Assembly (NCBI GenBank): GCA_014238205.1
Contig: JABABM010000001.1
Span: 1-64,000, forward strand
Length of the DNA stretch: 64,000 nt
Origin: Phycisphaerales bacterium
GTDB taxonomy: Bacteria; Planctomycetota; Phycisphaerae; Phycisphaerales; SM1A02
Direction of reading: 5' to 3'
In this document: positions 1 through 64,000 of the stretch, in pieces
Position numbering within the stretch: the first letter of the stretch is position 1
Layout: each line of letters opens with the position of its first letter
Made by a program: the position numbers and the translations under genes
The notes under the pieces: generated by a model
Seen by the model: the letters and a program-made list of their open reading frames with translations, nothing else
What the model was told of the DNA's origin: nothing
Databases searched by the model: none

Positions 1-41
1 GCCCGGACGAGTTGCTTCGAGATTGAATCCAACCCGTCACC

Positions 42-1292
42 ATGACGACGCACCCGGATCAGTATGCCGCATTGACGGCACTGTTTACAACCGACAGTGC
101 GTCGGCCCCGACATTGGCAATCGAGTCGAATCTGGAACCCGAGATTGTCGTTGTGCCTTCACCGCGGATCGAGTGTCTCATTCCAGGACATCTTCCAGTT
201 CGAGCACATGCATGGTTCCTTCCATGCGCAAGGAGCCTTGTCGGCCCGGGTCTTCCCGGTGTCCTGGCTCGAATCGACGACGACCTGGTCCAGTTGAACT
301 CGTTTGGACTGGAACGGGAAGAACTCGAAGCCTTTCAATCACTTCCGGAACTGGCAAGGGCCTGCGGGCAATGGTTGATACTGCCCGGTTCGCACTTCGA
401 ACCATCCGCTGCCTGCAGTCTTGATGCCGATCGCATCACCATCCTGACCGGTGCGGACCAGGCTGCACTGGTTGCCGCCTACCAGATGATCAAGTCAATC
501 GTTGCAGGTGCCATGACCGACCCGGCCAAGCTCGACCTTGGCCTGTTCATTGCGGGCTCTCCCGAGGGGATGGCGGCCGAGACGGCAAGCCGCCTTGCAG
601 ATACTGCACTTGATCAGTTGGGTTGCACTGTTGCCTATCGAGGATCGATACAACGGATCGAACTTGAGGAGGATTGTTCAACAGGAATGAAGTTGCCTCT
701 TTCCGAAGGGGGAATCTGCACCTTCGTTTCGGATGTCAGGTCAGCCTTGGCCTCAGTGAAACCAACCAGGAACGAGGGTGGACCGGTTGCCAAGACGCTT
801 CCTCGACCACCTGGAATGTCCTGGACACCTCCCCAGGCCGAGCCTGGGCCAGTCGAGTTCACCCCAGCGAAGTTGATGCCCTCACCCTCGATGCCGAAGC
901 AGTCCACGCAAGTGCCTTCCTCGGCGGAGGCATCCTGTGATCGGGGTTCGTTTGCCTCCCATGTCGAGGGTCTTACGCTGCTGCCGATCAGGTGTCCTGC
1001 ATGTGATCAGATTGAACTGGCGGTCGATGAAGCAGGGCGAGTGCACTGCCTCGGTCCCATCGAAGAACTTCGCTCCCTGCTCGTTGCTGAAGGGTGGGTC
1101 ATGTCGCAGGGAACCCTGCTCGAGGCAGCCTGCCCGGATCATGTTGTCACCGTGTCGCCACCGGCCCTGCACGGATTCACATCGGATCCGATGGAGGTCA
1201 GCGATCTCCATGGAACAACGCTCCAGTTGCGCCTCCTTGTCGAGGTCGAGGCTGGAGAAAGCCGGACATGGTTCTCTACGCGTCTTTCCTGA
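42..1292 (+). CDS. MinD/FlhG-like protein lacking a P-loop
   Basis: I do not recognise a named family for this 416-residue protein. Residues about 105-208 read like the second half of a MinD/FlhG/ParA-type ATPase: a hydrophobic strand ending in LILPG, a stretch about returned activity (ITILTGADQAALVAAYQMIK), a strand LDLGLFIAGS, a helix rich in Ala and Leu, then YRGSIQRIE where MinD proteins have the 'G.IP.D' segment. The Walker A motif that should lie near the N terminus is absent, and a stop at 24-26 rules out an in-frame extension. Residues about 250-300 are Pro/Ser rich and probably a linker. A CPAC motif sits near 318. It precedes the kinase by 78 bases on the same strand. A scaffold or regulatory role is inference only. 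Confidence 0.75.
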   Translation: MTTHPDQYAALTALFTTDSASAPTLAIESNLEPEIVVVPSPRIECLIPGHLPVRAHAWFLPCARSLVGPGLPGVLARIDDDLVQLNSFGLEREELEAFQSLPELARACGQWLILPGSHFEPSAACSLDADRITILTGADQAALVAAYQMIKSIVAGAMTDPAKLDLGLFIAGSPEGMAAETASRLADTALDQLGCTVAYRGSIQRIELEEDCSTGMKLPLSEGGICTFVSDVRSALASVKPTRNEGGPVAKTLPRPPGMSWTPPQAEPGPVEFTPAKLMPSPSMPKQSTQVPSSAEASCDRGSFASHVEGLTLLPIRCPACDQIELAVDEAGRVHCLGPIEELRSLLVAEGWVMSQGTLLEAACPDHVVTVSPPALHGFTSDPMEVSDLHGTTLQLRLLVEVEAGESRTWFSTRLS

Positions 1293-1370
1293 TGAGCCTG
1301 GCTGAATTTCCAGCCTCGACGCAGGCCAAGACCTGTTTTTCGTCTATGGTTGCCGGTGGAGCAGCTGTTC

Positions 1371-3923
1371 ATGAGCGGGGAACCCAACCAACCTGATACA
1401 CCCGGTCCGGAGGATGATCCCACGGTGAACTCCGGGATGCAGGGGGACGAAATCTCTCCAGGGCAGGATGATCCAACGATCCGTTCCGAAGCTGGAACCG
1501 GGGCCGGTTCCGGTACTGAGGGCACGGTGCGGATGTTCGCCAAGGCCGATGCGCCAAAGCAGATCGGCCCCTACAAGATCCTCCAGGTGCTGGGCGAAGG
1601 CGGTTTCGGCATCGTCTACCTTGCCCAGCAGACGGAGCCCGTCCGCCGCAAGGTAGCCTTGAAGATCATCAAGCCGGGCATGGACACGGCCTCGGTCATT
1701 GCCAGGTTCGAGTCCGAGCGGCAGGCGCTGGCGATCATGGACCACCCCGGTGTGGCCAAGGTGTTCAATGCGGGTACGACTGACAAGGGTCTGCCGTATT
1801 TCGTCATGGAATACATCAAGGGTGTTCCGATCACCCTGCATTGCGACCGACACAAACTCAATATTCGTGACCGTGTCGGTCTCATCATGCAGGTATGCGA
1901 TGCGGTGCTGCACGCCCACCAGAAGGGGATCATTCACCGAGACCTGAAACCCAACAATATTCTTGTCGAGTACAACGACAACCGGACCATGGTCAAGGTC
2001 ATCGACTTCGGCATTGCAAAGTCGCTCAACCAGCCGCTTACTGAAAAAACAATCTTCACCCGAGAAGGCCAGATGATCGGAACTCCGGAGTACATGAGTC
2101 CGGAGCAGGCTGAGATGACGACCCAGGACATCGATACGCGAAGCGACATCTATTCAATCGGGGTCATTCTCTACCAGGTCCTCACGGGCAGTCTTCCGTT
2201 CGAGGCCGAGACGCTTCGTTCAGCCGGCTTTGCCGAAATAGCCAGGATCATCCGCGAAGAGGATCCGCCTCGACCATCGACGAAGTTTGAAACGAAGATC
2301 GAGGAGGCTGCTGACAGGTCCAAGTCAGCCGCCGAAGATCGAATGACGGACCAGCGTTCATTGACCAGGCTTCTCAGGGGCGATCTCGACTGGATCGTCA
2401 TGAAGTGCCTCGAGAAGGAACGAACCCGCCGGTATGACACGGCTGGTGCACTCCTTGCGGACCTGCAGCATTACCTCGATGACGAGCCGGTCGATGCAGG
2501 CCCACCCAGCATTGCCTACCGGGCAAGCAAGTTCGCTCGCCGTCATCGTGGCGCACTGGTTGCAGCCTCGTTGATTCTCATTGTTCTCATTGCCGGTGTC
2601 ATCGTCTCGACGATGTTTGCTCTCAGTGAGGCCAGGCAGCGTCGTATCGCGGTCACCGAGCGTGATGCCAAGTCGGCACTCCTCGATGTCGAGATACAAC
2701 ATGCTGCCGGGTTGTCGGAGCTGGTTGATGTCCTGATCCAACGTGTCGATTCACTGGAAGAGACGGCGGACCTGGCACGGTTTCAAGTCGAACATCTCCA
2801 GCGTGTCCGGTCCTCGACTTCCGAGGATGATCTCGAGGTCCTCCTGCAACTTGCGGAAGCCTTCCTTGAACTGGCCCGCATCGAATGGACTGCCAGGAAT
2901 CCGACGTATCGAGACTGGCCTGCATCCGAAGCAGCGCTCAAGCAGTCGGAGGAGGTGCTTTCCATGTTCAATGCAGGTGGAGGTTCCCGGCCACAGGTGC
3001 TCTACCTGCAGGCCTCCATCAATACGCACCGTGGTGATCATGCTCGACACGAGTTGAAGGATCTTGACCGCTCCGAGGCGTCCTACCGGGACTCGCTCAA
3101 GGGTATCCAGGAAGCCATTGGATTTGAGAGTGACAACAAGGCGTTCCTGATGCACGAAGGTGTGACTTTCGCCAATCTCGGCTCGGTCGAAGCCAAGCGT
3201 GGCAACCATGAAGCGGCACTGGAACAGTACAGGGAATACCGGGCTGCTTTCGATCGCCTTGTTGCACTCGAATCCTCGAACCCGCTCTACCTGCGCAACC
3301 TCGCGGTTGCGCATCTCCGCTGTGGCACTTCCTCCGGGAAAGTGGGAGACGCGACTTCAGAACGCGAGTCCCTCGATACGTATCTGCAGGTTCTGAAGGA
3401 ACTGGTCTCGCGATTCCCAGAGCAGAACAGGCAGATGAGGGACGTGGCCTGGGGTCACTACTTTCTTGCCAAGCGACTGTACAAGGATGGGGATGCCGAT
3501 GATGCCCTGCTGCACATTCGCGAGCATCTTGGTCTCATCGAGCAACTGGCATGGTTGAATCCACTGGACATGCGTGCGGCGGGCAGTGATCTTCGACTCG
3601 GGCATGGAAACATCGCGTTGATTCCCGAGTACGGTGGTTCCGAGTCCGAGCAGCTGGAGTTCTACGAACGCTTCCATGAGCGACTCCTTGCGCCCCGTGC
3701 CACCTACGATCCATCTGGGTCGGCCTCGTTCAAACTCCTGATTGAGAACATCGCCGCCCGATCTGCGCTCCTCTTGAACATGGGGCGACCCGCTGAGGCG
3801 GAGCAACTCTGCTCGGAGGGTCTGGAGCTGTGCGAATCGGGCCTTGCCGGTGACGAGTCGGGAGATTCATGTACGTATCTGCAGAAACTCCAGGACGAGC
3901 ATTTCAGCAGCCCTGGAGGCTGA
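1371..3923 (+). CDS. Ser/Thr protein kinase with TM segment and TPR-rich tail
   Basis: A membrane-anchored Hanks-type kinase of 850 residues. The catalytic domain runs about 65-345 with all key motifs: GEGGFG at 75-80, the VALK lysine K98, HRD at 189-191, DLKPNN, DFG at 212-214 and GTPEYMSPEQAE near 237-248. A hydrophobic helix at about 394-416 follows basic residues (RRHRG), and the remaining 430 residues are helical with TPR-like spacing. So the kinase is predicted in the cytoplasm and the TPR part outside the inner membrane. This kinase-TM-TPR layout is very common in Planctomycetota. I chose the ATG at 1371, preceded by GGTGGAG, over a TTG at 1350. Substrate and signal cannot be told from sequence. 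Confidence 0.93.
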   Translation: MSGEPNQPDTPGPEDDPTVNSGMQGDEISPGQDDPTIRSEAGTGAGSGTEGTVRMFAKADAPKQIGPYKILQVLGEGGFGIVYLAQQTEPVRRKVALKIIKPGMDTASVIARFESERQALAIMDHPGVAKVFNAGTTDKGLPYFVMEYIKGVPITLHCDRHKLNIRDRVGLIMQVCDAVLHAHQKGIIHRDLKPNNILVEYNDNRTMVKVIDFGIAKSLNQPLTEKTIFTREGQMIGTPEYMSPEQAEMTTQDIDTRSDIYSIGVILYQVLTGSLPFEAETLRSAGFAEIARIIREEDPPRPSTKFETKIEEAADRSKSAAEDRMTDQRSLTRLLRGDLDWIVMKCLEKERTRRYDTAGALLADLQHYLDDEPVDAGPPSIAYRASKFARRHRGALVAASLILIVLIAGVIVSTMFALSEARQRRIAVTERDAKSALLDVEIQHAAGLSELVDVLIQRVDSLEETADLARFQVEHLQRVRSSTSEDDLEVLLQLAEAFLELARIEWTARNPTYRDWPASEAALKQSEEVLSMFNAGGGSRPQVLYLQASINTHRGDHARHELKDLDRSEASYRDSLKGIQEAIGFESDNKAFLMHEGVTFANLGSVEAKRGNHEAALEQYREYRAAFDRLVALESSNPLYLRNLAVAHLRCGTSSGKVGDATSERESLDTYLQVLKELVSRFPEQNRQMRDVAWGHYFLAKRLYKDGDADDALLHIREHLGLIEQLAWLNPLDMRAAGSDLRLGHGNIALIPEYGGSESEQLEFYERFHERLLAPRATYDPSGSASFKLLIENIAARSALLLNMGRPAEAEQLCSEGLELCESGLAGDESGDSCTYLQKLQDEHFSSPGG

Positions 3924-3970
3924 AGAGCAGCCTCGACATGCCGAGGGCATGGGCGTGGTAGGCTTATCGA

Positions 3971-4441
3971 ATGTCTGGGCATCTCACTGCAACTCAACAG
4001 CTCCAACGGGCTGGCACGTCGGAGTTGACTCGCCGCCTGCTGGCCGCCGCCGTTGCCCTGGGCTGTGGAGCAGTCCTTGTCGTGGCTTTCCTCCTGTCGC
4101 CTGATGGCTCGGGAGCCGGGACCCATGAGCAGATGGGGCTTCCAGCCTGTGGATGGATCACTCACATGGGCCTGCCATGCCCGACGTGCGGGTTCACGAC
4201 AGCCTTTGCACATGCTGCAGATGGTGACTTTCTTGCGGCATTTGATACCCAGCCCATGGGAGCTCTGCTTGCGATCTCAACGGCCTTGGCATGCCTTGGT
4301 GGGCTGGTCATCCTGTTGACTGGAGCCCCCGTGGAGGGCCTTGTGACCCGGTATTGGTCTGTTCGATGGACTTGGATCGTTCTTGGACTGCTCCTTGTTG
4401 CTTGGGCGTATAAGATGCTCCGTTTCAAGGAGTTCATCTGA
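3971..4441 (+). CDS. DUF2752 family small membrane protein
   Basis: 156 residues with three hydrophobic segments. The central motif, PACGWITHMGLPCPTCGFTTA, shows the paired CxxCG-type cysteines and the GLPCP.CG signature of DUF2752, whose biochemical role is not established. The stop codon overlaps the next start as TGATG at 4439-4443, so it is probably translated together with the lipoprotein downstream. A weak AGG element lies before the ATG. It opens the four-gene overlapping run 3971-6904. Confidence 0.8.
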   Translation: MSGHLTATQQLQRAGTSELTRRLLAAAVALGCGAVLVVAFLLSPDGSGAGTHEQMGLPACGWITHMGLPCPTCGFTTAFAHAADGDFLAAFDTQPMGALLAISTALACLGGLVILLTGAPVEGLVTRYWSVRWTWIVLGLLLVAWAYKMLRFKEFI

Positions 4442-5121
4442 TGCGTCGTGTGTTCACCATCTCCATCCTCCTGCTGACAGGCCTTGCTGCTGCCGGGGGT
4501 TGCCAGGCATTACTGCTTGGTGCCGGGATGGCGCAGAGTTTCGAGAGCCAGAAGCGGATCGAGGTCCTGGCGGAGTACGAGGGTCTGGAGCACCGTACGG
4601 TGGCAGTAGTCGTCGATGCGGACCTGGGCATACTGCATCAGCACCCGGTGCTCTGCAGCTCGGTTGCATCCGGTGTCGGTGGCCTGATCGCCAGGGAAGT
4701 TTCAGGAGTCAAGGTGCTCGATCCGAGGTATGTCCGCGAGTGGCAGTTCACGACGCCCCGCTGGAACGCGATGCCGTATGACGACATGGTCAAGGCACTG
4801 AACGTCGATCGGATCATCTTCATCGACATTCACACCTTCCGGCTTCATCCGCCTGGAAACCGCTGGATCTGGGAAGGAAACTGCACGGCAACTGTCGGGA
4901 TCGTCGAGCGTGATGGTCTCAACCCGGACCAGTTCACGGACGCGTACCATGTCGATGCGAATTATCCCAAGCTCAAGGAGCTTGACAGGGATTCGGCTTC
5001 GGCCGAGATCATCCAGACCGGGCTGTTGTCCGATTTCATCAAGCACACGGCCTGGATCTTCTATCCGCACCTGGAGCCGAAGTATCCAGACAAGTACAAG
5101 CCGGAGCTTGATGCCACGTGA
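4441..5121 (+). CDS. Predicted lipoprotein, first of a related pair
   Basis: 226 residues of unknown function. The N terminus is a lipoprotein signal with AAGG followed by C21, so the mature protein should be lipid-anchored. The body has an alpha/beta feel: strands such as TVAVVVDAD and RIIFIDIHTF flank helices, and the segment around VDRIIFIDI resembles the QQLIYIDVEQ segment of the next gene. I infer the two are diverged paralogues. The ATG overlaps the stop of the DUF2752 gene, and the stop overlaps the GTG of its neighbour, so all are likely expressed as a unit. Confidence 0.8.
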   Translation: MRRVFTISILLLTGLAAAGGCQALLLGAGMAQSFESQKRIEVLAEYEGLEHRTVAVVVDADLGILHQHPVLCSSVASGVGGLIAREVSGVKVLDPRYVREWQFTTPRWNAMPYDDMVKALNVDRIIFIDIHTFRLHPPGNRWIWEGNCTATVGIVERDGLNPDQFTDAYHVDANYPKLKELDRDSASAEIIQTGLLSDFIKHTAWIFYPHLEPKYPDKYKPELDAT

Positions 5122-5807
5122 ACCTCTACCGCCTCCTTTCTGCAGGACTGCTCCTGGCCTCACTGATCATGCTTCAGTCCGTGGGAGGCTGCAACATCGC
5201 CACCCCCATCGCATATGTGCTCCATCCGGAACCACAGGTGTCGGCGGAGTTCACCCTGAGCAATGTTCCAACCGTGATCTTCATCGACGATCGCCGGAAC
5301 AGGATCAATCCAACCCGTCTTCGGCGTGTGATTGCAGATGAGGCAACGACATTGCTCATGGAAAAGCGCCTCATTTCTGAACAGTTCATGATCTCCCCCC
5401 GTGATGCCATGGTCATGGCACGCAAGCAGGATCGTTCGGGCACGATCATTTCACTTCAGAAGGTGGGAGAGCTCGTGGGAGCCCAGCAACTCATCTACAT
5501 CGACGTGGAGCAGTTCGCTCTGACCTACGACGGCGTAACACCTGCACCACGATCGATCAGCAAGGTCAAGGTGCTCGATCTTGTCAGTGGGAAGCGGGTC
5601 TTCCCAGATCCCGGTGGTGACAGCCCGACCGACTATTTCACACTGAATGTCGAGATTCCTTCACCATCACCCCATGGTTTCCATACTGCGAAGATTCGAA
5701 ACGAGATGAATGATGAACTGGCCCTGTTGACCGGGGAGCGTCTCGCGAAACTCTTCTACAATTACACGGAATCGGAACTGGGTGATCGACTGAACGGTCC
5801 GGGGTAA
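5118..5807 (+). CDS. Predicted lipoprotein, second of a related pair
   Basis: 229 residues starting with GTG inside a GTGA overlap with the previous gene. The signal peptide ends SVGG-C25, a lipobox. The mature region (SNVPTVIFIDDRRNRI, then VGELVGAQQLIYIDVEQF) follows the same strand-helix-strand order as the upstream lipoprotein. I do not recognise a family. The stop TAA overlaps the following ATG (TAATG at 5805-5809). Tandem related lipoproteins often form hetero-oligomers, but nothing here proves that. Confidence 0.8.
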   Translation: MNLYRLLSAGLLLASLIMLQSVGGCNIATPIAYVLHPEPQVSAEFTLSNVPTVIFIDDRRNRINPTRLRRVIADEATTLLMEKRLISEQFMISPRDAMVMARKQDRSGTIISLQKVGELVGAQQLIYIDVEQFALTYDGVTPAPRSISKVKVLDLVSGKRVFPDPGGDSPTDYFTLNVEIPSPSPHGFHTAKIRNEMNDELALLTGERLAKLFYNYTESELGDRLNGPG

Positions 5808-6904
5808 TGCTCGTGGGAATTCTGCACCTGGTCGATATTGATCCTCTTACCAGCGGCCCTTGCCTGCATCATCTTGTGGGTGAGTGCCTCCAGGTTCTTC
5901 CCGGGCATGAGCATGTCGTGATGGAAGTCGGCGCAGGCCCGAGGATGCAGGGAGATCTTCCGTCTTCTCGGGGCCGTATTCCCGGAAACGAAGCGTATCT
6001 CTCCCGAGGCAGGCACTCCGTATCGGGAGTTCTTGATACCTGGGAGAAGCGTTGGGGCAGTCCATGCCTGGTGCATGCGTGGGGGTCCGCATCAATCGAG
6101 TTGGCTGCACGATGGGCAGGCGGGTATCCCTGCCTTGGAACCCTGGATGCATTCGACTGCTCCTCGTCATTCATTGACCTTCTCAGGGCGGAACCGGCCA
6201 TGCACATGACGTACACCAGCCGGGGGGCGTTGAACAGGGCGATGGAATCGGGGCTTCCCGAATCCTCATGCTCGGAACTTGTTCCACGACTGCCCAAGGT
6301 CCAGGCTCAGGATGCCAGGCAGTTGCGTGCACGTTGGGATGCGGGGGATGACACGATTGTCTTTGCAGCCATGGGGGAACCTGCATCGTGGACCAACCTG
6401 AAGGAACTGGCGAACGTAGCCGGGAGATTCGGTCTTCTCGGCCACGATGTACGCCTCCTGGCTGATCCGTCTTTCGATCGATTCGAAGAAGCCCTTCGAT
6501 GGATGGAACTTGTCGGTTTGCAGGACGTGATTCGAATCGAGCCTGCTGTTTCACGCCCATGGCAGTTGAAGGGTGCGATTGATGCGGTTCTTCTTGATGG
6601 CCATGCATCCCATCGGACTCGCGTGGCTGGCTCCTGTCATCTCCAGTGGGCATTGGACAATCATGTGCCCGTCCTGCTCGGAGAAGGGCATCCAGCAGCG
6701 ATGGAGTTGAATGACAGGGGCGGAGTCTGGTTCAAACTGGATGCGTTCCTGGACGAACTCCCGGTGCGGCTCAGGGAAGCATCAGCTCCGACGGACGGCG
6801 AATCTCCACAGGAATGCGATCCTGCATCGTGGACCGTGGTGAAAGATCAGTACGAGCGGATGGCGTCCGGTGAGCCGGCGAACTCGACGGCAGCTCCCCT
6901 GTAG
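5807..6904 (+). CDS. Glycosyltransferase family 4-like protein
   Basis: 365 residues. The first half has a Rossmann-like look with LVHAWGSASIELAARWAG, similar to the 'could be reached via the city or castle' position where GT4 enzymes hold a conserved His. The second half (DTIVFAAMGEPASWTNLKEL, a helix, DVRLLADPS, then AIDAVLLDGHASH and WALDNHVPVLLGEGHPAAMEL) matches the order of the GT4 nucleotide-sugar domain. The usual E-x7-E signature is not clear. It overlaps the previous gene by three bases and its 3' end overlaps the convergent amidohydrolase gene by 58 bases. A sugar transfer role is likely but the acceptor is unknown. Confidence 0.6.
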   Translation: MLVGILHLVDIDPLTSGPCLHHLVGECLQVLPGHEHVVMEVGAGPRMQGDLPSSRGRIPGNEAYLSRGRHSVSGVLDTWEKRWGSPCLVHAWGSASIELAARWAGGYPCLGTLDAFDCSSSFIDLLRAEPAMHMTYTSRGALNRAMESGLPESSCSELVPRLPKVQAQDARQLRARWDAGDDTIVFAAMGEPASWTNLKELANVAGRFGLLGHDVRLLADPSFDRFEEALRWMELVGLQDVIRIEPAVSRPWQLKGAIDAVLLDGHASHRTRVAGSCHLQWALDNHVPVLLGEGHPAAMELNDRGGVWFKLDAFLDELPVRLREASAPTDGESPQECDPASWTVVKDQYERMASGEPANSTAAPL

Positions 6905-7929
6905 AGATTTTCCAGGACAGGTGTTGGAAGAGACTGCCCACGCAGTGTCGGCGCATCCAGTTCGTCATGCAGTTGGGGATTCATCATGGCCAGGTCCGGG
7001 TCCGCGATGGGGGAAGGACCTTCGTACGCTGTTTCGAAGAGATGACGCAGCGCCCAGTATCGACTTGCATAGAGATCGAAGGCTTCTGCCGGCGTGGAGG
7101 CCTTTGTCGCCATGCCCATGTCCGACGAGGCGGGAGAGAGGTGGTCGTCCGAGGTGACGATGTCACTGCCGAACAGGATCCGTCCCGGCCATCGCTCCAG
7201 GAAGGCCTGCAGTTTCCCCGGCTCATGCCTGCTGAGTTCCCGCACCATCCACTTGGTCGCCGAGGTGTCCAGGTAGAGGTTTGCATGTCGTTCCAGGAGT
7301 CCATCAAGGAAGGGCAGGTCTTCTGGATAGCCGCCCATATGCGCTGCGATCCAGGGCACCTGGTAGGCATCGAGCATTCGCTCGAAGGCCTCGTACTGGT
7401 CGGCCTTCGTTCCATAGAGGCTGGAATCGGTGTACTTGCAGGCAAACCAGGTATCCGGGTCCGCGATGTGCGCCATGAAGCACATGCCCAGTGAGGCGGC
7501 GAGATCCATCGCGGCTCTCCGGTGCGGTCCATCGATTGAGAGGAGGCTCGGATCGCCTGCCTCGATCCCGTACTCGACGGATCGTGGGGCCGCCCAGAAC
7601 TTCACGATGCGGGAGCCTGCCTCGTGAAAGGCCTTGATCTGATCAAGGAACCCCTTCCCATGTGCATGCATCTTGTCCGCTTCAGCGAAATCGGGAATCG
7701 CAATGAAGTGCACCATGTCCCCGAGCACCTCGTTCATGGCTTCGAGGGCGTTCAGCGGAGTCATCGAGAAGACATGCTCAATTCCGTAGAGTTCGGCAGC
7801 CTGTTTGAAGAGTGCGGCGGCCTGGGTGCCGTTGATATGTGCATGAACATCCACCACGGCAATGGGTGGGCTGCCAAGTTGCCTGGCGGCATCGACATAG
7901 TCCAGTCCAAGTCTGTTGGCGGGGTGCAT
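6847..7929 (-). CDS. Amidohydrolase family metal-dependent hydrolase (TIM barrel)
   Basis: 360 residues of the Amidohydro_2-like class. The expected metal site can be read in order: H29 and H31 in VDVHAH, K110 in IVKFW, H154 in FMAHI, H197 in AHMGG and D256 in FGSDI. GYPEDLPFLDGLLERHANLYLDTS is typical of the later barrel strands in this superfamily. Substrates of related proteins range from decarboxylated aromatics to cyclic amides, so the substrate is left open. It lies 28 bases downstream of the flavin reductase gene on the same strand, which suggests a two-gene operon. No Shine-Dalgarno sequence is obvious. Confidence 0.85.
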   Translation of the reverse strand: MHPANRLGLDYVDAARQLGSPPIAVVDVHAHINGTQAAALFKQAAELYGIEHVFSMTPLNALEAMNEVLGDMVHFIAIPDFAEADKMHAHGKGFLDQIKAFHEAGSRIVKFWAAPRSVEYGIEAGDPSLLSIDGPHRRAAMDLAASLGMCFMAHIADPDTWFACKYTDSSLYGTKADQYEAFERMLDAYQVPWIAAHMGGYPEDLPFLDGLLERHANLYLDTSATKWMVRELSRHEPGKLQAFLERWPGRILFGSDIVTSDDHLSPASSDMGMATKASTPAEAFDLYASRYWALRHLFETAYEGPSPIADPDLAMMNPQLHDELDAPTLRGQSLPTPVLENLYRGAAVEFAGSPDAIRSY

Positions 7930-7957
7930 CGCTACAGGGTATCGAAATAGAGGATGC

Positions 7958-8467
7958 TCAGGCCTTGCTGATCAGCCCGAGTTCATCTCCTGCGGTCACT
8001 TCGATCTCGTGGACCGGCAGGACATTCGGTTCATTTTCAAGCAAGCCGGTAGCGCGTACCTGACCCAGGTAGAGTCGACAATCAGCTTCGGGGGCTATGT
8101 GCCCGACGAGTTCGCAATCCATGTAGAAGAGGCCGCGGTGCACGAGAGGAGATCCCGTGATGGCCGTGGAAGTTGGAATTGCCACGAAGGGGTCATCGCC
8201 CCTGCGCGGTGTTGGATCGAACCGCCTCATCATGAGTCGATCCTCTTTCTCGATTCGGCTGAGTCCAAAGGAGCGACTGTCGCGAATCAGGGGTTCGATC
8301 GAAGTTCCTCGTGGGATGGAGACGACGACGAGGAACGGTGTTGCGGAGCACACCTGCACCCGGGTCGTAAGGATCCCCGAGCGAGCTTCATCATGCGCAG
8401 CGGTCATGAGAAAGAGGCCGTGCGGCACGCTTTGAATGACTTCTTGAACCACGTCTCGCGCAACCAT
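7958..8467 (-). CDS. Flavin reductase-like FMN-binding split-barrel protein
   Basis: 169 residues with the pattern of the flavin-reductase-like domain: VPHGLFLMTAAHDEARSGIL near the N terminus, SATPFLVVVSIPRGTSIEPLI where these proteins hold the flavin, SRSFGLSRI, then a late strand FYMDCELVGHI and a LYLGQVRATG strand. Such proteins bind FMN and either reduce it with NAD(P)H for a partner monooxygenase or act on small redox substrates. No monooxygenase partner is adjacent. The amidohydrolase gene follows at 28 bases. Confidence 0.78.
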   Translation of the reverse strand: MVARDVVQEVIQSVPHGLFLMTAAHDEARSGILTTRVQVCSATPFLVVVSIPRGTSIEPLIRDSRSFGLSRIEKEDRLMMRRFDPTPRRGDDPFVAIPTSTAITGSPLVHRGLFYMDCELVGHIAPEADCRLYLGQVRATGLLENEPNVLPVHEIEVTAGDELGLISKA

Positions 8468-8727
8468 TCAGTGGCTCCAGTGCATCACCATCGACATTGA
8501 TTTACTCCCCCGTTGCCCACCCATCTTCAACGAGAGGGCGATTTATTCTGCGCCAATGTGCCCAGGATGCACTCCGCGTTTGCCCGAAAGGGGGCAGAAA
8601 GGAGCAATTCTGGGAATCATCAACTTGCCGAGTATACGTAAACCTCTCCAGGTACGTGAGATAGGGATGTTTCCGGACGCTCTGCTTGGGGTCTTTTTGG
8701 ACCTGCAGTCCATTTCTTGATTAAAGG
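8468..8727. other. Intergenic region upstream of mraZ
   Basis: No convincing coding sequence. It separates the divergent flavin reductase and mraZ genes. A short hairpin TGGAC-CTGCA-GTCCA at 8698-8712 is followed by TTTCTT, a weak terminator-like or leader structure on the plus strand. I could not assign clear -35 and -10 boxes; the best AT-rich spots are TATACG near 8633 and TTGATTAAAG near 8717. Confidence 0.4.
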
Positions 8728-8752
8728 TGTTGATCTGTGGGTGAAAGTGGGG
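8728..8752 (+). promoter_or_regulatory. MraZ-box array (autoregulatory operator)
   Basis: MraZ binds direct TGGGN repeats spaced by five bases in front of its own gene in Escherichia coli. Here TGGGT at 8738-8742 and TGGGG at 8748-8752 are exactly ten bases apart, with GAAAG between them, and a degenerate third copy TGTTG stands ten bases further up at 8728-8732. The array ends 42 bases before the mraZ start. The period and the sequence both fit; autoregulation is inferred. Confidence 0.72.
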
Positions 8753-8794
8753 TAGCCTCCCATTAACCCATCAGGAGCCGTCAGGAACAGATGC

Positions 8795-9259
8795 GTGCTT
8801 TTTACAGGCGAATACGAATACACGATCGACGCAAAGCAGCGTCTTGCCATTCCGTCAGACCTTCGTGGGCGACTCGACCCGAAGGTCCACGGACTGGCCT
8901 TTTACATTGCTCCTGGGCAGGAGGGTTCCCTGTGGCTTTGGCCGGAACTGACCTTCGAGGCCATGGCCATGGCTGGGGAACAGTCCCTGATTCCGGACGA
9001 GGAACTCCTGGAATACGAGCAGCTGCTCTATTCGCAGGCGACCCGGGTGGATATGGACAAGTCGGGCAGGATCCGGATTCCAGAACGCATGCTCAAGATG
9101 GCCGACCTGGGTTCGTCCGTGGTCGTACTTGGAGTCAAGGATCATCTCGAGGTTCGCGATCCTCAACGTTGGGAACAACTCCGGGAGAAGAAGTTCACGC
9201 AGCAGGCCGAGATCATGCTGCGTGCAAGGCGAGCCATACAGAAACAACGAGAAGAATAG
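8795..9259 (+). CDS. mraZ: Transcriptional regulator MraZ
   Basis: 154 residues of the MraZ/AbrB-like family. The double swapped-hairpin layout is present: FTGEYEYTIDAKQRLAIPSDLR at 3-24 and a second copy, TRVDMDKSGRIRIPERML, near 86-103. MraZ is a DNA-binding ring protein that normally sits first in the division and cell-wall cluster and represses its own promoter. Here the start is a GTG at 8795 with AGGA ten bases upstream, and MraZ boxes lie just ahead. No rsmH or fts gene follows; the next gene is csrA on the other strand. The C terminus is a basic, helical tail rich in Lys, Arg and Gln. Confidence 0.95.
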   Translation: MLFTGEYEYTIDAKQRLAIPSDLRGRLDPKVHGLAFYIAPGQEGSLWLWPELTFEAMAMAGEQSLIPDEELLEYEQLLYSQATRVDMDKSGRIRIPERMLKMADLGSSVVVLGVKDHLEVRDPQRWEQLREKKFTQQAEIMLRARRAIQKQREE

Positions 9260-9759
9260 GTTGCTTCGTGCCTTCAACGAATCGCTTCTATGGAAACCAC
9301 GGACTCATCACAGATGAGAACTGCAGTTACATCGATGTGAACTCCGGCAAGGGGTTCACATCATTTCGGCATGCATGGATGCGTGCTACTTTCGATACCG
9401 ACGCACGTCGCACGCCACGGATGGCGTGCGTGCGTCACTTCGAAACCAGGTTGGCTGCTGCGATGGAACCGCCAGCACTCAACATGTCGCCGAATGTTCG
9501 ATACAGAGTATTCATGGGGTCAAGGAAGACTCCTCAGGGGCAGGGTCGCCCGGCAAGGATCGCCACAGCGCCTGTCATGTCCGGTTCCCAGTCGAAGCCC
9601 AAGGACGGGCTCGACTGCTGAGGCAGACCAGGGCTGGATGGGTGATCCAGACCTGCTGCCAACCATCGGCGATGACGGTTCGTCCACCCGCGAGCGTCCG
9701 CGTCGAATACCCCTTCCCGGTTCGTGGCGTGCTCCCACTGCACGCCACGGACTTTTTTT
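9260..9759 (+). ncRNA. Candidate structured RNA with GGA-loop hairpins (CsrB-like) or mraZ 3' UTR
   Basis: About 460 bases without a convincing ORF run from the mraZ stop to a strong terminator. I see hairpins at 9304-9318, 9334-9362 (nine-base perfect stem), 9368-9387 (loop ATGGAT), 9400-9436 (stem of 15 pairs with a three-base bulge, loop CGGA), 9454-9476 (loop ATGGAAC) and 9589-9617 (11 pairs with one bulge, loop AAGGAC). In the last four the loop presents GGA, and CATGGATG, CACGGATG and CAAGGACG resemble the CsrA site core CANGGANG. The total number of GGA triplets (10 with the terminator) is near chance; the case rests on their place in loops and on csrA lying next door. No clear own promoter is visible, so it may be cotranscribed with mraZ. 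Sequence landmarks of RNase P RNA, tmRNA or SRP RNA are absent. Confidence 0.5.
9723..9759 (+). terminator. Rho-independent terminator
   Basis: A ten-base perfect stem, CGTGGCGTGC at 9723-9732 with GCACGCCACG at 9740-9749, encloses the loop TCCCACT and is followed after three bases by seven T at 9753-9759. The T run is on the plus strand, so it ends transcription arriving from mraZ or the structured region, not from csrA. Its 3' arm repeats a 12-base sequence also found at 9410-9421. Confidence 0.9.
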
Positions 9760-9770
9760 GGGTTCGCAGC

Positions 9771-9992
9771 TCAGCTCTTCTGGTTTGCAGGTCGAATCTT
9801 GCCAACGATGCTCGGCTTTTCAGCCAGGATCTGCTCGGCAACCTCACGACGGTGCACTTCCACCTCGCGAGGGAAATCCATCGCCAATCGCACACGGTCA
9901 CCCTTGACCGAGGCAACCCTGACAATTCCGATTGGGTTGGCTGGATCGCCAATGACGACCTCTTCGCCTTCTCTTCTCGTTATGACGAGCAT
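9771..9992 (-). CDS. csrA: Carbon storage regulator CsrA
   Basis: 73 residues, the usual CsrA size. It begins MLVITRREGEEVVIGD and keeps the family pattern: IGIVRVASVKGDRVRLAMDFPREVEVHRREV, with the RNA-contacting N-terminal strand and the VHRREV helix entry. CsrA dimers bind GGA motifs in mRNA leaders and alter translation or stability. The start is firmly set by AGGAGG eight bases before ATG; that element itself contains GGA, as expected where CsrA represses itself. It converges on the mraZ transcript and has its own promoter. No fliW gene is adjacent. Confidence 0.96.
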   Translation of the reverse strand: MLVITRREGEEVVIGDPANPIGIVRVASVKGDRVRLAMDFPREVEVHRREVAEQILAEKPSIVGKIRPANQKS

Positions 9993-10032
9993 GCCTCGGA
10001 CCTCCTGCCGATGTGGTCATGCCATCTTCCGC

Positions 10033-10091
10033 GGGGCGCCACAGCCCCGAACCACCATTCCAGATTCTACCGTAAACATGGCTGATGCCAA
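10033..10091 (-). promoter_or_regulatory. csrA promoter and leader hairpin
   Basis: Reading the minus strand, TTGGCA (10086-10091) and TAGAAT (10064-10069) are separated by 16 bases, a good sigma-70-type promoter. Transcription should start near 10057 and give a leader of about 65 bases. The leader holds a GGGGC/GCCCC hairpin (10033-10048) and then the AGGAGG element of csrA. Confidence 0.75.
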
Positions 10092-10166
10092 GTCAGACAT
10101 TCAATACAAGCCTGATCCCAGCAGGGCACGGAATCCTGTTAGTGCAATGGCATCAGGAGTTTATGT

Positions 10167-10457
10167 TCAGTTGTCAGTGCTTCTGCCCTGGTCATCAACC
10201 GTTTCAACGGATTGAAAGCCCGGCACATAGGTCTTCAGGTTCTGCTCAATGCCCATTTGGAGGGTCATACTGCTGGAAGGACAGCCCACGCAGGCACCAT
10301 GGAACCTGATCTGTACATGGCCGTCCTCGCTGACGCTGACAAGCTCGATATCACCGCCATCTGATTGGATGGATGGTCTCATCAGTTCGATCACCTTCGT
10401 GACCTGGCTGTGAAGATCGGCATCGTTTCCTGGCATGTCCATGTCTGCATTCGTCAT
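10167..10457 (-). CDS. NifU C-terminal domain iron-sulfur protein
   Basis: A 96-residue stand-alone NifU/NfuA-like domain. The core IELMRPSIQSDGGDIELVSV and the cluster-binding C-x-x-C in GACVGCPSSSMTLQMGIEQNLK are clear. Such proteins carry a 4Fe-4S or 2Fe-2S cluster between two subunits and hand it to target enzymes. The reading frame is open further upstream, but that part runs into the oppositely oriented lipoprotein gene and lacks family similarity. I therefore take ATG at 10457 (MTNADMDM); an ATG six codons later is possible. Confidence 0.88.
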   Translation of the reverse strand: MTNADMDMPGNDADLHSQVTKVIELMRPSIQSDGGDIELVSVSEDGHVQIRFHGACVGCPSSSMTLQMGIEQNLKTYVPGFQSVETVDDQGRSTDN

Positions 10458-10561
10458 GGAGGGGCATGATACGGCAAAGCCCTTTCCCTCGTTCCCCAAC
10501 CCCCGGAAAGGTACACTGCCCAAGTCGATCTGCAGGAACACGGGTTTGGAAAGACGTGGTT

Positions 10562-11995
10562 GTGATTCGAGACACCATCCTTGCATTGCTAGTCCTTGGA
10601 GCATCCTGCCTCGCCTCAGGTGGTTGTTCCACGACGGTGAAGGACCCGCGGGCCGCCCTTGCCGACCGGGGCAGGCACGACAGTGCCCACGTGGTGAGCC
10701 TCCAGGAACTTTCGCGTGATCCCACGCTCGATGCGGCCGACTACACCCTCATCGAGGGCGTAGTCTGGCGGCCCGACTACGGATTGCCGGCTCGCCGCGA
10801 GGCCATCAACCTCCTCTGGGAACGAGATCCTGGGCGTGCAGAAATCCTGTTGCGTCGTCAACTGCCTCGCATGACCAACTGGCCGTGGCTTGTCGAACTC
10901 TGTGACTGGATCGCTGAACGGGATATCGTCGAACTGGACCCGGCATTGATTTCCAGCTGGGGTCGTCCCAGGCCCATGACGCCGGACGAAACGAAACGCC
11001 CCGAGTACCTGGCGCTTGTCAAGATGCATGGGAAGGACAAGGTGCCCGAACTGGTGTTCAACCTGTTCATCGAATCCAACAAGCCTTCGCAGAGAAGCCT
11101 TCGACAGCGCTGCTGGGATCTTCTGCATCGCCTCGGTGAGCGTGAACGGCTCATCGCACTGGCGACCGAGGTGGAGCCTGGAGGCGATGACGTGATGCTT
11201 GCCGACCTGTCGGCAGCCGCCTCGACCTTCGGCATGGTGCCCTACAACAGGGAAGAGATTCTCTGGCTGCACAAGATCAGGCAGCCGGAGCGTGCCCAGT
11301 TCTGGGACGAGGCCGCTGGAGCCATCAAGAATCTTTCAGAACAACGCCGCGAGGAACTGCAGATGCGGGACCTGGCGACCGTTGTCGCGGTCAACAGGCA
11401 TCGAAATGATCTCATGGAGGCGCAGACCTCCATGTTGTACAGGGAACTCGAGAACTACCTCAGTTCACAGAATCACTACACGGAATCCAACCCGGGGATC
11501 GTCGGAGCAAACGAGCGACTGGAACGCCTGTTCACGCACCGGGACAAGTACACGTGGGGAGACCTGGCGGCGATGCAGCTTGCCATCGAGGCTTTCCACT
11601 ATCCGGAGGTTCGATCACACGTCTTCGACTATGCCGATCGCGACCGACTTGATGAAACCACCGAGTACGGAGGCATCCTTGCGCTGGATGAGCAGGGCCG
11701 CTTCGAAATCCTCGAGTTTCTCCCGAACGTCAGGCACCATGACCGAAAGTTCCTGGCTTCCCAGGAGATGTTCGATGCGGGCTATACGGGACTCTTCCAT
11801 TTCCATTTCCACGCGGAGAGTCACAAGAACTCCGACCACGCCGGGCCGGGCCTGGGTGACATGAACTACGCCGACAGCACGCGTGCCAACTGCCTGGTGT
11901 TGACCTTCGTCGATGTGAATCGCATGAACCTGGACTTCTATCGACATGATGGTGTCATCGTCGACCTGGGCACGGTTACCCGGCCACGGAGCTGA
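10562..11995 (+). CDS. Lipoprotein with JAMM-like metallopeptidase C-terminal domain
   Basis: 477 residues. GTG at 10562 has GGAAAG at a good distance and gives a clean lipoprotein signal ending LASGG-C. The middle is helical and unrecognised. The C-terminal 120 residues resemble the JAB/MPN fold: TEYGGILAL (E368), a strand with FLPNVRHHDRKF, then a HxHxH cluster at 413-417 followed by GPGLGDMNYAD. In JAMM enzymes E, HxH and D bind zinc, and here the order is the same though the spacing and the usual HxHPxxxxxS are not exact. Function unknown; if active it would be an envelope zinc hydrolase. Confidence 0.72.
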   Translation: MIRDTILALLVLGASCLASGGCSTTVKDPRAALADRGRHDSAHVVSLQELSRDPTLDAADYTLIEGVVWRPDYGLPARREAINLLWERDPGRAEILLRRQLPRMTNWPWLVELCDWIAERDIVELDPALISSWGRPRPMTPDETKRPEYLALVKMHGKDKVPELVFNLFIESNKPSQRSLRQRCWDLLHRLGERERLIALATEVEPGGDDVMLADLSAAASTFGMVPYNREEILWLHKIRQPERAQFWDEAAGAIKNLSEQRREELQMRDLATVVAVNRHRNDLMEAQTSMLYRELENYLSSQNHYTESNPGIVGANERLERLFTHRDKYTWGDLAAMQLAIEAFHYPEVRSHVFDYADRDRLDETTEYGGILALDEQGRFEILEFLPNVRHHDRKFLASQEMFDAGYTGLFHFHFHAESHKNSDHAGPGLGDMNYADSTRANCLVLTFVDVNRMNLDFYRHDGVIVDLGTVTRPRS

Positions 11996-12024
11996 CTCGC
12001 CTCCCGCCACGGACACACGCAACG

Positions 12025-13467
12025 GTGCTCCCACTGATTCCGATCCTGCTTGTGATGGCCGTCCTGGCTGCCGATGCGGGCATGGTCCTGGAGCTGCCCG
12101 GGCCGGAACCCGGGACAGGGCTGGTCGTGCTGTTGACATTGCTCCCGACCATCCTGGTGGTTCTTGTTGCCGGCACGTGGCTTTCGAGGGTTGATCGGAG
12201 TATTGCCCAGGGACGTTGCCGGTCGCTTGAGGGTGCGCACCGTGTTCGAACCGGTGCGACGTGGCTCATCCTCTTCAACTACCTCGCTGCCATGCTGCTG
12301 CTCGGGTGGCTGGATGTTTCAAGGCTCATCAGCGAGTCCTGGCTCATTCTCGAGGCGCTGGTTGCCATGGGGCCTGCCGTCCTGGGGCTGCTTGCCCTCT
12401 GGTGGTCGTGGTATCCCATCGAGCGTCGACTTCGAGACGCGCGGATGTTGCGTCAGGTCGAGGAGGGGCTGCCGGGGCATGCGGCCCCGGGTCGTTGTGC
12501 ATATGTACTTGCCCAGTTGCGTATCAACATCCTGCTGCTCCTGGTTCCGATGCTCCTGATCATCGGGGCCGTGGACTGGATCGAGATGGGCATGGAGGCC
12601 CCGGGAGAGGGCGGGGCTTCGACCTGGGATGGCCTGCTCTTTGGAATCCTGGCGTTCGTGGTCGCCATGGGCATTCTCGTGCTCACGCCACTGCTGGCCA
12701 GGTCGCTCCTGGGGCTTCGTCCCATGCCACCTGGCGAAGTGCGAGACGACATGGAGCGCATCTGCACACGCCATGGTGTCCGGGTACGTCAGATCATGCT
12801 CTGGCGCACAGGTGGCATGGTGGTCAATGCCGCCGTCATGGGGTTCATCCCTCGTATTCGGTACCTTCTCCTGACGGATGCCTTGCTGGAGCAGCTTCCT
12901 CGCAGGCATGTACTGGCCGTCATGGGGCACGAGGTGGGGCACGTGCGTCGTCGCCACATGCTCACGCTGTTCCTTTCGCTCTTTGCAATCGTGGCCATGG
13001 CGGAACTGGCGATCTCGGGAGCCAAGGGGCTCTGGCCCTGGTTCCTGGCAGGGGGTACGGCCGAAGACGATCTGCTGCACCTGGCCCTTGGACTGTTGAT
13101 CGTGCTTCCCTGCTTCGGCTGGGTTTCCAGACGCATCGAGCGACAGGCCGATACCTTTGCAGTGCAGGACCCGAGCATGCATCCTGATCAGACCACTGAA
13201 GAGACCACTCACGGGAACCGGATCAGCCCCGAGGCGGTCGATGCCATGGCCGGATCGCTGGAGTTGATCGCCTCGCTGCATGGCATCCAGCCTCGTCGTC
13301 GCAGTTGGCGTCATGGCGCCATTGCCTGGCGTTGCAACTACCTCCGGACGCTCGTGGGCCGGCCGTGTGAGGGTCTTGTCATTGACCGAACCATCCGCAG
13401 GATCCTCCGAGGCTCCGTGGTCGTGCTGCTTGTCGCGGTCGTGATCCAGGCGGGGTTCCTGTCATGA
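12025..13467 (+). CDS. M48-type membrane zinc metallopeptidase
   Basis: 480 residues. At least six hydrophobic segments fill the first 240 residues. HEVGHVRRRH at 302-311 is the zinc motif HExxH, and RRIERQADTFAVQD further on supplies the third ligand Glu in the ExxxD pattern of the M48 family (HtpX/Ste24-like). These proteases cut in or near the membrane, often in quality control. GTG at 12025 is the first usable start, with poor Shine-Dalgarno support. The stop overlaps the dapF ATG as ATGA, a sign of translational coupling. Confidence 0.9.
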   Translation: MLPLIPILLVMAVLAADAGMVLELPGPEPGTGLVVLLTLLPTILVVLVAGTWLSRVDRSIAQGRCRSLEGAHRVRTGATWLILFNYLAAMLLLGWLDVSRLISESWLILEALVAMGPAVLGLLALWWSWYPIERRLRDARMLRQVEEGLPGHAAPGRCAYVLAQLRINILLLLVPMLLIIGAVDWIEMGMEAPGEGGASTWDGLLFGILAFVVAMGILVLTPLLARSLLGLRPMPPGEVRDDMERICTRHGVRVRQIMLWRTGGMVVNAAVMGFIPRIRYLLLTDALLEQLPRRHVLAVMGHEVGHVRRRHMLTLFLSLFAIVAMAELAISGAKGLWPWFLAGGTAEDDLLHLALGLLIVLPCFGWVSRRIERQADTFAVQDPSMHPDQTTEETTHGNRISPEAVDAMAGSLELIASLHGIQPRRRSWRHGAIAWRCNYLRTLVGRPCEGLVIDRTIRRILRGSVVVLLVAVVIQAGFLS

Positions 13468-14279
13468 CGACTTCCTGCCACGTGACGACGATGCAGGGCC
13501 TTGGCAATGTGCTGCACATCATCAAGTCAGGGGACATGCCTGCCTCGAACCAGGAGCAGTTCCTTCAGCGCCTCTTCAGTGAGAAGCCAGCCGATGGCCT
13601 GCTTGCCCATGGGCCAGGCGGCAGGGTCGAGACCTGGAACCGTGATGGATCAGCGGCCGAGTTGTGCGGCAATGGATTGCGATGCCTTGCGCGCCTTGGC
13701 ATTGAGGAAGGCTGGCTTGATCCGGGAAGCGGCCAGTTGCAGACGGATGCGGGTGTGCATTCGATTTGCAGTACGGCCGATGGCGGCATCTCGATCTCGA
13801 TGCCAATGCCCTGCCCAGGTCCTGCGGCGGTGGGCATGAAGGAGGGCGAACTTGAGACCCAAGGGGATGCGGCGCTGTTGCAGTGGGAGGGGAGCGAGCT
13901 GCAGCTGCATCTTGTTGCCACGGGCAACCCGCACGCGGTCCTTTTCATTGAAGCCCAGGAGCATGCGGCGATGCTTGCCGAGCTTGGCCCGGCGCTTCAG
14001 CAGCACGCGGCCTTCCCGGCGGGCATCAATGTGCATTGTGCGGGCATCGAAACTGCCGGGATGGTGTTGTCATCCTGGGAGCGAGGCGTTGGTGTGACGC
14101 AGGCCTGCGCAACGGGCGCTACGGCGGCGGTCTACGCGGCAAGCGCGGCGGGACTGCTCGAAGGAGCATGCACGGTCCACATGCCAGGTGGAGCGTTGAT
14201 TGTCGAACTGGATGACACGGCCGCCTGGAACACCGGCCCGGCTGAGTATGTTGAGCGATGGGTTTCAGTCTCAGGGTGA
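13464..14279 (+). CDS. dapF: Diaminopimelate epimerase
   Basis: 271 residues. DapF turns LL- into meso-diaminopimelate using two cysteines; both are present, C68 in ELCGNGLRC and C215 in QACATGATAA. GNPHAV and the GNVL motif near the N terminus fit the family. Product feeds lysine and murein synthesis. It overlaps the M48 peptidase gene by four bases, and its stop overlaps the 3' end of the convergent C45-like gene by nine bases. The N-terminal region is a little shorter than typical proteobacterial versions. Confidence 0.93.
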   Translation: MTTSCHVTTMQGLGNVLHIIKSGDMPASNQEQFLQRLFSEKPADGLLAHGPGGRVETWNRDGSAAELCGNGLRCLARLGIEEGWLDPGSGQLQTDAGVHSICSTADGGISISMPMPCPGPAAVGMKEGELETQGDAALLQWEGSELQLHLVATGNPHAVLFIEAQEHAAMLAELGPALQQHAAFPAGINVHCAGIETAGMVLSSWERGVGVTQACATGATAAVYAASAAGLLEGACTVHMPGGALIVELDDTAAWNTGPAEYVERWVSVSG

Positions 14280-15332
14280 CAGGTCTACCCAGGTGCCCTG
14301 GTCCGAGGGGCCGCGGCAGGCGTGGAAGCGTCGCTCACTCGGCACGCCGATAGCGCAGGCAATCGTGGCCGAAGGATCGTCATCATCCGGATGGCGGCTG
14401 ATCGACAACAGCCCGTCACTCCGGTCGGCCAGCAACCGGCGAATCGACTCAACATCATGCTGCCCGCCTGCAAGCAGGTCCTCGGCGCGACGACACCGAT
14501 GCTGGCTGCTCTCGCTCGGTGGCTCCGCGTCGACATGACCCTGCGCAAGACAGTGATTCGTCTGCACGATGGGTTGATCGTCCATCACCCGCGTGATGCA
14601 CGTCGTCGAGGTCGTCTCAAGCTGCGTTCCGCCATGCTCATCGGCCAGCCAGAAGGTGTGCGCCGCCATGCGGTCGGCTCCCGCAATCACGCCCGCTGCA
14701 TCGGCTTGCGTCCGCTCGCGAATCGCCCGGTGCAGCAGGTTCGTGTACGCGATGCCCATGCGCACATCACGCGTCTTGAGGTTCGTGGTCCCAACCCACA
14801 GCCCATGTTCATTCATCCCCAGGATCGTCGGCCCGCCGGCAATCGTGATGCCCACCGTCGCAGGCCCCGACTCGGGTCGACGATGCACGCAGACCACGTT
14901 GGGAAGGTCGGTGCAGTTGAGATCCCATGTCTGGGCCGCTAGCACTTGGCCACCTGCGCTGAAGGCGGGGGGGATCATCAGCGACGTGCACCCTTCATCC
15001 GCACCGGTGCTACCAAAGTGCACCAGGTCACGCGTGTCCGTCACGTTCACTACCGCGATCAGCAGCGATGGCTCCACGCCGGCGCCCTCCGCGGTTGCAA
15101 CCAGTTCATCGCACCCATCCTTGTCCCATGCGGCAAGCGCCTCGAGCATGGCACTGCCGGTGGCCTGCAACTGGTCGACACCATTTGAAACACCACGCTC
15201 GCTGAAATACCCCTTGGCCTCCCGGAGGCGATTCTCGAGCATCGAATGCACGTGATCGGCAACGGCCTCGCCGTACTGTCGGCCCATGTCAGCCGGGGTG
15301 CCCTGGATGTCTATACGTGGAAGTTCATACAT
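14271..15332 (-). CDS. C45-family (acyltransferase/NTN) hydrolase-like protein
   Basis: 353 residues similar to the C45 peptidase / isopenicillin-N acyltransferase-like class. The family's self-processing cysteine is seen in DEGCTSLMIPP, followed by AQTWDLNC and GITIAGGPTILGMNEHGLWVGTTNL, all standard landmarks. Members cleave themselves after folding and then hydrolyse or transfer acyl groups on amides. I chose the ATG at 15332 because AGGA stands nine bases upstream; an earlier start would add 12 basic residues. Natural substrate unknown. Confidence 0.85.
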   Translation of the reverse strand: MYELPRIDIQGTPADMGRQYGEAVADHVHSMLENRLREAKGYFSERGVSNGVDQLQATGSAMLEALAAWDKDGCDELVATAEGAGVEPSLLIAVVNVTDTRDLVHFGSTGADEGCTSLMIPPAFSAGGQVLAAQTWDLNCTDLPNVVCVHRRPESGPATVGITIAGGPTILGMNEHGLWVGTTNLKTRDVRMGIAYTNLLHRAIRERTQADAAGVIAGADRMAAHTFWLADEHGGTQLETTSTTCITRVMDDQPIVQTNHCLAQGHVDAEPPSESSQHRCRRAEDLLAGGQHDVESIRRLLADRSDGLLSISRHPDDDDPSATIACAIGVPSERRFHACRGPSDQGTWVDLSP

Positions 15333-15420
15333 CAGTCGAATCCTAGCCCTCCTCCATGCCTCCCGCACGCCAGATAAACATCCTCAGCCAGCTTCTTGAA
15401 TCGGTAGAATGGGGGGCCTC

Positions 15421-16863
15421 ATGCCATCTGAACTTCCCAAGACAGCTCAGCACCTCAACCCCCTCGTGGACTGCCCGGATGTCGAGCAGGCCATCGAAAC
15501 CTTGGTAGGGGCCTTGAAACGCCACCAGGCGACGATCACCGGGGTCCGACCCGCGGATCCTGGACGAGTACCCGTACGTGATGAGGCCATGGAACGCCTT
15601 GAAGCCATGCGGGGTCGCCCGGCGTTCTACCCATACATGGGCTCTGGATTCGGTCGTGGACCATTCGTGCAGCTGGCAGATGGATCCGTCAAGTGGGACA
15701 TGATCACCGGCATCGGGGTCCATGGCTTCGGTCACGGAGATCCCGATCTCGTCGAGACCGCTCTGGGAGCAGCCCTGGGTGACACGGTCATGCAGGGCAA
15801 CCTCCAGTGCAATGAACAGGCGGTGCTCTTTGCCGAGGAACTGCTTGCGGCTGCCAAGCCGGGAACCAGCCTGTCGCACTGTTTCACCTGTACATCCGGA
15901 ACGCTGGCCAATGAGAATGCCCTGAAGATCTGCATGCAACATCGCAATGGTGCGCCCCGCGTTCTGGCCTTCGACCACAACTTCATGGGTCGCACGGTCA
16001 GCATGTCGCAGATCAGTGAGATTCCCAGCGGCCGTGTCGGGCTCGCCTCGAATACGCTGGTTGATTACCTTCCATTTCTCGACCAGCAGGATCCAGAGGG
16101 GTCCCTGCAGCGAACCATGGACGCGCTTGAACTCTTCCTGTGGCGCTATCCCGATCAGCACGCGTGCATCGTGATGGAACTCGTGCAGGGCGAGGGTGGG
16201 TTCAATGTTGCCACTGCCGACTACGTCCGTCCCATCGCGGAACGATGTCGGGCCGCGGGTATCCCCGTCTGGTTCGACGAAGTCCAGTCCTTTGGTCGTA
16301 CGGAACAGATGTTCCGATACCAGGCGCTGGGTATCGAGGACTGCATCGACATGCTTACGGTCGGCAAGATGACTCAGGTCTGCGCTACGCTCTACACGGC
16401 GGAACTGAATCCGAACCCCGGCCTCCTCAGCGCGACGTTCCTGGGGAGCACGGTCGGCCTGTCGGTGGGGCGGCGCATCATCCAGCGACTGCTCGAGAGT
16501 GATTCCTATGGTGAAGATGGTCGCCACGCCCGGCTCTTCAACGCCTTCAGGACGGGATGCGAAGAACTCATCCAGCGACACCCCCAGTACTTCCCCGAGG
16601 TCGAAACCACCTGCCGAACCCCGCAATGTCCCTTCCCGCTTGTCGGTGGAACCGGCGGCATGATGCGCCTGACACCCTACGGGGGGAAACTTTCCGAAAT
16701 GAAGCCGTTCATTCAGCGGCTCTACGATCGTGGCGTCGTCGCCTTCTCCTGCGGCCATGGACCTACGCACCTTCGATTCCTCCCGCCTGTGGGCGTGCTG
16801 GAAGAGGATGACATCGCGTCCGTCCTTGCGATCGTCGAGGATGCATTGGACCCCGGGGCCTGA
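15421..16863 (+). CDS. Class III PLP aminotransferase
   Basis: About 480 residues, longer than the 400-residue AstC/ArgD enzymes. The PLP site is recognisable: CTSGTLANENALK, WFDEVQSFGRT (the Asp that binds the pyridine nitrogen) and MLTVGKMTQ (the Schiff-base Lys). It lies one base upstream of astA, so an omega-amino donor such as succinylornithine is the obvious guess, but the length and sequence are not a typical AstC. Start is ATG 15421 rather than 15409 because a G-rich element precedes it. Related class III enzymes act on ornithine, lysine or beta-alanine. Confidence 0.85.
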   Translation: MPSELPKTAQHLNPLVDCPDVEQAIETLVGALKRHQATITGVRPADPGRVPVRDEAMERLEAMRGRPAFYPYMGSGFGRGPFVQLADGSVKWDMITGIGVHGFGHGDPDLVETALGAALGDTVMQGNLQCNEQAVLFAEELLAAAKPGTSLSHCFTCTSGTLANENALKICMQHRNGAPRVLAFDHNFMGRTVSMSQISEIPSGRVGLASNTLVDYLPFLDQQDPEGSLQRTMDALELFLWRYPDQHACIVMELVQGEGGFNVATADYVRPIAERCRAAGIPVWFDEVQSFGRTEQMFRYQALGIEDCIDMLTVGKMTQVCATLYTAELNPNPGLLSATFLGSTVGLSVGRRIIQRLLESDSYGEDGRHARLFNAFRTGCEELIQRHPQYFPEVETTCRTPQCPFPLVGGTGGMMRLTPYGGKLSEMKPFIQRLYDRGVVAFSCGHGPTHLRFLPPVGVLEEDDIASVLAIVEDALDPGA

Positions 16864-16864
16864 C

Positions 16865-17920
16865 ATGTTTCTTATCCGCAATGCCATCCATGAAGATGTA
16901 CCCCAGCTGCTGGACATGGCCAGGACGGTGCACTCGAACAACCTGCCACCGGACGCCGATGCGCTGGGAGCAATCGTCGAGCAGTCGATGAAGAGTTTCA
17001 ACGGCGAAGCTTCGCTGGACGAACGTACCTTCACCTTCGTCCTCGTCGACGATGAAACCGGCAGTGTGGCCGGCACCTCCGCGATCATGGCTCGTCGCGG
17101 CACGTCTGCCCGGCCGCGGCTGTACCTGAAGGTACGCCGCTACGAGCACTATTCCGAGGATCTCCAGGATGGGCAGGTCCAGGCAACCGTCCAGCTCATG
17201 GAGGATGTCGATGGAGTCACCGAGGTCGGCGGCCTCGTGCTGCCCTCCAGCTACAGGGGCTGCGGGAAACGACTGGGTTCCATGCTCAGCAGGGTTCGTT
17301 TCAGTTTCATGGGCCTGCACCCGGACTGGTTCATGGATCGCGTCGTGGCCGAGGTGATGGGAGTGCTCACCGACGATTGCCAGACGAAACTCTGGGAACA
17401 TCTCGGTCGCCGCTTCATCAATCTCTCCTACCAGGAAGCCGATGTCTTCAGCCGAACCTCCAAGGAGTTCATTACATCACTGTTTCCCAAGGATGAGATC
17501 TACATCTCCCTGATGCCCCCAGAGGCGAGGAAGTTGATCGGGGCGGTCAGTCCCGATGCCACGCCCGCACTACACATGCTCAGTGCGCTTGGGTTCAAGG
17601 AAGTGGATGAGGTCGATCCATTCGATGGGGGTCCGTACCTGAGCGTGCAGCGTGATTCCATTCCCATGGTCGCTGCAACGAAGATCCTGAAACTGGGCCC
17701 GGCGGGTACTCCCGATGGGCCGGAAGGATTCGCCAGTGTTCGAGTCGAGGGCTCCTTCCGATGCGTCCGATGCCCCTTCACCATCGAGGATGACCTCCTG
17801 ACACTGCCGGGGGAGGCGATGAAAGCACTCCAGGTCACTCCCGGGGATACCGTGGGATGCACCCCCGAGCGTGAACACGCAGGCGCGGTCAAGTCGAACT
17901 CCGACGTGGTGCCGGGATGA
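16865..17920 (+). CDS. astA: Arginine N-succinyltransferase-like protein
   Basis: 351 residues matching AstA in length and landmarks: FLIRNAIHEDVPQLLDMA at the N terminus, RTFTFVLVDDETGSVAGTSAI, then VGGLVLPSSYRGCGKRLGSMLSRVRFSFM, which is the acyl-CoA-binding part, and GRRFINLSYQEADVFSRTSKEFI. AstA moves succinyl from succinyl-CoA to the alpha amine of arginine or ornithine. The other AST genes (astB, astD, astE) are not in the window. The last four bases overlap the next lipoprotein gene. The final 60 residues are more variable. Confidence 0.88.
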   Translation: MFLIRNAIHEDVPQLLDMARTVHSNNLPPDADALGAIVEQSMKSFNGEASLDERTFTFVLVDDETGSVAGTSAIMARRGTSARPRLYLKVRRYEHYSEDLQDGQVQATVQLMEDVDGVTEVGGLVLPSSYRGCGKRLGSMLSRVRFSFMGLHPDWFMDRVVAEVMGVLTDDCQTKLWEHLGRRFINLSYQEADVFSRTSKEFITSLFPKDEIYISLMPPEARKLIGAVSPDATPALHMLSALGFKEVDEVDPFDGGPYLSVQRDSIPMVAATKILKLGPAGTPDGPEGFASVRVEGSFRCVRCPFTIEDDLLTLPGEAMKALQVTPGDTVGCTPEREHAGAVKSNSDVVPG

Positions 17921-18852
17921 TTCGGGAGTTTTTCCAGATGCGAACATCCATTGCATGCCTGTTCCTTCTTCCAGGACTGCTCCTCTTCCTGCTCCAGGGT
18001 TGTGACAGCGGTGCCTGGGATGCCAAGCAGCTCGTTTCCAACCTGCAGAATATCTCCATTGACGAGCCGCCCTCGTCCATTCGAATCAAGTCCAGCAATG
18101 CCTCGGTCAATCTTCGTGTTGATCGTGCTGTCCCAGCCGGGTCGATCGAGGCTGAGTACTGGATGGAACATGATTCCATCGCCGAAGCATCGGACCTCCT
18201 GAGAGCCTCAACGCTCACGCCGGACATGAGAGATGGCCGACTGTATCTCGAGCCACTGCTCCAGGAAGGTGTTTCCGTTCACCTCGAGATCATCCTGCCC
18301 GATATCCAGGGTGTCTTCATCGAGGTGGAGAATGGTTCCGTCGAGGTCTCGGGCGCTACCGGTGAGACGGATGTCGTGATTGCCAATGGATCCGTCAAGG
18401 TCCTCGGCCAGGAAGGAACCGTCACGGCACGACTCCAGAACGGTTCCATTACGGTTGCCGATGCCACTGATGCCCTGGAACTGCATACCGAGAATGGAAC
18501 GATCACCATTGAACATGCAGTCAGTGACATCAGGGCGCGGACTGCAAATGGTTCCATCACCGTGGACGTCCAGGCTGACATGTCCCCTTCGCTCCAGGTC
18601 TTCGCCACCAACGGCTCCATCGAGTGCCAGGTCGGACCAGCCTTCACAGGTGAGATCGACCTGGTCTGTGACAATGGTTCCGTCCAGGTCACTGACCAGC
18701 CAGGGATCGTCACGGCGGAGGTGGTCGACGATGAGGGCAATCGCCACCTGGTCATCGGTGCCGGTTACAACAAGAGCACACTCTGGTCCGGGAATGGTTC
18801 AGTCCAGTTCACCATCACCTCCGGACCTCCGCCCGGGGATCCCGACGGATGA
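17917..18852 (+). CDS. Lipoprotein with eight NGS repeats (DUF4097-like beta-helix)
   Basis: 311 residues. A lipoprotein signal ends LLFLLQG-C. From about residue 135 the sequence repeats a strand-turn unit of 19-26 residues built on NGS: ENGSVEV, ANGSVKV, QNGSITV, ENGTITI, ANGSITV, TNGSIEC, DNGSVQV and GNGSVQF, eight in all. Regular NGS turns suggest a right-handed beta-helix or DUF4097-type adhesin fold on the cell surface. The ATG overlaps the astA stop, and the stop overlaps tilS, so the three are coupled. Function is not known. Confidence 0.82.
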   Translation: MIREFFQMRTSIACLFLLPGLLLFLLQGCDSGAWDAKQLVSNLQNISIDEPPSSIRIKSSNASVNLRVDRAVPAGSIEAEYWMEHDSIAEASDLLRASTLTPDMRDGRLYLEPLLQEGVSVHLEIILPDIQGVFIEVENGSVEVSGATGETDVVIANGSVKVLGQEGTVTARLQNGSITVADATDALELHTENGTITIEHAVSDIRARTANGSITVDVQADMSPSLQVFATNGSIECQVGPAFTGEIDLVCDNGSVQVTDQPGIVTAEVVDDEGNRHLVIGAGYNKSTLWSGNGSVQFTITSGPPPGDPDG

Positions 18853-19853
18853 GCTTGGCAGCCCTTCCCATTGCAGCACGCCGTCACCACGTGGTGACCG
18901 CCCTGGCCAGGGGATTGGAAACAGCCTGTGGAACCAGGGACCTTGGACCGGTGGTCCTTGGCATCAGTGGGGGAGTCGATTCAACGGCCATGTTGCTTGC
19001 AACAAGCGTGCTCGTAGAACGGCCCGAATGGCAGATCCAGCTGATCCCGGTCCACGTGAACCACAATCTTCGTGAGGATTCCGACCTCGATGCGATGCAG
19101 GCCTCGGAGTGCTGCAAGGATCTGGGCCTGGCATGCCAGGTAGTCGACGCCTGGCCCAAGGGCGGGGGGGAAGAGGCCCGTGTACATCGCTACGAGGCAC
19201 TGATGTCCGTGGCCGCCACGGGTGAAGCATCTTGGATCCTGGCTGCGCACCATGCCGAGGATCAACTTGAAACCATCATTGCGGCCCTTGGCCGCGGGGC
19301 GGGACCCACGGGTCTCTCGGGCATGGCGCAACGCCGGCCACTTGGTGATGGAGTTGCACTGGTGCGACCACTGCTGGATGTGACCAAGTCGGACCTTGAG
19401 TCACTTTGCCAGGCGGCGGAGGTCACCTGGCGGGAAGATCCAACGAACCATGAACCGACCACGCTCCGGGGTCGGCTTCGCCGGGATGTGCTCCCGGTAC
19501 TCGAGGAACTCTGGCCTGGGGCCGCCCAGCGAAGTGCGGTGAATGCACCCCTGGTTCGGGAGGCGGCAGAGGCCCTGCTTCGCGAGGCTGCGGAGGTGTT
19601 CGGTTCGGAGACGACTTGGCCAAGACAGGCATTGCGAGCCGTCAATACGGCGATTCGCAGCACGGGCCTGCGACAGGCATTGATGGCTTCGGGCCTGGGC
19701 GCGGACGAGATCGATACGACACGGCTTGTGGAGGCATCAGAGGCGATCGCCGATCGCAGTGAACATGCCCGGAGTTTCGAGTTCAATACCAGTACGGCGA
19801 TCGCAATCGATGCCAACAGGGTCTGGATCACAACGGGGACGAATGATGACTGA
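18849..19853 (+). CDS. tilS: tRNA(Ile)-lysidine synthase
   Basis: 334 residues. The N-terminal PP-loop ATPase motif SGGVDS is at 40-45, with VHVNHNLREDSDLDA and LAAHHAEDQLETI behind it as in all TilS proteins. The enzyme attaches lysine to the wobble cytidine of the CAU-anticodon isoleucine tRNA so that it reads AUA. The protein is shorter than the 430-residue E. coli enzyme; the C-terminal domain is reduced. Four-base overlap with the NGS-repeat lipoprotein gene and eleven-base overlap with the receiver-like gene. Confidence 0.93.
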   Translation: MSLAALPIAARRHHVVTALARGLETACGTRDLGPVVLGISGGVDSTAMLLATSVLVERPEWQIQLIPVHVNHNLREDSDLDAMQASECCKDLGLACQVVDAWPKGGGEEARVHRYEALMSVAATGEASWILAAHHAEDQLETIIAALGRGAGPTGLSGMAQRRPLGDGVALVRPLLDVTKSDLESLCQAAEVTWREDPTNHEPTTLRGRLRRDVLPVLEELWPGAAQRSAVNAPLVREAAEALLREAAEVFGSETTWPRQALRAVNTAIRSTGLRQALMASGLGADEIDTTRLVEASEAIADRSEHARSFEFNTSTAIAIDANRVWITTGTNDD

Positions 19854-20223
19854 TGTCATGTTGGTGGGGCACTGCGGTCCGGATGCGATCATGTTGAAGA
19901 CGGTGGTGCAGCGGGCATTGCCCGAGGCGAGCGTTGAACTGGTCAACGACCAGGCGGCGCTCGATGCCGCGCTGGCTGGTGAAGTCGTCCTGCTGGTCAA
20001 CCGTGAACTTGACGGCGCATTCCATGCCGGAACCGGTGGCATCGACTTGGTTCGCCATCTTGCCCAGTTGGACTCGCCGCCGCCGATGCTGCTGGTATCG
20101 AACTTCGAGGAGGCCCAGTCGGAGGCCCAGGCGGCAGGTGCGATGCCGGGCTTCGGCAAGAGCAACCTGTACGACGAGGACACGACGCAGCGATTGAAGG
20201 ATGCTGCGTCGCGATACGAATGA
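19843..20223 (+). CDS. Degenerate response-regulator receiver domain protein
   Basis: 126 residues (ATG 19843 or 19846) with CheY-like order of strands and helices: MLVGHCGPDAIMLKTVVQRAL, a strand ASVELVND, then VVLLVNREL, PPMLLVSNFEE and PGFGKSNL. The phosphoacceptor Asp position reads Asn in LLVNREL and the acidic pair after strand one is GHCG, so phosphorylation is unlikely. The Lys of strand five (FGKS) is kept. It may be a pseudo-receiver that signals through binding. It overlaps tilS and its stop touches the convergent serS stop. Confidence 0.75.
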   Translation: MMTDVMLVGHCGPDAIMLKTVVQRALPEASVELVNDQAALDAALAGEVVLLVNRELDGAFHAGTGGIDLVRHLAQLDSPPPMLLVSNFEEAQSEAQAAGAMPGFGKSNLYDEDTTQRLKDAASRYE

Positions 20224-21627
20224 TCAGCTGACGATGCTGGACAGCCCACCCATGAAGGGTTGCAGCGCTTCGGGCACCTGGATGGAGCCGTCTTCCTGCT
20301 GGTACATCTCGATGATCGGGATGAGGATTCTCGGGCTTGCAATCACCGTGTTGTTCAGGGAATGACAGAAGACGGTCTTGCCGTCCTCACCACGGTACCG
20401 GAGGTTCAGGCGACGACACTGGAAGTCGTAGAGCCTCGAGGCTGAGTGTGTTTCACCAAATGCACCTGCGGGTCGCCCATCGGGCCCATCCTCGCCCCGG
20501 CCGGGCATCCAGCACTCGATGTCGATCATGTCCGCGTTCTTGGAACCCAGGTCACCCGTGCAGCATTGGAGGAGCCTGTAGGGCAGACCGAGCAGTTGCA
20601 GCAGTTCTTCGACGATCTGGATCATCTCCTGGTGATGGCTCCTGCTCTGCTCCTCGTCGGACTTGCAGATGATGACCTGTTCGACCTTGTCGAACTGGTG
20701 GATGCGGAAGAGGCCGGCTGTATCCTTGCCTGCTGCGCCAGCTTCACGTCGGAAGCAGGTCGAGACGGTTGCGTATTTCAGCGGCAGTTGTTCCGCATCG
20801 AGTATTTCCTCGGAGTGAAGACTCATCAAGCCGACTTCACCGGTTCCCGTGAGGTAGAGATCCTGCCCTGGCCCCGGGGTGCTGTCGGCATCGATGTGGT
20901 AGGTCTGTTCAATGCCGCCAGGGAAGAAGCCGGTACCGACCATGGCTTGCTCGCGTACCAGTACGGGAACCGAGTTGGGCTGGAACCCGTGCTTCGAGGT
21001 GATGTGGTTCATTGCAAGGGCCAGCACGGCCTGATGGAGGAGCATGCCATTGCCGGTCAGGACGTAGCTTCGTGATCCGGCCACCTTCACGCCTCGTTCA
21101 AAGTCGACCAGCCCATGATCGCCAACCAGTTCCAGGTGCGTCCTGGGCTGGAACCCACGATTGCCTTCGAAGGATTGTTCCCAATCCCATCCTTCCGGTG
21201 CCCAGCGGCGAAGTTCGACGTTGTCGTCGGCACTGGTTCCTCTTGGAACCTCCTCGTCCGGGGGCTGGGGGACCTGGAGCAGGAGTTCCATCCACTCCGG
21301 CTCGATGCCCTCGAGGGTTTCGTCAAGTTCCTGGATCTGCTTCTTCAGCTCGCTTGGTCGTGACTCCAGTTCCGCAACCTGGGCCTGGAGTTCAGCCTGT
21401 TCAGTCCCTTCGGCGGACTTCAGCTTCCCCTTGAGCTTGCCAAGTTCCGGGCCGAGTTCCTTTCCGATCTTCTTCTGCTCCGCTCGCAGCGTCTCCTGCC
21501 GCCCCTTCAGTGTCCGTCGCTGCTCATCGAGTTCGACGAGACGATTGATATCGACGTCGATCCCCTTGGCAAGGGAGCCGTCGATGAACCGTTCGGGATG
21601 TTCACGAAGAGCCTTGAGGTCGATCAT
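20224..21627 (-). CDS. serS: Seryl-tRNA synthetase
   Basis: 467 residues. The N-terminal helical arm (residues about 27-110, rich in Glu, Lys and Leu) is the coiled-coil that binds the tRNA. The class II core follows with FRREAGAAGKDTAGLFRIHQFDKVEQ (motif 2) and HSLNNTVIASPRILIPIIE (motif 3), the latter replacing the more common LNGSGLA form. TGTGEVGLMSLH matches the serine pocket strand. The gene ends the minus-strand run starting at 28433, 25 bases after nadK. It charges tRNA-Ser, and one tRNA-Ser gene lies at 46891. Confidence 0.95.
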   Translation of the reverse strand: MIDLKALREHPERFIDGSLAKGIDVDINRLVELDEQRRTLKGRQETLRAEQKKIGKELGPELGKLKGKLKSAEGTEQAELQAQVAELESRPSELKKQIQELDETLEGIEPEWMELLLQVPQPPDEEVPRGTSADDNVELRRWAPEGWDWEQSFEGNRGFQPRTHLELVGDHGLVDFERGVKVAGSRSYVLTGNGMLLHQAVLALAMNHITSKHGFQPNSVPVLVREQAMVGTGFFPGGIEQTYHIDADSTPGPGQDLYLTGTGEVGLMSLHSEEILDAEQLPLKYATVSTCFRREAGAAGKDTAGLFRIHQFDKVEQVIICKSDEEQSRSHHQEMIQIVEELLQLLGLPYRLLQCCTGDLGSKNADMIDIECWMPGRGEDGPDGRPAGAFGETHSASRLYDFQCRRLNLRYRGEDGKTVFCHSLNNTVIASPRILIPIIEMYQQEDGSIQVPEALQPFMGGLSSIVS

Positions 21628-21652
21628 TGAAGTGGCATGGTACCGCCGGGTG

Positions 21653-22516
21653 TCAAAGTGCGCCGTCCCGGTAGGTGGGGGGTACGGCCCATCGCATCTT
21701 GTCGATCAGAATACGCCAGTACGGCTCGGTACTGCAGGTGATCATGTCCACGCTCTTTTCATGGCGTGTCAGTCGTACCCGGTCACCGGGTTCCACGTCG
21801 AGTTGTTCCTGTCCATCAAGCACGATCGTTGTGCCGGGGTTTGCCTGCTCGACGTGAACCACCAGTTCTCCATCACCCGGGACCACGAATGACCTGAATC
21901 CAAGGGAATGCGCCGCCAATGGTGTCACGATGAGGGCGTCGACTCCCGGGGCGACGATCGGTCCCCCGGCGGAGACGTTGTATGCAGTGGAGCCGGTCGG
22001 AGTCGACACGATGATGCCATCACCCGACATCGTTGGCCCTCCCTGTCGCTCGATGTCCAGGGACAGCCTGATCATCCTGAAGGGGGGGCCGGCGGTGATC
22101 ACGCAGTCGTTCATCGCCGGCAGGCCCAGTACATCTTCGCCACTGGCACGGTGGAGATCCACGTTCAGGACCATGTGTTTCCGGCGGAGAGGACTTGACC
22201 CGAAGACATCGGCAGCTTCCCTGGACAGGGATGCAACATCGAAGGAAGCGAGGAACCCGAGGCGTCCGCAGTTGACCGGAACGATCGGGAGTCCAGTGCC
22301 AAGGAGCCGACGAGCCTGCTGGATCATCGTTCCATCTCCACCGACGACGACGGCCAGGTCGGCCTTCGAAGCGGTATCAAGAGGCTCCTGGGTGATGTCG
22401 CAAGGGATCACCTCTCCAGCGTGTTCTTTGAAGACCGGCTCAAGTTCGCCCAGCACGGCGGTCACGTCGTCTCGGCCGTGGTCGGCAATCAGCAGGATGG
22501 TTGGTGCATCTGGCAT
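21653..22516 (-). CDS. nadK: NAD kinase
   Basis: 287 residues with the NAD kinase landmarks: VVVGGDGTMIQQARRL (GGDGT at 59-63), PIVPVNCGRLGFLASF, ISVTPTGSTAYNVSAGGP-type motif as GIIVSTPTGSTAYNVSAGGPI, and VTPLAAHSL. It phosphorylates NAD to NADP with ATP or polyphosphate. It sits nine bases after an ABC ATPase gene and 25 bases before serS. Length agrees with the family. Confidence 0.95.
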   Translation of the reverse strand: MPDAPTILLIADHGRDDVTAVLGELEPVFKEHAGEVIPCDITQEPLDTASKADLAVVVGGDGTMIQQARRLLGTGLPIVPVNCGRLGFLASFDVASLSREAADVFGSSPLRRKHMVLNVDLHRASGEDVLGLPAMNDCVITAGPPFRMIRLSLDIERQGGPTMSGDGIIVSTPTGSTAYNVSAGGPIVAPGVDALIVTPLAAHSLGFRSFVVPGDGELVVHVEQANPGTTIVLDGQEQLDVEPGDRVRLTRHEKSVDMITCSTEPYWRILIDKMRWAVPPTYRDGAL

Positions 22517-22525
22517 GGTTGGATT

Positions 22526-23473
22526 CTAGGAGACAAGTCCGCGTGTGAGTCGCATGAATGCTGTTTCCAGGTTGAGTTGCTCAGGCTGGAAGGATTTGAT
22601 CCGAAAACCGCCGGTGACGAGGCGGCTTGGTATCTCGCTGAGGGCCAGTCCCGAGTCGGGATCGACGGTGCAGTCGATCCGAACAGCGCCTTCTTCCTTG
22701 ACGACATCAACGGTCACGATTCCATCAACCTGCATCAACAGGCTCACGGCCTCCTTCACGCGATCTTCGACCTCGATGTGAATGACCCTGCCTACCTGCG
22801 ATCGTTTCATGATCTCACTGGTGGTGCCGGAGAACAGGAGTTGCCCCTGTTCGATGATGCCCACCGTATTGCACAGTTCTGCCAGTTCATGAAGGATGTG
22901 GGAACTGATGATGATCGTCTTTCCCATCCGGCGCAACTCCTTCAGAAGTTCACGGATGTCGATGCGTGCCCTCGGATCAAGGCCCGAAGCGGGTTCATCA
23001 AGCAGAAGCACCTTGGGGTCATGCAGCAGCACGCGAGCAATCGAGAGACGCTGGCTCATGCCTCGTGAAAGGCTGTTGACCTCGGTCCTGGACTTGTGGT
23101 GGAGTTCCGTGAGGTCCAGCACGTCTCCGACCACCTTGCGACGCTGCGCGCCATGCAGGTCGTAGCAGCTTGCGAAGAACTCGAGGTATTCCAGGACGAC
23201 CATGTCATCGTAGGCACCCATGAAATCAGGGACGTACCCGATCAAGGGGCGGATGAGCGGATTCTGGTATCCGACGACATGCCCATCGATCCGTGCTTCA
23301 CCCCAGGTGGGCTTGAGGAGTGTGGCGAGGATCTTGATGGTCGTGGTCTTGCCCGCACCATTGGGACCAATGAATCCGAAGCAGTCCCCGGCCTCGACAC
23401 TGAGGTTCAGGTTGTCCAGCGCGGTCAGTTCGCCGTACTTCTTCGTCAGGTTGATTGTTTCAATGATGGGCAT
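22526..23473 (-). CDS. ABC transporter ATP-binding protein
   Basis: 315 residues. Walker A GPNGAGKT at 36-43, a signature loop LSRGMSQR at 135-142 (an R in place of the second G of LSGGQ), and Walker B VLLLDEP at 155-161. The C-terminal 90 residues, with IRIDCTVDPDSG, are typical of exporter ATPases of the ABC-2 type. The upstream gene encodes a large membrane protein, not a standard ABC-2 permease, and no other permease is near. They may work together as in GldA/GldG-like systems, but that is inference. Confidence 0.9.
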   Translation of the reverse strand: MPIIETINLTKKYGELTALDNLNLSVEAGDCFGFIGPNGAGKTTTIKILATLLKPTWGEARIDGHVVGYQNPLIRPLIGYVPDFMGAYDDMVVLEYLEFFASCYDLHGAQRRKVVGDVLDLTELHHKSRTEVNSLSRGMSQRLSIARVLLHDPKVLLLDEPASGLDPRARIDIRELLKELRRMGKTIIISSHILHELAELCNTVGIIEQGQLLFSGTTSEIMKRSQVGRVIHIEVEDRVKEAVSLLMQVDGIVTVDVVKEEGAVRIDCTVDPDSGLALSEIPSRLVTGGFRIKSFQPEQLNLETAFMRLTRGLVS

Positions 23474-23493
23474 CTTGAAGTGGAAGGCACATC

Positions 23494-25923
23494 CTACAGG
23501 TCAAAGGCGGCGGCATCGTGCTGGGGAAGCGGGAGAATCCATCGAACCATCGTCAGACCGCTGCTTTCAAAGGCATCGGTGTCACCGTCGATGACCAGCG
23601 GGACCGGCAACCTGGAATCGGAGAGGAAGCCGGTGATGATCAGGCATGGCCTGGAGAGCCATGGTGACAGGTCAAGGGTTCGTCCGAAGTTGCGGCTGGT
23701 CATCCCGGTCCTCGTGACGTCTTCTCCTGCTCGATGATAGGCAGGTGGAGGAAGCTGGTGGTAGAACCCAAGAAGTTCAAGGGCCTGCATCCGTTCCTGT
23801 TCGTTGTACGAGATCTTTCGTCTCATGCTCTGTGACTCGAGGGGTGCGTATTCCTTCTTGATCGAATCATGCAGCGCATACGTGGGATTGATGGGGAGAT
23901 CCGACAGGTTGATGTGGCCCCCGGGAGCAACGAAGGCCTTTGTCCACATGTATCCCTTGTTCAACGGCTTGCCTGCATGGAAGGCATCCACCCAGGGCAG
24001 TTTCTTGCGATCCTTGACGGCGAGTTTTCTCGGAGGCATCCGCTCACCGGTTATCCAGGTGATCGTGACATGGTCCAGGTCGCCCGGCAATTGGTTGACG
24101 ATCGTTCCCTTCAATCCAATGTCATGGCCCAGTCCATCACGCTGCAGTTCAACCGGGTCGTCTGGGTCGATCCGGAGCAGCCCTCCCCAGGCGGAATCAT
24201 CGACGAGGCCATACCAGTCGGCATGCAGTGTCGTGGAGGTTCCTCGTCCCGGGACGACCGTACGATCGGGTCGACGATCAAGGTCAACGAGAATGGCCGT
24301 CGAGTCCGGGTAGGGGGACTGGTCGCCGGATTCAGATGACCAGGGATGCAGCAGGTTCCTCGCGTTGCTTTCCTGTTCCAGTTCGATGGTCCGCTCTCCG
24401 TATCCAGGCAGGTAGATCGACAACCAGCTCCTGGCGTGTTGTCCTTCCGCATTGAACACGTGATCCAGGACGGTCAGGTGGCGCACTCGCAGTGACCGAT
24501 CAAGCATGCCCTCGACGATCAGCCACCCAAGGATTGCAAAGACACAGGCAGCGAGACTGAACATGCCCCAGTTCCAGTCCTGCCTGTTCCGACGGGCAAG
24601 AAACATCCACGTTCCCGGGATTGCCACCATCCAGTAGATGGTGAAGAAACCGAAGATGAGCAGCAGGCCGCTTCCAGCTTCTTCACTCATGGCCAGTGGC
24701 TCGCTGGCGAGCGTGTCTGCGACGTGTCGCATGTCCGTCGGTGCTTTCATGTTCAGGACTTCCTCTTCCTCCATCACGCCAAGTACATCGACACCGGGCG
24801 TATCGGAACGGCGTCCAAGAATCCTGTTCCAGACCACGTCCGCCTCGGGAAGTTTCGGGCGGATCCCGTTCCCCGAGGCCTGCTCAAGTGCGGCCATTCG
24901 AAGGGGTTCAGCCGTGAGATCAAGTCCAAGCAGCGTCAGGCGACCATGTTCGATCGGTCGCTGTATGCCCCAGATCCTGCCATCCTTCAAGGCGTGAACA
25001 CTCTCCCAGGTGCCATTGGCAGGCAGGGAGTTGAAATCAGTCGTCATGTCCCGGAAGACACGAACTGGCATCGTCCTTGCGGAACCGGCACCTCCCGGCG
25101 CCTTCATGAGAGCGGGCAGTATGTCAGCGAGTGAAACCTGGTCATCCCTCCTCGGTGGCTCCGGCATGAGATCGCCAAGTGGAGCGTGTTCTGTTGAGCC
25201 GATGTTCCAGGGATTTCCTGATGCCGGCAGAACGATCACCAGATGCCCTCCGCGACGTATCCATTCCCGCAAGGCGGTTTCCTGGCTTGGGCGAAGATCA
25301 GGCGCAGCGTTTGTCCAGACGAGTGCTTCGTAGGGGAGCAGGCCCTCCCATTTGTCGGGAAGAAGCGTTGCATCGGCGATTGATGCGATGGCGGTTGCCT
25401 CGTTCGCCGAGAACGGCCGTTGGTTGAAATTTCCGGAGGGGTTGGAGTACTGGTCAAGTCCTGCTCGGTGTGATCCAACGACCCCGATCAACGACGTGGA
25501 GGGGAGGAGATGGAGCCCGCCGGCAGCACGAGCCATGAACCGATGTGACGCGATCACATTCCCTGGTTGACCATCTTCCACCGTGCTTACGCGAACCTGC
25601 ATCGGGGTGTCGGGCTTGGTTGCATGGGGGACGATCCCGTACAGCCAGAGTTCCCTGGGTTGTCCAGGAGACATGGCAATCACCCGGGAATACCGGGCCG
25701 TATCACCATCGGGTGTCGGAAGATTCCACTCGACAAGGACCTGCTCCTCGATACCTTCGCGTCCAGCCAGTTCGATGAGCAGCCCGGCCATCTCCCCACT
25801 TCGCCAGGTATTGCCGACACCGAATTGCCTGACCGAGACGGGTTGTTGATCCTGTGCCAGTACCGATGCCGGTGAACTGGTCAGCAGGAATACCATGATG
25901 AGTTGGCATGCACGTCGAATCAC
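23494..25923 (-). CDS. Large membrane protein with GATase-like extracytoplasmic domain
   Basis: 809 residues. A signal peptide (LLTSSPASVLAQ) is followed by a beta-rich part and then, near 210-260, by LRPSQETALREWIRRGGHLVIVLPAS, the pattern of class I glutamine-amidotransferase-like domains found in GldG and DUF4350-type proteins. Two hydrophobic helices lie at about 418-440 and 450-472, and the last 330 residues have no recognised family. The GTG start gives the signal peptide directly. It is 20 bases ahead of the ABC ATPase gene. No catalytic nucleophile Cys is evident in the GATase-like part, so a structural role is likelier. Confidence 0.7.
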   Translation of the reverse strand: MIRRACQLIMVFLLTSSPASVLAQDQQPVSVRQFGVGNTWRSGEMAGLLIELAGREGIEEQVLVEWNLPTPDGDTARYSRVIAMSPGQPRELWLYGIVPHATKPDTPMQVRVSTVEDGQPGNVIASHRFMARAAGGLHLLPSTSLIGVVGSHRAGLDQYSNPSGNFNQRPFSANEATAIASIADATLLPDKWEGLLPYEALVWTNAAPDLRPSQETALREWIRRGGHLVIVLPASGNPWNIGSTEHAPLGDLMPEPPRRDDQVSLADILPALMKAPGGAGSARTMPVRVFRDMTTDFNSLPANGTWESVHALKDGRIWGIQRPIEHGRLTLLGLDLTAEPLRMAALEQASGNGIRPKLPEADVVWNRILGRRSDTPGVDVLGVMEEEEVLNMKAPTDMRHVADTLASEPLAMSEEAGSGLLLIFGFFTIYWMVAIPGTWMFLARRNRQDWNWGMFSLAACVFAILGWLIVEGMLDRSLRVRHLTVLDHVFNAEGQHARSWLSIYLPGYGERTIELEQESNARNLLHPWSSESGDQSPYPDSTAILVDLDRRPDRTVVPGRGTSTTLHADWYGLVDDSAWGGLLRIDPDDPVELQRDGLGHDIGLKGTIVNQLPGDLDHVTITWITGERMPPRKLAVKDRKKLPWVDAFHAGKPLNKGYMWTKAFVAPGGHINLSDLPINPTYALHDSIKKEYAPLESQSMRRKISYNEQERMQALELLGFYHQLPPPAYHRAGEDVTRTGMTSRNFGRTLDLSPWLSRPCLIITGFLSDSRLPVPLVIDGDTDAFESSGLTMVRWILPLPQHDAAAFDL

Positions 25924-25951
25924 GGCTCGATTCTATGCACTCACAGCCGAA

Positions 25952-27349
25952 TCAGCCCGCGGCAGCCATGGCCAATTCCTCGAGGATGGCAATGTGGGAC
26001 TTGATGCCCGTATGGAAGGAGCGGAGATCGTATTTCTCGTTCGGAGAATGCACCCGGTCATCATCAAGTCCGAACCCAACCAGCAGCGAGTCGATGCCGA
26101 GAATCGTCTTGAAAGAACCTACGACAGGGATGGATCCACCACAGCCGGTGAGAACGGCAGGGTTGCCCCATGCCCGTTCCAGGCCCTTTCGTGCCGCGGC
26201 CAGCCAGGGAGAGTCAGTCGCGACGCGAATCGCCGGGAAGGCGCCTTCGCCCATGAACTCCCACCGTCCTCCTGGTGGAGTGCGATCAATGAAGAACTGT
26301 TCGAGGTTGGCGCGGATCGTGGCTGCATCCTGATCAGGCACGAGCCTGCAGGTGAGTTTGACGCCCGCCTTGGAAGCAATGACGGTCTTTCCGCCGGCTC
26401 CCTGGTAGCCACCGTAGATTCCATTGGCGTCGCAGGTCGGGCGGCTCCAGGTTCGTTCCAGGATTGATCGTCCGGATTCACCCACGCTGACTGCACATCC
26501 TCCACTGGCGAGAAAGGCGGCTTCATCGAATCCGAGGCTGTTCCATTGATCGATCTCCGCTGGTTCGAGCACGTTGTCATAGAAGCCATCGACCTGGACA
26601 TGCCCATCGGCATCGTGGAGTTCTCCGACGATCCTCGTCAATGCATTGATAGGGTTGAGGACAGCGCCTCCATACATTCCCGAGTGAAGATCATGTTCCG
26701 GGCCGTGGAGCACGGCTTCAAGTCCGACGATTCCACGGAGCATGGTCGTGATTGCAGGTGTGTTCCTGTCCCACATGCCGGTATCGCAGATGATGCAGGC
26801 ATCCGCCTGCAGGTCCTGGCGATGTTCCGTGAGGAATGGATCAAGGCTGCGACTGCCCGATTCTTCCTCGCCTTCCAGGAGGACGATCACCTTTACCGGC
26901 AGGGGGCCGATGACGGCCTTCCATGCGCGAAAGGCTTCGACGAATGTCATGAACTGTCCCTTGTCATCGTCGGCGCCCCTGGCCACGATGCGCATGCCAT
27001 GTTCTCCCTCCACGACCTGTGGATCGAACGGATCCGAATCCCAGAGCTCGATCGGATCCGGGGGTTGGACGTCGTAATGACCGTAGAAGAGGAAGGTCGG
27101 GGCATCTTCGGTGCCGGGGCCTTCGTCCCGGGCGATGACGATCGGGTGGCCTATGGTTTCATGGACCACGACATCCATGTCCAGTTCCCTGAGCATGTCA
27201 CCTGCACATTCGGCACATCTCAGGACATCGGCGTCGAAGGCCGGATCCGTGCTTACGCTCGGTATGCGAAGCAGGGTCTTGAGTCGTTCCAGTGAATCGT
27301 CAAGGGTGTCGTCGACGTGCTTGAAAACGGTATCGATGTCGTATGGCAT
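25952..27349 (-). CDS. M20 family dipeptidase
   Basis: 465 residues. The two-zinc M20 site can be read: YGHYDVQPPDP (first His and Asp), GADDDKGQ (shared Asp), EGEEESGS (the catalytic Glu pair) and the later H in LHGPEHDLHSG. The dimerisation domain lies between about 195 and 345. M20 dipeptidases of this length act on dipeptides and similar small peptides, consistent with the amino-acid carriers further along. It lies between the MauE-thioredoxin gene and the 809-residue gene in one tight minus-strand run. Confidence 0.92.
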   Translation of the reverse strand: MPYDIDTVFKHVDDTLDDSLERLKTLLRIPSVSTDPAFDADVLRCAECAGDMLRELDMDVVVHETIGHPIVIARDEGPGTEDAPTFLFYGHYDVQPPDPIELWDSDPFDPQVVEGEHGMRIVARGADDDKGQFMTFVEAFRAWKAVIGPLPVKVIVLLEGEEESGSRSLDPFLTEHRQDLQADACIICDTGMWDRNTPAITTMLRGIVGLEAVLHGPEHDLHSGMYGGAVLNPINALTRIVGELHDADGHVQVDGFYDNVLEPAEIDQWNSLGFDEAAFLASGGCAVSVGESGRSILERTWSRPTCDANGIYGGYQGAGGKTVIASKAGVKLTCRLVPDQDAATIRANLEQFFIDRTPPGGRWEFMGEGAFPAIRVATDSPWLAAARKGLERAWGNPAVLTGCGGSIPVVGSFKTILGIDSLLVGFGLDDDRVHSPNEKYDLRSFHTGIKSHIAILEELAMAAAG

Positions 27350-27374
27350 CGTGACAGACTAGCTATTCCTGCGA

Positions 27375-28433
27375 TCAGTGCCAGAGCAGGCACTCAGGTG
27401 CCTCGCTGTCATCGGCTTCCTTGGCGCATTGGACAATTCCATCTTCGATGGCAACCAGGACTGGTGGCGTCATCAACCAATCCGTTCCAACGGGCAGTTC
27501 CAGTTCAGTGCAGTCCAGGCAGGGCTGGTCGAGCAGTCCCTCGGTCTCGAATCCCGATTTCGACTCGGGAATAGCGACCAGCGTCGTGGGAGCCACTTCA
27601 CCGAATGCAAAGTGGAACTCAAGAAGCATCTGGCAGTGATCGCAGGTCCTGCTGAAGAAGACCAGGTACTGCCTGCCTTCATCGATCGTCTCGGGAAGAC
27701 CGGGGATGTACTGGAACAGGTCGATGTCACTGATGTTCCTGCCCACCCAATCGTCCGTATCCAGTACGTAGTAGGAAGGGAGTTGTCGTTCTTCAAGGGC
27801 CGGGGTTGTTCTTCCGGGTACTTCCCCCTCGACGTTGTTCGACGTCATCTGGACGATGGCGCCCGAGCCGGCCTCCGAGAGCACCAGTCCGAACGCAAGG
27901 CCGCTTCCTATCAATATGCCGCCAGATGCGAGTGCCCAACCAACTCGCTGCGAGGTCAGTTGCAGGGGGTGGGGTTTGAAGATGACGACTCCCATCAGCA
28001 GGATGAAGTCGCCGATGAGCATCATCCACGGGGGAGGAGATGCCGACCCGAGGCAGCCGCAACTCTCCATGTTCCCTGCACGCATTTCATTCAGGAGAAC
28101 GAGGCAGAATGCTCCAAGCATGAAGACGGCAGCGGCCCTGGCCAGTTTCGGGACCAGCAGCATGACCGAAACGGCGGCGAACTCGACGGCGATCAACACT
28201 GCAAGGACCCAGTAGAGATCAAGACCCATCGACTCGACCTGCTGGATGAAGTTCTTCGGGAGCAGTTTCGGCGATTGCTCCGTGATCTTGAACAGTGCTC
28301 CCGACAGGATCCAGAGGGGGACCACGACCCGGACAATGAGCAGGCCGATGGTCCCGGACGCCGACCATTGATCAACGGGCCTGGGCCCGGACGGTGCAAC
28401 TGAGCCTGGATTTGAACCTTGGTCGGACATCAT
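27375..28433 (-). CDS. MauE/DoxX-type membrane protein fused to thioredoxin-like domain
   Basis: 352 residues. Four hydrophobic helices in the first 170 residues plus a CGCLG motif in the loop after the second or third helix fit the MauE/DoxX-like group, which pairs with periplasmic disulfide chemistry. The C-terminal half is soluble and shows FFSRTCDHCQMLLEFH, a CxxC in thioredoxin-like context. The fusion suggests a membrane thiol-oxidoreductase, cytochrome- or methylamine-independent here. A hairpin precedes it in the gap after the PEP-CTERM-like gene. Two ATG codons (28433, 28430) compete. Confidence 0.78.
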   Translation of the reverse strand: MMSDQGSNPGSVAPSGPRPVDQWSASGTIGLLIVRVVVPLWILSGALFKITEQSPKLLPKNFIQQVESMGLDLYWVLAVLIAVEFAAVSVMLLVPKLARAAAVFMLGAFCLVLLNEMRAGNMESCGCLGSASPPPWMMLIGDFILLMGVVIFKPHPLQLTSQRVGWALASGGILIGSGLAFGLVLSEAGSGAIVQMTSNNVEGEVPGRTTPALEERQLPSYYVLDTDDWVGRNISDIDLFQYIPGLPETIDEGRQYLVFFSRTCDHCQMLLEFHFAFGEVAPTTLVAIPESKSGFETEGLLDQPCLDCTELELPVGTDWLMTPPVLVAIEDGIVQCAKEADDSEAPECLLWH

Positions 28434-28479
28434 GATTCCACTGATCCTACCGGGTGAACCTGTCCAATGTCATGGAAGG

Positions 28480-28501
28480 CACTCGTTCAACGAACGAAGT
28501 G
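28480..28501 (-). terminator. Terminator-like hairpin
   Basis: Stem CACTCGTTC with GAACGAAGTG (one unpaired A), loop AAC, about 35 bases beyond the stop of the PEP-CTERM-like gene. There is no T run behind it on the minus strand, so it may be a pause or RNA-stability element. Confidence 0.35.
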
Positions 28502-28536
28502 GCAGGTTTCATGCAGCTGATTGTTCCGGTGAGGTG

Positions 28537-29262
28537 TCAGTCCCGGCGATGTCGCCTGCGGCCACTCAGCATGGCAAGCGAGAGAAGTGCCAGTGCCCCG
28601 GGAGCGGGAAGGACCATGCCTGTGAAGGCATAGACTCCGCCGGGGTTGAAGTTCACTTCTTCGGCGACGACCCAGTCGCCATTTCCCCATGTCACGAACT
28701 GGAAGGTGTTGTTCGTGCTCAGTCCAGGGAAGGTGGGGTTTGAACCCTCGATCACCGTGAAGAGCACGGCCATTTCATGGCCAGGTTCAAGGTTCGCCCA
28801 TGCAAATCCATCGGCCCCTCCGGAGGAGTTCCAGTTGAACGAACCGAAGGCGGTCTGGATGCCAGAGTTGCCCATGATGTGTCCAGTAATGTCACTTGCA
28901 TTGTCATTGACATACATCGAGATCGAGTCCGGTGCAGTCGACACGAAACCAAGTGATGCGTTCCCTGTTCCGGCTCCTCCAGGTGAATCAACAAGGAACA
29001 TCAGGGAGAGTCCGTGGTCGGTATCGACGGGCACAACCGTGATCAGCGAGTTTGTTTCAATTCCCGAGGCGGCGAGGCTCGCATGTACGAGGGACAGGCT
29101 GCTGTCGGTGAAGTTGCTTGGTCCAGAACCAAAGGATCCATTGATCGAGTGTGATTCAAGAACCAGGTCGTCCCCGATGAGGATGAGTGATCCAGTCGCA
29201 CTTGATACACCAAGAGCTGTCGTGAGCAATGCCGCAATGAGTGCATTCTTGAACAGATGCAT
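28537..29262 (-). CDS. Exported protein with PEP-CTERM-like tail
   Basis: 241 residues. The N terminus is a signal peptide (NALIAALLTTALGVSSATG). The body is Ser/Gly/Asn-rich and beta-like. The end LPAPGALALLSLAMLSGRRRHRRD has a Pro-Ala-Pro-Gly start, a short hydrophobic helix and an Arg cluster, the layout of PEP-CTERM sorting tails; the PAPGALALL variant is common in Phycisphaerae. It is probably exported, processed at the membrane and retained at the surface or in extracellular matrix. AAAGGG precedes the ATG, and a GGTCC/GGACC hairpin lies in its leader (29278-29292). Confidence 0.82.
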   Translation of the reverse strand: MHLFKNALIAALLTTALGVSSATGSLILIGDDLVLESHSINGSFGSGPSNFTDSSLSLVHASLAASGIETNSLITVVPVDTDHGLSLMFLVDSPGGAGTGNASLGFVSTAPDSISMYVNDNASDITGHIMGNSGIQTAFGSFNWNSSGGADGFAWANLEPGHEMAVLFTVIEGSNPTFPGLSTNNTFQFVTWGNGDWVVAEEVNFNPGGVYAFTGMVLPAPGALALLSLAMLSGRRRHRRD

Positions 29263-29564
29263 GAGATATCCCTTTCAGGTCCCTTCAGGACCAAGGGTGA
29301 CCCCCAATCCAGATGTACGCTGGAGAAATACGATCTTCAGCAATTACTGGTGTTCGGTCTGTACGGCCTGTGGGCTTCAACAGTTCTGTATTAATCGTTC
29401 GGACGCTGTTTCCGTATGGTTCCGTCCATCTGCTGCTCCACAGGTTTTCCACGACCCACCCACTTCATGTACAGCGTCAGAAGGGGTCAAAAACACCATT
29501 CAAACGAAACATGAAATGAAGTTGATTTGGGTGTGTTGCCAAGAGGCTGCCGGGGCAGTTGAAC
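29263..29564. other. Intergenic region between PEP-CTERM-like gene and gmhA
   Basis: About 300 bases without a credible gene. It contains the leader hairpin GGTCC-CTTCA-GGACC at 29278-29292 of the gene below it, several AT-rich spots such as TTAATA near 29392 and a five-A run near 29486. I could not place a clean promoter. On the minus strand the part next to gmhA has CTGCC/GGCAG, a poor terminator without a T run. Confidence 0.4.
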
Positions 29565-30152
29565 TCAACCCTGGAGTCGATGCTCCGCCAGTTCGCAGAG
29601 CATGTGTATCAGGACCTGGTGCGCATCCTGGATGAAGGCGGAGTCGTCTCCGGGAACAACAAGTGGGTGATCGCACAGATCCAGGCAGGGGCCACCGTCA
29701 TTTCCAAGAAGCCCGATGGTCATTGACCCCGTTTCACGTGCAACCTGGAGTGCCTCGATCAGGTTTTCACTGCGGCCGCTCGTGGAGAGTACGAGCAGGA
29801 TGTCACTGCGGCCAAGCAGGGCCTTGCACTGGCGAGCAAAAATGCTGTCATAGCCGAAATCATTGGCGATGCACGTCAATCCAGTCGCATCGGCATTCAG
29901 GCAAATGGCCGGCAGTGGTTCCCTTGAACTCCTGTATCGACCGATCAGTTCCTCTGCAAGGTGCATTGCCTGTGCTGCAGAACCGCCATTGCCGATCGTA
30001 TGGAGCCTCCCACCTTCTTCGAATCGTTCAAGTATTGCATGCCCAATTCGGACGACATCCGGGAGCATTGATCGCACCGACTCGATGGCCTGGATCGAAC
30101 CATCGAGCCGTCCAGTGAGCAGTTCCACTTGGCGTTCTGTTTCAGTTGGCAC
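29565..30152 (-). CDS. gmhA: Phosphoheptose isomerase (SIS domain)
   Basis: 195 residues, the normal GmhA length. It has IGNGGSAAQAMHLAEELIGRYR, the signature of the sugar-phosphate site, NDFGYDSIFARQCKALLG, and STSGRSENLIEAL, the phosphate-binding Ser/Thr loop. It isomerises sedoheptulose-7-phosphate for the heptose part of LPS. The open frame continues 35 codons upstream, but GTG at 30152 has AGGAG seven bases ahead, whereas the further ATG at 30257 has no ribosome site and lies right behind a -10 box. I therefore start at 30152. Fits lpxB at 36143 in an outer-membrane LPS context. Confidence 0.9.
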   Translation of the reverse strand: MPTETERQVELLTGRLDGSIQAIESVRSMLPDVVRIGHAILERFEEGGRLHTIGNGGSAAQAMHLAEELIGRYRSSREPLPAICLNADATGLTCIANDFGYDSIFARQCKALLGRSDILLVLSTSGRSENLIEALQVARETGSMTIGLLGNDGGPCLDLCDHPLVVPGDDSAFIQDAHQVLIHMLCELAEHRLQG

Positions 30153-30268
30153 GTCCCTGCTCCTGCTGGTGGATGCTTTCACGACTCTGGAAGCCCCCGG
30201 TGGCCCTGAGAATGCATCTACATCGACATGGTTGGCATGCCTCTTGGGTCTGCTCATCCACGAACGGG

Positions 30269-30274
30269 AGTATA
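30269..30274 (-). promoter_or_regulatory. -10 box for gmhA
   Basis: TATACT on the minus strand, a five-of-six match to TATAAT. The expected transcript start near 30262 gives gmhA a leader of about 110 bases to the GTG at 30152. No good -35 box is seen. Confidence 0.5.
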
Positions 30275-30325
30275 ACGGGGCAGGGACATCAGACTGGGCA
30301 GGCCGGGTCGTTCCGGGGGGCCTCT

Positions 30326-30333
30326 GCTACAAT
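30326..30333 (+). promoter_or_regulatory. -10 box for the 490-aa exported protein
   Basis: TGCTACAAT is an extended -10 element, with TACAAT close to TATAAT, about 70 bases before the ATG at 30404. Together with the minus-strand box at 30269 it makes this a divergent promoter region. No typical -35 is seen. Confidence 0.5.
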
Positions 30334-30403
30334 CCAACGCCTCGCTGGAACGGTCATCGGCCAGCCCAACGAAGCTTGAACCCCCAGGTGAAGGACGGAT
30401 TTC

Positions 30404-31876
30404 ATGCGGTCAAAGTTCATCATTCCACTGGTCTTGGCGTTGATGGTGTTCCCGGGCCTCACCCCTGCAGCCCAGGGTGATGTCGACTCTCTCATCGAGA
30501 AACTCAATGCCCACCATTCCGTCAAGGGGACGGAGTCGAGCAAGGGGTGGAGGACGCTGTTTGATGCCTACCTGAAGATGGGCAGCCCACCCATGGAGGT
30601 GGGTAGTTCGTTCAATCTCAACACGATCTGGCCTGGAATGGAGAGATGGTCGGAAGTGTCATCGTGGGCACGGTCGAACTCCGACATGGCAGAAGCCATC
30701 ATCCTTGCGTCCGAGCGAAGGATCATCGGCCTTCCCTACGGAATGGACAACGTCCCGGCGACGTACCAGTCCAAGGGTGTCATGGTCGAGATCTGGGCTG
30801 AGGGAAATGTCCGGAACAACAACTTCGCCTACCTCGAGGCACTTGAGGAGATCCTTGCCTTCTCCACGGCAGAGACCTACAGGCTCTACGAAGCCGGGGA
30901 GCATGAACGGGCGATCGACCTGTCCGTGGCACAGATGTACCTCCTCCGCCAGTTTGCTGATCGTGATTTTCTCAAGGAGAAGATCACGTCTATGCAACTG
31001 TTGATTGACACGCTTCGAAACATGCGGGACATGTTCTACATGTATGGCTCGAAGTTTTCGGACGATAACCTTCGCGAGGTTGCGAGAACCAAGATTCCCT
31101 ACCTTCGTATCAGGAATGGGTGGTTCTTCATTCCCGAGGCGGACAGGTTCGTCGCCGAAGCGATCTTCGAGAAAGTCTTCAATGCATCAACGGGGAACCC
31201 CCGTCCAGGGAAGTTCCGGGAAGTCTTCACGGAGATCCAGGCGGATCGTGAACCCCTTGGGCGATTCGGTGCCGGTCGTCGCTGGTATGAAATCGGCCAG
31301 ATTGGAACGCACGGCAGCCTCGAGGCATCCCGGGAGCGGTTGACCTGGATCTTCGATGACTGGTGGCGACGTTGGCGAATCCCAAAGTATGGCTCCATGC
31401 TTGGGATGGAAACCCAGTATGACGACACGAATTCGACTCGATATGCCGCCGTTCTCTTTGCCGTGGAAGACATCAAGCAGGTATTCGTGCTTCGAACCCT
31501 TCTTACAACCGAGGCTCGTGGGACCATCATCGCTGCCGCCCTCTGCAGCTACAGGAATGACAGGGGGACCTATCCACAGGCACTTTCAGCGCTCTACCCG
31601 GATCCACTTTCCGATGAGCATGTCGTGGATGACTACAACGAGAATCTCGAACCGTTCAAGTACCGTCTCGTCAACTCGAAGACTGCCATCGACATCGGCG
31701 CCGACCGACGCTGGATCGAATCCGGGCAGTGCTTCCTCTACAGTTACGGATTGAATGGCGACGATGACATGGAGATTCTCGACAAGAAGATGCACCCGGT
31801 CCACGGAGAAGACAAGGATCTGCTTCTCTGGCCTCCGACGAAATCGCTTCTTCGCGATGTGAAGCCCAGCCCCTGA
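30404..31876 (+). CDS. Exported protein of unknown function
   Basis: 490 residues not matched to a family that I know. A signal peptide runs to LTPAAQG at about residue 25. The mature part is helical and Trp/Arg-rich, with repeated motifs around ERLTWIFDDWWRRWRIPKYG and ALCSYRNDRGTYPQALSALYPD; the latter resembles the 'aYr.d.G.YP..L..L.P' pattern at the end of several planctomycetal exported proteins. It has AAGGA before the ATG and is followed 14 bases later by trxB, so it may share a transcript. Nothing indicates an enzyme site. Confidence 0.75.
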   Translation: MRSKFIIPLVLALMVFPGLTPAAQGDVDSLIEKLNAHHSVKGTESSKGWRTLFDAYLKMGSPPMEVGSSFNLNTIWPGMERWSEVSSWARSNSDMAEAIILASERRIIGLPYGMDNVPATYQSKGVMVEIWAEGNVRNNNFAYLEALEEILAFSTAETYRLYEAGEHERAIDLSVAQMYLLRQFADRDFLKEKITSMQLLIDTLRNMRDMFYMYGSKFSDDNLREVARTKIPYLRIRNGWFFIPEADRFVAEAIFEKVFNASTGNPRPGKFREVFTEIQADREPLGRFGAGRRWYEIGQIGTHGSLEASRERLTWIFDDWWRRWRIPKYGSMLGMETQYDDTNSTRYAAVLFAVEDIKQVFVLRTLLTTEARGTIIAAALCSYRNDRGTYPQALSALYPDPLSDEHVVDDYNENLEPFKYRLVNSKTAIDIGADRRWIESGQCFLYSYGLNGDDDMEILDKKMHPVHGEDKDLLLWPPTKSLLRDVKPSP

Positions 31877-31890
31877 CACCCGAGACAACC

Positions 31891-32856
31891 ATGGCCGACC
31901 TGGAACAGTGCGTGATCATAGGAAGCGGTCCTGCAGGCTGGACGGCGGCGATCTACGCTGCCCGTGCCAATCTCGAACCGCTCTGCATCATCGGGGTTCC
32001 ACGAAGTGATCCTGCGCCGGTACTGCCTGGCGGACAGTTGATGCTCACGACCGAGGTGGAAAACTATCCGGGTTTCCCGGATGGCATCACCGGTCCAGAG
32101 ATGATGTCCATGTTCCAGAAGCAGGCGGAGCGATTCGGCACACGTGTCGTTGGGGAAGATGTCACGAACTGTGATTTCTCCGGTTCGCACCATCTCCTTA
32201 CGACCTCCTCCGGAACTGAAATACAGGCCAGGTCGGTCATCATCGCCACCGGGGCTACTGCAAACTGGCTCGGTCTTGAGAACGAGTTGCGTCTGGCGAC
32301 CAGTGGCGGGGGTGTCAGTGCCTGTGCAGTCTGCGACGGTGCCCTTCCGATGTTCCGCGACAAGCCTCTGGGCGTCGTTGGTGGCGGGGACAGCGCGATG
32401 GAGGAAGCCTCCTACCTGGCGAAGTTCGCCTCAACGGTGCATGTCATACACAGGCGTGGCGAGTTCAGGGCCTCCAAGGCCATGCAGGATCGCATCCTGG
32501 GAGGAAGCAATGTCGAGGTGCACTGGAACAAGTCAGTCACCGATGTGCTGGGTGACTCGATGATCGAGGCAGTGCAACTTGAGGACACAGTGACAGGCGA
32601 CCCATCCCAGTTGGAGCTTTCGGGCCTCTTCATCGCGATCGGACATACGCCTGCTTCGGCATTCCTTGCCGATTCTGGCATCGAGATGGACGAGAAAGGC
32701 TACATCGTGCTCAAGGGCCGTGACAGCCACACGAACATCGAGGGCGTCTTTGCCGCCGGGGACGTGGCAGACCAGATCTACCGCCAGGCCATCACGGCAG
32801 CGGGCATGGGGTGCCAGGCGGCGCTTGATGCCGAGCGATACCTCAACGAATCCTGA
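31891..32856 (+). CDS. trxB: Thioredoxin reductase
   Basis: 321 residues. The FAD motif GSGPAG is at 11-16, the redox pair CAVC at 145-148 followed by DGALP, the NADPH motif GGGDSAMEEA near 164, and AGDVADQIYRQAITAAGMGCQAALDAERYL at the end. It reduces thioredoxin with NADPH. The active-site CxxC is CAVC instead of the common CATC, a conservative change. It converges with the dicarboxylate carrier gene with 26 bases between stops. Confidence 0.97.
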   Translation: MADLEQCVIIGSGPAGWTAAIYAARANLEPLCIIGVPRSDPAPVLPGGQLMLTTEVENYPGFPDGITGPEMMSMFQKQAERFGTRVVGEDVTNCDFSGSHHLLTTSSGTEIQARSVIIATGATANWLGLENELRLATSGGGVSACAVCDGALPMFRDKPLGVVGGGDSAMEEASYLAKFASTVHVIHRRGEFRASKAMQDRILGGSNVEVHWNKSVTDVLGDSMIEAVQLEDTVTGDPSQLELSGLFIAIGHTPASAFLADSGIEMDEKGYIVLKGRDSHTNIEGVFAAGDVADQIYRQAITAAGMGCQAALDAERYLNES

Positions 32857-32882
32857 AGATCCGGCAATCCTTCAACACGTGG

Positions 32883-34214
32883 TCATTCGTCGAGTGCTGC
32901 GACGACTTCGTCTGGAGCGACGAGCGTCATGACCTTCGCAGCCGTGGCATCGCCCCAGACATTCACGGTCGTGCGGCACATGTCGATGATGCGGTCGACC
33001 CCGAGAATGACACCGATGGCTGCCAGGGGGAGTTGCTGACCGGTGCCGGCGAGGCTCGAGTTCACTGCGGCGATGACGATCACCATCGTGACGAGTCCCG
33101 CCGAGGGAATGCCCGCTGCACCGACCGCGGCCAGAGTCGCCGTGATCACGACGACGACAAGTTCGCTGAAGGCAAGTTCGATTCCAAACAGTTGGAAGAG
33201 AAAGACCACGGCAACGGCTTCGTAGAGCGCGGTGCCGTCCATGTTGATCGTCGCTCCAAGTGGCAGCACGAAGTTGCTCGAACGCTTGGAACAGCCACCC
33301 TCGTTTTCAGCCGAATCCATCGTGACGGGGAGTGTTGCGGATGAAGAGTCCGTGCCGAAGGCGGTCAGCAGTGCTCTCCTCATCTGCCACATGAACTGGT
33401 AGGGTCGGCAGCGGGTCAACAGCCAGAGAATCAATGGCAGGATGATCAAACCATGGATGGCAAGTCCAAGCAGGACGACACCCATGTAACTTCCCAGCGG
33501 GCCGAGGATGGTTTCAAGACCGATCGTGCCGACCGTCCAGGCCATCAGGAAGAACACTCCGATGGGCGTGAGCCAGATCACCCACTGCACGAGAATCATC
33601 ATGCCTTCGAAGGCGGCATTGAAGAATCGCCTCGCCGCCTCGGTACGCTGTCCTCCTGCAGCAAGAGCCAGTCCGAACCCGATCGCGAAGACGATCAGTC
33701 CAAGCGGCCTCCCATTGGCCATTTCGGCAATGATGTTCGTAGGAATGCATTGTCGAAGTATGTTCAGCCAGGTGCTGCCCAGGGTCTCGGCTTGCATTCC
33801 CTCGATCTGGATCTTCTTGGAGTCACTGGCGTTGAAGAGTTCCAATCCCTCCTGCTGCAGGACCTGGGCGGAATCAGCATCCAGATGCCCGGGCTGGAAC
33901 ATCGTCACGAGGGTCGTGCCGATGACCACCGCGATGAGCATGGTTCCGAAGTAGTAGGCGAGCGTCGACAGGCCGAGCTTGCCGAGTTTGCTCGGGTCGC
34001 CGATCCTCGTGATGCCCGCTACCACGCTGAAGAAGATCAGGGGGATGACCAGCAACTTCAGGGGCCTGATGAGTACCAAGTCGCCGACGGACTTTGTCCA
34101 GTGGCTGGCATTGATTGGATCTGCCGTGTCATGAAGCACGAACTGCCCGAACAGCATGCCGAGAACCATGCTGAGGACGATCAGGGCAGTGAGCCAATTG
34201 GTGGCTTTGGACAT
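32883..34214 (-). CDS. Dicarboxylate/amino acid:cation symporter (DAACS)
   Basis: 443 residues, about eight hydrophobic segments plus two re-entrant hairpins. SSSATLPVTM is the serine-rich HP1 loop and NMDGTALYEAVAVVF the NMDG motif of TM7 that binds sodium. These proteins import glutamate, aspartate or C4-dicarboxylates with sodium or protons. The binding-pocket residue in TM8 is within GVDRIIDMCRTTVNVWGDATAA, where an Arg followed by TxxN suggests an acidic substrate. Gene stands alone on the minus strand ahead of aspS. Confidence 0.95.
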   Translation of the reverse strand: MSKATNWLTALIVLSMVLGMLFGQFVLHDTADPINASHWTKSVGDLVLIRPLKLLVIPLIFFSVVAGITRIGDPSKLGKLGLSTLAYYFGTMLIAVVIGTTLVTMFQPGHLDADSAQVLQQEGLELFNASDSKKIQIEGMQAETLGSTWLNILRQCIPTNIIAEMANGRPLGLIVFAIGFGLALAAGGQRTEAARRFFNAAFEGMMILVQWVIWLTPIGVFFLMAWTVGTIGLETILGPLGSYMGVVLLGLAIHGLIILPLILWLLTRCRPYQFMWQMRRALLTAFGTDSSSATLPVTMDSAENEGGCSKRSSNFVLPLGATINMDGTALYEAVAVVFLFQLFGIELAFSELVVVVITATLAAVGAAGIPSAGLVTMVIVIAAVNSSLAGTGQQLPLAAIGVILGVDRIIDMCRTTVNVWGDATAAKVMTLVAPDEVVAALDE

Positions 34215-34259
34215 GGACGCAGGGTAGCAGGATTGGAAGGAGAGGCAGAAGCTCGAACG

Positions 34260-36056
34260 TCAGCCAGAGGGAGCTTCGACTTCGATTTGGAGTCCCAGAT
34301 CGTTCAACTGGGATTCGTCGATGGGACCCGGGGCTTCGCACATCAGGTCGGCACCGTTCTGTGTCTTGGGGAATGCGATCACGTCACGGATGTTGTCGGT
34401 CCCGAACAGGAGCATCACGAGCCGGTCGAGGCCGAAGGCGATGCCGCCATGGGGAGGGGCTCCGTACTTGAGGGCTTCGAGAAGGAAGCCGAATTTCTCG
34501 CTGGCTTCTTCATCACTGAGGCCGATCAGTTCGAAGACCTTCGCCTGCACGGACGGATCGTGAATACGGATCGAACCGCCACCGACCTCGGATCCATTGA
34601 TCACCAGGTCGTAGCAGGCTGAAATGCAGTTGGCAGGATCGGTTTCCAGCAGTGGCAGCTGGTCTTCTCGTGGTGCGGAGAAGGGGTGGTGCAGGCTGAC
34701 GTACCGCTTGGAATCCACGTCCCAGGCGAACATCGGAAAGTCCACGACCCAGAGCGGGGCCCAGGCTTCAGGATCGATGAGGTCCAGATCTTCCGCGACC
34801 TTCAATCGAACATGTCCCATGGCCGTTTCAGCCGTGATTCGTTCATCTGCAGTGAAGAGCACGACATCACCCGCCTCCAGGTGAAGCGCGGCCACCAGTT
34901 GATCAGACACCGGAGCAAGGAATTTCGCCACACCGGTTTCAAATCCACCGTTGTCGCCTTCCCCGGTGTACTTCACGTACGGAAGTCCTCCGGTGCGCCA
35001 TGTCTTGGCATAGTCGCCGTACCCATCGAGCATCTTGCGAGTCAACTGCTCGGCGCCACCGGGGATGCGCATCGCCTTGACGGCTCCATGCTCACCCTCC
35101 ATGACGCTGGTGAAGACCTTGAAGTCGGTCTTTGCAGCGATTTCCGAGACATCCGTCATCTCAAGGTCGAATCGCAGGTCGGGGCGATCGGATCCATATC
35201 GATCCATTGCTTCTGCATAGGACAGGCGGGGAATCTCTCCGAGATCGACATCCTTGAATGTCTTGAAGAGTCCCGTCGCGAACTGGCTCATGATGTCCAT
35301 GACATCGTCCTGGTCGACGAAACTCATCTCGAGATCGATCTGGGTGAACTCGGCCTGTCGGTCAGCGCGTGGATCCTCATCACGGAGGCACTTGCAGATC
35401 TGCATGTACCGGTCGCAGCCGGAGACCATGAGGATCTGCTTGAACAGCTGGGGGCTCTGGGGAAGGGCGTACCACTGGCCCGGGTACATCCGTGAAGGGA
35501 CTATGAAGTCACGGGCGCCTTCCGGTGTGCTCCTGATGAGCAACGGGGTTTCGACTTCGAGAAATCCATGCTCGGCGAAGAAGTTCCGGGTGTGCTGCGC
35601 GACTTTACTGCGGAGTCCGAGGATTGACTGCATGCGTGGGCGACGAAGATCGATGTACCGATGTCGAAGCCGGATCTCCTCGTCGATCTTGCCGGCCTCA
35701 TGCTCGTCGGGAAGAATGGGTGGGTTGTCCGTCGTGTTCAGAACTTCAAGTGAGCTGCCGAGGATCTCTATGGCCCCTGTGGGCAACTTGGGATTGGCGC
35801 CACCATCCCGTGCCCGAACCTGGCCACCGACTGCAATGACGCTTTCTCGACGCAGGCTCCTGGAGGCATCCATGACATCACCGGGGACGTCCTCCTGGTC
35901 GAAGACGACCTGGGTCATGCCCGTTCGGTCCCGAAGGTCGATGAAGAAGAGCCCCTTGCCCTGCTCACGGTAGGAGTTGACCCAGCCACAGAGGACGACA
36001 TCACTGCCGGCATCGGTCTCGCGGAGATCTCCGCACATGTGGGTTCGCTTGAGCAT
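34260..36056 (-). CDS. aspS: Aspartyl-tRNA synthetase
   Basis: 598 residues, the bacterial type with an N-terminal OB domain (GWVNSYREQGKGLFFIDLRDRTGMTQVVFD), class II motifs FLEVETPLLIRSTPEGARDF, FRDEDPRADRQAEFTQID-like (as LRDEDPRADRQAEFTQIDLEMSF) and GIAFGLDRLVMLL, and a GAD insert near 290-420. The open frame extends ten codons upstream, but MLKRTHMCGDLR at 36056 is the normal start and has AGG upstream. Whether it is discriminating for tRNA-Asp depends on the presence of GatCAB elsewhere. Confidence 0.96.
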   Translation of the reverse strand: MLKRTHMCGDLRETDAGSDVVLCGWVNSYREQGKGLFFIDLRDRTGMTQVVFDQEDVPGDVMDASRSLRRESVIAVGGQVRARDGGANPKLPTGAIEILGSSLEVLNTTDNPPILPDEHEAGKIDEEIRLRHRYIDLRRPRMQSILGLRSKVAQHTRNFFAEHGFLEVETPLLIRSTPEGARDFIVPSRMYPGQWYALPQSPQLFKQILMVSGCDRYMQICKCLRDEDPRADRQAEFTQIDLEMSFVDQDDVMDIMSQFATGLFKTFKDVDLGEIPRLSYAEAMDRYGSDRPDLRFDLEMTDVSEIAAKTDFKVFTSVMEGEHGAVKAMRIPGGAEQLTRKMLDGYGDYAKTWRTGGLPYVKYTGEGDNGGFETGVAKFLAPVSDQLVAALHLEAGDVVLFTADERITAETAMGHVRLKVAEDLDLIDPEAWAPLWVVDFPMFAWDVDSKRYVSLHHPFSAPREDQLPLLETDPANCISACYDLVINGSEVGGGSIRIHDPSVQAKVFELIGLSDEEASEKFGFLLEALKYGAPPHGGIAFGLDRLVMLLFGTDNIRDVIAFPKTQNGADLMCEAPGPIDESQLNDLGLQIEVEAPSG

Positions 36057-36142
36057 GGTGGTACCTGCCTCGTGGAAGGGGGGCATCCTAGCAATTCAGC
36101 GGGCAACAAGGGACATCCAGACAGTCCTGGGCTCTTCTCCCC

Positions 36143-37417
36143 ATGATCGTGTTCATCACTTATCGTATGGGCGACACCATGAACGCACCCGACAGCACCA
36201 AGCCGGCAATTCTCTTTACCGCATTCGAGCCCAGCGGAGACGCGTTGGCTGCGCCGATCATCGAGCGACTCAAGGCTCGTGCCCCCGGTGTCGAGATCTA
36301 TGCATGGGGTGGTCCCCTGATGGAAAAGGCGGGGGCTACCATCGTCGAACAAAGTGTTTCGGGAGCTGCAATGGGTCTGGGTGCCTTGAAAAGGGCTCGG
36401 GCAGTGAGCAAGTCGAGGAGAGCCATCAAGCGGTGGCTGAAGCAGTACCGGGTCCTGGCCCATGTTCCCGTGGATTCCCCGGCGGCGAATTTTCCCATCT
36501 GCCGGATCACCCGAAAACTTGGCGTGAAGATCATCCACCTTGGCGCCCCCCAACTCTGGGCGTGGGGTGCATGGCGTGCATGGAAACTCAGGAAACTGAC
36601 CGACCTGGTTCTCTGTCTCCTCCCACATGAGGTGCCGTGGTTCCAGGAGCGGAACATCCCGAGTCGGTTCATCGGGCACCCGGCCATCAACCGTGAACTC
36701 GACCTGAAGGCCCTGAAGAAAATGCTTCATGGCATGCCACACGGTGCTCCCCGGCTCTGCCTGTTCCCCGGTTCACGACCCCAGGAGGTTCGACGGAACC
36801 TGGGAGTACTCGTGAAGTGCTTCGAGGAGTTGAAATCAAGACACAGTGGAATGGCCGGCCTGATCGTCGCCTCGGATGCATCGATCGCGAATATCGTTCG
36901 CAAGAAGTTGAAGAACTTCCCGGGTGGCCTGCACATGGTGACCGACCAGCGAGACATTGCGATCGCCTGGTGTGATATCGCCATCGCCGTCTCCGGGACG
37001 ATCACCTTGCACCTTGCACGGCAAGCCAAGCCGATGGTCGGCATCTACAAGACGGACATCCTCTCGTGGCTTGGTTCGAAGATCCTGCTTCGCACACCAT
37101 TCAGACTGCTTCCCAACATCATTGCCGAGCAGGAAATCGTGCCGGAATACGTTCCATACATCGGTGGCCCACGCCCGATCGTGAGGGTCATTGCGAGGGT
37201 GTTCAATGATTCGCAGAATTCGGCATACCAGACGACCGAACTGGCGAAGGTGCTGAGCAGGTTCTCGAACAAGCACTTCTCGGATGAAGGCGCCGTCCTG
37301 ATCCTCAAGACGATCAAGGGAGACGCCGTCGAGACCGCATCGGAGATGCAGGCACGTGCGAAACGTGACGAAGCCATCCGTGCCTCGAAGAAGCAGAAGA
37401 AGTCAAAGAAGGGTTGA
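36143..37417 (+). CDS. lpxB: Lipid-A-disaccharide synthase-like protein
   Basis: Up to 424 residues; internal ATGs at 36167 and 36179 are equally likely starts. AFEPSGDALAAPI replaces the usual AGEASGD, HLGAPQLWAWGAWRAWKL matches the VSPSVWAW strand of LpxB, LFPGSRPQEVRRNL is the UDP-sugar motif, and AVSGTITLHLA takes the place of ASGTATLE. The enzyme joins two acylated glucosamines to form the lipid A disaccharide on the inner membrane face. Sequence has a basic tail (KKQKKSKKG). It shows that the outer membrane here probably carries LPS. Confidence 0.88.
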   Translation: MIVFITYRMGDTMNAPDSTKPAILFTAFEPSGDALAAPIIERLKARAPGVEIYAWGGPLMEKAGATIVEQSVSGAAMGLGALKRARAVSKSRRAIKRWLKQYRVLAHVPVDSPAANFPICRITRKLGVKIIHLGAPQLWAWGAWRAWKLRKLTDLVLCLLPHEVPWFQERNIPSRFIGHPAINRELDLKALKKMLHGMPHGAPRLCLFPGSRPQEVRRNLGVLVKCFEELKSRHSGMAGLIVASDASIANIVRKKLKNFPGGLHMVTDQRDIAIAWCDIAIAVSGTITLHLARQAKPMVGIYKTDILSWLGSKILLRTPFRLLPNIIAEQEIVPEYVPYIGGPRPIVRVIARVFNDSQNSAYQTTELAKVLSRFSNKHFSDEGAVLILKTIKGDAVETASEMQARAKRDEAIRASKKQKKSKKG

Positions 37418-37431
37418 CCAGCGACGCTGGT
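37417..37431. terminator. Short hairpin between convergent genes
   Basis: ACCAGC-GAC-GCTGGT lies exactly between the stops of lpxB and the AGCS carrier. It is a six-base stem with a three-base loop and no T run, so at best a weak bidirectional terminator. Confidence 0.35.
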
Positions 37432-39260
37432 TACTTCGTCCGCTTGATCTCCCCATCCTTCAAACGCCTGAAGTAGGAGTGGTATGCCTTCATGGCGACG
37501 AACCCGAAGAGCAGCATGATCGGGATGTTCGCCCAGAGCATGATGCCGGTTCCCAGGTCCGAGAGGTTCCCGATTTCCTTGGCGGTCTTGACGATCGGCA
37601 GGGTCGCGACGACGATCAGCAGGCAGTAGAGGATCTTGTAGAACGTCACGGCCCAGTTGCCGAACAGGTAGACCACGCCCTGCTCCCCGTAGTAGGACCA
37701 GGAAATCATCGTGCTGATGGCAAAGAGCCACGCCGCAACCAGGATCAGCCACGTGCCGAACCCGGGCAGGTCCCGATTGATGGCGTAGGCCGTCAGGGTC
37801 GCCCCGGTGTAGTCCTTGTAGATGTTACCCGTCTGCAGGGCGGGACCTGTTCCCGCGTCGGTCATGTGCTTGAAGTGCTTCACATCACCATCGCTGGACG
37901 GGATCGCATCCCAACGGATATACGGCGAGGCGCCGGGATCCTCGGGGATGTGGATGGTTCCATAGGCCATGGCCCGGTTCGATTCCGTGTCGATGTTGGT
38001 CGTGTCATCGCCCTCGAGAATGACGAAGACCAGGTCGCCGTCCCTCCAGTCGCTGCCTGCGATCCTTTGTGCCTCTTCAGTCCGAGGTGGCAGCGAGGTT
38101 CGACCCGCCGTCGAGGATGAATCACCGTCACGGTACTCGGTGACATCGCCGATGATCCACGAGGGGATCTCGACCTGGTTGGCATCCGAGACGTACTGCA
38201 CGGTGGGCAGGCTTGCAAAGTGTGCATCATGCCCAGCGACTCCATCATGTTCACGTGTCAGGGCGCCCGTCGAGAGAATCATCAAGGCCGTCAGTGTGCA
38301 GACAACCAGCGTATCGATGAAAGGTTCAAGACCGGCGACGACACCCTCGCTGACCGGTTCCTTCGTCTGGGCCGCGGAGTGGGCGATGGGGGAGGAACCC
38401 TGTCCTGATTCACTCGAGAAGAGTGCACGTTTCATGCCCCAGAGGAAGGCCGTGCCTGCTGCTCCACCGATGAAGGCGCCACCAGCCTCGGAAGGCGCGA
38501 ATGCGGAGGTGAAGATCGAGGCGAAGACGCCCGGGATTTCACCGAGGTGCATCGAGAGGACGACCAGGGCCGTAAGGACGTAGAGAATGCACATGAATGG
38601 AACGAGCACACCTGCGACCGAGCCGATGCGCTTGATGCCGCCGAGAATGACCATGGCCACGATGACTGCAAGGACCAGGCCTGTGCCCCACTCGGGAATC
38701 GACAATGCTTCACGAGTGATGCCACCGACGCTCCAGGACTGGAACATGTTGCCGCCAGTAACAGCGGAGATCAGGAGGGTGACACAGAAGATGCCACCGA
38801 TGATGCTGCCCAGCCAGCCCAGACCCCATTCACGCATGCCGCGGGATACGACGAACATCGGTCCACCGTGAGGATTTTCCGGGTCGGAGGTGTCTCGGAA
38901 GAGCATCGACTGGCAGACCTCGGTGGTCTTGATGGCCATGCCGACAAGTCCGACAACCCACATCCAGAAAAGCGCCCCTGGCCCACCAATGGCGATGGCG
39001 ATCGCCACGCCGGCGATGTTGCCCAGTCCGACCGTTGCCGACAGTGCCGCCGACAACGCCTGGAAATGACTGATCGCGCCAGGATCATCCGGATCGTCGT
39101 AGTTGCCCTTCGTGACGGAGACACCATGTGTCAGCGCCCGGTACTGGCCGAAGCCACTCCAGATCGTAAAGAGGACGCCAACGCCAAGGACGACGTAGAG
39201 GACCCAGTCGGCCCAGACGAATGCGGTGATCTGCTCGATGAAGTTGTTGAATGCGTCCAT
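37431..39260 (-). CDS. Alanine/glycine:cation symporter (AGCS) with large insertion
   Basis: 609 residues versus 450-500 for most AGCS proteins. The N-terminal part is typical: VLYVVLGVGVLFTIWSGFGQYR, SALSATVGLGNIAGVAIAIAIGGPGALFWMW, GLVGMAIKTTEV and PMFVVSRGM. The family's GLEPFIDTLVVCT segment is near 315. Residues about 335-485 form an insertion, hydrophilic and rich in Asp, Thr and Ser, after the helix ending in STGAL and before TLTAYAINRDLPGFGTWL. The rest continues as normal transmembrane helices. These carriers take up alanine or glycine with sodium. The insertion probably forms a soluble domain; its side of the membrane is not settled here. Confidence 0.9.
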   Translation of the reverse strand: MDAFNNFIEQITAFVWADWVLYVVLGVGVLFTIWSGFGQYRALTHGVSVTKGNYDDPDDPGAISHFQALSAALSATVGLGNIAGVAIAIAIGGPGALFWMWVVGLVGMAIKTTEVCQSMLFRDTSDPENPHGGPMFVVSRGMREWGLGWLGSIIGGIFCVTLLISAVTGGNMFQSWSVGGITREALSIPEWGTGLVLAVIVAMVILGGIKRIGSVAGVLVPFMCILYVLTALVVLSMHLGEIPGVFASIFTSAFAPSEAGGAFIGGAAGTAFLWGMKRALFSSESGQGSSPIAHSAAQTKEPVSEGVVAGLEPFIDTLVVCTLTALMILSTGALTREHDGVAGHDAHFASLPTVQYVSDANQVEIPSWIIGDVTEYRDGDSSSTAGRTSLPPRTEEAQRIAGSDWRDGDLVFVILEGDDTTNIDTESNRAMAYGTIHIPEDPGASPYIRWDAIPSSDGDVKHFKHMTDAGTGPALQTGNIYKDYTGATLTAYAINRDLPGFGTWLILVAAWLFAISTMISWSYYGEQGVVYLFGNWAVTFYKILYCLLIVVATLPIVKTAKEIGNLSDLGTGIMLWANIPIMLLFGFVAMKAYHSYFRRLKDGEIKRTK

Positions 39261-39307
39261 GGTCTAGAGGGGCCCTTCTCGTGGTGAGAGGAAGAATGAG
39301 TGCCTTG

Positions 39308-40756
39308 TTATTCCAGGTCGTCGGGATCGACCAGTTCCGGTGCAGCTTCGATCTCTGCTTGCGTATCACCAGGCTCGGCGAAGATGCCAAGGTCCAGAAT
39401 GCCGACGGCATTCAGGAACACGATCAGAACCGCAGCAGGAGCAAGCCATTGGATCAGGAAGCACCATGCGCCATAGGTCGCGGCCAGTCCTGAGCCTTCC
39501 GAAAATGCGGATTGCCGTATCGACTTCGACATGCGCCATCCGACGAAGAGCGCGATGCCAAGCCCGCCCAGCGGCAGCATGATGTTGGACACGAGGTAGT
39601 CGACGCTGTCGAGCCAGTTCTTGCCGGTGATGTCGGCAAAGCCCTCGTTGAACCAGTGGCTGCCATTGCTCAGCGCCGAGGGAACGCCCACGAGCGTGAT
39701 CAGGATGCCACCGATGAACGCGGCCTTGAGCCGGCTCCACTTCAACTCGTCGACGACGTAGCTCGTGGCGACTTCCAGCAGTGAGATGGCGCTGGTCAAT
39801 GCGGCGACGAAGAGCAGGACGAAGAAGATGACCGCCCAGAACGATCCACCGGGCAAGGCGAGCAGGGCGATCGGCATGTTCTTGAAGACCAGACCGGGTC
39901 CTGCATCGGGTTCAAGCCCATAGGCAAAGGTGATGGGAAAGAGCACCATGCAGGCCATCAGTGCGATGACGGTGTCGAGGCCGACGATGAGGACGCTCGT
40001 TCCCACGGCATCCGATTTCCGCTTGAGATAGGACCCGTAGGCGATCATCGTGCCCATGCCCACGCCGACGGAGAAGAAGGCGTGGCCGACCGCTTCAAGG
40101 ACACCATCGGCTGTCAGTTGATCGGCTCGGAAACTGAATACGAAGTCGACGGCCTGGCTGAATCCACCCTTGGCACTTGTGGCGGCGACGATCATCAATG
40201 CAAGCAGGATCAATCCCAGGAGTGGCAGCATGATGCGTGATGCCAGTTCAATGCCCCTCTTGATGCCGCCTGCGACGATGAACGTGGTCAGTGCCATGAA
40301 GACGACCAGCCAGCTGAGGTTGAGACCCGGACTGGCCGCAGATTCGTTGAACACGTTGTTGACACCCTCGGCATCCAACCCGGTGAAGGTTCCCTGCAGC
40401 GCGAGCCAGACGTAGTGCATCGTCCAGCCTGCGATGACGGCGTAGTAGGACAACAGGAGGAAGGCGGCGAGCACACCCATCCAGCCGATTCCCATCCAGG
40501 GAGATGCGGGCCTGGACAGTTCACGGAACGCCGGTACGGCCGACTGTTGCGTGGTCTTGCCCATGATGATTTCACCGATGAGGATCGGCAGCGCGATCAG
40601 AGCGATGCATCCGAGGTAGACGATGACGAAGGCGCCGCCACCGTTTTCACCGGTGATGTATGGGAACTTCCAGATGTTCCCCAGGCCGATGGCCGACCCG
40701 GCGGCAGCCAGGATGAATCCGGCCTTGCTGCCCCAATGACCTCGTTGCTGCGCCAT
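39308..40756 (-). CDS. Sodium:neurotransmitter symporter family carrier
   Basis: 482 residues, about 12 helices. The start WGSKAGFILAAAGSAIGLGNIWKFPYITGENGGGAF is the hallmark TM1 of NSS/LeuT proteins, holding the sodium and substrate sites (unwound at GLGNIW). Bacterial members import tryptophan, leucine, tyrosine or other amino acids with sodium. It lies 47 bases upstream of the AGCS gene on the same strand, so the two may be transcribed together as an amino-acid uptake pair. Confidence 0.95.
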   Translation of the reverse strand: MAQQRGHWGSKAGFILAAAGSAIGLGNIWKFPYITGENGGGAFVIVYLGCIALIALPILIGEIIMGKTTQQSAVPAFRELSRPASPWMGIGWMGVLAAFLLLSYYAVIAGWTMHYVWLALQGTFTGLDAEGVNNVFNESAASPGLNLSWLVVFMALTTFIVAGGIKRGIELASRIMLPLLGLILLALMIVAATSAKGGFSQAVDFVFSFRADQLTADGVLEAVGHAFFSVGVGMGTMIAYGSYLKRKSDAVGTSVLIVGLDTVIALMACMVLFPITFAYGLEPDAGPGLVFKNMPIALLALPGGSFWAVIFFVLLFVAALTSAISLLEVATSYVVDELKWSRLKAAFIGGILITLVGVPSALSNGSHWFNEGFADITGKNWLDSVDYLVSNIMLPLGGLGIALFVGWRMSKSIRQSAFSEGSGLAATYGAWCFLIQWLAPAAVLIVFLNAVGILDLGIFAEPGDTQAEIEAAPELVDPDDLE

Positions 40757-40858
40757 GCACGGCTCCTCGATGCGGTCTGCAGATCATACAAGCACCCGCT
40801 TGGAGTGGGGGAATGCAGTTGGCCGTGGTACTCCCGTCCTCGATACCATGTGTGGTTC

Positions 40859-41857
40859 ATGAATCACCCCTTTCGTATTCGATCCGATCTGCCTCGCACA
40901 GTCCTTGACGGGTATGTCTTCCCCCTGGGGGTCATTCCTGTCCCTGGACTGGTGCCACGCGAAGGTTGGTGTGTTGATTGGAATGAGACCGAGGGAGAAG
41001 CCTGTTGTACTTTTCACGTTGTTTCTTCACTCGACAGGCTCACGCCGCTCCTGCACGATGCACTGGAGTTGCTTCCGGAATCGGAAGTCTTCGGAATACT
41101 GGAACTAGGTTCCAGGGATGCATACAGGACGGTGGATGTCTATCTGGGTTCACGTGGCATGGAACGATCGAAGTTCCTGGAAACATGGGCCCTGTATGAA
41201 CCCCTGCTCATTGAGGAAGCGTCTCTTGCGATCGGGGCCAATGGCGATGACCCCTTCGTCGAGGTGTTTCTCGATCCGGACAAGGGCTTGTTGATCCACG
41301 TGAATCCCAGTGAGCAGGAGCGGGTTGAATCGATGCTGGCTCGGCATGGAATCAAGCAGGTGGCAGACCCGGGGTACGACGTAGACACGGACGTGCTTGA
41401 GCAGATCGGTGTTCGTCCGATCCTCGAGGAACATCCCGAGTTGATCTGCGACATGGACCAGCTCCTCATGGAACTCAAACATGATTGGAACCTGGAACTC
41501 GACGAGGATCCGACAACGAATCTCGATGGACGAGGGCGACGCATCGGTCGGACCCTCTGGCATGCGGTTGTCATTCTCGAGGCCGACCCGGTCGATGGAA
41601 CGGGGCAGGCAAGGGAGGCATATGCAACCGTCTGGGGAACGGCGGCGTCACGGGACGAGATGGAACTGCTGTTTCGAGAACGTCTCCGGCGGGAGCACCC
41701 CTGGAGTGTCAGGGAGTTCTACACCCTTGACAGAGCGGCCTTCGATGACCGGCCGGAGGAAATCAACTGGTTGTCCCCCAAGCCTGGTTCCAGTGCCGTT
41801 CACATGCTTCGCATCGACCCCCTCAAGCCATCCACCTGGATGAACGCCGATGACTGA
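40859..41857 (+). CDS. Protein of unknown function coupled to YkgJ-type gene
   Basis: 332 residues. I do not recognise a domain. It is acidic, mixed alpha/beta, without signal peptide or membrane segment. The middle has ANGDDPFVEVFLDPDKGLLIHVN and RVESMLARHGIKQVADPG, the latter resembling a helix-turn segment. I chose the ATG at 40859 because sequence upstream overlaps the divergent NSS carrier gene. The 3' end overlaps the YkgJ gene by eight bases, implying coupling. Confidence 0.7.
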   Translation: MNHPFRIRSDLPRTVLDGYVFPLGVIPVPGLVPREGWCVDWNETEGEACCTFHVVSSLDRLTPLLHDALELLPESEVFGILELGSRDAYRTVDVYLGSRGMERSKFLETWALYEPLLIEEASLAIGANGDDPFVEVFLDPDKGLLIHVNPSEQERVESMLARHGIKQVADPGYDVDTDVLEQIGVRPILEEHPELICDMDQLLMELKHDWNLELDEDPTTNLDGRGRRIGRTLWHAVVILEADPVDGTGQAREAYATVWGTAASRDEMELLFRERLRREHPWSVREFYTLDRAAFDDRPEEINWLSPKPGSSAVHMLRIDPLKPSTWMNADD

Positions 41858-42290
41858 GCAGGAGTGGTACGCACAGGGCCTACGCTTCGCATGCACCCAG
41901 TGTGGCAACTGCTGCACCGGCCCGGAAGGTGCCGTGTGGTTCTCGGAGGAGGAAGGACAGGCCATGGCGAAGTCCGTCGGCCTCGAGCACGAGACGTTTC
42001 TACGGAGATATGCCAGGAAGTTGAAGAGAGGCTGGTCCCTGAAGGAGCACAAGACGGAGCATGGTTTCGACTGTGTCTTCCTTGATCGTGAAACCATGCC
42101 GGGGAAGGCGATCTGCTCCCTCTACGATGCCCGCCCGCAGCAGTGCAGGACGTGGCCGTTCTGGAAGGAGAACCTGGAGACTCCACAGGCATGGGAGTCG
42201 GTCAAGAAGGCAACCCCGTGCCCGGGCATGGGCAAGGGCAGCCTCGTATCGATTGAAAGCATTCGCATTCAGCGCGATGCCTTGCCCTGA
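41850..42290 (+). CDS. YkgJ-family cysteine cluster protein
   Basis: 146 residues. The N-terminal [13 protein letters not shown] and the later [26 protein letters not shown] make up the YkgJ (zinc- or iron-sulfur-binding) cysteine pattern. The role of this family is poorly defined; it often stands next to methyltransferases or unknown genes. Overlap with the upstream unknown gene suggests a shared process. No signal peptide, so cytoplasmic. Confidence 0.88.
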
Positions 42291-42370
42291 AGCCCATCGT
42301 CGGACTAGGCTGTACATCGTGCGGGCCTTCGCCTGCACATTCACCAGGATCAGAAGGAAGGAAAGAGAAC

Positions 42371-43492
42371 ATGTTCAACTCATGTACCAACTATCGAAAC
42401 TGGTTGCTCATCGCAGCCGCGCTGCTTGGCTTGCTGGCCGGCGGCGTGCATGCACAGGAAGACCCGGCAGCTCCTGAAGCACCCGTGGGCGAAGGTGAGA
42501 ACACGGCGGATGAACAGGCGGACGAACCGGAGTTCATCTTTGTCCGGATGGAGACATCCAAGGGCCCGGTGCTCCTGGAGTTGAACAATGCCAAGGCACC
42601 GATCAGTACCGAGAATTTCGTGCAGTACTGCAGGGACGGATCGTACGATGGAACCATCTTTCACCGGGTGATACCGAACTTCATGATCCAGGGTGGAGGT
42701 CTCAACCCGGACATGACCAAGCGTGAGACCCGTGCTCCGATCAAGAATGAAGGGGCGAACGGGCTCTTGAATACGAAGGGCACCCTCGCCATGGCCAGGA
42801 CGAATGATCCGGATTCGGCGACCAACCAGTTCTTCATCAATGTCAAGGACAACCCGTTTCTCAACCAGGGCCATCGGGATGATGGAACCAGTGTTTCAGG
42901 CACTCCAGGCTACGCTGTCTTTGGCCGCGTTGTTGATGGGATGAATACGGTGGACCGCATTCGATTTGAAGAGTGTGGCACCAAGGCAGGTCGGCAGAAT
43001 GTGCCGCTGGAAATCGTGAAGATCGACCGCATGACGGTCCTGACCCCCGAGGAGGCTCGAACAGCAATGGAAGACTCGACAAAGGCAACGCAGGACACGA
43101 AGGAGTCGGCAAGCACGTCCCACGAGGATTTCGTGAAGGCCAACGAAGCAACGCGGGTCGAGGCGCCCAGTGGGCTGATCTACTACGACCTGGTCGAAGG
43201 TGATGGGGCTACGCCGGCGTCATCCGCCAGCACCGTGACCGTGCACTACACCGGATGGCTTCTTGATGGAACCAAGTTCGACAGTTCCGTCGACCGAGGT
43301 GAGCCCATCGCCTTCCCGCTCAACGGTGTCATCCCGGGGTGGACCGAGGGTGTCGGCTCGATGAAGGTCGGCGGCACGCGCAAGCTCGTCATTCCCTATG
43401 AACTGGCCTACGGAGAACGGGGACGACCGCCGGTCATTCCGCCAAGGGCGACGCTCGTATTCGATGTCGAGTTGATTTCGGTCCAGGATTGA
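42371..43492 (+). CDS. Exported dual peptidylprolyl isomerase (cyclophilin-FKBP fusion)
   Basis: 373 residues. A signal peptide ends near GGVHAQ. Residues about 55-215 form a cyclophilin ([49 protein letters not shown]-like as [22 protein letters not shown]). A linker of 50 residues is followed at about 270-373 by an FKBP domain ([64 protein letters not shown]). Both active sites look complete. Secreted enzymes of this kind help fold exported proteins. The order cyclophilin then FKBP is the less usual one. GGAAGGAAAGAG precedes the ATG. Confidence 0.93.
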
Positions 43493-43623
43493 CGTGCACC
43501 CGGATGTTCCAGCATCCGACGTGCAATCAAGAGCCATGATGCCTCTTTCTTCTTGCCTGAACAGTGCGCGTCCGTTACAAGGGACAGCACTGCTCCGCGA
43601 TGTGAAGGGAAGAGGAGAGCTGC

Positions 43624-44256
43624 ATGACGGCAATGCCAGCTACATTGAATGAACGGGTTCTCGTACTGAATCGCGGGTACGCCGCCATTCGTGTGGTGTC
43701 CGTCAGGGAAGCATTCCTGTTGCTCTTCCGCGAGGTGGCCGAGGTCATTTCGGTCAATCGTGGCCGGTACGAGATCTTCGACATCAACTCCTGGCTCGAG
43801 ATTTCTGATCTCCAGCGCATGTATGAGCGAGGAGATCATGACTGGATTCGTTGTGCTCGTCAGCATGTTGCAGCGCCCCGGATCATTCGCATTCACAGCA
43901 ACAATCGACAGCCCGATTACCACGTCAAGCTCAATCGCCGAAACCTGTTCGCCCGGGATGGCAATCGCTGCCAGTACTGCGGCAAACGGTTCCCGATCTC
44001 CGAGTTGTCGATCGACCACGTACTTCCCCAGTCACGTGGTGGTGAGCATACGTGGCAGAATCTGGTCTGTTCATGTGTTGCATGCAACTCCCGGAAGGGC
44101 AGCAGGACGCCGCTCCAGGCAGGCATGAGCCTGGTACGGGAACCACGGCAACCACGAAAAAGTCCTGATCGCCTGCTCAGGCTCCGCCGACGCCAGTACG
44201 AGGCCTGGAAGGTCTTCCTCAACGAGGCCTACTGGACCGTTGAACTGCATGACTGA
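43624..44256 (+). CDS. HNH endonuclease family protein
   Basis: 210 residues. The HNH site lies at about 113-160: RDGNRCQYCGKRFPISELSIDHVLPQSRGGEHTWQNLVCSCVACNSRKG, with two CxxC-type pairs for a structural zinc and the catalytic DH-N-H. An N-terminal 90-residue part (VLVLNRGYAAIRVVSVREAFLLLFREVAEVI) is the usual partner of planctomycetal and actinobacterial HNH proteins of this size. It probably nicks or cuts DNA, but the target is not known. GAGGAG stands seven bases before the ATG. Confidence 0.9.
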   Translation: MTAMPATLNERVLVLNRGYAAIRVVSVREAFLLLFREVAEVISVNRGRYEIFDINSWLEISDLQRMYERGDHDWIRCARQHVAAPRIIRIHSNNRQPDYHVKLNRRNLFARDGNRCQYCGKRFPISELSIDHVLPQSRGGEHTWQNLVCSCVACNSRKGSRTPLQAGMSLVREPRQPRKSPDRLLRLRRRQYEAWKVFLNEAYWTVELHD

Positions 44257-44279
44257 GTCAGTTCGCGTAGGTATTTGAA

Positions 44280-44918
44280 TCAGCGTTGTGTTGCTACTTC
44301 CGGGTTCAGGGAGCATGTGCCGGTGAGGCTTGCCTGGGCGAGGACGTGGCCCTCGATCGATTGCAGGACATTCGGGGCTCGGAAGTCGGTCCCCTCGATG
44401 GGGCACTTCTCTACATCAAGCGCGTAGATCGTGAAGTGGTAGTGGTGCAGTCGCTCGTCGTTCCAGGGTGGCGCGGGGCCGTCGTAACCGTGGTACACGC
44501 CTCCCATGTCCGGATCACCATCGAACCAGTCGGTGAAGTTGTTCACTCCCTGGCGGGCCCCGGTCGGCCCCGGAGGATCCTGCTTGCCGCCAGCCGTGAT
44601 GCCGGAAGAGCAGCATCCCTCGGCCAGTTCGGTGCAGTCAGTCGGAATGTCGATCATCACCCAGTGACAGAACTCGCAGCGGGGCAGGTCGTGGGGGACG
44701 ACGCGGCCTTCCTGGTTCACATCATCACCGACCGTAGGAACGTCGGGATCCATGCACAGCAGTGCGAAGGACCGGGTACCTTCGGGGGCTCCGCTCCAGG
44801 CCAGGTGTGGACTGATGTTGTCCGACATCCCCACGTGCGTTTCCAGGTCGATCCTGCAGAAGCAGTTCGTTGCTGGAATGGGTTCGCCATCGTTGTAACT
44901 GGTGCTGTTGAGTTCCAT
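44280..44918 (-). CDS. PEBP / YbhB-YbcL family protein
   Basis: 212 residues with the phosphatidylethanolamine-binding pattern: MSDNISPHLAWSGAPEGTRSFALLCMDPDVP, the anion pocket DxDxP-like part (DPDVPTVG), HWVMIDIP, GVNNFTDWFDGDPDMGGVYHGYDGPAPPWNDERLHHYHFTIYALD. Several Cys suggest structural disulfides or metal. The start at 44918 (MELNSTSYN) has AGGGGA upstream; the open frame before it adds 37 residues without family likeness. No signal peptide is seen from this start. Role unknown, as for most bacterial members. Confidence 0.9.
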   Translation of the reverse strand: MELNSTSYNDGEPIPATNCFCRIDLETHVGMSDNISPHLAWSGAPEGTRSFALLCMDPDVPTVGDDVNQEGRVVPHDLPRCEFCHWVMIDIPTDCTELAEGCCSSGITAGGKQDPPGPTGARQGVNNFTDWFDGDPDMGGVYHGYDGPAPPWNDERLHHYHFTIYALDVEKCPIEGTDFRAPNVLQSIEGHVLAQASLTGTCSLNPEVATQR

Positions 44919-44989
44919 GGTCCATGTTCCCCTGTATGAAGCAGGGAACCAGACTAGCGTGCACCTTGCATCACATCCAGTTCGGGGAA

Positions 44990-46654
44990 TCAGTGCGTGG
45001 CGGCGAAAGGAGCCTGGACCGGCCAGCATTCACCCCATGCGTCAAGCACGGCGAGCAGCTCGCCGATATTGATCAGGCCATCTCCATCGAGATCCATCTC
45101 GCCGCTCTCGTTCCAGTGACTGAGAACCAGCAGCAGATCCTGAATGTTGATCAACCCGTCTGGAGAGAAATCAGCCGGGCAGCCGGCCTCCCGGATCAGG
45201 TCGCCGAGGATCGTTGCGAAGAAGGCGCCGCCTTCAGAACCTGCCGGGTGCAAGAGGGCACCATCGAGCAACCGCCCGGCAATGGGTTCGGCGGTGAGAT
45301 CCGCCTGCAGTGCACCGAACTCGAAGTCATCGAATCCGTGTTCAAGGAGCCATTGCAGCGCCACGGGGTTTCCATCGAAGAGGATCCCGTCGGTGGCCGT
45401 GTAGATCGAGGCAGCAGCCACGTTCGTCCGGTCCGTCGCGATGTCGAAGGCGGCCTGCTTCTGCGCTGCAATCAGGGCATGCCCGTTGTCACCCGAGTAG
45501 GCGATCATGTGCGAGATGATGAGCAGGTGATGGACGTCCGGGAGGCCGATGTCCGAGGCGGCTGCATCAGTGAGGTCGATCATCCGTTCCATGCTCTGAC
45601 GGGCGGTCGTGTACCCGATGGATTCAGGGGCGAGGTACCAGGCGAAGAGGACCGGCTGTCCTGGATCGAGGGTCGTGACATCGAGCCAGTGCGTGAGTTG
45701 TTCCCCGGTGAACACCTTGTCATGCGTAGCGTTGCATGCAAGGTCATCTCCGAATCCCCTATAGGACCAGCTGTCATCGGCGATGTAGGAGTAGTACATG
45801 CCCGGGAGTCTGCTGCCCTGTTCATTCACCTGGTAGTAGATTGCCCCGGCGGCATCCAGGTACTGGTTCGTTCCGACCAGGGACGGGTCGATCGAGAGTG
45901 GAACCCGGATCGTCAGGTCGAGGTCGTTGAGCACGTCGATGTCCGGGAGTGCGGCATTGATCTGGCCTGGTGCGGGAGGTCGTCCCTCGGTGGGCAGGTC
46001 GCCCAGATGCAGGAAGCCCCTGCTGTGTCCTGCAAGGTCGAGGCTGGTGGAGGGACCGTCATGGTCCCGGAGGATGGCCGAAGGCAGTTGTTCAGCGTGG
46101 TTCGAAGCGGATCGAAAAAGAAAGCGCATCCGGACGAGATCCTCTGTTTCGCTGAACACGCCGTGTAGGCCCGGTTCCAGTCGTTCATTGAGCAGCCGGA
46201 ACTCGAGTACTTGGTCGTTCGTGCCGAGGACAAGATCCTTGGTGGTGCAGACCTCCTGGATTCCGCGGACGGGCAGCCCGAAGAACAACGGCTTGGATGC
46301 ATTGCGCTCGACGGTGTAGCCGTCGGGGTCGATGGACTGCACGAGGTGAAGTGGATCACATCGCTTTGCTGCGTAGATGATCCCGTGATTCCTCGCGGCG
46401 CCACCCTCGATGGAGCTGATCCGATCGATCGGCCATGTGTTGAGCGAGGCTCCCGGTACCCGTGAAGAATAGCTGGTGCAGAAGGAGTCACCCATCCAGA
46501 CGATCCGGACGTCTCCCCTGAGGAGTGTGGCCATGTCCTCGAGACCGACCGATGCCTGGTTTCCGGCGGATACCGGGTAACCGAATCCAATGGCTACGGC
46601 CGCTGAGCAGATGCTCGTAAGCCAGGCTCGTCTGTGCCAAGACATCGCATGCAT
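44990..46654 (-). CDS. Exported protein with SGNH-like motif and dockerin-like C-terminus
   Basis: 554 residues. Signal peptide (SICSAAVAIGFGYPVSAG). VRIVWMGDSFCTSYSSR near residue 50 is like block I of SGNH hydrolases, and DVHHLLIISHMIAY later might hold the His, but the assignment is tentative. The last 70 residues contain CPADFSPDGLINIQDLLLVL and MDLDGDGLINIGELLAVLDAWGEC, a pair of calcium-loop EF-hand-like repeats of the dockerin type I-like module that Phycisphaerae fuse to exported proteins. Probably cell-surface or extracellular. Two tRNA genes lie upstream on the other strand. Confidence 0.78.
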   Translation of the reverse strand: MHAMSWHRRAWLTSICSAAVAIGFGYPVSAGNQASVGLEDMATLLRGDVRIVWMGDSFCTSYSSRVPGASLNTWPIDRISSIEGGAARNHGIIYAAKRCDPLHLVQSIDPDGYTVERNASKPLFFGLPVRGIQEVCTTKDLVLGTNDQVLEFRLLNERLEPGLHGVFSETEDLVRMRFLFRSASNHAEQLPSAILRDHDGPSTSLDLAGHSRGFLHLGDLPTEGRPPAPGQINAALPDIDVLNDLDLTIRVPLSIDPSLVGTNQYLDAAGAIYYQVNEQGSRLPGMYYSYIADDSWSYRGFGDDLACNATHDKVFTGEQLTHWLDVTTLDPGQPVLFAWYLAPESIGYTTARQSMERMIDLTDAAASDIGLPDVHHLLIISHMIAYSGDNGHALIAAQKQAAFDIATDRTNVAAASIYTATDGILFDGNPVALQWLLEHGFDDFEFGALQADLTAEPIAGRLLDGALLHPAGSEGGAFFATILGDLIREAGCPADFSPDGLINIQDLLLVLSHWNESGEMDLDGDGLINIGELLAVLDAWGECWPVQAPFAATH

Positions 46655-46873
46655 GAAAGTCTTCCCCCCCTGGGATTGAACCCATGGAATGAACTCACGG
46701 GTTTCGCCTGAACTTCCAGAATTTCATTGTGTGTCCTCCTGTGAATGATCGCAAGAAGAACTCTGAGAACTGGCGTTGATTGGGCATTGTTCCGTTATTT
46801 GGAGCGGATACATGGGTTCCGCATCTGCATCCTTCGAGGCCCCGGGGTCCTTTTCGTCTTCACCATGGGCACG
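46655..46873. other. Intergenic region upstream of tRNA-Ser and the SGNH/dockerin gene
   Basis: No credible gene. It must carry the minus-strand promoter of the 554-residue gene and the plus-strand tRNA promoter at its right end. GGGGGG stands ahead of the minus-strand ATG. Confidence 0.4.
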
Positions 46874-46879
46874 TAGAAT
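46851..46879 (+). promoter_or_regulatory. Promoter of the tRNA-Ser/tRNA-Pro operon
   Basis: TAGAAT at 46874-46879 is a good -10 box, ending 11 bases before the tRNA. A 17-base spacer leads to TTTTCG at 46851-46856, a poor -35. Confidence 0.6.
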
Positions 46880-46890
46880 GCCCCGTTACC

Positions 46891-46977
46891 GGACAGGTGT
46901 CCGAGTGGCTTAAGGAGCACGCTTGGAAAGCGTGTGTGCGTTTCGGCGTACCGTGGGTTCGAATCCCACCCTGTCCG
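46891..46977 (+). tRNA. tRNA-Ser (anticodon GGA)
   Basis: Acceptor GGACAGG pairs with CCTGTCC; the anticodon stem/loop centre CTTGGAAAG gives GGA, reading UCC and UCU. A long variable arm (GTGTGCGTTTCGGCGTACC region) is typical of serine tRNA. The T arm holds GGGTTCGAATCCC. The discriminator G is followed by CTT, so the CCA end is not encoded. Confidence 0.95.
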
Positions 46978-46986
46978 CTTCGAGTA

Positions 46987-47061
46987 CGGGCTGTAGCGCA
47001 GCTTGGTTAGCGCGCTTGACTGGGGGTCAAGAGGTCGACGGTTCGAATCCGTCCAGCCCGA
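46987..47061 (+). tRNA. tRNA-Pro (anticodon GGG)
   Basis: Acceptor CGGGCTG pairs with CAGCCCG. The anticodon loop CTGGGGG between CTTGA and TCAAG gives GGG for proline CCC/CCU. The T arm is GACGGTTCGAATCCGTC. It lies nine bases after tRNA-Ser, so both are cut from one transcript. CCA is not encoded. Confidence 0.95.
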
Positions 47062-47074
47062 TTGAAGAGGATGA

Positions 47075-47106
47075 AACAACGCCGTGGCATGCCACGGCGT
47101 TGTTGT
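47075..47106 (+). terminator. Perfect palindrome terminator
   Basis: A 30-base perfect inverted repeat centred at 47089/47090 (arms start AACAACGCCGTGG) follows tRNA-Pro by 13 bases. It is followed by GTAATT only, so the T run is weak, but the arms themselves end in TTGTT. As a symmetric element it can also end the convergent reprolysin transcript. Confidence 0.7.
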
Positions 47107-47133
47107 AATTCTAGGTTCCACGCTGGTCCAGGA

Positions 47134-49329
47134 TCAGTCCCATGCGCCGATGACGATGAGGAGATCCTCAACATCGACCGTGCCATCCATGTTCAGATCC
47201 GCATGGCAGGGTTCACCGGGTGGGCAGGGACCCCACTGGATGATGACCTCGAGCAGGTCCAGCACATCGACGATCCCGTCCCCGGTGGCATCCCCGACGA
47301 CTTCGACCTCGTGGGACCACATCGAATCGGGCACGACCTGCTTCTCCAGTCCGCCACCCTCGATTCGAACGATGCAGCCGGCACCGCCACCACGTTCAAA
47401 GAACTCGACGCGTATGGCATGAAGACCTGCTCCAAGGAGTATTGATCCACTCTTCTCGACCATGCCGTGGAGTCCATCGTTGTCGACGATCAGTTCATCG
47501 CCGATGTACAACTTCGATCCATCGTCGGAGTCGGTGTACAGCGTGTAGGACTGTGTTTCCGGAACATCGATGAATCCCGTGAAGACGGCACCGAAGTCGT
47601 CGGAAAGTCCAGACCCGGCAAACTCGCCCCCGGTACTGGGGTAATCGACATTCGCAACCACCTCCTCGAGGTAGGGTTCGAGCGTGTCGAAGTCCGGGAG
47701 AACCTGCGGGTTGTCCAGGTCGTAGTAGGCGACCATGGATCCGGGCTCGGTTGCTGCCGGGGTATCAGGTTCACGTCCACTGACGAGGACTACGAGCACG
47801 GCGCCATCTGCGTGCTGTCCACTGCCATCGATGATCTCGTAATGGAAGGCGTCGCCATCATCCGTGGAACTCTCCGGGGAGGTGTACCTGAGAATCGCCT
47901 GCTCGATGTCTCCGTCCACCAGTTCGACCAGCCCTCCATCGACCGAGCTGGTATCCCAGTCGAAGAGAGTGACGCTGCTGCAGTCATTCGTATAGTCGTT
48001 CATGAGCACGGGAACATCGACGGTCTGGCCGAGCAGTGACTGGACGATGTCGACCCCCGCGACAGGTGGTGAACCATCACCTGCCAGCTCGCAGCCAATA
48101 CCGGTATCGAGGTAGTTCGTGATCACGTCCTGCACCTGTGGATGGAAGGCGAGAACGATGTTGGACATGCCGCCACTGCAGGTATGGCAGTAACTCATGA
48201 TCGTGCCCAGGTTCGCGTCGGTGCAGTCTCCATTGCCACATCCATCGATCGGTGGGCTGTAGGAATCATGGGTATGACCCGTTCCACAGTTGTGTCCAGT
48301 TTCATGTGCAACAACCATGGGATCCCAGTTTCCGCCATTGTTGTCTTCGAGCGGGATGGGGAATGAACCGTTCATGTTTCCAGAGACGGCATAGCCCTGG
48401 CTGCTGCAGACACCGTTGAGGTAGGCAACGCCTCCACCGAGGTTCCGACCACTGAGCATGTGGGCGAGATGACGATCTACATGATCCATCTGCGAGTTCC
48501 AGTGTCCCTGGAACTGGTAGAGCTGGTTCGTTGAATCACCGGCATTCCATGGATCATTCGAGTCGAACCAGATGCGTACATAGGTCACCATCAGGGCGAT
48601 GCCGATGTCGCGGTCATAGACCGAGGAGACTGCGCCGAAGAGTGTCAGGACGTATTCCGCGGCGGCCTCGGTGTTTCCACCGAACAGCCCGGTGAATTCC
48701 CAGTCGGTGTCCACGGCAATACGGAGTGCCAGGCAGGAGAGGTCGCCCCTTGCAACCGTGTTGTCTGGAATTTCCAACTCATCCTGCATCAGTTCATCCG
48801 CTGCGCACCGGACGTTGGCCCAGTTCATGTCGGCCGGATCGATGGAGGCCATGTCATAGATCGCGGTCCAGCCCTCCTCGGGGTGGGTCGTGATCACGTG
48901 CAGTTGATCATCACGCTCGATCCATCCATTGGCCATCCGCTCTCCAAGGGCAAGGAAGACATGGGAGTCGGGTTCGCCGACGATGGTGCCGTGGAACATG
49001 TCGAGGGAAGGCCGGTCGAGGAACTGCCGCGCAAGGCTGCCCCCGGGGAGTACCGAGGCTGCTTCCATGATCGCATCCGGTTCAAGTACCTCGAGGCGAA
49101 CCAGATCGAGATCAACACTCGAATCCGCGTCAATGGGAACACCCCTGAGCAGGACTGCCTGCTTCCCAGCCAATTCATGTCGATTGACCATGAGTGCCTG
49201 TCCACCAAATTCCGAGACGGAAGGGGGGGTACTCTCGGCTCGTGCCAGGGGCTTGTCAGCGGCCGATACTGTTTGGACGGCCAGCAACAGGCCAAGCAGG
49301 AGTACCGGTGAGAGTTTCATTGGATGCAT
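47134..49329 (-). CDS. Exported reprolysin-like zinc metallopeptidase with PA14 and dockerin-like domains
   Basis: 731 residues. Signal peptide (LLLGLLLAVQTVSAA). The catalytic domain contains HETGHNCGTGHTHD near 342, the M12B/metzincin zinc motif HExxHxxGxxH, and IMSYCHTC where the Met-turn is expected. A beta part and a PA14-like sugar-binding domain (TGFIDVPETQSYTLYTDSDDGSKLYIGDELIVDND) follow at about 560-660. The end, GDATGDGIVDVLDLLEVI and ADLNMDGTVDVEDLLIVIGAWD, is the dockerin-like calcium module also seen in the 44990 gene. ATG 49329 has GGAAGG upstream; the open frame runs 21 codons further. Probably a secreted or surface protease that breaks down proteins. Confidence 0.93.
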   Translation of the reverse strand: MHPMKLSPVLLLGLLLAVQTVSAADKPLARAESTPPSVSEFGGQALMVNRHELAGKQAVLLRGVPIDADSSVDLDLVRLEVLEPDAIMEAASVLPGGSLARQFLDRPSLDMFHGTIVGEPDSHVFLALGERMANGWIERDDQLHVITTHPEEGWTAIYDMASIDPADMNWANVRCAADELMQDELEIPDNTVARGDLSCLALRIAVDTDWEFTGLFGGNTEAAAEYVLTLFGAVSSVYDRDIGIALMVTYVRIWFDSNDPWNAGDSTNQLYQFQGHWNSQMDHVDRHLAHMLSGRNLGGGVAYLNGVCSSQGYAVSGNMNGSFPIPLEDNNGGNWDPMVVAHETGHNCGTGHTHDSYSPPIDGCGNGDCTDANLGTIMSYCHTCSGGMSNIVLAFHPQVQDVITNYLDTGIGCELAGDGSPPVAGVDIVQSLLGQTVDVPVLMNDYTNDCSSVTLFDWDTSSVDGGLVELVDGDIEQAILRYTSPESSTDDGDAFHYEIIDGSGQHADGAVLVVLVSGREPDTPAATEPGSMVAYYDLDNPQVLPDFDTLEPYLEEVVANVDYPSTGGEFAGSGLSDDFGAVFTGFIDVPETQSYTLYTDSDDGSKLYIGDELIVDNDGLHGMVEKSGSILLGAGLHAIRVEFFERGGGAGCIVRIEGGGLEKQVVPDSMWSHEVEVVGDATGDGIVDVLDLLEVIIQWGPCPPGEPCHADLNMDGTVDVEDLLIVIGAWD

Positions 49330-49410
49330 GTGTCGGAACCTTCCACTCATTCGAGGTTCCAGTATTGGAACATGGGACCCCGGCTCAAACAAGGAACAAA
49401 GGTGTAGAAA

Positions 49411-50127
49411 TCAGGTTCCAGGCCACTCAAGCAGGTGTTCCTGCTCAAGTGGGTCCGGTATGTCGTCGAAACCAACGGCCATCTCGTCTGTGAATGGCCC
49501 GATGGCATTCCGGTGGATCGAGGTGCAGACGCCTCCCGTGCCAAGAGCCAGTCCAAGATCACGGGCCAGGCTCCGCACATAGAAGCCCTTGCCACAACGG
49601 ATCGAGAGATCGACAAGAGGCCATGTGTAGTCCAGGAGGACAATTTCGTGGAGTTTGACGGGTCTTGGCTCCAGTTCAAAGTGATCCGTCGGGTCCTTCC
49701 TTGCACGTTCGTAGGACCGCTTTCCATTCCGCTTGATGGCGCTGTAGATCGGTGGAGCCTGCATGCATGTGCCGATGAAGTTCTCGAGTGCAGCTTCAAC
49801 AGTCATGCGGTCCGGAGGCGAGGAGATCTCGACAGGATCCACATCCAGTTCAAGATCGAACGATGCGTTCGTGATCGAGAGATCGATGGTGGTCCTGTAC
49901 TGTTTTTCCAGGGCCATCAGGGAGTCAAGGCGTTTTGTCGCCCGACCGAGGCCCATGACCAGTACGCCTGTTGCCAGCGGGTCAAGAGTGCCGGCGTGAC
50001 CTGTTCTTGCACCTCTCGCTCGCCCACGGACCCGGGAGACGATGCCCATGGAGGAGAGGATCGGCGGCTTGTTCACGATGAGCAGGCCGTTGATACGGAG
50101 TCGTTGTTCCTCCTTGTTCCGGTTCAC
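49411..50127 (-). CDS. truB: tRNA pseudouridine(55) synthase
   Basis: 238 residues. GHAGTLDPLATGVLVMGLGRATK contains the catalytic Asp of the TruB family (GTLDP), and CGKGFYVRSLARDLG and PPIYSAIKRNGKRSYERAR fit the substrate loops. It makes pseudouridine 55 in the T loop of most tRNAs. GTG start overlaps the lspA stop (GTGA). The C-terminal PUA domain appears shortened. Confidence 0.95.
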   Translation of the reverse strand: MNRNKEEQRLRINGLLIVNKPPILSSMGIVSRVRGRARGARTGHAGTLDPLATGVLVMGLGRATKRLDSLMALEKQYRTTIDLSITNASFDLELDVDPVEISSPPDRMTVEAALENFIGTCMQAPPIYSAIKRNGKRSYERARKDPTDHFELEPRPVKLHEIVLLDYTWPLVDLSIRCGKGFYVRSLARDLGLALGTGGVCTSIHRNAIGPFTDEMAVGFDDIPDPLEQEHLLEWPGT

Positions 50128-50831
50128 GATGCGGCAGGGGCAGGCTTGTCGTCAGCAGGCTGCCTCTCCTTTCGCCGGTCACACATGTGCAGGTGGATCA
50201 ACAGCAGCCCCATTCCCGTAAGCAGCATTACGTCGGCAATATTGAATACCCACGGAAACAGTTCCGGGTTTCCCCCGGGCCAACTCCAGTTGAAGGGGAG
50301 GTGGCGATCCGGGAAGAGGTGGAGGAAATCACGCACCCTGCCGAAGATGAGTCGGTCCCAGAGGTTGCCAAGTGCTCCAGCAAGAACGAGACCGAGCCCG
50401 ATGTGAGCCATCGTGCTTCGTTCCGACATCCAGCGTGTGAAGATCCAGAGACAGACTCCAAGTGCAACCAGGGTAAAGCCGATGAAGAACCCTCTTTTAT
50501 CTGCTCCGATTCCAAAGACCGCGCCGGAGTTCAGCACAAGATGCAGGTTGAGTATTCGCCCGGGCACGAGCACGACGCTTTCGTGTGGCGGTATCGGGTG
50601 GTAGTTCGCATTGTTGATCAAGGCAGTCCGATCAATTACGACAGGGTGATCGGCAACGGAATGAAAGCTCCAGGACTTGGTCCCGAGATCAAGAGCCAGC
50701 CCGAACACCATCACGAGCAGCAGGATGAGCCAGGCTCGTCCTGATCGCCACGCGGGACGATCCCTCGACGCTTGAAGGGAGGTTGTTTCAGAACCATGCA
50801 GTGGAGCCGCAGGCAGGTCGTTCGAATTCAT
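50124..50831 (-). CDS. lspA: Lipoprotein signal peptidase
   Basis: 235 residues, longer than the usual 160. A hydrophilic N-terminal extension of 35 residues precedes helix one. LNSGAVFGIGADKRG holds the NxGxxFG motif, GNLWDRLIFGRVRDF the first catalytic Asp and FNIADVML the second. The stretch VADHPVVIDRTALINNANYHPIPPHE between helix one and the motif is an extra loop outside. LspA removes the signal peptide from diacylglyceryl-prolipoproteins, matching the many lipoprotein genes here. Overlaps both neighbours: TGATG with the DksA-like gene and GTGA with truB. Confidence 0.94.
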   Translation of the reverse strand: MNSNDLPAAPLHGSETTSLQASRDRPAWRSGRAWLILLLVMVFGLALDLGTKSWSFHSVADHPVVIDRTALINNANYHPIPPHESVVLVPGRILNLHLVLNSGAVFGIGADKRGFFIGFTLVALGVCLWIFTRWMSERSTMAHIGLGLVLAGALGNLWDRLIFGRVRDFLHLFPDRHLPFNWSWPGGNPELFPWVFNIADVMLLTGMGLLLIHLHMCDRRKERQPADDKPAPAAS

Positions 50832-51763
50832 CAGGCCCTGACGCCGCGTTCGATCTGTCGCTTGGCGTCAATGCTGTACTTCGCCCACGGTTTGGCAAGG
50901 AGTCGTTTCTGTCGGATCGGCTCACCAGTCAGTTCGCAGACTCCATACGTCTTGTCACGGATTCGGATCAGGGCTTCATCAATTTCCTTGATGCGTGTCC
51001 GCTCACTCTCAGCCATCCCGAGCATGAGGTCTTGCTCATATGCATCCGATCCGACATCAGCCATGTGGATCGGCATGTTCGAAGTGTCTCCATCATCACT
51101 GCGAAGCGCTTCGTTTTCCATCGAGTCGACGGCATGAAACAGTTCCCTGCGCTTGTTTAGCAGGAGCGATTCGAACTCCTTGAGTTCTGATTTGGACAAC
51201 GGTGTCTTCAACTTCGAGACATCGATCTTGGAAGTGGATTTGGAAACGGCGTCGGAACTGCTTCGTTTCTTCTTGGGCATCTTTTCGGGATCGGTCACGA
51301 TCTTCCGAATCCTGCGCCCGTTGATGAAGACGTATCCCTTGTCGTCTGCTTCAGAGTTGATGACCGCTTCCTGGACGGTCAAACGACGTCGCTTGCCTCC
51401 CGTTGAGGGTCCCTTCTTGGAATCCGTTGAAGACTTTTTGCCCTTCTTCACCTTCTTGGCAGGCGTCTCTTTCTTTGATCCAGCCTTCTTCTTTGAAGGG
51501 GCCTTCTTCTTCGGGGCAGCCTTCTTCTTCGAAGCAGCCTTCTTCTTCGAAGCAGCCTTCTTCTTCGGGGCAGCCTTCTTCTTCGGGGCAGCCTTCTTCT
51601 TCGGGGCAGCCTTCTTCTTCGAAGCGGCCTTCTTCTTTGGGGCAGCCTTCTTCTTTGAAGGGGCCTTCTTCTTTGAAGGGGCCTTCTTCTTCGGGGCAGC
51701 CTTCTTCTTCGAAGCGGCCTTCTTCCCGGATTTCTTTGTACGGGTGACTTTCTTAGCAGCCAT
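50831..51763 (-). CDS. DksA/TraR-like protein with histone-H1-like lysine-rich N-terminus
   Basis: 310 residues. Residues 16-99 are 14 hexapeptide repeats of the type AASKKK, AAPKKK, APSKKK, ending in AGSKKE, so a highly basic tail like histone H1. Residues 140-185 are basic and Ser-rich. The last 110 form a DksA/TraR fold: FESLLLNKRRELFHAVDSMENEAL (coiled-coil) then IRDKTYGVCELTGEPIRQKRLLAKPWAKYSID. In DksA four cysteines bind zinc; here only one Cys remains (ELTG and KYSI replace the others). So the zinc site is lost. The protein probably binds DNA and perhaps RNA polymerase. It heads the lspA-truB operon. Confidence 0.88.
   Translation of the reverse strand: MAAKKVTRTKKSGKKAASKKKAAPKKKAPSKKKAPSKKKAAPKKKAASKKKAAPKKKAAPKKKAAPKKKAASKKKAASKKKAAPKKKAPSKKKAGSKKETPAKKVKKGKKSSTDSKKGPSTGGKRRRLTVQEAVINSEADDKGYVFINGRRIRKIVTDPEKMPKKKRSSSDAVSKSTSKIDVSKLKTPLSKSELKEFESLLLNKRRELFHAVDSMENEALRSDDGDTSNMPIHMADVGSDAYEQDLMLGMAESERTRIKEIDEALIRIRDKTYGVCELTGEPIRQKRLLAKPWAKYSIDAKRQIERGVRA
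51467..51718. repeat. Tandem 18-base repeats encoding lysine-rich hexapeptides
   Basis: Fourteen imperfect 18-base units such as GCAGCCTTCTTCTTCGGG (plus strand), differing mainly at the second and third residue of each unit. They encode the H1-like tail of the DksA-like protein in frame, so they are coding repeats, not a CRISPR array. Number of units is likely to vary between strains by slippage. Confidence 0.9.
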
Positions 51764-51891
51764 CAGGTAGTGCCCAGAATATTCACAAGTTGTTGTTAAA
51801 GATCAACTTAGCGAAACCAGTCGCTTTGGCTGGTTAAGTCGGGGGATTGTAGGGTTCATGGGGGTCCTCGTCAACGCACTGGTCAACGGCG

Positions 51892-52866
51892 TCACTCTGG
51901 CGTGGGCGACTCGGAGTAAACGCCGATTTTCCGGAATTTCTCATATCGCCGTTCAACAAGTGACCTGGGATTGAACCTTCCCAGTTCGCGAAGGGTGTCA
52001 ACCAGGTATCGCTGAAGTTGTTCAGATGCCAGTTGGGGATCACGGTGCGCACCGCCCAGCGGTTCGTCGATGATGTCATCGATCAGTCCGTTCTGCAGGT
52101 TCTGTTTCGAAGTGAGTGCGAGGGCAGTAGCTGCAGTCGTATTTGTTTCCTCGTTGGCAACCTTCCACAGGATGGCGGCGCAACCCTCGGGGCTGATGAC
52201 CGAGTACCAGGCATGTTGAAGCATCGCGACCCGATCGGCTACACCGATTCCAAGGGCACCGCCTGATCCACCTTCGCCGATGACGACACTGACAATCGGA
52301 GTCTTCAGGCGGCTCATGTCCCTCAGGTTGACTGCAATGGCTTCTGCCTGGCCGCGTTCTTCCGCTTTCAGCCCGGGATAGGCACCGGGTGTATCAATGA
52401 ATGTGACGATGGGCAGTCCGAATTTCTCGGCAAGCCGCATCTTCTTCAAGGCCTTCCTGTACCCCTCCGGGTGTGCGCATCCGAAATGACAGGCAATTCG
52501 TTCCTGCGTGGTACGGCCCTTCTGGTGTCCAACGACAAGCACCTTGATGGAACCAATTCGACCAAGGCCGGTGATGATGCTCCTGTCATCCCCGAAGTGT
52601 CGATCGCCGTGAAGTTCTCGAAAATCCCGGCAGATCAGGTTGATGTAATCAGCCGTCTGTGGCCGCAGAGGATGCCGCGCGACCCGGACCGTGTCCCAGG
52701 GTGTCAGTTGCTGGTAGATCTTCTCAAGAAGGCTGTTCCGACTGGATCGAAGCGTGGTCAATTCCTCCGCCATGTTGTCGGAATCGTCCCGCGCGGCCAA
52801 GGCATCGATCTGGCGATCAAGTTCGACGACAGGTTCTTCAAATGGCATGGTGTACGTGGAACTCAT
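51892..52866 (-). CDS. accA: Acetyl-CoA carboxylase carboxyltransferase subunit alpha
   Basis: 324 residues. GGSGGALGIGVADRVAMLQHAWYSVISPEGCAAILWK and HPEGYRKALKKMRLAEKFGLPIVTFIDTPGAYPGLKAEERGQAEAIAVNL are unmistakable AccA motifs. It transfers the carboxyl group from biotin to acetyl-CoA for fatty acid synthesis together with AccD, which is not in the window. The frame is open for 136 codons more upstream, but MSSTYTMPFEEP at 52866 with AGGAG five bases before it is the family start. Divergent to proC. Confidence 0.96.
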   Translation of the reverse strand: MSSTYTMPFEEPVVELDRQIDALAARDDSDNMAEELTTLRSSRNSLLEKIYQQLTPWDTVRVARHPLRPQTADYINLICRDFRELHGDRHFGDDRSIITGLGRIGSIKVLVVGHQKGRTTQERIACHFGCAHPEGYRKALKKMRLAEKFGLPIVTFIDTPGAYPGLKAEERGQAEAIAVNLRDMSRLKTPIVSVVIGEGGSGGALGIGVADRVAMLQHAWYSVISPEGCAAILWKVANEETNTTAATALALTSKQNLQNGLIDDIIDEPLGGAHRDPQLASEQLQRYLVDTLRELGRFNPRSLVERRYEKFRKIGVYSESPTPE

Positions 52867-52965
52867 GGAACTCCTGCCCCAGCCCGGGTGTGGGCTTCGC
52901 TTCTGAACCGCTATTCTACTCGCGGAACCACCCCTCGCCGTGAAGTTCGAGGACAGGAGGCTCTC

Positions 52966-53763
52966 ATGGGATGTGAATTGGGTGTGCTGGGCGTCGGGCA
53001 TCTGGCATCGGCCTTGCTTGATGGGGTATTCAAGCGAGGGGTACTTTCGCCGGAACAGGTCCTGCTTGCCGACCAGGCTCCAGCACAACTTGATCGATAT
53101 GCGGCCATGGGCTGCACCATTGCTTCCTCGAATGCCCACTTGAAGACGGCTCCGAGGATCCTGCTTGCTGTTCGGCCCCAGTCCTTCAAGGAGGCTGCAG
53201 CCAGCCTTGGCGATCTTTCGAGTGAGCAACTCGTGATTTCGGTCATGGCCGGCCTGGATTCGAGCACGATTCAACAGGCGCTTGGTGGTGCATGCAGGGT
53301 GGTTCGCGCGATGCCCAATACGGGTGCTGCGTACGGTGCATCGATGACTTGCCTTGCAACCGGGGCAGGCGGAACTGAACAGGATCTCCAGTGGACGACA
53401 GATCTGTTCAACTCGATCGGTACGACTACGCCGATCGACGAATCACTGATGTCCGCGGCGACTGCAGTCTGCGGTTCCGGCCCGGGATGGATCTACCTGC
53501 TTGCATCAGCGATGGTTGCAGGTGCACGTGATGTCGGTTTCGATGAAGAGCGATCACAGGCCATGGTTCAACAGGTTCTGCGTGGGGCATCCCTTGTCTT
53601 GGACAACACGAGTTCCGATATCGACACGTTGCTCGATGCGGTTGCTTCTGCCGGGGGAACGACGGAAGCCGGATTGGCGGTGATGCGGTCGAAGGGATTC
53701 GAGGAAGCGGTCCGTGCAGGGATCACCGCGGCCCGGGATCGTGGAGATGAACTCTCGAATTGA
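52966..53763 (+). CDS. proC: Pyrroline-5-carboxylate reductase
   Basis: 265 residues. The dinucleotide fold GVLGVGHLASALLDGV is near the N terminus, VVRAMPNTGAAYGASMTCLATG is the substrate-facing strand, and SAATAVCGSGPGWIYLLASAM and VASAGGTTEAGLAVM the signature. It makes proline with NADPH. Perfect AGGAGG five bases before ATG. The gene faces accA and converges with the ABC permease gene with a three-base gap. Confidence 0.95.
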   Translation: MGCELGVLGVGHLASALLDGVFKRGVLSPEQVLLADQAPAQLDRYAAMGCTIASSNAHLKTAPRILLAVRPQSFKEAAASLGDLSSEQLVISVMAGLDSSTIQQALGGACRVVRAMPNTGAAYGASMTCLATGAGGTEQDLQWTTDLFNSIGTTTPIDESLMSAATAVCGSGPGWIYLLASAMVAGARDVGFDEERSQAMVQQVLRGASLVLDNTSSDIDTLLDAVASAGGTTEAGLAVMRSKGFEEAVRAGITAARDRGDELSN

Positions 53764-53766
53764 GGC

Positions 53767-54882
53767 TCAGAAGTCCCTGCGTTGGAACCTCCAGGCCCCA
53801 ATGCAGAGGATGAAGATCTCGAAAAGAAGAGAAGTTCCCAGGATCCACCACGGTGATCGATTGCGAATGGCATCCTGGATGTCCTTGCCAAGTTTCTCCT
53901 CATCCGGTGTGAATTGATCATCCTCACTGATCATCGGCCTTGACGTTTCTCCGGACATTTCAGGCAGTTCAGCGAGATCGATCGTCCAGCGCTCGATAAG
54001 TTGAATGGTTTCCCCGGTCTTGGGGAGCACGGTCATGACGCCGAGTAGGCCATTGTGCCAGGTTTCGAGGTTGTCGGAGGACCCTTGGGCAGCGGCCAGA
54101 GAGACCTCCCGTTTCTCAAGTGTTTCATGGAGGAAGCCCCAGCGTTCCATGTCATCGGGATCTTCAACTGTTTCGAGGCGTTGCCGGGTCCGTTCGACTG
54201 CATCCTCGTAGGCCGTGACACGCTGCTGGACGAGCATGTCGAAGACCATCAACGACTGTTCGGCAGATTGCACGATGAAGAGCATGAACCAGAAGAGAAT
54301 CGTCAGCAGCAGGGAAGCAATCGTTGATCTCGTGATGATGCCCAGGACGGCACAGACCGAGAAGAGGTAGCTGAAGAAGAGTACGACCAGGGGAATGGCA
54401 ATGAAGAGCCCGGGTTCCCAGACACCTCCCCGTAGTCCGATGACGAGGAAACTGGCGCCCGTGAATACGCTGACCTGCAGAATGACGAACAACAGTCCAG
54501 TGGTGTATTTCGTGAGGAAGAGCCTGAAACGACCGATCGGCTTGCTGAGGATGATGTCGATCGAGCCTGCCGTTACGAACTCCGGGAAAATGCTTGCCGT
54601 GGTGACGAGTCCCAGAATGGTCGCCACCCAGGTCAGCCAGATATTGATGCCCAGTGACGTGAACATTGTCTTGTAGAACCAGGCCTTGGTGTACCCACCC
54701 GCGCCCGTGTTGATTTCCGGAATGCCGAGGTCCCACCATGCGATGGAGATGCCTTCATCATCAATGCCGACGAGCGCAAAACTCGAGACGACGAGCAGCG
54801 AGAGGACGAGCGTGATCCAGAAGATCTTCCTGGCATTGAGCAGCCGATATGCATCCATGAACAGTGCGAGTGTCTGGGTCAT
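53767..54882 (-). CDS. ABC-2 type transporter permease
   Basis: 371 residues with six hydrophobic regions: the first after TLALFMDAYRLLNARK, then WLTWVATILGLVTT, GLLFVILQVSVFTGASFLVIGL, GLFIAIPLVVLFFSYLFSVCAVLGII, ASLLLTILFWFMLFIV, and one at the end (GTSLLFEIFILCIGAW). A soluble stretch of about 130 residues stands between the fifth and last. Its start overlaps the stop of the ATPase gene (ATGA). Together they form a complete two-gene ABC exporter. Substrate unknown. Confidence 0.88.
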   Translation of the reverse strand: MTQTLALFMDAYRLLNARKIFWITLVLSLLVVSSFALVGIDDEGISIAWWDLGIPEINTGAGGYTKAWFYKTMFTSLGINIWLTWVATILGLVTTASIFPEFVTAGSIDIILSKPIGRFRLFLTKYTTGLLFVILQVSVFTGASFLVIGLRGGVWEPGLFIAIPLVVLFFSYLFSVCAVLGIITRSTIASLLLTILFWFMLFIVQSAEQSLMVFDMLVQQRVTAYEDAVERTRQRLETVEDPDDMERWGFLHETLEKREVSLAAAQGSSDNLETWHNGLLGVMTVLPKTGETIQLIERWTIDLAELPEMSGETSRPMISEDDQFTPDEEKLGKDIQDAIRNRSPWWILGTSLLFEIFILCIGAWRFQRRDF

Positions 54883-55862
54883 GGTGCATCGCCCCCCGAA
54901 CCTCGTCGGGATTCGATCTGGGCGCCGGGAGCGGCGACATTCCCTGATTCATCGACGACCGCCCGCATGAAGAGCTCCTCGAGCGAGTCACGGACTGCAT
55001 GTACGCGAGTGATGGACCGGCCCTCGTTCCGCAGTCGATCGATGATGGGCTGGATGGCCTCGGGGTCATCCGTCGCGATCGAGATGCGAGCTTCTGCTTC
55101 AACCGTTTCGACCGAGGCATCTGGATGCGACTCGATCCATGCTGGACACGGGCCGAGAACCTGGATTTCGTATCGCTTGCTGTCCTTCGTGAGTTCATCG
55201 ATGGTGCCCTGCATGGACACCCGCCCCTGGACCATGATGGCAACCCGATCACAGACCATTTCCAGCTCGCTGAGCAGGTGACTGTTTAAAAATATCGAGT
55301 GACCTTCATCTCGCAGCTCAAGCAGGAGATCCCTGATCTCCCGTCTTCCAACGGGATCGACGCCGTCCGTGGGTTCGTCGAGGAGTACCACTTTCGGATC
55401 ATTCACGAGTGCCTGGGCAAGGCCCACGCGTTGCAGCATTCCCTTGGAGTAACTGTTGAGCCGACTGGATCCCCACCTGGTCATGCCGACCCGGTCGAGG
55501 AGTTTCCCGGCATTGGCGCGGCGTTCCCGCTTCGGCATCCCACACATGGCGCCACTGAACTCGATGACCTGGAGTCCGGTGAGGTACCCCGGAAAATGGT
55601 GGTGTTCAGGGAGGTAGCCGACCTTCGAGAGCGGTTCCTTCTGCCCAACCGATGCGCCAAGAAAGGTGCCGCCGATCTTGTCAGGGCGGACTACCGTCAT
55701 GAGGATCTTGACAAGGGTGGATTTGCCCGCGCCATTGGGGCCAAGGAGACCGAAGATCTCACCCGAACCTACCTGCAGGTCGACTCCCTGGAGGGCCTTG
55801 ATCCGCTTCTTGTAGGTCTTGTGGACGTCATGGACGTCGATGACGTATCCGTTGCTGCTCAT
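54879..55862 (-). CDS. ABC transporter ATP-binding protein (exporter type)
   Basis: 327 residues. Walker A GPNGAGKS at 41-48, signature YSKGMLQR and Walker B VVLLDEPTDGVDP. The C-terminal regulatory part is about 100 residues (RYEIQVLGPCPAWIESHPDAS). I start at ATG 55862 (MSSNGYVID) because the frame upstream lacks family likeness. It pairs with the permease gene downstream through a four-base overlap. The next gene on the other side, UbiD-like, is divergent. Confidence 0.94.
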   Translation of the reverse strand: MSSNGYVIDVHDVHKTYKKRIKALQGVDLQVGSGEIFGLLGPNGAGKSTLVKILMTVVRPDKIGGTFLGASVGQKEPLSKVGYLPEHHHFPGYLTGLQVIEFSGAMCGMPKRERRANAGKLLDRVGMTRWGSSRLNSYSKGMLQRVGLAQALVNDPKVVLLDEPTDGVDPVGRREIRDLLLELRDEGHSIFLNSHLLSELEMVCDRVAIMVQGRVSMQGTIDELTKDSKRYEIQVLGPCPAWIESHPDASVETVEAEARISIATDDPEAIQPIIDRLRNEGRSITRVHAVRDSLEELFMRAVVDESGNVAAPGAQIESRRGSGGDAP

Positions 55863-55933
55863 TGAATTGCACAGGCTACCGAATGCTACGCAGGGTTGCA
55901 TCGACTCCTCCCGGGTCACGCTGCCAGCGTGGT

Positions 55934-57979
55934 ATGCTTCCTGACGTGTCAAGGCCAGTCTTTCGTGATCTTGCCTCGTTCATGCGCCACCTCGAGGGCG
56001 CCGGCGAACTCCTGCGGGTCCCTGGCCCGGTGTCTCCAATTCTAGAAATAACCGAGGTTGCTGACCGTCACAGCAAGTCACGATGCTCGCTGCAGAGCGA
56101 AGACGCAGCCGTGTTCGATCCTGGTCACTGCGAACTTGGAGGGAAGGCACTCCTCTTCGAGCAGGTCGAAGGATGTGATTTTCCGGTTGCGATCAATCTC
56201 TTCGGTTCCTTTGCCCGCATGGAAATGGCCCTTGGCTGCCACGGTGATGGTGGGTTCGAAGCGATTGGGGCGACGCTCGGATCTCTGGCCCAGCCGAAGC
56301 CACCCCGCGGCCTGAGAGAGACGCTTGCCCTGGGAAGGGAGATGTTGCCGCTGCTTCGCGCAACTCCGAGGAAGGCGAGAAACGCTCCCTGCCAGGAGGT
56401 TGTACGCCTCGCTGAGAAGGGAGAAGTCCAATGCTCGCGTCTTCCACTCCTGAAGTGCTGGCCGCATGACGGAAATCCGCAGGCGGTGGGCATCGACATG
56501 ACGCCCGAGGACTCGGGAACGGCCCGGGGCGAGGGGAGATACATCACCCTTGCGGGGATCCATACGATTCATGCAGATGACCGTGACGATCCCAGGCCTG
56601 CAAGTCACAACATCGGCGTCTACCGGGTTCAACTCGTTGATGACACACATCTGGTCATGCACTGGCATGTCCATCATGATGGTGCAGCACACTGGAGGTC
56701 CTGGAAATCACTTGGTGAACCGATGCCGGTAGCGATCTGCTTCGGCGGCGAATCGGTTCTGCCGTATGCCGCATCGGCCCCGATGCCACCGGGCATGAGC
56801 GAACTGCTCCTTGCTGGATTTCTCAATGGTGGCGGAATCCCGATGGCACAGGCTCGTACTGTTCCCCTGCGAGTCCCTGCCAACAGCGAGATCATCATCG
56901 AGGGGTACGTCCGAACGGATTCGGGTGAAATCGGGTGGGATCCAACCGGAGATGAGCCACTTGGCGAAGGTGCCGCATTCGAGGGACCATTCGGAGACCA
57001 CACGGGGTTCTACTCCATGCCCGACAGGTACCCACTCATGGATGTGACTGCCATCACGCATCGGGCGGAGGCAGTCATGCCGGCGACGGTCGTGGGCGTG
57101 CCTCCCCAGGAGGACTACTACATCGGCAAGGCCACGGAACGGATCTTCCTGCCCCTGTTGCAGACGATTGTTCCGGACATCATTGATTACCACCTTCCGA
57201 TGTTCGGTTCCTTCCACCAGTGTGCCTTCATCCAGATCAGGAAGGTCTACCCGTTGCAGGCACGCAGGGTGATGCATTCGATCTGGGGTGCCGGGCAGAT
57301 GGCATGGACGAAGATGATCGTTGTCGTCGACGAGGATACGGATCTGCATGACGAGCAGGCAGTACTCGAGTCGATTGCGAGGAACGTCGAGTTTCCGCGA
57401 GACCTTGAACTGGCCAATGGCCCCCTGGACATTCTTGATCACTCTGCTCCAAGGCTCGGGGCGGGTGGGAAGATCGGCATTGATGCCACTTGCGCGATTC
57501 CAGGTGAAGAGGTCGGAGGAATTCCGATTGGATCACCGCCGTCAGCTGACGTGGCCGAAGTACGAACTTCGCTCGAGTCCGCACTTGGCAGCAACTCGAT
57601 CATTGCGATCGAGGTGCCTTCCTGGGGACTGGGCCGAATCGTCCTCGTTGCCGTCGACAGTGCCAGTGCGGGCGCAGGCGGGCGGGCCATCGAGTCGATC
57701 TTCGACGTGGCCGGTGCGGGCGCCGACCTGGTCATCGCGGTCGATGCGGACATCGAACTGGAGTCCTACGAACGGGTGTTCTTCATGCTCTGTTCGAGCA
57801 TGGACGTGGCCCGGGATCTGCATTTGCGTGACCACCGCATCGGTCTTGATGGAACATCGAAACAAATCGGACACGAGCGAAATGGGGAGCCATGTCGCCC
57901 CTGGCCACCGCGAATCGAGATGTCGGAGGAGATCAGGGAGCAGGTTCGATCCCGCAGCAGTACATACGGTCTGGATTGA
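55934..57979 (+). CDS. UbiD-family decarboxylase
   Basis: About 681 residues from ATG 55934; GTG 55946 is an alternative. FRDLASFMRHLEGAGELLRV is the classic N terminus, HNIGVYRVQLVDDTHLVMHWHVHHDGAAHW holds the prenyl-FMN-facing Arg (YR) and Mg/K-binding residues, and EGPFGDHTGFYS contains the catalytic Glu of the E-R-E triad. Length is larger than E. coli UbiD (497) and nearer to plant/planctomycete homologues. Such enzymes decarboxylate aromatic acids using prenylated FMN. No ubiX (prenyl-FMN maker) is adjacent. Possible quinone biosynthesis role, as Mqo is at 60403. Confidence 0.86.
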   Translation: MLPDVSRPVFRDLASFMRHLEGAGELLRVPGPVSPILEITEVADRHSKSRCSLQSEDAAVFDPGHCELGGKALLFEQVEGCDFPVAINLFGSFARMEMALGCHGDGGFEAIGATLGSLAQPKPPRGLRETLALGREMLPLLRATPRKARNAPCQEVVRLAEKGEVQCSRLPLLKCWPHDGNPQAVGIDMTPEDSGTARGEGRYITLAGIHTIHADDRDDPRPASHNIGVYRVQLVDDTHLVMHWHVHHDGAAHWRSWKSLGEPMPVAICFGGESVLPYAASAPMPPGMSELLLAGFLNGGGIPMAQARTVPLRVPANSEIIIEGYVRTDSGEIGWDPTGDEPLGEGAAFEGPFGDHTGFYSMPDRYPLMDVTAITHRAEAVMPATVVGVPPQEDYYIGKATERIFLPLLQTIVPDIIDYHLPMFGSFHQCAFIQIRKVYPLQARRVMHSIWGAGQMAWTKMIVVVDEDTDLHDEQAVLESIARNVEFPRDLELANGPLDILDHSAPRLGAGGKIGIDATCAIPGEEVGGIPIGSPPSADVAEVRTSLESALGSNSIIAIEVPSWGLGRIVLVAVDSASAGAGGRAIESIFDVAGAGADLVIAVDADIELESYERVFFMLCSSMDVARDLHLRDHRIGLDGTSKQIGHERNGEPCRPWPPRIEMSEEIREQVRSRSSTYGLD

Positions 57980-57994
57980 ACGAAACAGCCTGTA

Positions 57995-59239
57995 TCAGCG
58001 GACACCTGCAACGGAAGATCCGCCGGCTCGCATGGCTCGTACTTCACCCGGCTTGAGGAAGAAGTAGCAGAGCCTGCCTTCGGCATATTGTCCGCCAGCG
58101 AGAATCTCCGCTGTCGCTCCGATCCCCATGAAGATGTCGGCACGGCCCGGTGCATTGATCGCGCCCCCCGTGTCCTGGTCGAGCATGAATTGGACGAAGG
58201 GCCGTGAACGCCTGGACAGGGTCACTGCATCGGTTTCAACAAGGACAACGGCCCCTCTTGGGAAGATCGACTTGTCCGTTGCAAGGGTTCGCTCCATGGT
58301 GACCGGTACGCCAAGTGATCCTGCTGGCCAGCTGTCGCCGGGGTATTCCTGGAAGAACACGTAGTTCTCGTTCCGGTGAATCAGTGTTTCGACCGTGCCT
58401 GGATTCCGCTTCCACGAACGCCTGATTGCAGGAAGACTCAACTGGTCCTCCCTGAGAATTCCTTCGGAGACCATCTGCCGTCCAAGTCCCGTGTAGGGTC
58501 GATCCGTCTTTCCGGCGTAGCCGATGTACATCGTCGTTCCATCATCCATTCGCAGCTTGGCTGATCCATTGACATGGATGATGTAGGCCGACAGGGGATC
58601 CTCGACCCAGACGAGTTCCGAGCCCTTGAGCAGTTGGTGTTGCTCGATGGTGCGCCTCGATGGGTAGGTGACGATGGAGCCATCCGCGAGTTTTTTCCCA
58701 AGCGGAGTTCCATCCACCGGATCGGTGACCAGGTCGCCGGGCCGTGTGTACAGGGGGGCCGTGAACCTGCTCGATTTCGTTCGAGACGCATGGAAGTCGG
58801 GGGCGTAGTAGCCGGTGAACAGCACGGTGCCCCGGTCATCACAGCCCACTGATTCGTAGACATCGAACTTCGTACGGATGGCCTCGTTGAAGGAGTCGCT
58901 GTCGGGAGCCGTTCGCATCAGTTCACGCATGGAGATGACGGATGCCATGGCCTGTTCATGGGTGATGTTGCAGACGGGAAACCACTGCTTGCTGGAGGGG
59001 GCCGAATACCACTCGATGCTCCGGTCCAGGGCATCACGCAGGAAGATGTCCCGGGCTGCCCAGGCAGTGTCCATGTCGGGCATGGACGCCGGGTCCGTGA
59101 TCTTCCTCAGTGACTGGGTCCCTCGAGGGAGGGGCCTGTTGTAGTTGGTTGAGGCGGCCTGGTCTGTCGTGGTCTTCTGCTGGCTGCAACCGCCGAGGAT
59201 GATGAGCAGTGGAACCAGCAGGAAGGTCAATCGTTGCAT
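57995..59239 (-). CDS. mltA: Membrane-bound lytic murein transglycosylase A
   Basis: 414 residues. From ATG 59239 the signal ends IILGG-C, so an outer-membrane lipoprotein. FTGYYAPDFHASRT and the C-terminal 3D part, PRGAVVLVETDAVTLSRRSRPFVQFMLDQDTGGAINAPGRADIFMGIG with the catalytic Asp and its partner, are typical of MltA. It cuts the murein glycan with release of anhydro-muropeptides. GGAG precedes the ATG. It converges with the UbiD-like gene with only 15 bases between the stops. Confidence 0.95.
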   Translation of the reverse strand: MQRLTFLLVPLLIILGGCSQQKTTTDQAASTNYNRPLPRGTQSLRKITDPASMPDMDTAWAARDIFLRDALDRSIEWYSAPSSKQWFPVCNITHEQAMASVISMRELMRTAPDSDSFNEAIRTKFDVYESVGCDDRGTVLFTGYYAPDFHASRTKSSRFTAPLYTRPGDLVTDPVDGTPLGKKLADGSIVTYPSRRTIEQHQLLKGSELVWVEDPLSAYIIHVNGSAKLRMDDGTTMYIGYAGKTDRPYTGLGRQMVSEGILREDQLSLPAIRRSWKRNPGTVETLIHRNENYVFFQEYPGDSWPAGSLGVPVTMERTLATDKSIFPRGAVVLVETDAVTLSRRSRPFVQFMLDQDTGGAINAPGRADIFMGIGATAEILAGGQYAEGRLCYFFLKPGEVRAMRAGGSSVAGVR

Positions 59240-59425
59240 GTTGCGACTCCGGAAGAGGAGCAATCGATGGCTGAAAGCGGCTCCTGCCTGTTCTATCGGC
59301 CTTCCTGCTGCTGAAACACGACTTCCCGGCCCTCTTGCCTGTTTCCTTCATTGAGTACCCCCCGCAGTGCCGACACGATAGAATGTGGCATTCACGGGTT
59401 CGTTATTCCGGGGGTCGATGACACC

Positions 59426-59740
59426 ATGCAGTACATGCCTGACACCTTGATCAATACGCTGGCCTTCGGCATGCCGAGCATGTGGGAGTTGCTGGTCATT
59501 CTCCTGATCGGTCTCCTGATCTTCGGCCGACGCCTTCCGGAAGTCGGACGGAACATCGGCAAGTCGATCGTCGAGTTCAAGAAGGGCGTGAAAGGCATCG
59601 AAGACGATGTCGATCATGCCTCCGCCAACCAGGCCAAGTCGCAGTTGCAGGATGAAACTCTCTCACGAGGTGATTCGGCAAGTGTTGAAGAGGCCATGGG
59701 CAAGGTCATGCCAGATGCAGACAACGGCGGCAACGGCTGA
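59426..59740 (+). CDS. tatA: Twin-arginine translocase subunit TatA/E
   Basis: 104 residues. GMPSMWELLVILLIGLLIFGRRLPEVGRNIGKSIVEFKKGVKGIEDD is the full TatA pattern: a short hydrophobic helix with FG hinge, then the amphipathic helix. TatA pores allow folded proteins with twin-Arg signals to cross the inner membrane. ATG 59426 (MQYMPDTLIN) or 59435 can be the start. tatC is not in the window. A polar tail follows. Confidence 0.93.
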   Translation: MQYMPDTLINTLAFGMPSMWELLVILLIGLLIFGRRLPEVGRNIGKSIVEFKKGVKGIEDDVDHASANQAKSQLQDETLSRGDSASVEEAMGKVMPDADNGGNG

Positions 59741-59775
59741 AGCAACAGCCCGTTCTCGGTCGCAAGGCCGTGGGG

Positions 59776-59781
59776 TATACT
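59776..59781 (+). promoter_or_regulatory. -10 box of tRNA-Val
   Basis: TATACT, a near-consensus -10, ends 18 bases before the tRNA 5' end. A 17-base spacer would put -35 at 59753-59758 (TTCTCG), which is poor. Confidence 0.55.
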
Positions 59782-59799
59782 TCCCGATCCACCAAACCA

Positions 59800-59873
59800 G
59801 GGCGATTAGCTCAGTTGGCTAGAGCGCACGGATCACACCCGTGAGGTCACAGGTTCGAGTCCTGTATCGCCCA
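59800..59873 (+). tRNA. tRNA-Val (anticodon CAC)
   Basis: Acceptor GGGCGAT pairs with ATCGCCC. The anticodon stem CACGG/CCGTG closes ATCACAC, so the anticodon is CAC, reading GUG. T arm ACAGGTTCGAGTCCTGT. Discriminator A; CCA is not encoded. A strong terminator follows after seven bases. Confidence 0.95.
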
Positions 59874-59880
59874 CGTCCCC

Positions 59881-59910
59881 GAGGCCCTGCATAGCAGGGC
59901 CTCTGTTTCT
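59881..59910 (+). terminator. Rho-independent terminator of tRNA-Val
   Basis: Nine-base perfect stem GAGGCCCTG / CAGGGCCTC with loop CATAG, followed by TGTTTCTT. Ends the tRNA transcript. Confidence 0.85.
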
Positions 59911-59940
59911 TGCATGGGCGATCATTTCCGTATTCAGGCC

Positions 59941-60306
59941 TCAGGCCTCAGGCTCCAGGTGCACGTAGCATCGTCGCCAGGGTTGTTCATCGACCAGTTT
60001 CCACTTGTGCCCTCCGCCGGTGCAGTCCTCCGCAAGAAGGATGTCGCCTGGACGGATCTCCTGTGTATCGCCCGTCCGGTTCTCGAAGATGAGCGTTCCC
60101 GACAGCGTGATCACGAACTGTCTTCTTGGCGCATTGTGCCAGTCGTATCCGCCCCCGGAAGAAGTCTCGGCGAATTGAACTTCATGGCAGTCCATCAATT
60201 TCGACATCGTGACCACATCACCGTGGGCGATCATGTCGATGTCCATCTCTTCAAAGTGGGATTCTCCGTCATCGCCTGTGAAGAGTCGAATGATTGACAT
60301 GGACAT
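59941..60306 (-). CDS. Cupin-domain protein
   Basis: 121 residues from ATG 60306 (AGGAG nine bases ahead). A single cupin barrel: YDWHNAPRRQFVITLSGTLIFENRTGDTQEIRPGDILLAEDCTGGGHKWKLV. The first motif has HNAPxxQ and the second GxxxH, with the metal ligands H, Q/E and H partly kept. Small cupins are either sugar isomerases, dioxygenases or simple binders; function not assigned. It is divergent to mqo, sharing an intergenic space of 96 bases. Confidence 0.85.
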   Translation of the reverse strand: MSMSIIRLFTGDDGESHFEEMDIDMIAHGDVVTMSKLMDCHEVQFAETSSGGGYDWHNAPRRQFVITLSGTLIFENRTGDTQEIRPGDILLAEDCTGGGHKWKLVDEQPWRRCYVHLEPEA

Positions 60307-60402
60307 GAGAAGAGTCTCCTGCTCGTGGAGGCTCGAGTCTAGCAATAGTTCACCATGGCGGTGGTATCATGTGCCTCATTGCTCTCGATAGGAGATGGTC
60401 GA

Positions 60403-61776
60403 ATGGAACGTTCAAGTTGTGATGTCCTTGTCATTGGCGGAGGGATCAGTGGTGGATCGCTTCTGTACCTGCTTGCCTGCTACACGGACATAGAGCACCT
60501 GTGCCTTGTCGAGAAATGCGATTCGCTTGATGCGATCAACTCGAATGCTCACAACAACAGCCAGACCCTCCACGAGGGTGACATCGAGACGAACTACTCC
60601 CTGGAGAAGGCAAAGCACGTCAAGGCCGCGGCGGGCTTGACGAAGACCTATGCATTGGAAGTCGCTGCCGATGACTCGATGATCCACTGCTACGGGAAGA
60701 TGCTGCTGGGTGTCGGTGATGACGAAGTGTCGAAGGTGCAGGAGCGATACACCCAGTTCAAGGACCTCTTCCCGACACTTGAACTGCTCGATGCCGATGG
60801 AATAGCCCAACTGGAGCCGAACGTGGCCCTGGTGGATGGATCGTTGCGTGAAGAACCCATTGCCGCACTCCACAACCCTGAGGGCTATGCCGTCGATTAC
60901 GGCAAGCTGACGGACCACTTCGTCAAGACGGCCCAGGAGGCGGAAGGCAAGACGGTTGAAGTTCTCCTGTCGACGACGGCCAAGCACTTGAAGCGTGTAG
61001 ATGATGGATTCGAAGTGAAATGCGGCGATCGCCTCATGCACGCCAGGTTCGTCGTCGTTTCCGCAGGAGCCCACTCGCTGTTGTTGGCTCAGAAGATGGA
61101 CTACGGCAGCAACCTGTCTGTCATGCCGGTGACAGGCAGTTTCTACTTTGCTCCGAAGGTTCTCGATCGGAAGGTCTACACGGTCCAGAACGACAAGTTG
61201 CCGTTTGCGGCCATACACGGCGACCCCGACTTGACCGCCCCTGACAAGACCCGCTTCGGACCAACAGCCCTCGTGCTTCCAGTGCTTGAGCGACATAATG
61301 CAAAGACAGCATGGGGTTTCATCGAATCATTCAATTTCGACAATGATGTCGCGTCTGTCCTCTACGAGCTGATGAAGGACAAGGACATACACGACTTCGT
61401 CTACAGGAATCTTGGATACGAGATGCCATATTTCGGGAAGAGGAGCTTTCTGAAGGCGGCTCGCAAGATCGTGCCCTCCATGCAGGTTGAAGACCTGGAA
61501 TTCGCGAAGGGGTACACGGGCATCCGCCCACAGTTGATCGAGAAGAAGGAACGTCGACTCATGATGGGGGCGGCGAAGATCGATGAGGGTGACGGCATCA
61601 TCTTCAACATGACTCCATCACCGGGAGCCACCAGTGCCCTGGACAACGCGAGAGAGGACATGAATTCGATCGCGACCCAGCTTGGCTGCACTATCCGGGA
61701 AGACGCCTTCAAATCAGTGTTCAACCAGTCGGCGCAGATGGCAACAAAAACGACCAGCGAAGTGGGTCACATGTAG
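60403..61776 (+). CDS. mqo: Malate:quinone oxidoreductase-like FAD enzyme
   Basis: 457 residues. FAD motif VLVIGGGISGGSLLYLL near 9-24, SQTLHEGDIETNYSLEKAKHVK is the Mqo family signature, and SPSPGATSALDNAREDM near the end is also typical. Membrane-associated Mqo oxidises malate to oxaloacetate and passes electrons to quinone. AGGAGA eight bases before ATG 60403 sets the start. Related L-2-hydroxyglutarate oxidases are a less likely alternative. Confidence 0.9.
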   Translation: MERSSCDVLVIGGGISGGSLLYLLACYTDIEHLCLVEKCDSLDAINSNAHNNSQTLHEGDIETNYSLEKAKHVKAAAGLTKTYALEVAADDSMIHCYGKMLLGVGDDEVSKVQERYTQFKDLFPTLELLDADGIAQLEPNVALVDGSLREEPIAALHNPEGYAVDYGKLTDHFVKTAQEAEGKTVEVLLSTTAKHLKRVDDGFEVKCGDRLMHARFVVVSAGAHSLLLAQKMDYGSNLSVMPVTGSFYFAPKVLDRKVYTVQNDKLPFAAIHGDPDLTAPDKTRFGPTALVLPVLERHNAKTAWGFIESFNFDNDVASVLYELMKDKDIHDFVYRNLGYEMPYFGKRSFLKAARKIVPSMQVEDLEFAKGYTGIRPQLIEKKERRLMMGAAKIDEGDGIIFNMTPSPGATSALDNAREDMNSIATQLGCTIREDAFKSVFNQSAQMATKTTSEVGHM

Positions 61777-61791
61777 CGATTCCCGGTTGTT

Positions 61792-61992
61792 CTATCGAAG
61801 TCCAGCCTGCTCGAGAATGCAGGCAGACGTCTCCTGAGCCGACCAGCCGTAGCCATGAAGTTCGACCAGATCCCTGGTCGAGGTATTCGTGGTATTGAGC
61901 ATCTCGCCCTGATTGAGGTCATATCGCGACTCAACTTCCGAAAGGAAGTTCGTGACGCGTTCAAGCCAGAGTGGAAAGTCCGTGGTGGTCAT
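61792..61992 (-). CDS. Small hypothetical protein
   Basis: 66 residues from ATG 61992, no family recognised: MTTTDFPLWLERVTNFLSEV then a Thr/Asn-rich middle and WSAQETSACILEQAGL. The same frame is open to a TTG at 62163, but the added part is proline-rich and has no ribosome site. A TAGAAT -10-like box on the minus strand at 62183-62188 may drive it. Convergent with mqo. Existence is plausible but not certain. Confidence 0.5.
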   Translation of the reverse strand: MTTTDFPLWLERVTNFLSEVESRYDLNQGEMLNTTNTSTRDLVELHGYGWSAQETSACILEQAGLR

Positions 61993-62185
61993 CAAAGTAC
62001 TCTTGTATTGACTTGCTCTTGGTGTGCCGGAAGGGCTCGTACCCTCTCCTCCCAGATACTGGGTCGGTTTCAAAGGGCCTCTGACTGAAAAATCGACAAA
62101 GGGTGGTTCTCTTTTCATGAAATCACCGGATGGGATATGGATGGTGTTTTTATCCGTATCCAACGTAGCAGGGGGAGGTTGTATT
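61993..62185. other. Intergenic region before small ORF
   Basis: About 190 bases with no other gene. Contains the minus-strand TAGAAT and a G-rich run (GGGGGAGG near 62171). Nothing else is recognisable. Confidence 0.35.
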
Positions 62186-64000
62186 CTATCGGAGGCCTGT
62201 CTTCAGCAGTTCCTCGGTGGGAATCACTCCCGAGCTGAAATCCGGTGTGCTGGTCCACCAGTCACCATTTTCGGATCGTTCCACCCTGCTGGTGAACTGG
62301 TATTGGTCGAGGTGCCAGCGAAGGTATCTGGGGCCACCAGTGTCCTGGAAGGGGGCGTACTCCAGCAGGTCCAGGACCGGTTTCCTGTTTTGGGCAAGGG
62401 CCACGAGGAGGTCCGGCATGATCATGAGCCCCTCGATGTTCGGTTGGTTCGGGAGGGCCTCGGCGTAGAGTCCATCGAACCAGAGTTGCCAGTCCAGCCG
62501 CGGCATGTCCGGGATGCAGAATGAGGGTCGCCGATCCAGTGGGCCTGGCTTGTAGGTGAAGACGTATGGTTCCCAATCCACTCCGTCATTCGATGCTTCG
62601 ATTCGCAACTCGGGTCGGGTCGTTGTCATGGTGCGGAACAGGCCATAGCCGTTGACAAGCCGGTAGCCGGCGAAGAACTTCCGCCAGTCTTCCATTGCGG
62701 GCCGACCGCTGAGTTGGGCCCAGCATGTTGGAATGCCCAGTGAGAGTATGAAGATCAGCACGCCGGCGTTGAGCAATCGACGTGGCTGGGATTCAAGCCT
62801 GACCAGTCCCGCGCGTATCTTCCAACGAACACTTCGTGGCCAGAGCAGGAGCAGTTGGGCATCATCCAGCAGCAGGAAACAGAGCACGATGGTCAGCAGG
62901 TTGAAGAATCCGTAATTGCCCGTTGCCATGATGATCAACTGGAAACCCACAATCCCCACAAAGGCGATGAATCGTACGACTCTCGGTCCGAAGATGAGCA
63001 ATGGCAGTCCCAGTTCGACGACGAACATGAGGAAGCACGAGGCCTTCTGGAACCAGTCGGCGGCACCAGCCATGTACCAGGCGATCCAGGTCGGGAGAGG
63101 TTGGGTCCAGTAGTGGTAGGAGAGGGCGGTGCAGTCCCACCAGGTCGGGTCGCCGGACTGGAGCTTCACGAAGCCGGAGGTGAACATGAATCTCGCCAGG
63201 AGCCACAGCAGCATCAGCCGGATCGCATTTGATGGTCGCCTGGCCCCCGGTGCATTGAGCCTCCAGTGAAATGGGGCGAGGAAGATCGCAAGGAACCCCG
63301 TTTCAAGGAGCAGTGCGTCCCACTGGTAGTTGTAGAAGACATCGCCACCGTTGACGATCGAGAGGTAGGAAATCCAGCAGACCAGAAGCATGGCCATCGG
63401 TGCCAGCCCGATCACGAGCAGCGAGGCTGCGATGGCTCCGGTGATCCACAGGGCCTGGAGCATCGGATCGCCTGCGTCAAGCCAGAGGAGCGTGGGCAAC
63501 TGGTTGAACGGTGCCACTCCGAATACGGTTTCGATGAAGGAGAATCGTTCGGAAACAGGGCGGATGCCGTTGGAACCGACAAGTCCCTTCAGTTGCCACC
63601 CGGCCGACAGGAACGCCGCCAGGTACACCAGCCCAAGCAGGCGGAGAAACACCCTGCGTGCAAGCAGGGTCGTCGAAGGAGCTGCCACGTTTCCATGAAG
63701 CAGGGTGCTGGTTCGATCCGCTGCAGCCCGGTGCTTCGATACCCACGAGTAGATCGCAGTTCCAACCCTGCGTGCCAGCGATGCATGCTCATGAAGCCAG
63801 AGTGGCCATGCCCGGACTCCAACGAGTTGAAGCACGCGGTAGCAGGCTGCTGCACCCGTTCGGATGCTGCCGTCGGGCTCGATGACGTGCAAGGCCTGCT
63901 TGAAGGAATCTTCGGAGATATTCGGGTACTGGTCCCGGGCGTTCTGCAGGGAGGACCATGCAATGCCCTCGTTCTTCAAATTCCAGTACCGGCGAATCCA
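62186..64000 (-). CDS. DCC (DUF393)-lipase maturation factor fusion, 5' end outside window
   Basis: At least 604 residues; the frame is still open at the window edge (TGGATTCGC.. = WIRRYWN), so the true start is beyond. The visible N terminus WIRRYWNLKNEGIAWSSLQ, SEDSFKQALHVIEPDGSIRTGAAACYRVLQL is the DCC (DUF393) thiol-oxidoreductase-like fold; its DxxCxxC should lie just upstream. The rest is a polytopic lipase maturation factor (LMF1-like): ARFMFTSGFVKLQSGDPTWWDCTALSYHYWTQPLPTWIAWY and RFFAGYRLVNGYGLFRTMTTTRPE-like motifs. The LMF family helps fold lipases in animals; the bacterial role is unknown. Confidence 0.9.
   Translation of the reverse strand, partial: WIRRYWNLKNEGIAWSSLQNARDQYPNISEDSFKQALHVIEPDGSIRTGAAACYRVLQLVGVRAWPLWLHEHASLARRVGTAIYSWVSKHRAAADRTSTLLHGNVAAPSTTLLARRVFLRLLGLVYLAAFLSAGWQLKGLVGSNGIRPVSERFSFIETVFGVAPFNQLPTLLWLDAGDPMLQALWITGAIAASLLVIGLAPMAMLLVCWISYLSIVNGGDVFYNYQWDALLLETGFLAIFLAPFHWRLNAPGARRPSNAIRLMLLWLLARFMFTSGFVKLQSGDPTWWDCTALSYHYWTQPLPTWIAWYMAGAADWFQKASCFLMFVVELGLPLLIFGPRVVRFIAFVGIVGFQLIIMATGNYGFFNLLTIVLCFLLLDDAQLLLLWPRSVRWKIRAGLVRLESQPRRLLNAGVLIFILSLGIPTCWAQLSGRPAMEDWRKFFAGYRLVNGYGLFRTMTTTRPELRIEASNDGVDWEPYVFTYKPGPLDRRPSFCIPDMPRLDWQLWFDGLYAEALPNQPNIEGLMIMPDLLVALAQNRKPVLDLLEYAPFQDTGGPRYLRWHLDQYQFTSRVERSENGDWWTSTPDFSSGVIPTEELLKTGLR

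Follow-up and report, generated by a model that had tools for sequence, protein, structure and literature searches.

A conserved array of CsrA-type hairpins behind mraZ in Phycisphaerae, a candidate CsrA-sequestering RNA

RNAs that act as CsrA sponges have been described mainly in gammaproteobacteria, and the question raised by this locus is whether the approximately 500 bases separating mraZ from a csrA gene in a planctomycete of the order Phycisphaerales (the order of the source genome, by the names of its relatives) give rise to an RNA of this kind. A preliminary description of the window (the whole stretch of DNA analysed, 64,000 nucleotides) had placed either a CsrA sponge or a CsrA-bound mraZ 3′ UTR in this gap, which it described as free of credible genes, dense in hairpins and ending in a textbook terminator on the plus strand. 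These three features were borne out. The ORFs tested across the gap generated no Pfam match, and the gap contains many indels between relatives; the possibility that it codes for protein was therefore rejected, and the conserved ORF that would speak against an RNA was not seen. The plus strand from 9260 to 9760 folded with a z score of -5.96, none of 100 shuffled sequences folding as well, and the terminator consists of a strong stem followed by a T-run. The features of the locus are listed in Table 1.

Table 1. Features of the mraZ-csrA2 locus (positions in the window)
Feature	Position	Strand	Remarks
MraZ-box-like pair TGGGT-GAAAG-TGGG	8738-8751	+	mraZ promoter region
mraZ	8795-9259	+	GTG start; Pfam PF02381, E 4e-24; host gene, with the RNA at its 3′ end
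Proposed CsrA-sequestering RNA (mraZ 3′ UTR or sRNA processed from mraZ)	9260-9758	+	Based on fold z score, hairpin conservation and covariation
CsrA-type hairpin 1, gcatgc-ATGGAT-gcgtgc	9369-9386	+	Loop 9375-9380; perfect 6 bp stem
CsrA-type hairpin 2, cgcacgcc-ACGGAT-ggcgtgcg	9409-9430	+	Loop 9417-9422; perfect 8 bp stem
Weak ANGGA site	9460-9472	+	3 bp stem; 7 nt loop (9463-9469)
CsrA-type hairpin 3, ggggtc-AAGGAA-gactcc	9516-9533	+	Loop 9522-9527; 6 bp stem
CsrA-type heptaloop, ggc-AAGGATC-gcc	9552-9564	+	Loop 9555-9561; equivalents recur in relatives
CsrA-type hairpin 4, agccc-AAGGAC-gggct	9596-9611	+	Loop 9601-9606; perfect 5 bp stem
C-rich tract CCCCTTCCC	9710-9718	+	Directly before terminator; 3′ part invariant in 19 relatives
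Intrinsic terminator	9719-9758	+	14 bp stem (9719-9753) and T-run; likely 3′ end of the RNA
csrA2 (divergent CsrA copy)	9771-9992	-	Pfam PF02599; aligned with its kin and E. coli CsrA

The high-affinity CsrA/RsmE site is a hexaloop, ANGGAX, seated directly on a stem (PMC4005645), and the loops of the element match this published site. Four perfect C-ANGGAN-G hexaloop hairpins are present in the gap, the last of which tops a longer imperfect stem. The count differs from that given earlier, when GGA had been noted in the loops of four stems and a CsrA-site-like core in three of them. The loops starting at 9375, 9417 and 9601 do sit on perfect stems, but the one at 9463 is weak and forms no hexaloop in the nearest relative; the loop at 9418-9421, read as CGGA, belongs to a real hairpin but is the hexaloop ACGGAT; and hairpin 3 and the heptaloop had been overlooked. 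The total number of GGA triplets had been judged close to chance, and it is indeed ordinary (10 on the forward strand and 9 on the reverse strand of the gap). Their context, however, is skewed, as nine of the ten forward GGAs but none of the nine reverse GGAs lie in ANGGA (P ~2e-5, given a window-wide ANGGA fraction of 0.24).

The ordinary GGA total is what a chance origin, in which GC-rich hairpins happen to expose GGA in their loops, has in its favour, and this explanation was refuted by counts in relatives. In the region downstream of mraZ at 90 loci of the source family, 171 hairpins with an ANGGAN hexaloop and a stem of at least 5 pairs were found, compared with 1.0 ± 1.0 in dinucleotide shuffles (maximum 3 in 50 runs) and none on the opposite strand. 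The closing pair was C-G in 160 of these 171 hairpins, and their 5-nt stem arms comprised 56 different sequences. Flanking sequence amounting to 428 kb contained 23 ANGGAN hexaloop hairpins, and the share of ANGGA words located inside such a hairpin was 34% downstream of mraZ but 1.5% elsewhere. ANGGANN heptaloops behaved in the same way (32 downstream of mraZ in the family, 0 on the reverse strand). Across dozens of genera the stem sequences vary while the GGA loops are kept, which is the loop conservation predicted by the preliminary description. The compensatory changes it had proposed to look for were also found. Among 19 aligned relatives, pairs had changed on both sides in 62 cells, compared with 21.6 for shuffles. 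This excess collapsed when pairing partners were slid, a control that is somewhat favourable because the structure itself came from that alignment; the hairpin counts, made on unaligned sequences, are free of this bias. Hairpins 1 and 2 correspond to covariation helices 1 and 2, and hairpin 3 corresponds to helices 3 and 4. The terminator stem is nearly invariant in the 19 relatives, so most of the covariation is contributed by the GGA-capped stems. With these counts and the covariation against it, a chance origin has a negligible probability.

To place the hairpins in the source genome, 460 kb were scanned in stretches on both strands. Thirty-four hairpins of this type, with stems of 5 pairs or more, were found, and the mraZ-csrA locus was the only cluster among them. 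A dispersed palindromic repeat was rejected as an identity for the element, because the stems differ between hairpins and there is a single cluster in the 460 kb. The isolated hairpins elsewhere were inspected as possible mRNA targets, and none in the scanned sequence lay convincingly at a ribosome-binding site.

The neighbouring csrA gene had been offered as support for a CsrA-binding RNA. It adjoins the element in the source family, but only there. When C-ANGGAN(N)-G sites were counted over the 450 nt that follow the mraZ stop codon, they were present at 87 of 90 loci in the family (245 sites), at 18 of 23 loci in other families of the order, at 20 of 40 in other orders of the class Phycisphaerae and at 1 of 20 in other planctomycete classes, and the reverse strand had none within this distance in any group. 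Thus, the element accompanies mraZ across the order and, less strictly, across the class, and other planctomycete classes are essentially without it. Outside the source family the hairpins stand behind mraZ with no csrA nearby, which indicates that the RNA belongs to mraZ; csrA was accordingly rejected as the anchor of the element. In other families and orders, the surroundings of the CsrA matches that were retrieved, which were second copies or weaker matches, contained no C-G-closed hairpin of this type with a stem of at least 5 bp.

The tie to mraZ also bears on whether the RNA is a stand-alone sRNA of the CsrB/RsmZ type, with its own promoter and independent of mraZ expression. The element has a terminator of its own, and the sponges of gammaproteobacteria are stand-alone genes; nevertheless, we regard this alternative as rather improbable. 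The distance from the mraZ stop codon to the start of the first hairpin is 12-30 nt in several genera, so that a dedicated promoter would have to lie inside mraZ, and a scan of the plus strand here, which covered sigma-70 promoters only, found no promoter-like site. The region upstream of mraZ, by contrast, carries candidate regulatory repeats. Of 173 loci, 94 have MraZ-box-like pairs (TGGGN-N5-TGGG, the TGGG repeats being at a spacing of 10 nt) upstream of mraZ, at a density of 3.1 per kb compared with 0.02-0.04 per kb in controls; roughly half of the loci examined, from Phycisphaerae and other planctomycetes, keep the pair, which is nearly absent from the rest of those sequences. In E. coli, MraZ binds such repeats and represses its own promoter through them. 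The repeats suggest that MraZ may control its own gene together with the RNA that follows.

Because CsrA is present twice in most genomes of the family, as a canonical copy adjacent to fliW and as the divergent csrA2, the probable binding partner was considered next. In alignments, csrA2 keeps the RNA-contacting beta-1 (MLVITRR) and beta-5 (VHRRE) segments, and it matches solved CsrA/RsmE chains in the PDB. Several genera yielded csrA2 but neither canonical CsrA nor FliW, and the hairpins are still present there, which favours csrA2 as the partner within the family. In f5, another family of the order, most genomes gave a canonical-type CsrA match only and some of them still have sites, so csrA2 cannot be the sole partner. 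The presence of CsrA was only weakly informative about the presence of sites within the class, and one CsrA-negative draft genome still has sites. The csrA2 copies also share an extra conserved C-terminal tail with the motif xGxIRP, which is absent from E. coli CsrA. In another class of the same phylum, CsrA itself is unusually multiplied in two genomes, which contain 17 and 9 CsrA-domain matches.

The same hairpin was found at a second kind of locus. Beside canonical csrA, a C-ANGGAG-G hairpin holds the flagellin Shine-Dalgarno sequence in its loop in the six genomes inspected, and the arrangement recurs in more; at all six loci the hairpin is downstream of canonical csrA. Judged from this arrangement, flagellin of Phycisphaerae is likely repressed by CsrA. 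The flagellin leader thus serves as a positive control, indicating that the hairpin code is in use in these bacteria. It also weighs against the notion that some other protein reads the ANGGA loops, or that the hairpins are DNA or termination elements, with CsrA uninvolved. The fact that csrA is no neighbour outside the family would fit such a reading, but the loop and its C-G closing pair agree with the CsrA/RsmE structural consensus, and the differing stems and single cluster are unlike dispersed palindromes. We consider it very unlikely, and binding of CsrA to the hairpins, as predicted from their form, is highly probable.

Taken together, these observations support the earlier proposal of a CsrA sponge or CsrA-bound mraZ 3′ UTR, and the stretch is probably a CsrA-sequestering mraZ 3′ UTR or an sRNA cut from the mraZ transcript. 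Each C-ANGGAN-G hairpin would be a docking site of the kind preferred by CsrA, and an RNA with at least four sites would bind several CsrA dimers. Transcription of mraZ would then lower the level of free CsrA and release mRNAs that CsrA holds down. The simplest reading would be one transcript, comprising mraZ and a CsrA-sequestering 3′ UTR and driven through the mraZ promoter; a processed RNA, as in RsmU, would be equally compatible with the data. We infer in this scheme that CsrA, most likely the csrA2 product encoded alongside, binds the RNA, that it is sequestered in trans and that this is coupled to MraZ autoregulation. A wider proposal, that MraZ mRNA may be a class-wide CsrA sponge of Phycisphaerae dedicated to the second CsrA, beside a separate CsrA1-FliW-flagellin circuit, is tentative, and we would place it a little short of an even call.

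The main rival confines CsrA to a role in cis, in which its binding to the mraZ 3′ UTR would change how the mraZ mRNA is processed or how stable it is, with no titration in trans. The element always stands behind mraZ and is kept where csrA is distant, as a cis element would be, and some loci have a single site. Site number varies by locus, many loci having only one to three, a pattern as compatible with a cis element as with a sponge. In six genomes of family f5, moreover, a C-ANGGA-G hairpin precedes the mraZ start by 25-31 nt, pointing to CsrA control of mraZ itself; CsrA may control mraZ translation there, and for part of the order this hairpin makes a cis effect of CsrA on mraZ plausible. 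Most loci, however, have several sites, up to seven at one locus, which is more than a simple cis switch needs. We therefore regard an exclusively cis role as unlikely, and the cis and trans roles are mutually compatible.

Comparison with known systems places the proposed sequestering RNA in a mechanism of known kind. Like CsrB/CsrC and RsmX/Y/Z, the element is non-coding, with several GGA sites, many in hairpin loops, and an intrinsic terminator, and sequestration of CsrA would likewise be expected of it; it also has the several conserved ANGGA hairpin-loop sites on one RNA that are expected of the functional class. Those RNAs are stand-alone, whereas the element is attached to mraZ and shares no sequence or Rfam match with them. 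E. coli CsrB and CsrC contain 22 and 14 GGAs, respectively, compared with 10 in the element, but a strict scan found no such hexaloop in either, whereas the element has four perfect ones and its GGAs are nearly all in ANGGA; this difference in architecture counts against the sponge reading. Transcription of CsrB/RsmZ sRNAs is activated by BarA-UvrY or GacS-GacA, whereas the element has MraZ-box-like repeats upstream of its host gene. The search against Rfam that had been suggested identified no known family covering the stretch: no covariance model, including CsrB, CsrC, RsmX, RsmY and PrrB/RsmZ, matched the window at its gathering score, and cmscan of 9200-9800 with E up to 10 returned unrelated families only, all below gathering. 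The best of these, tfoR (16.5 bits; gathering score, 70), was rejected, as its match rests mainly on the terminator.

A second parallel is RsmU of Xanthomonas, an sRNA that arises by processing of the XC1332 mRNA 3′ UTR and sequesters RsmA (PMC7694677). RsmU is thus a decoy of a CsrA-family protein derived from an mRNA 3′ UTR, a role that is predicted for the element too, but host gene and phylum differ, and RsmU was reported as limited to Xanthomonas (PMC7694677) while the element spans a class. The hag/flaA leaders, which are repressed by CsrA with FliW as the protein antagonist, use the same hairpin code, found here too at the flagellin gene; there the site covers the ribosome-binding site and represses one mRNA, whereas the element has serial non-coding sites behind a stop codon. 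The use of FliW has been predicted for planctomycetes (PMC4682653), and the element co-occurs with FliW in most genomes checked, in contrast to gammaproteobacteria, which are without FliW (PMC7652899). Joint use of FliW and an sRNA was undetermined for any species according to a 2020 review (PMC7652899), and no description of a CsrA-sequestering RNA in planctomycetes was found in the open-licence literature. What appears new to us is the host gene, the clade, the architecture and the coexistence with FliW. Near-ideal CsrA hairpins arrayed across a class, mostly in genomes that also have FliW, point to a greater age or more than one origin of RNA antagonists of CsrA. If the proposal holds, RNA and protein antagonists of CsrA would be used together in one bacterium, their cooperation would become directly testable, and a cell-division transcription factor would be linked to CsrA. 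The description of the family could become an Rfam entry.

One further conserved part of the element lies at its 3′ end. The C-rich tract preceding the terminator (CCCTTCCC) hardly changes among the 19 relatives, nor does a UCCCAC motif located in the loop of the terminator (both within 9710-9745), and either could pair with Shine-Dalgarno sequences.
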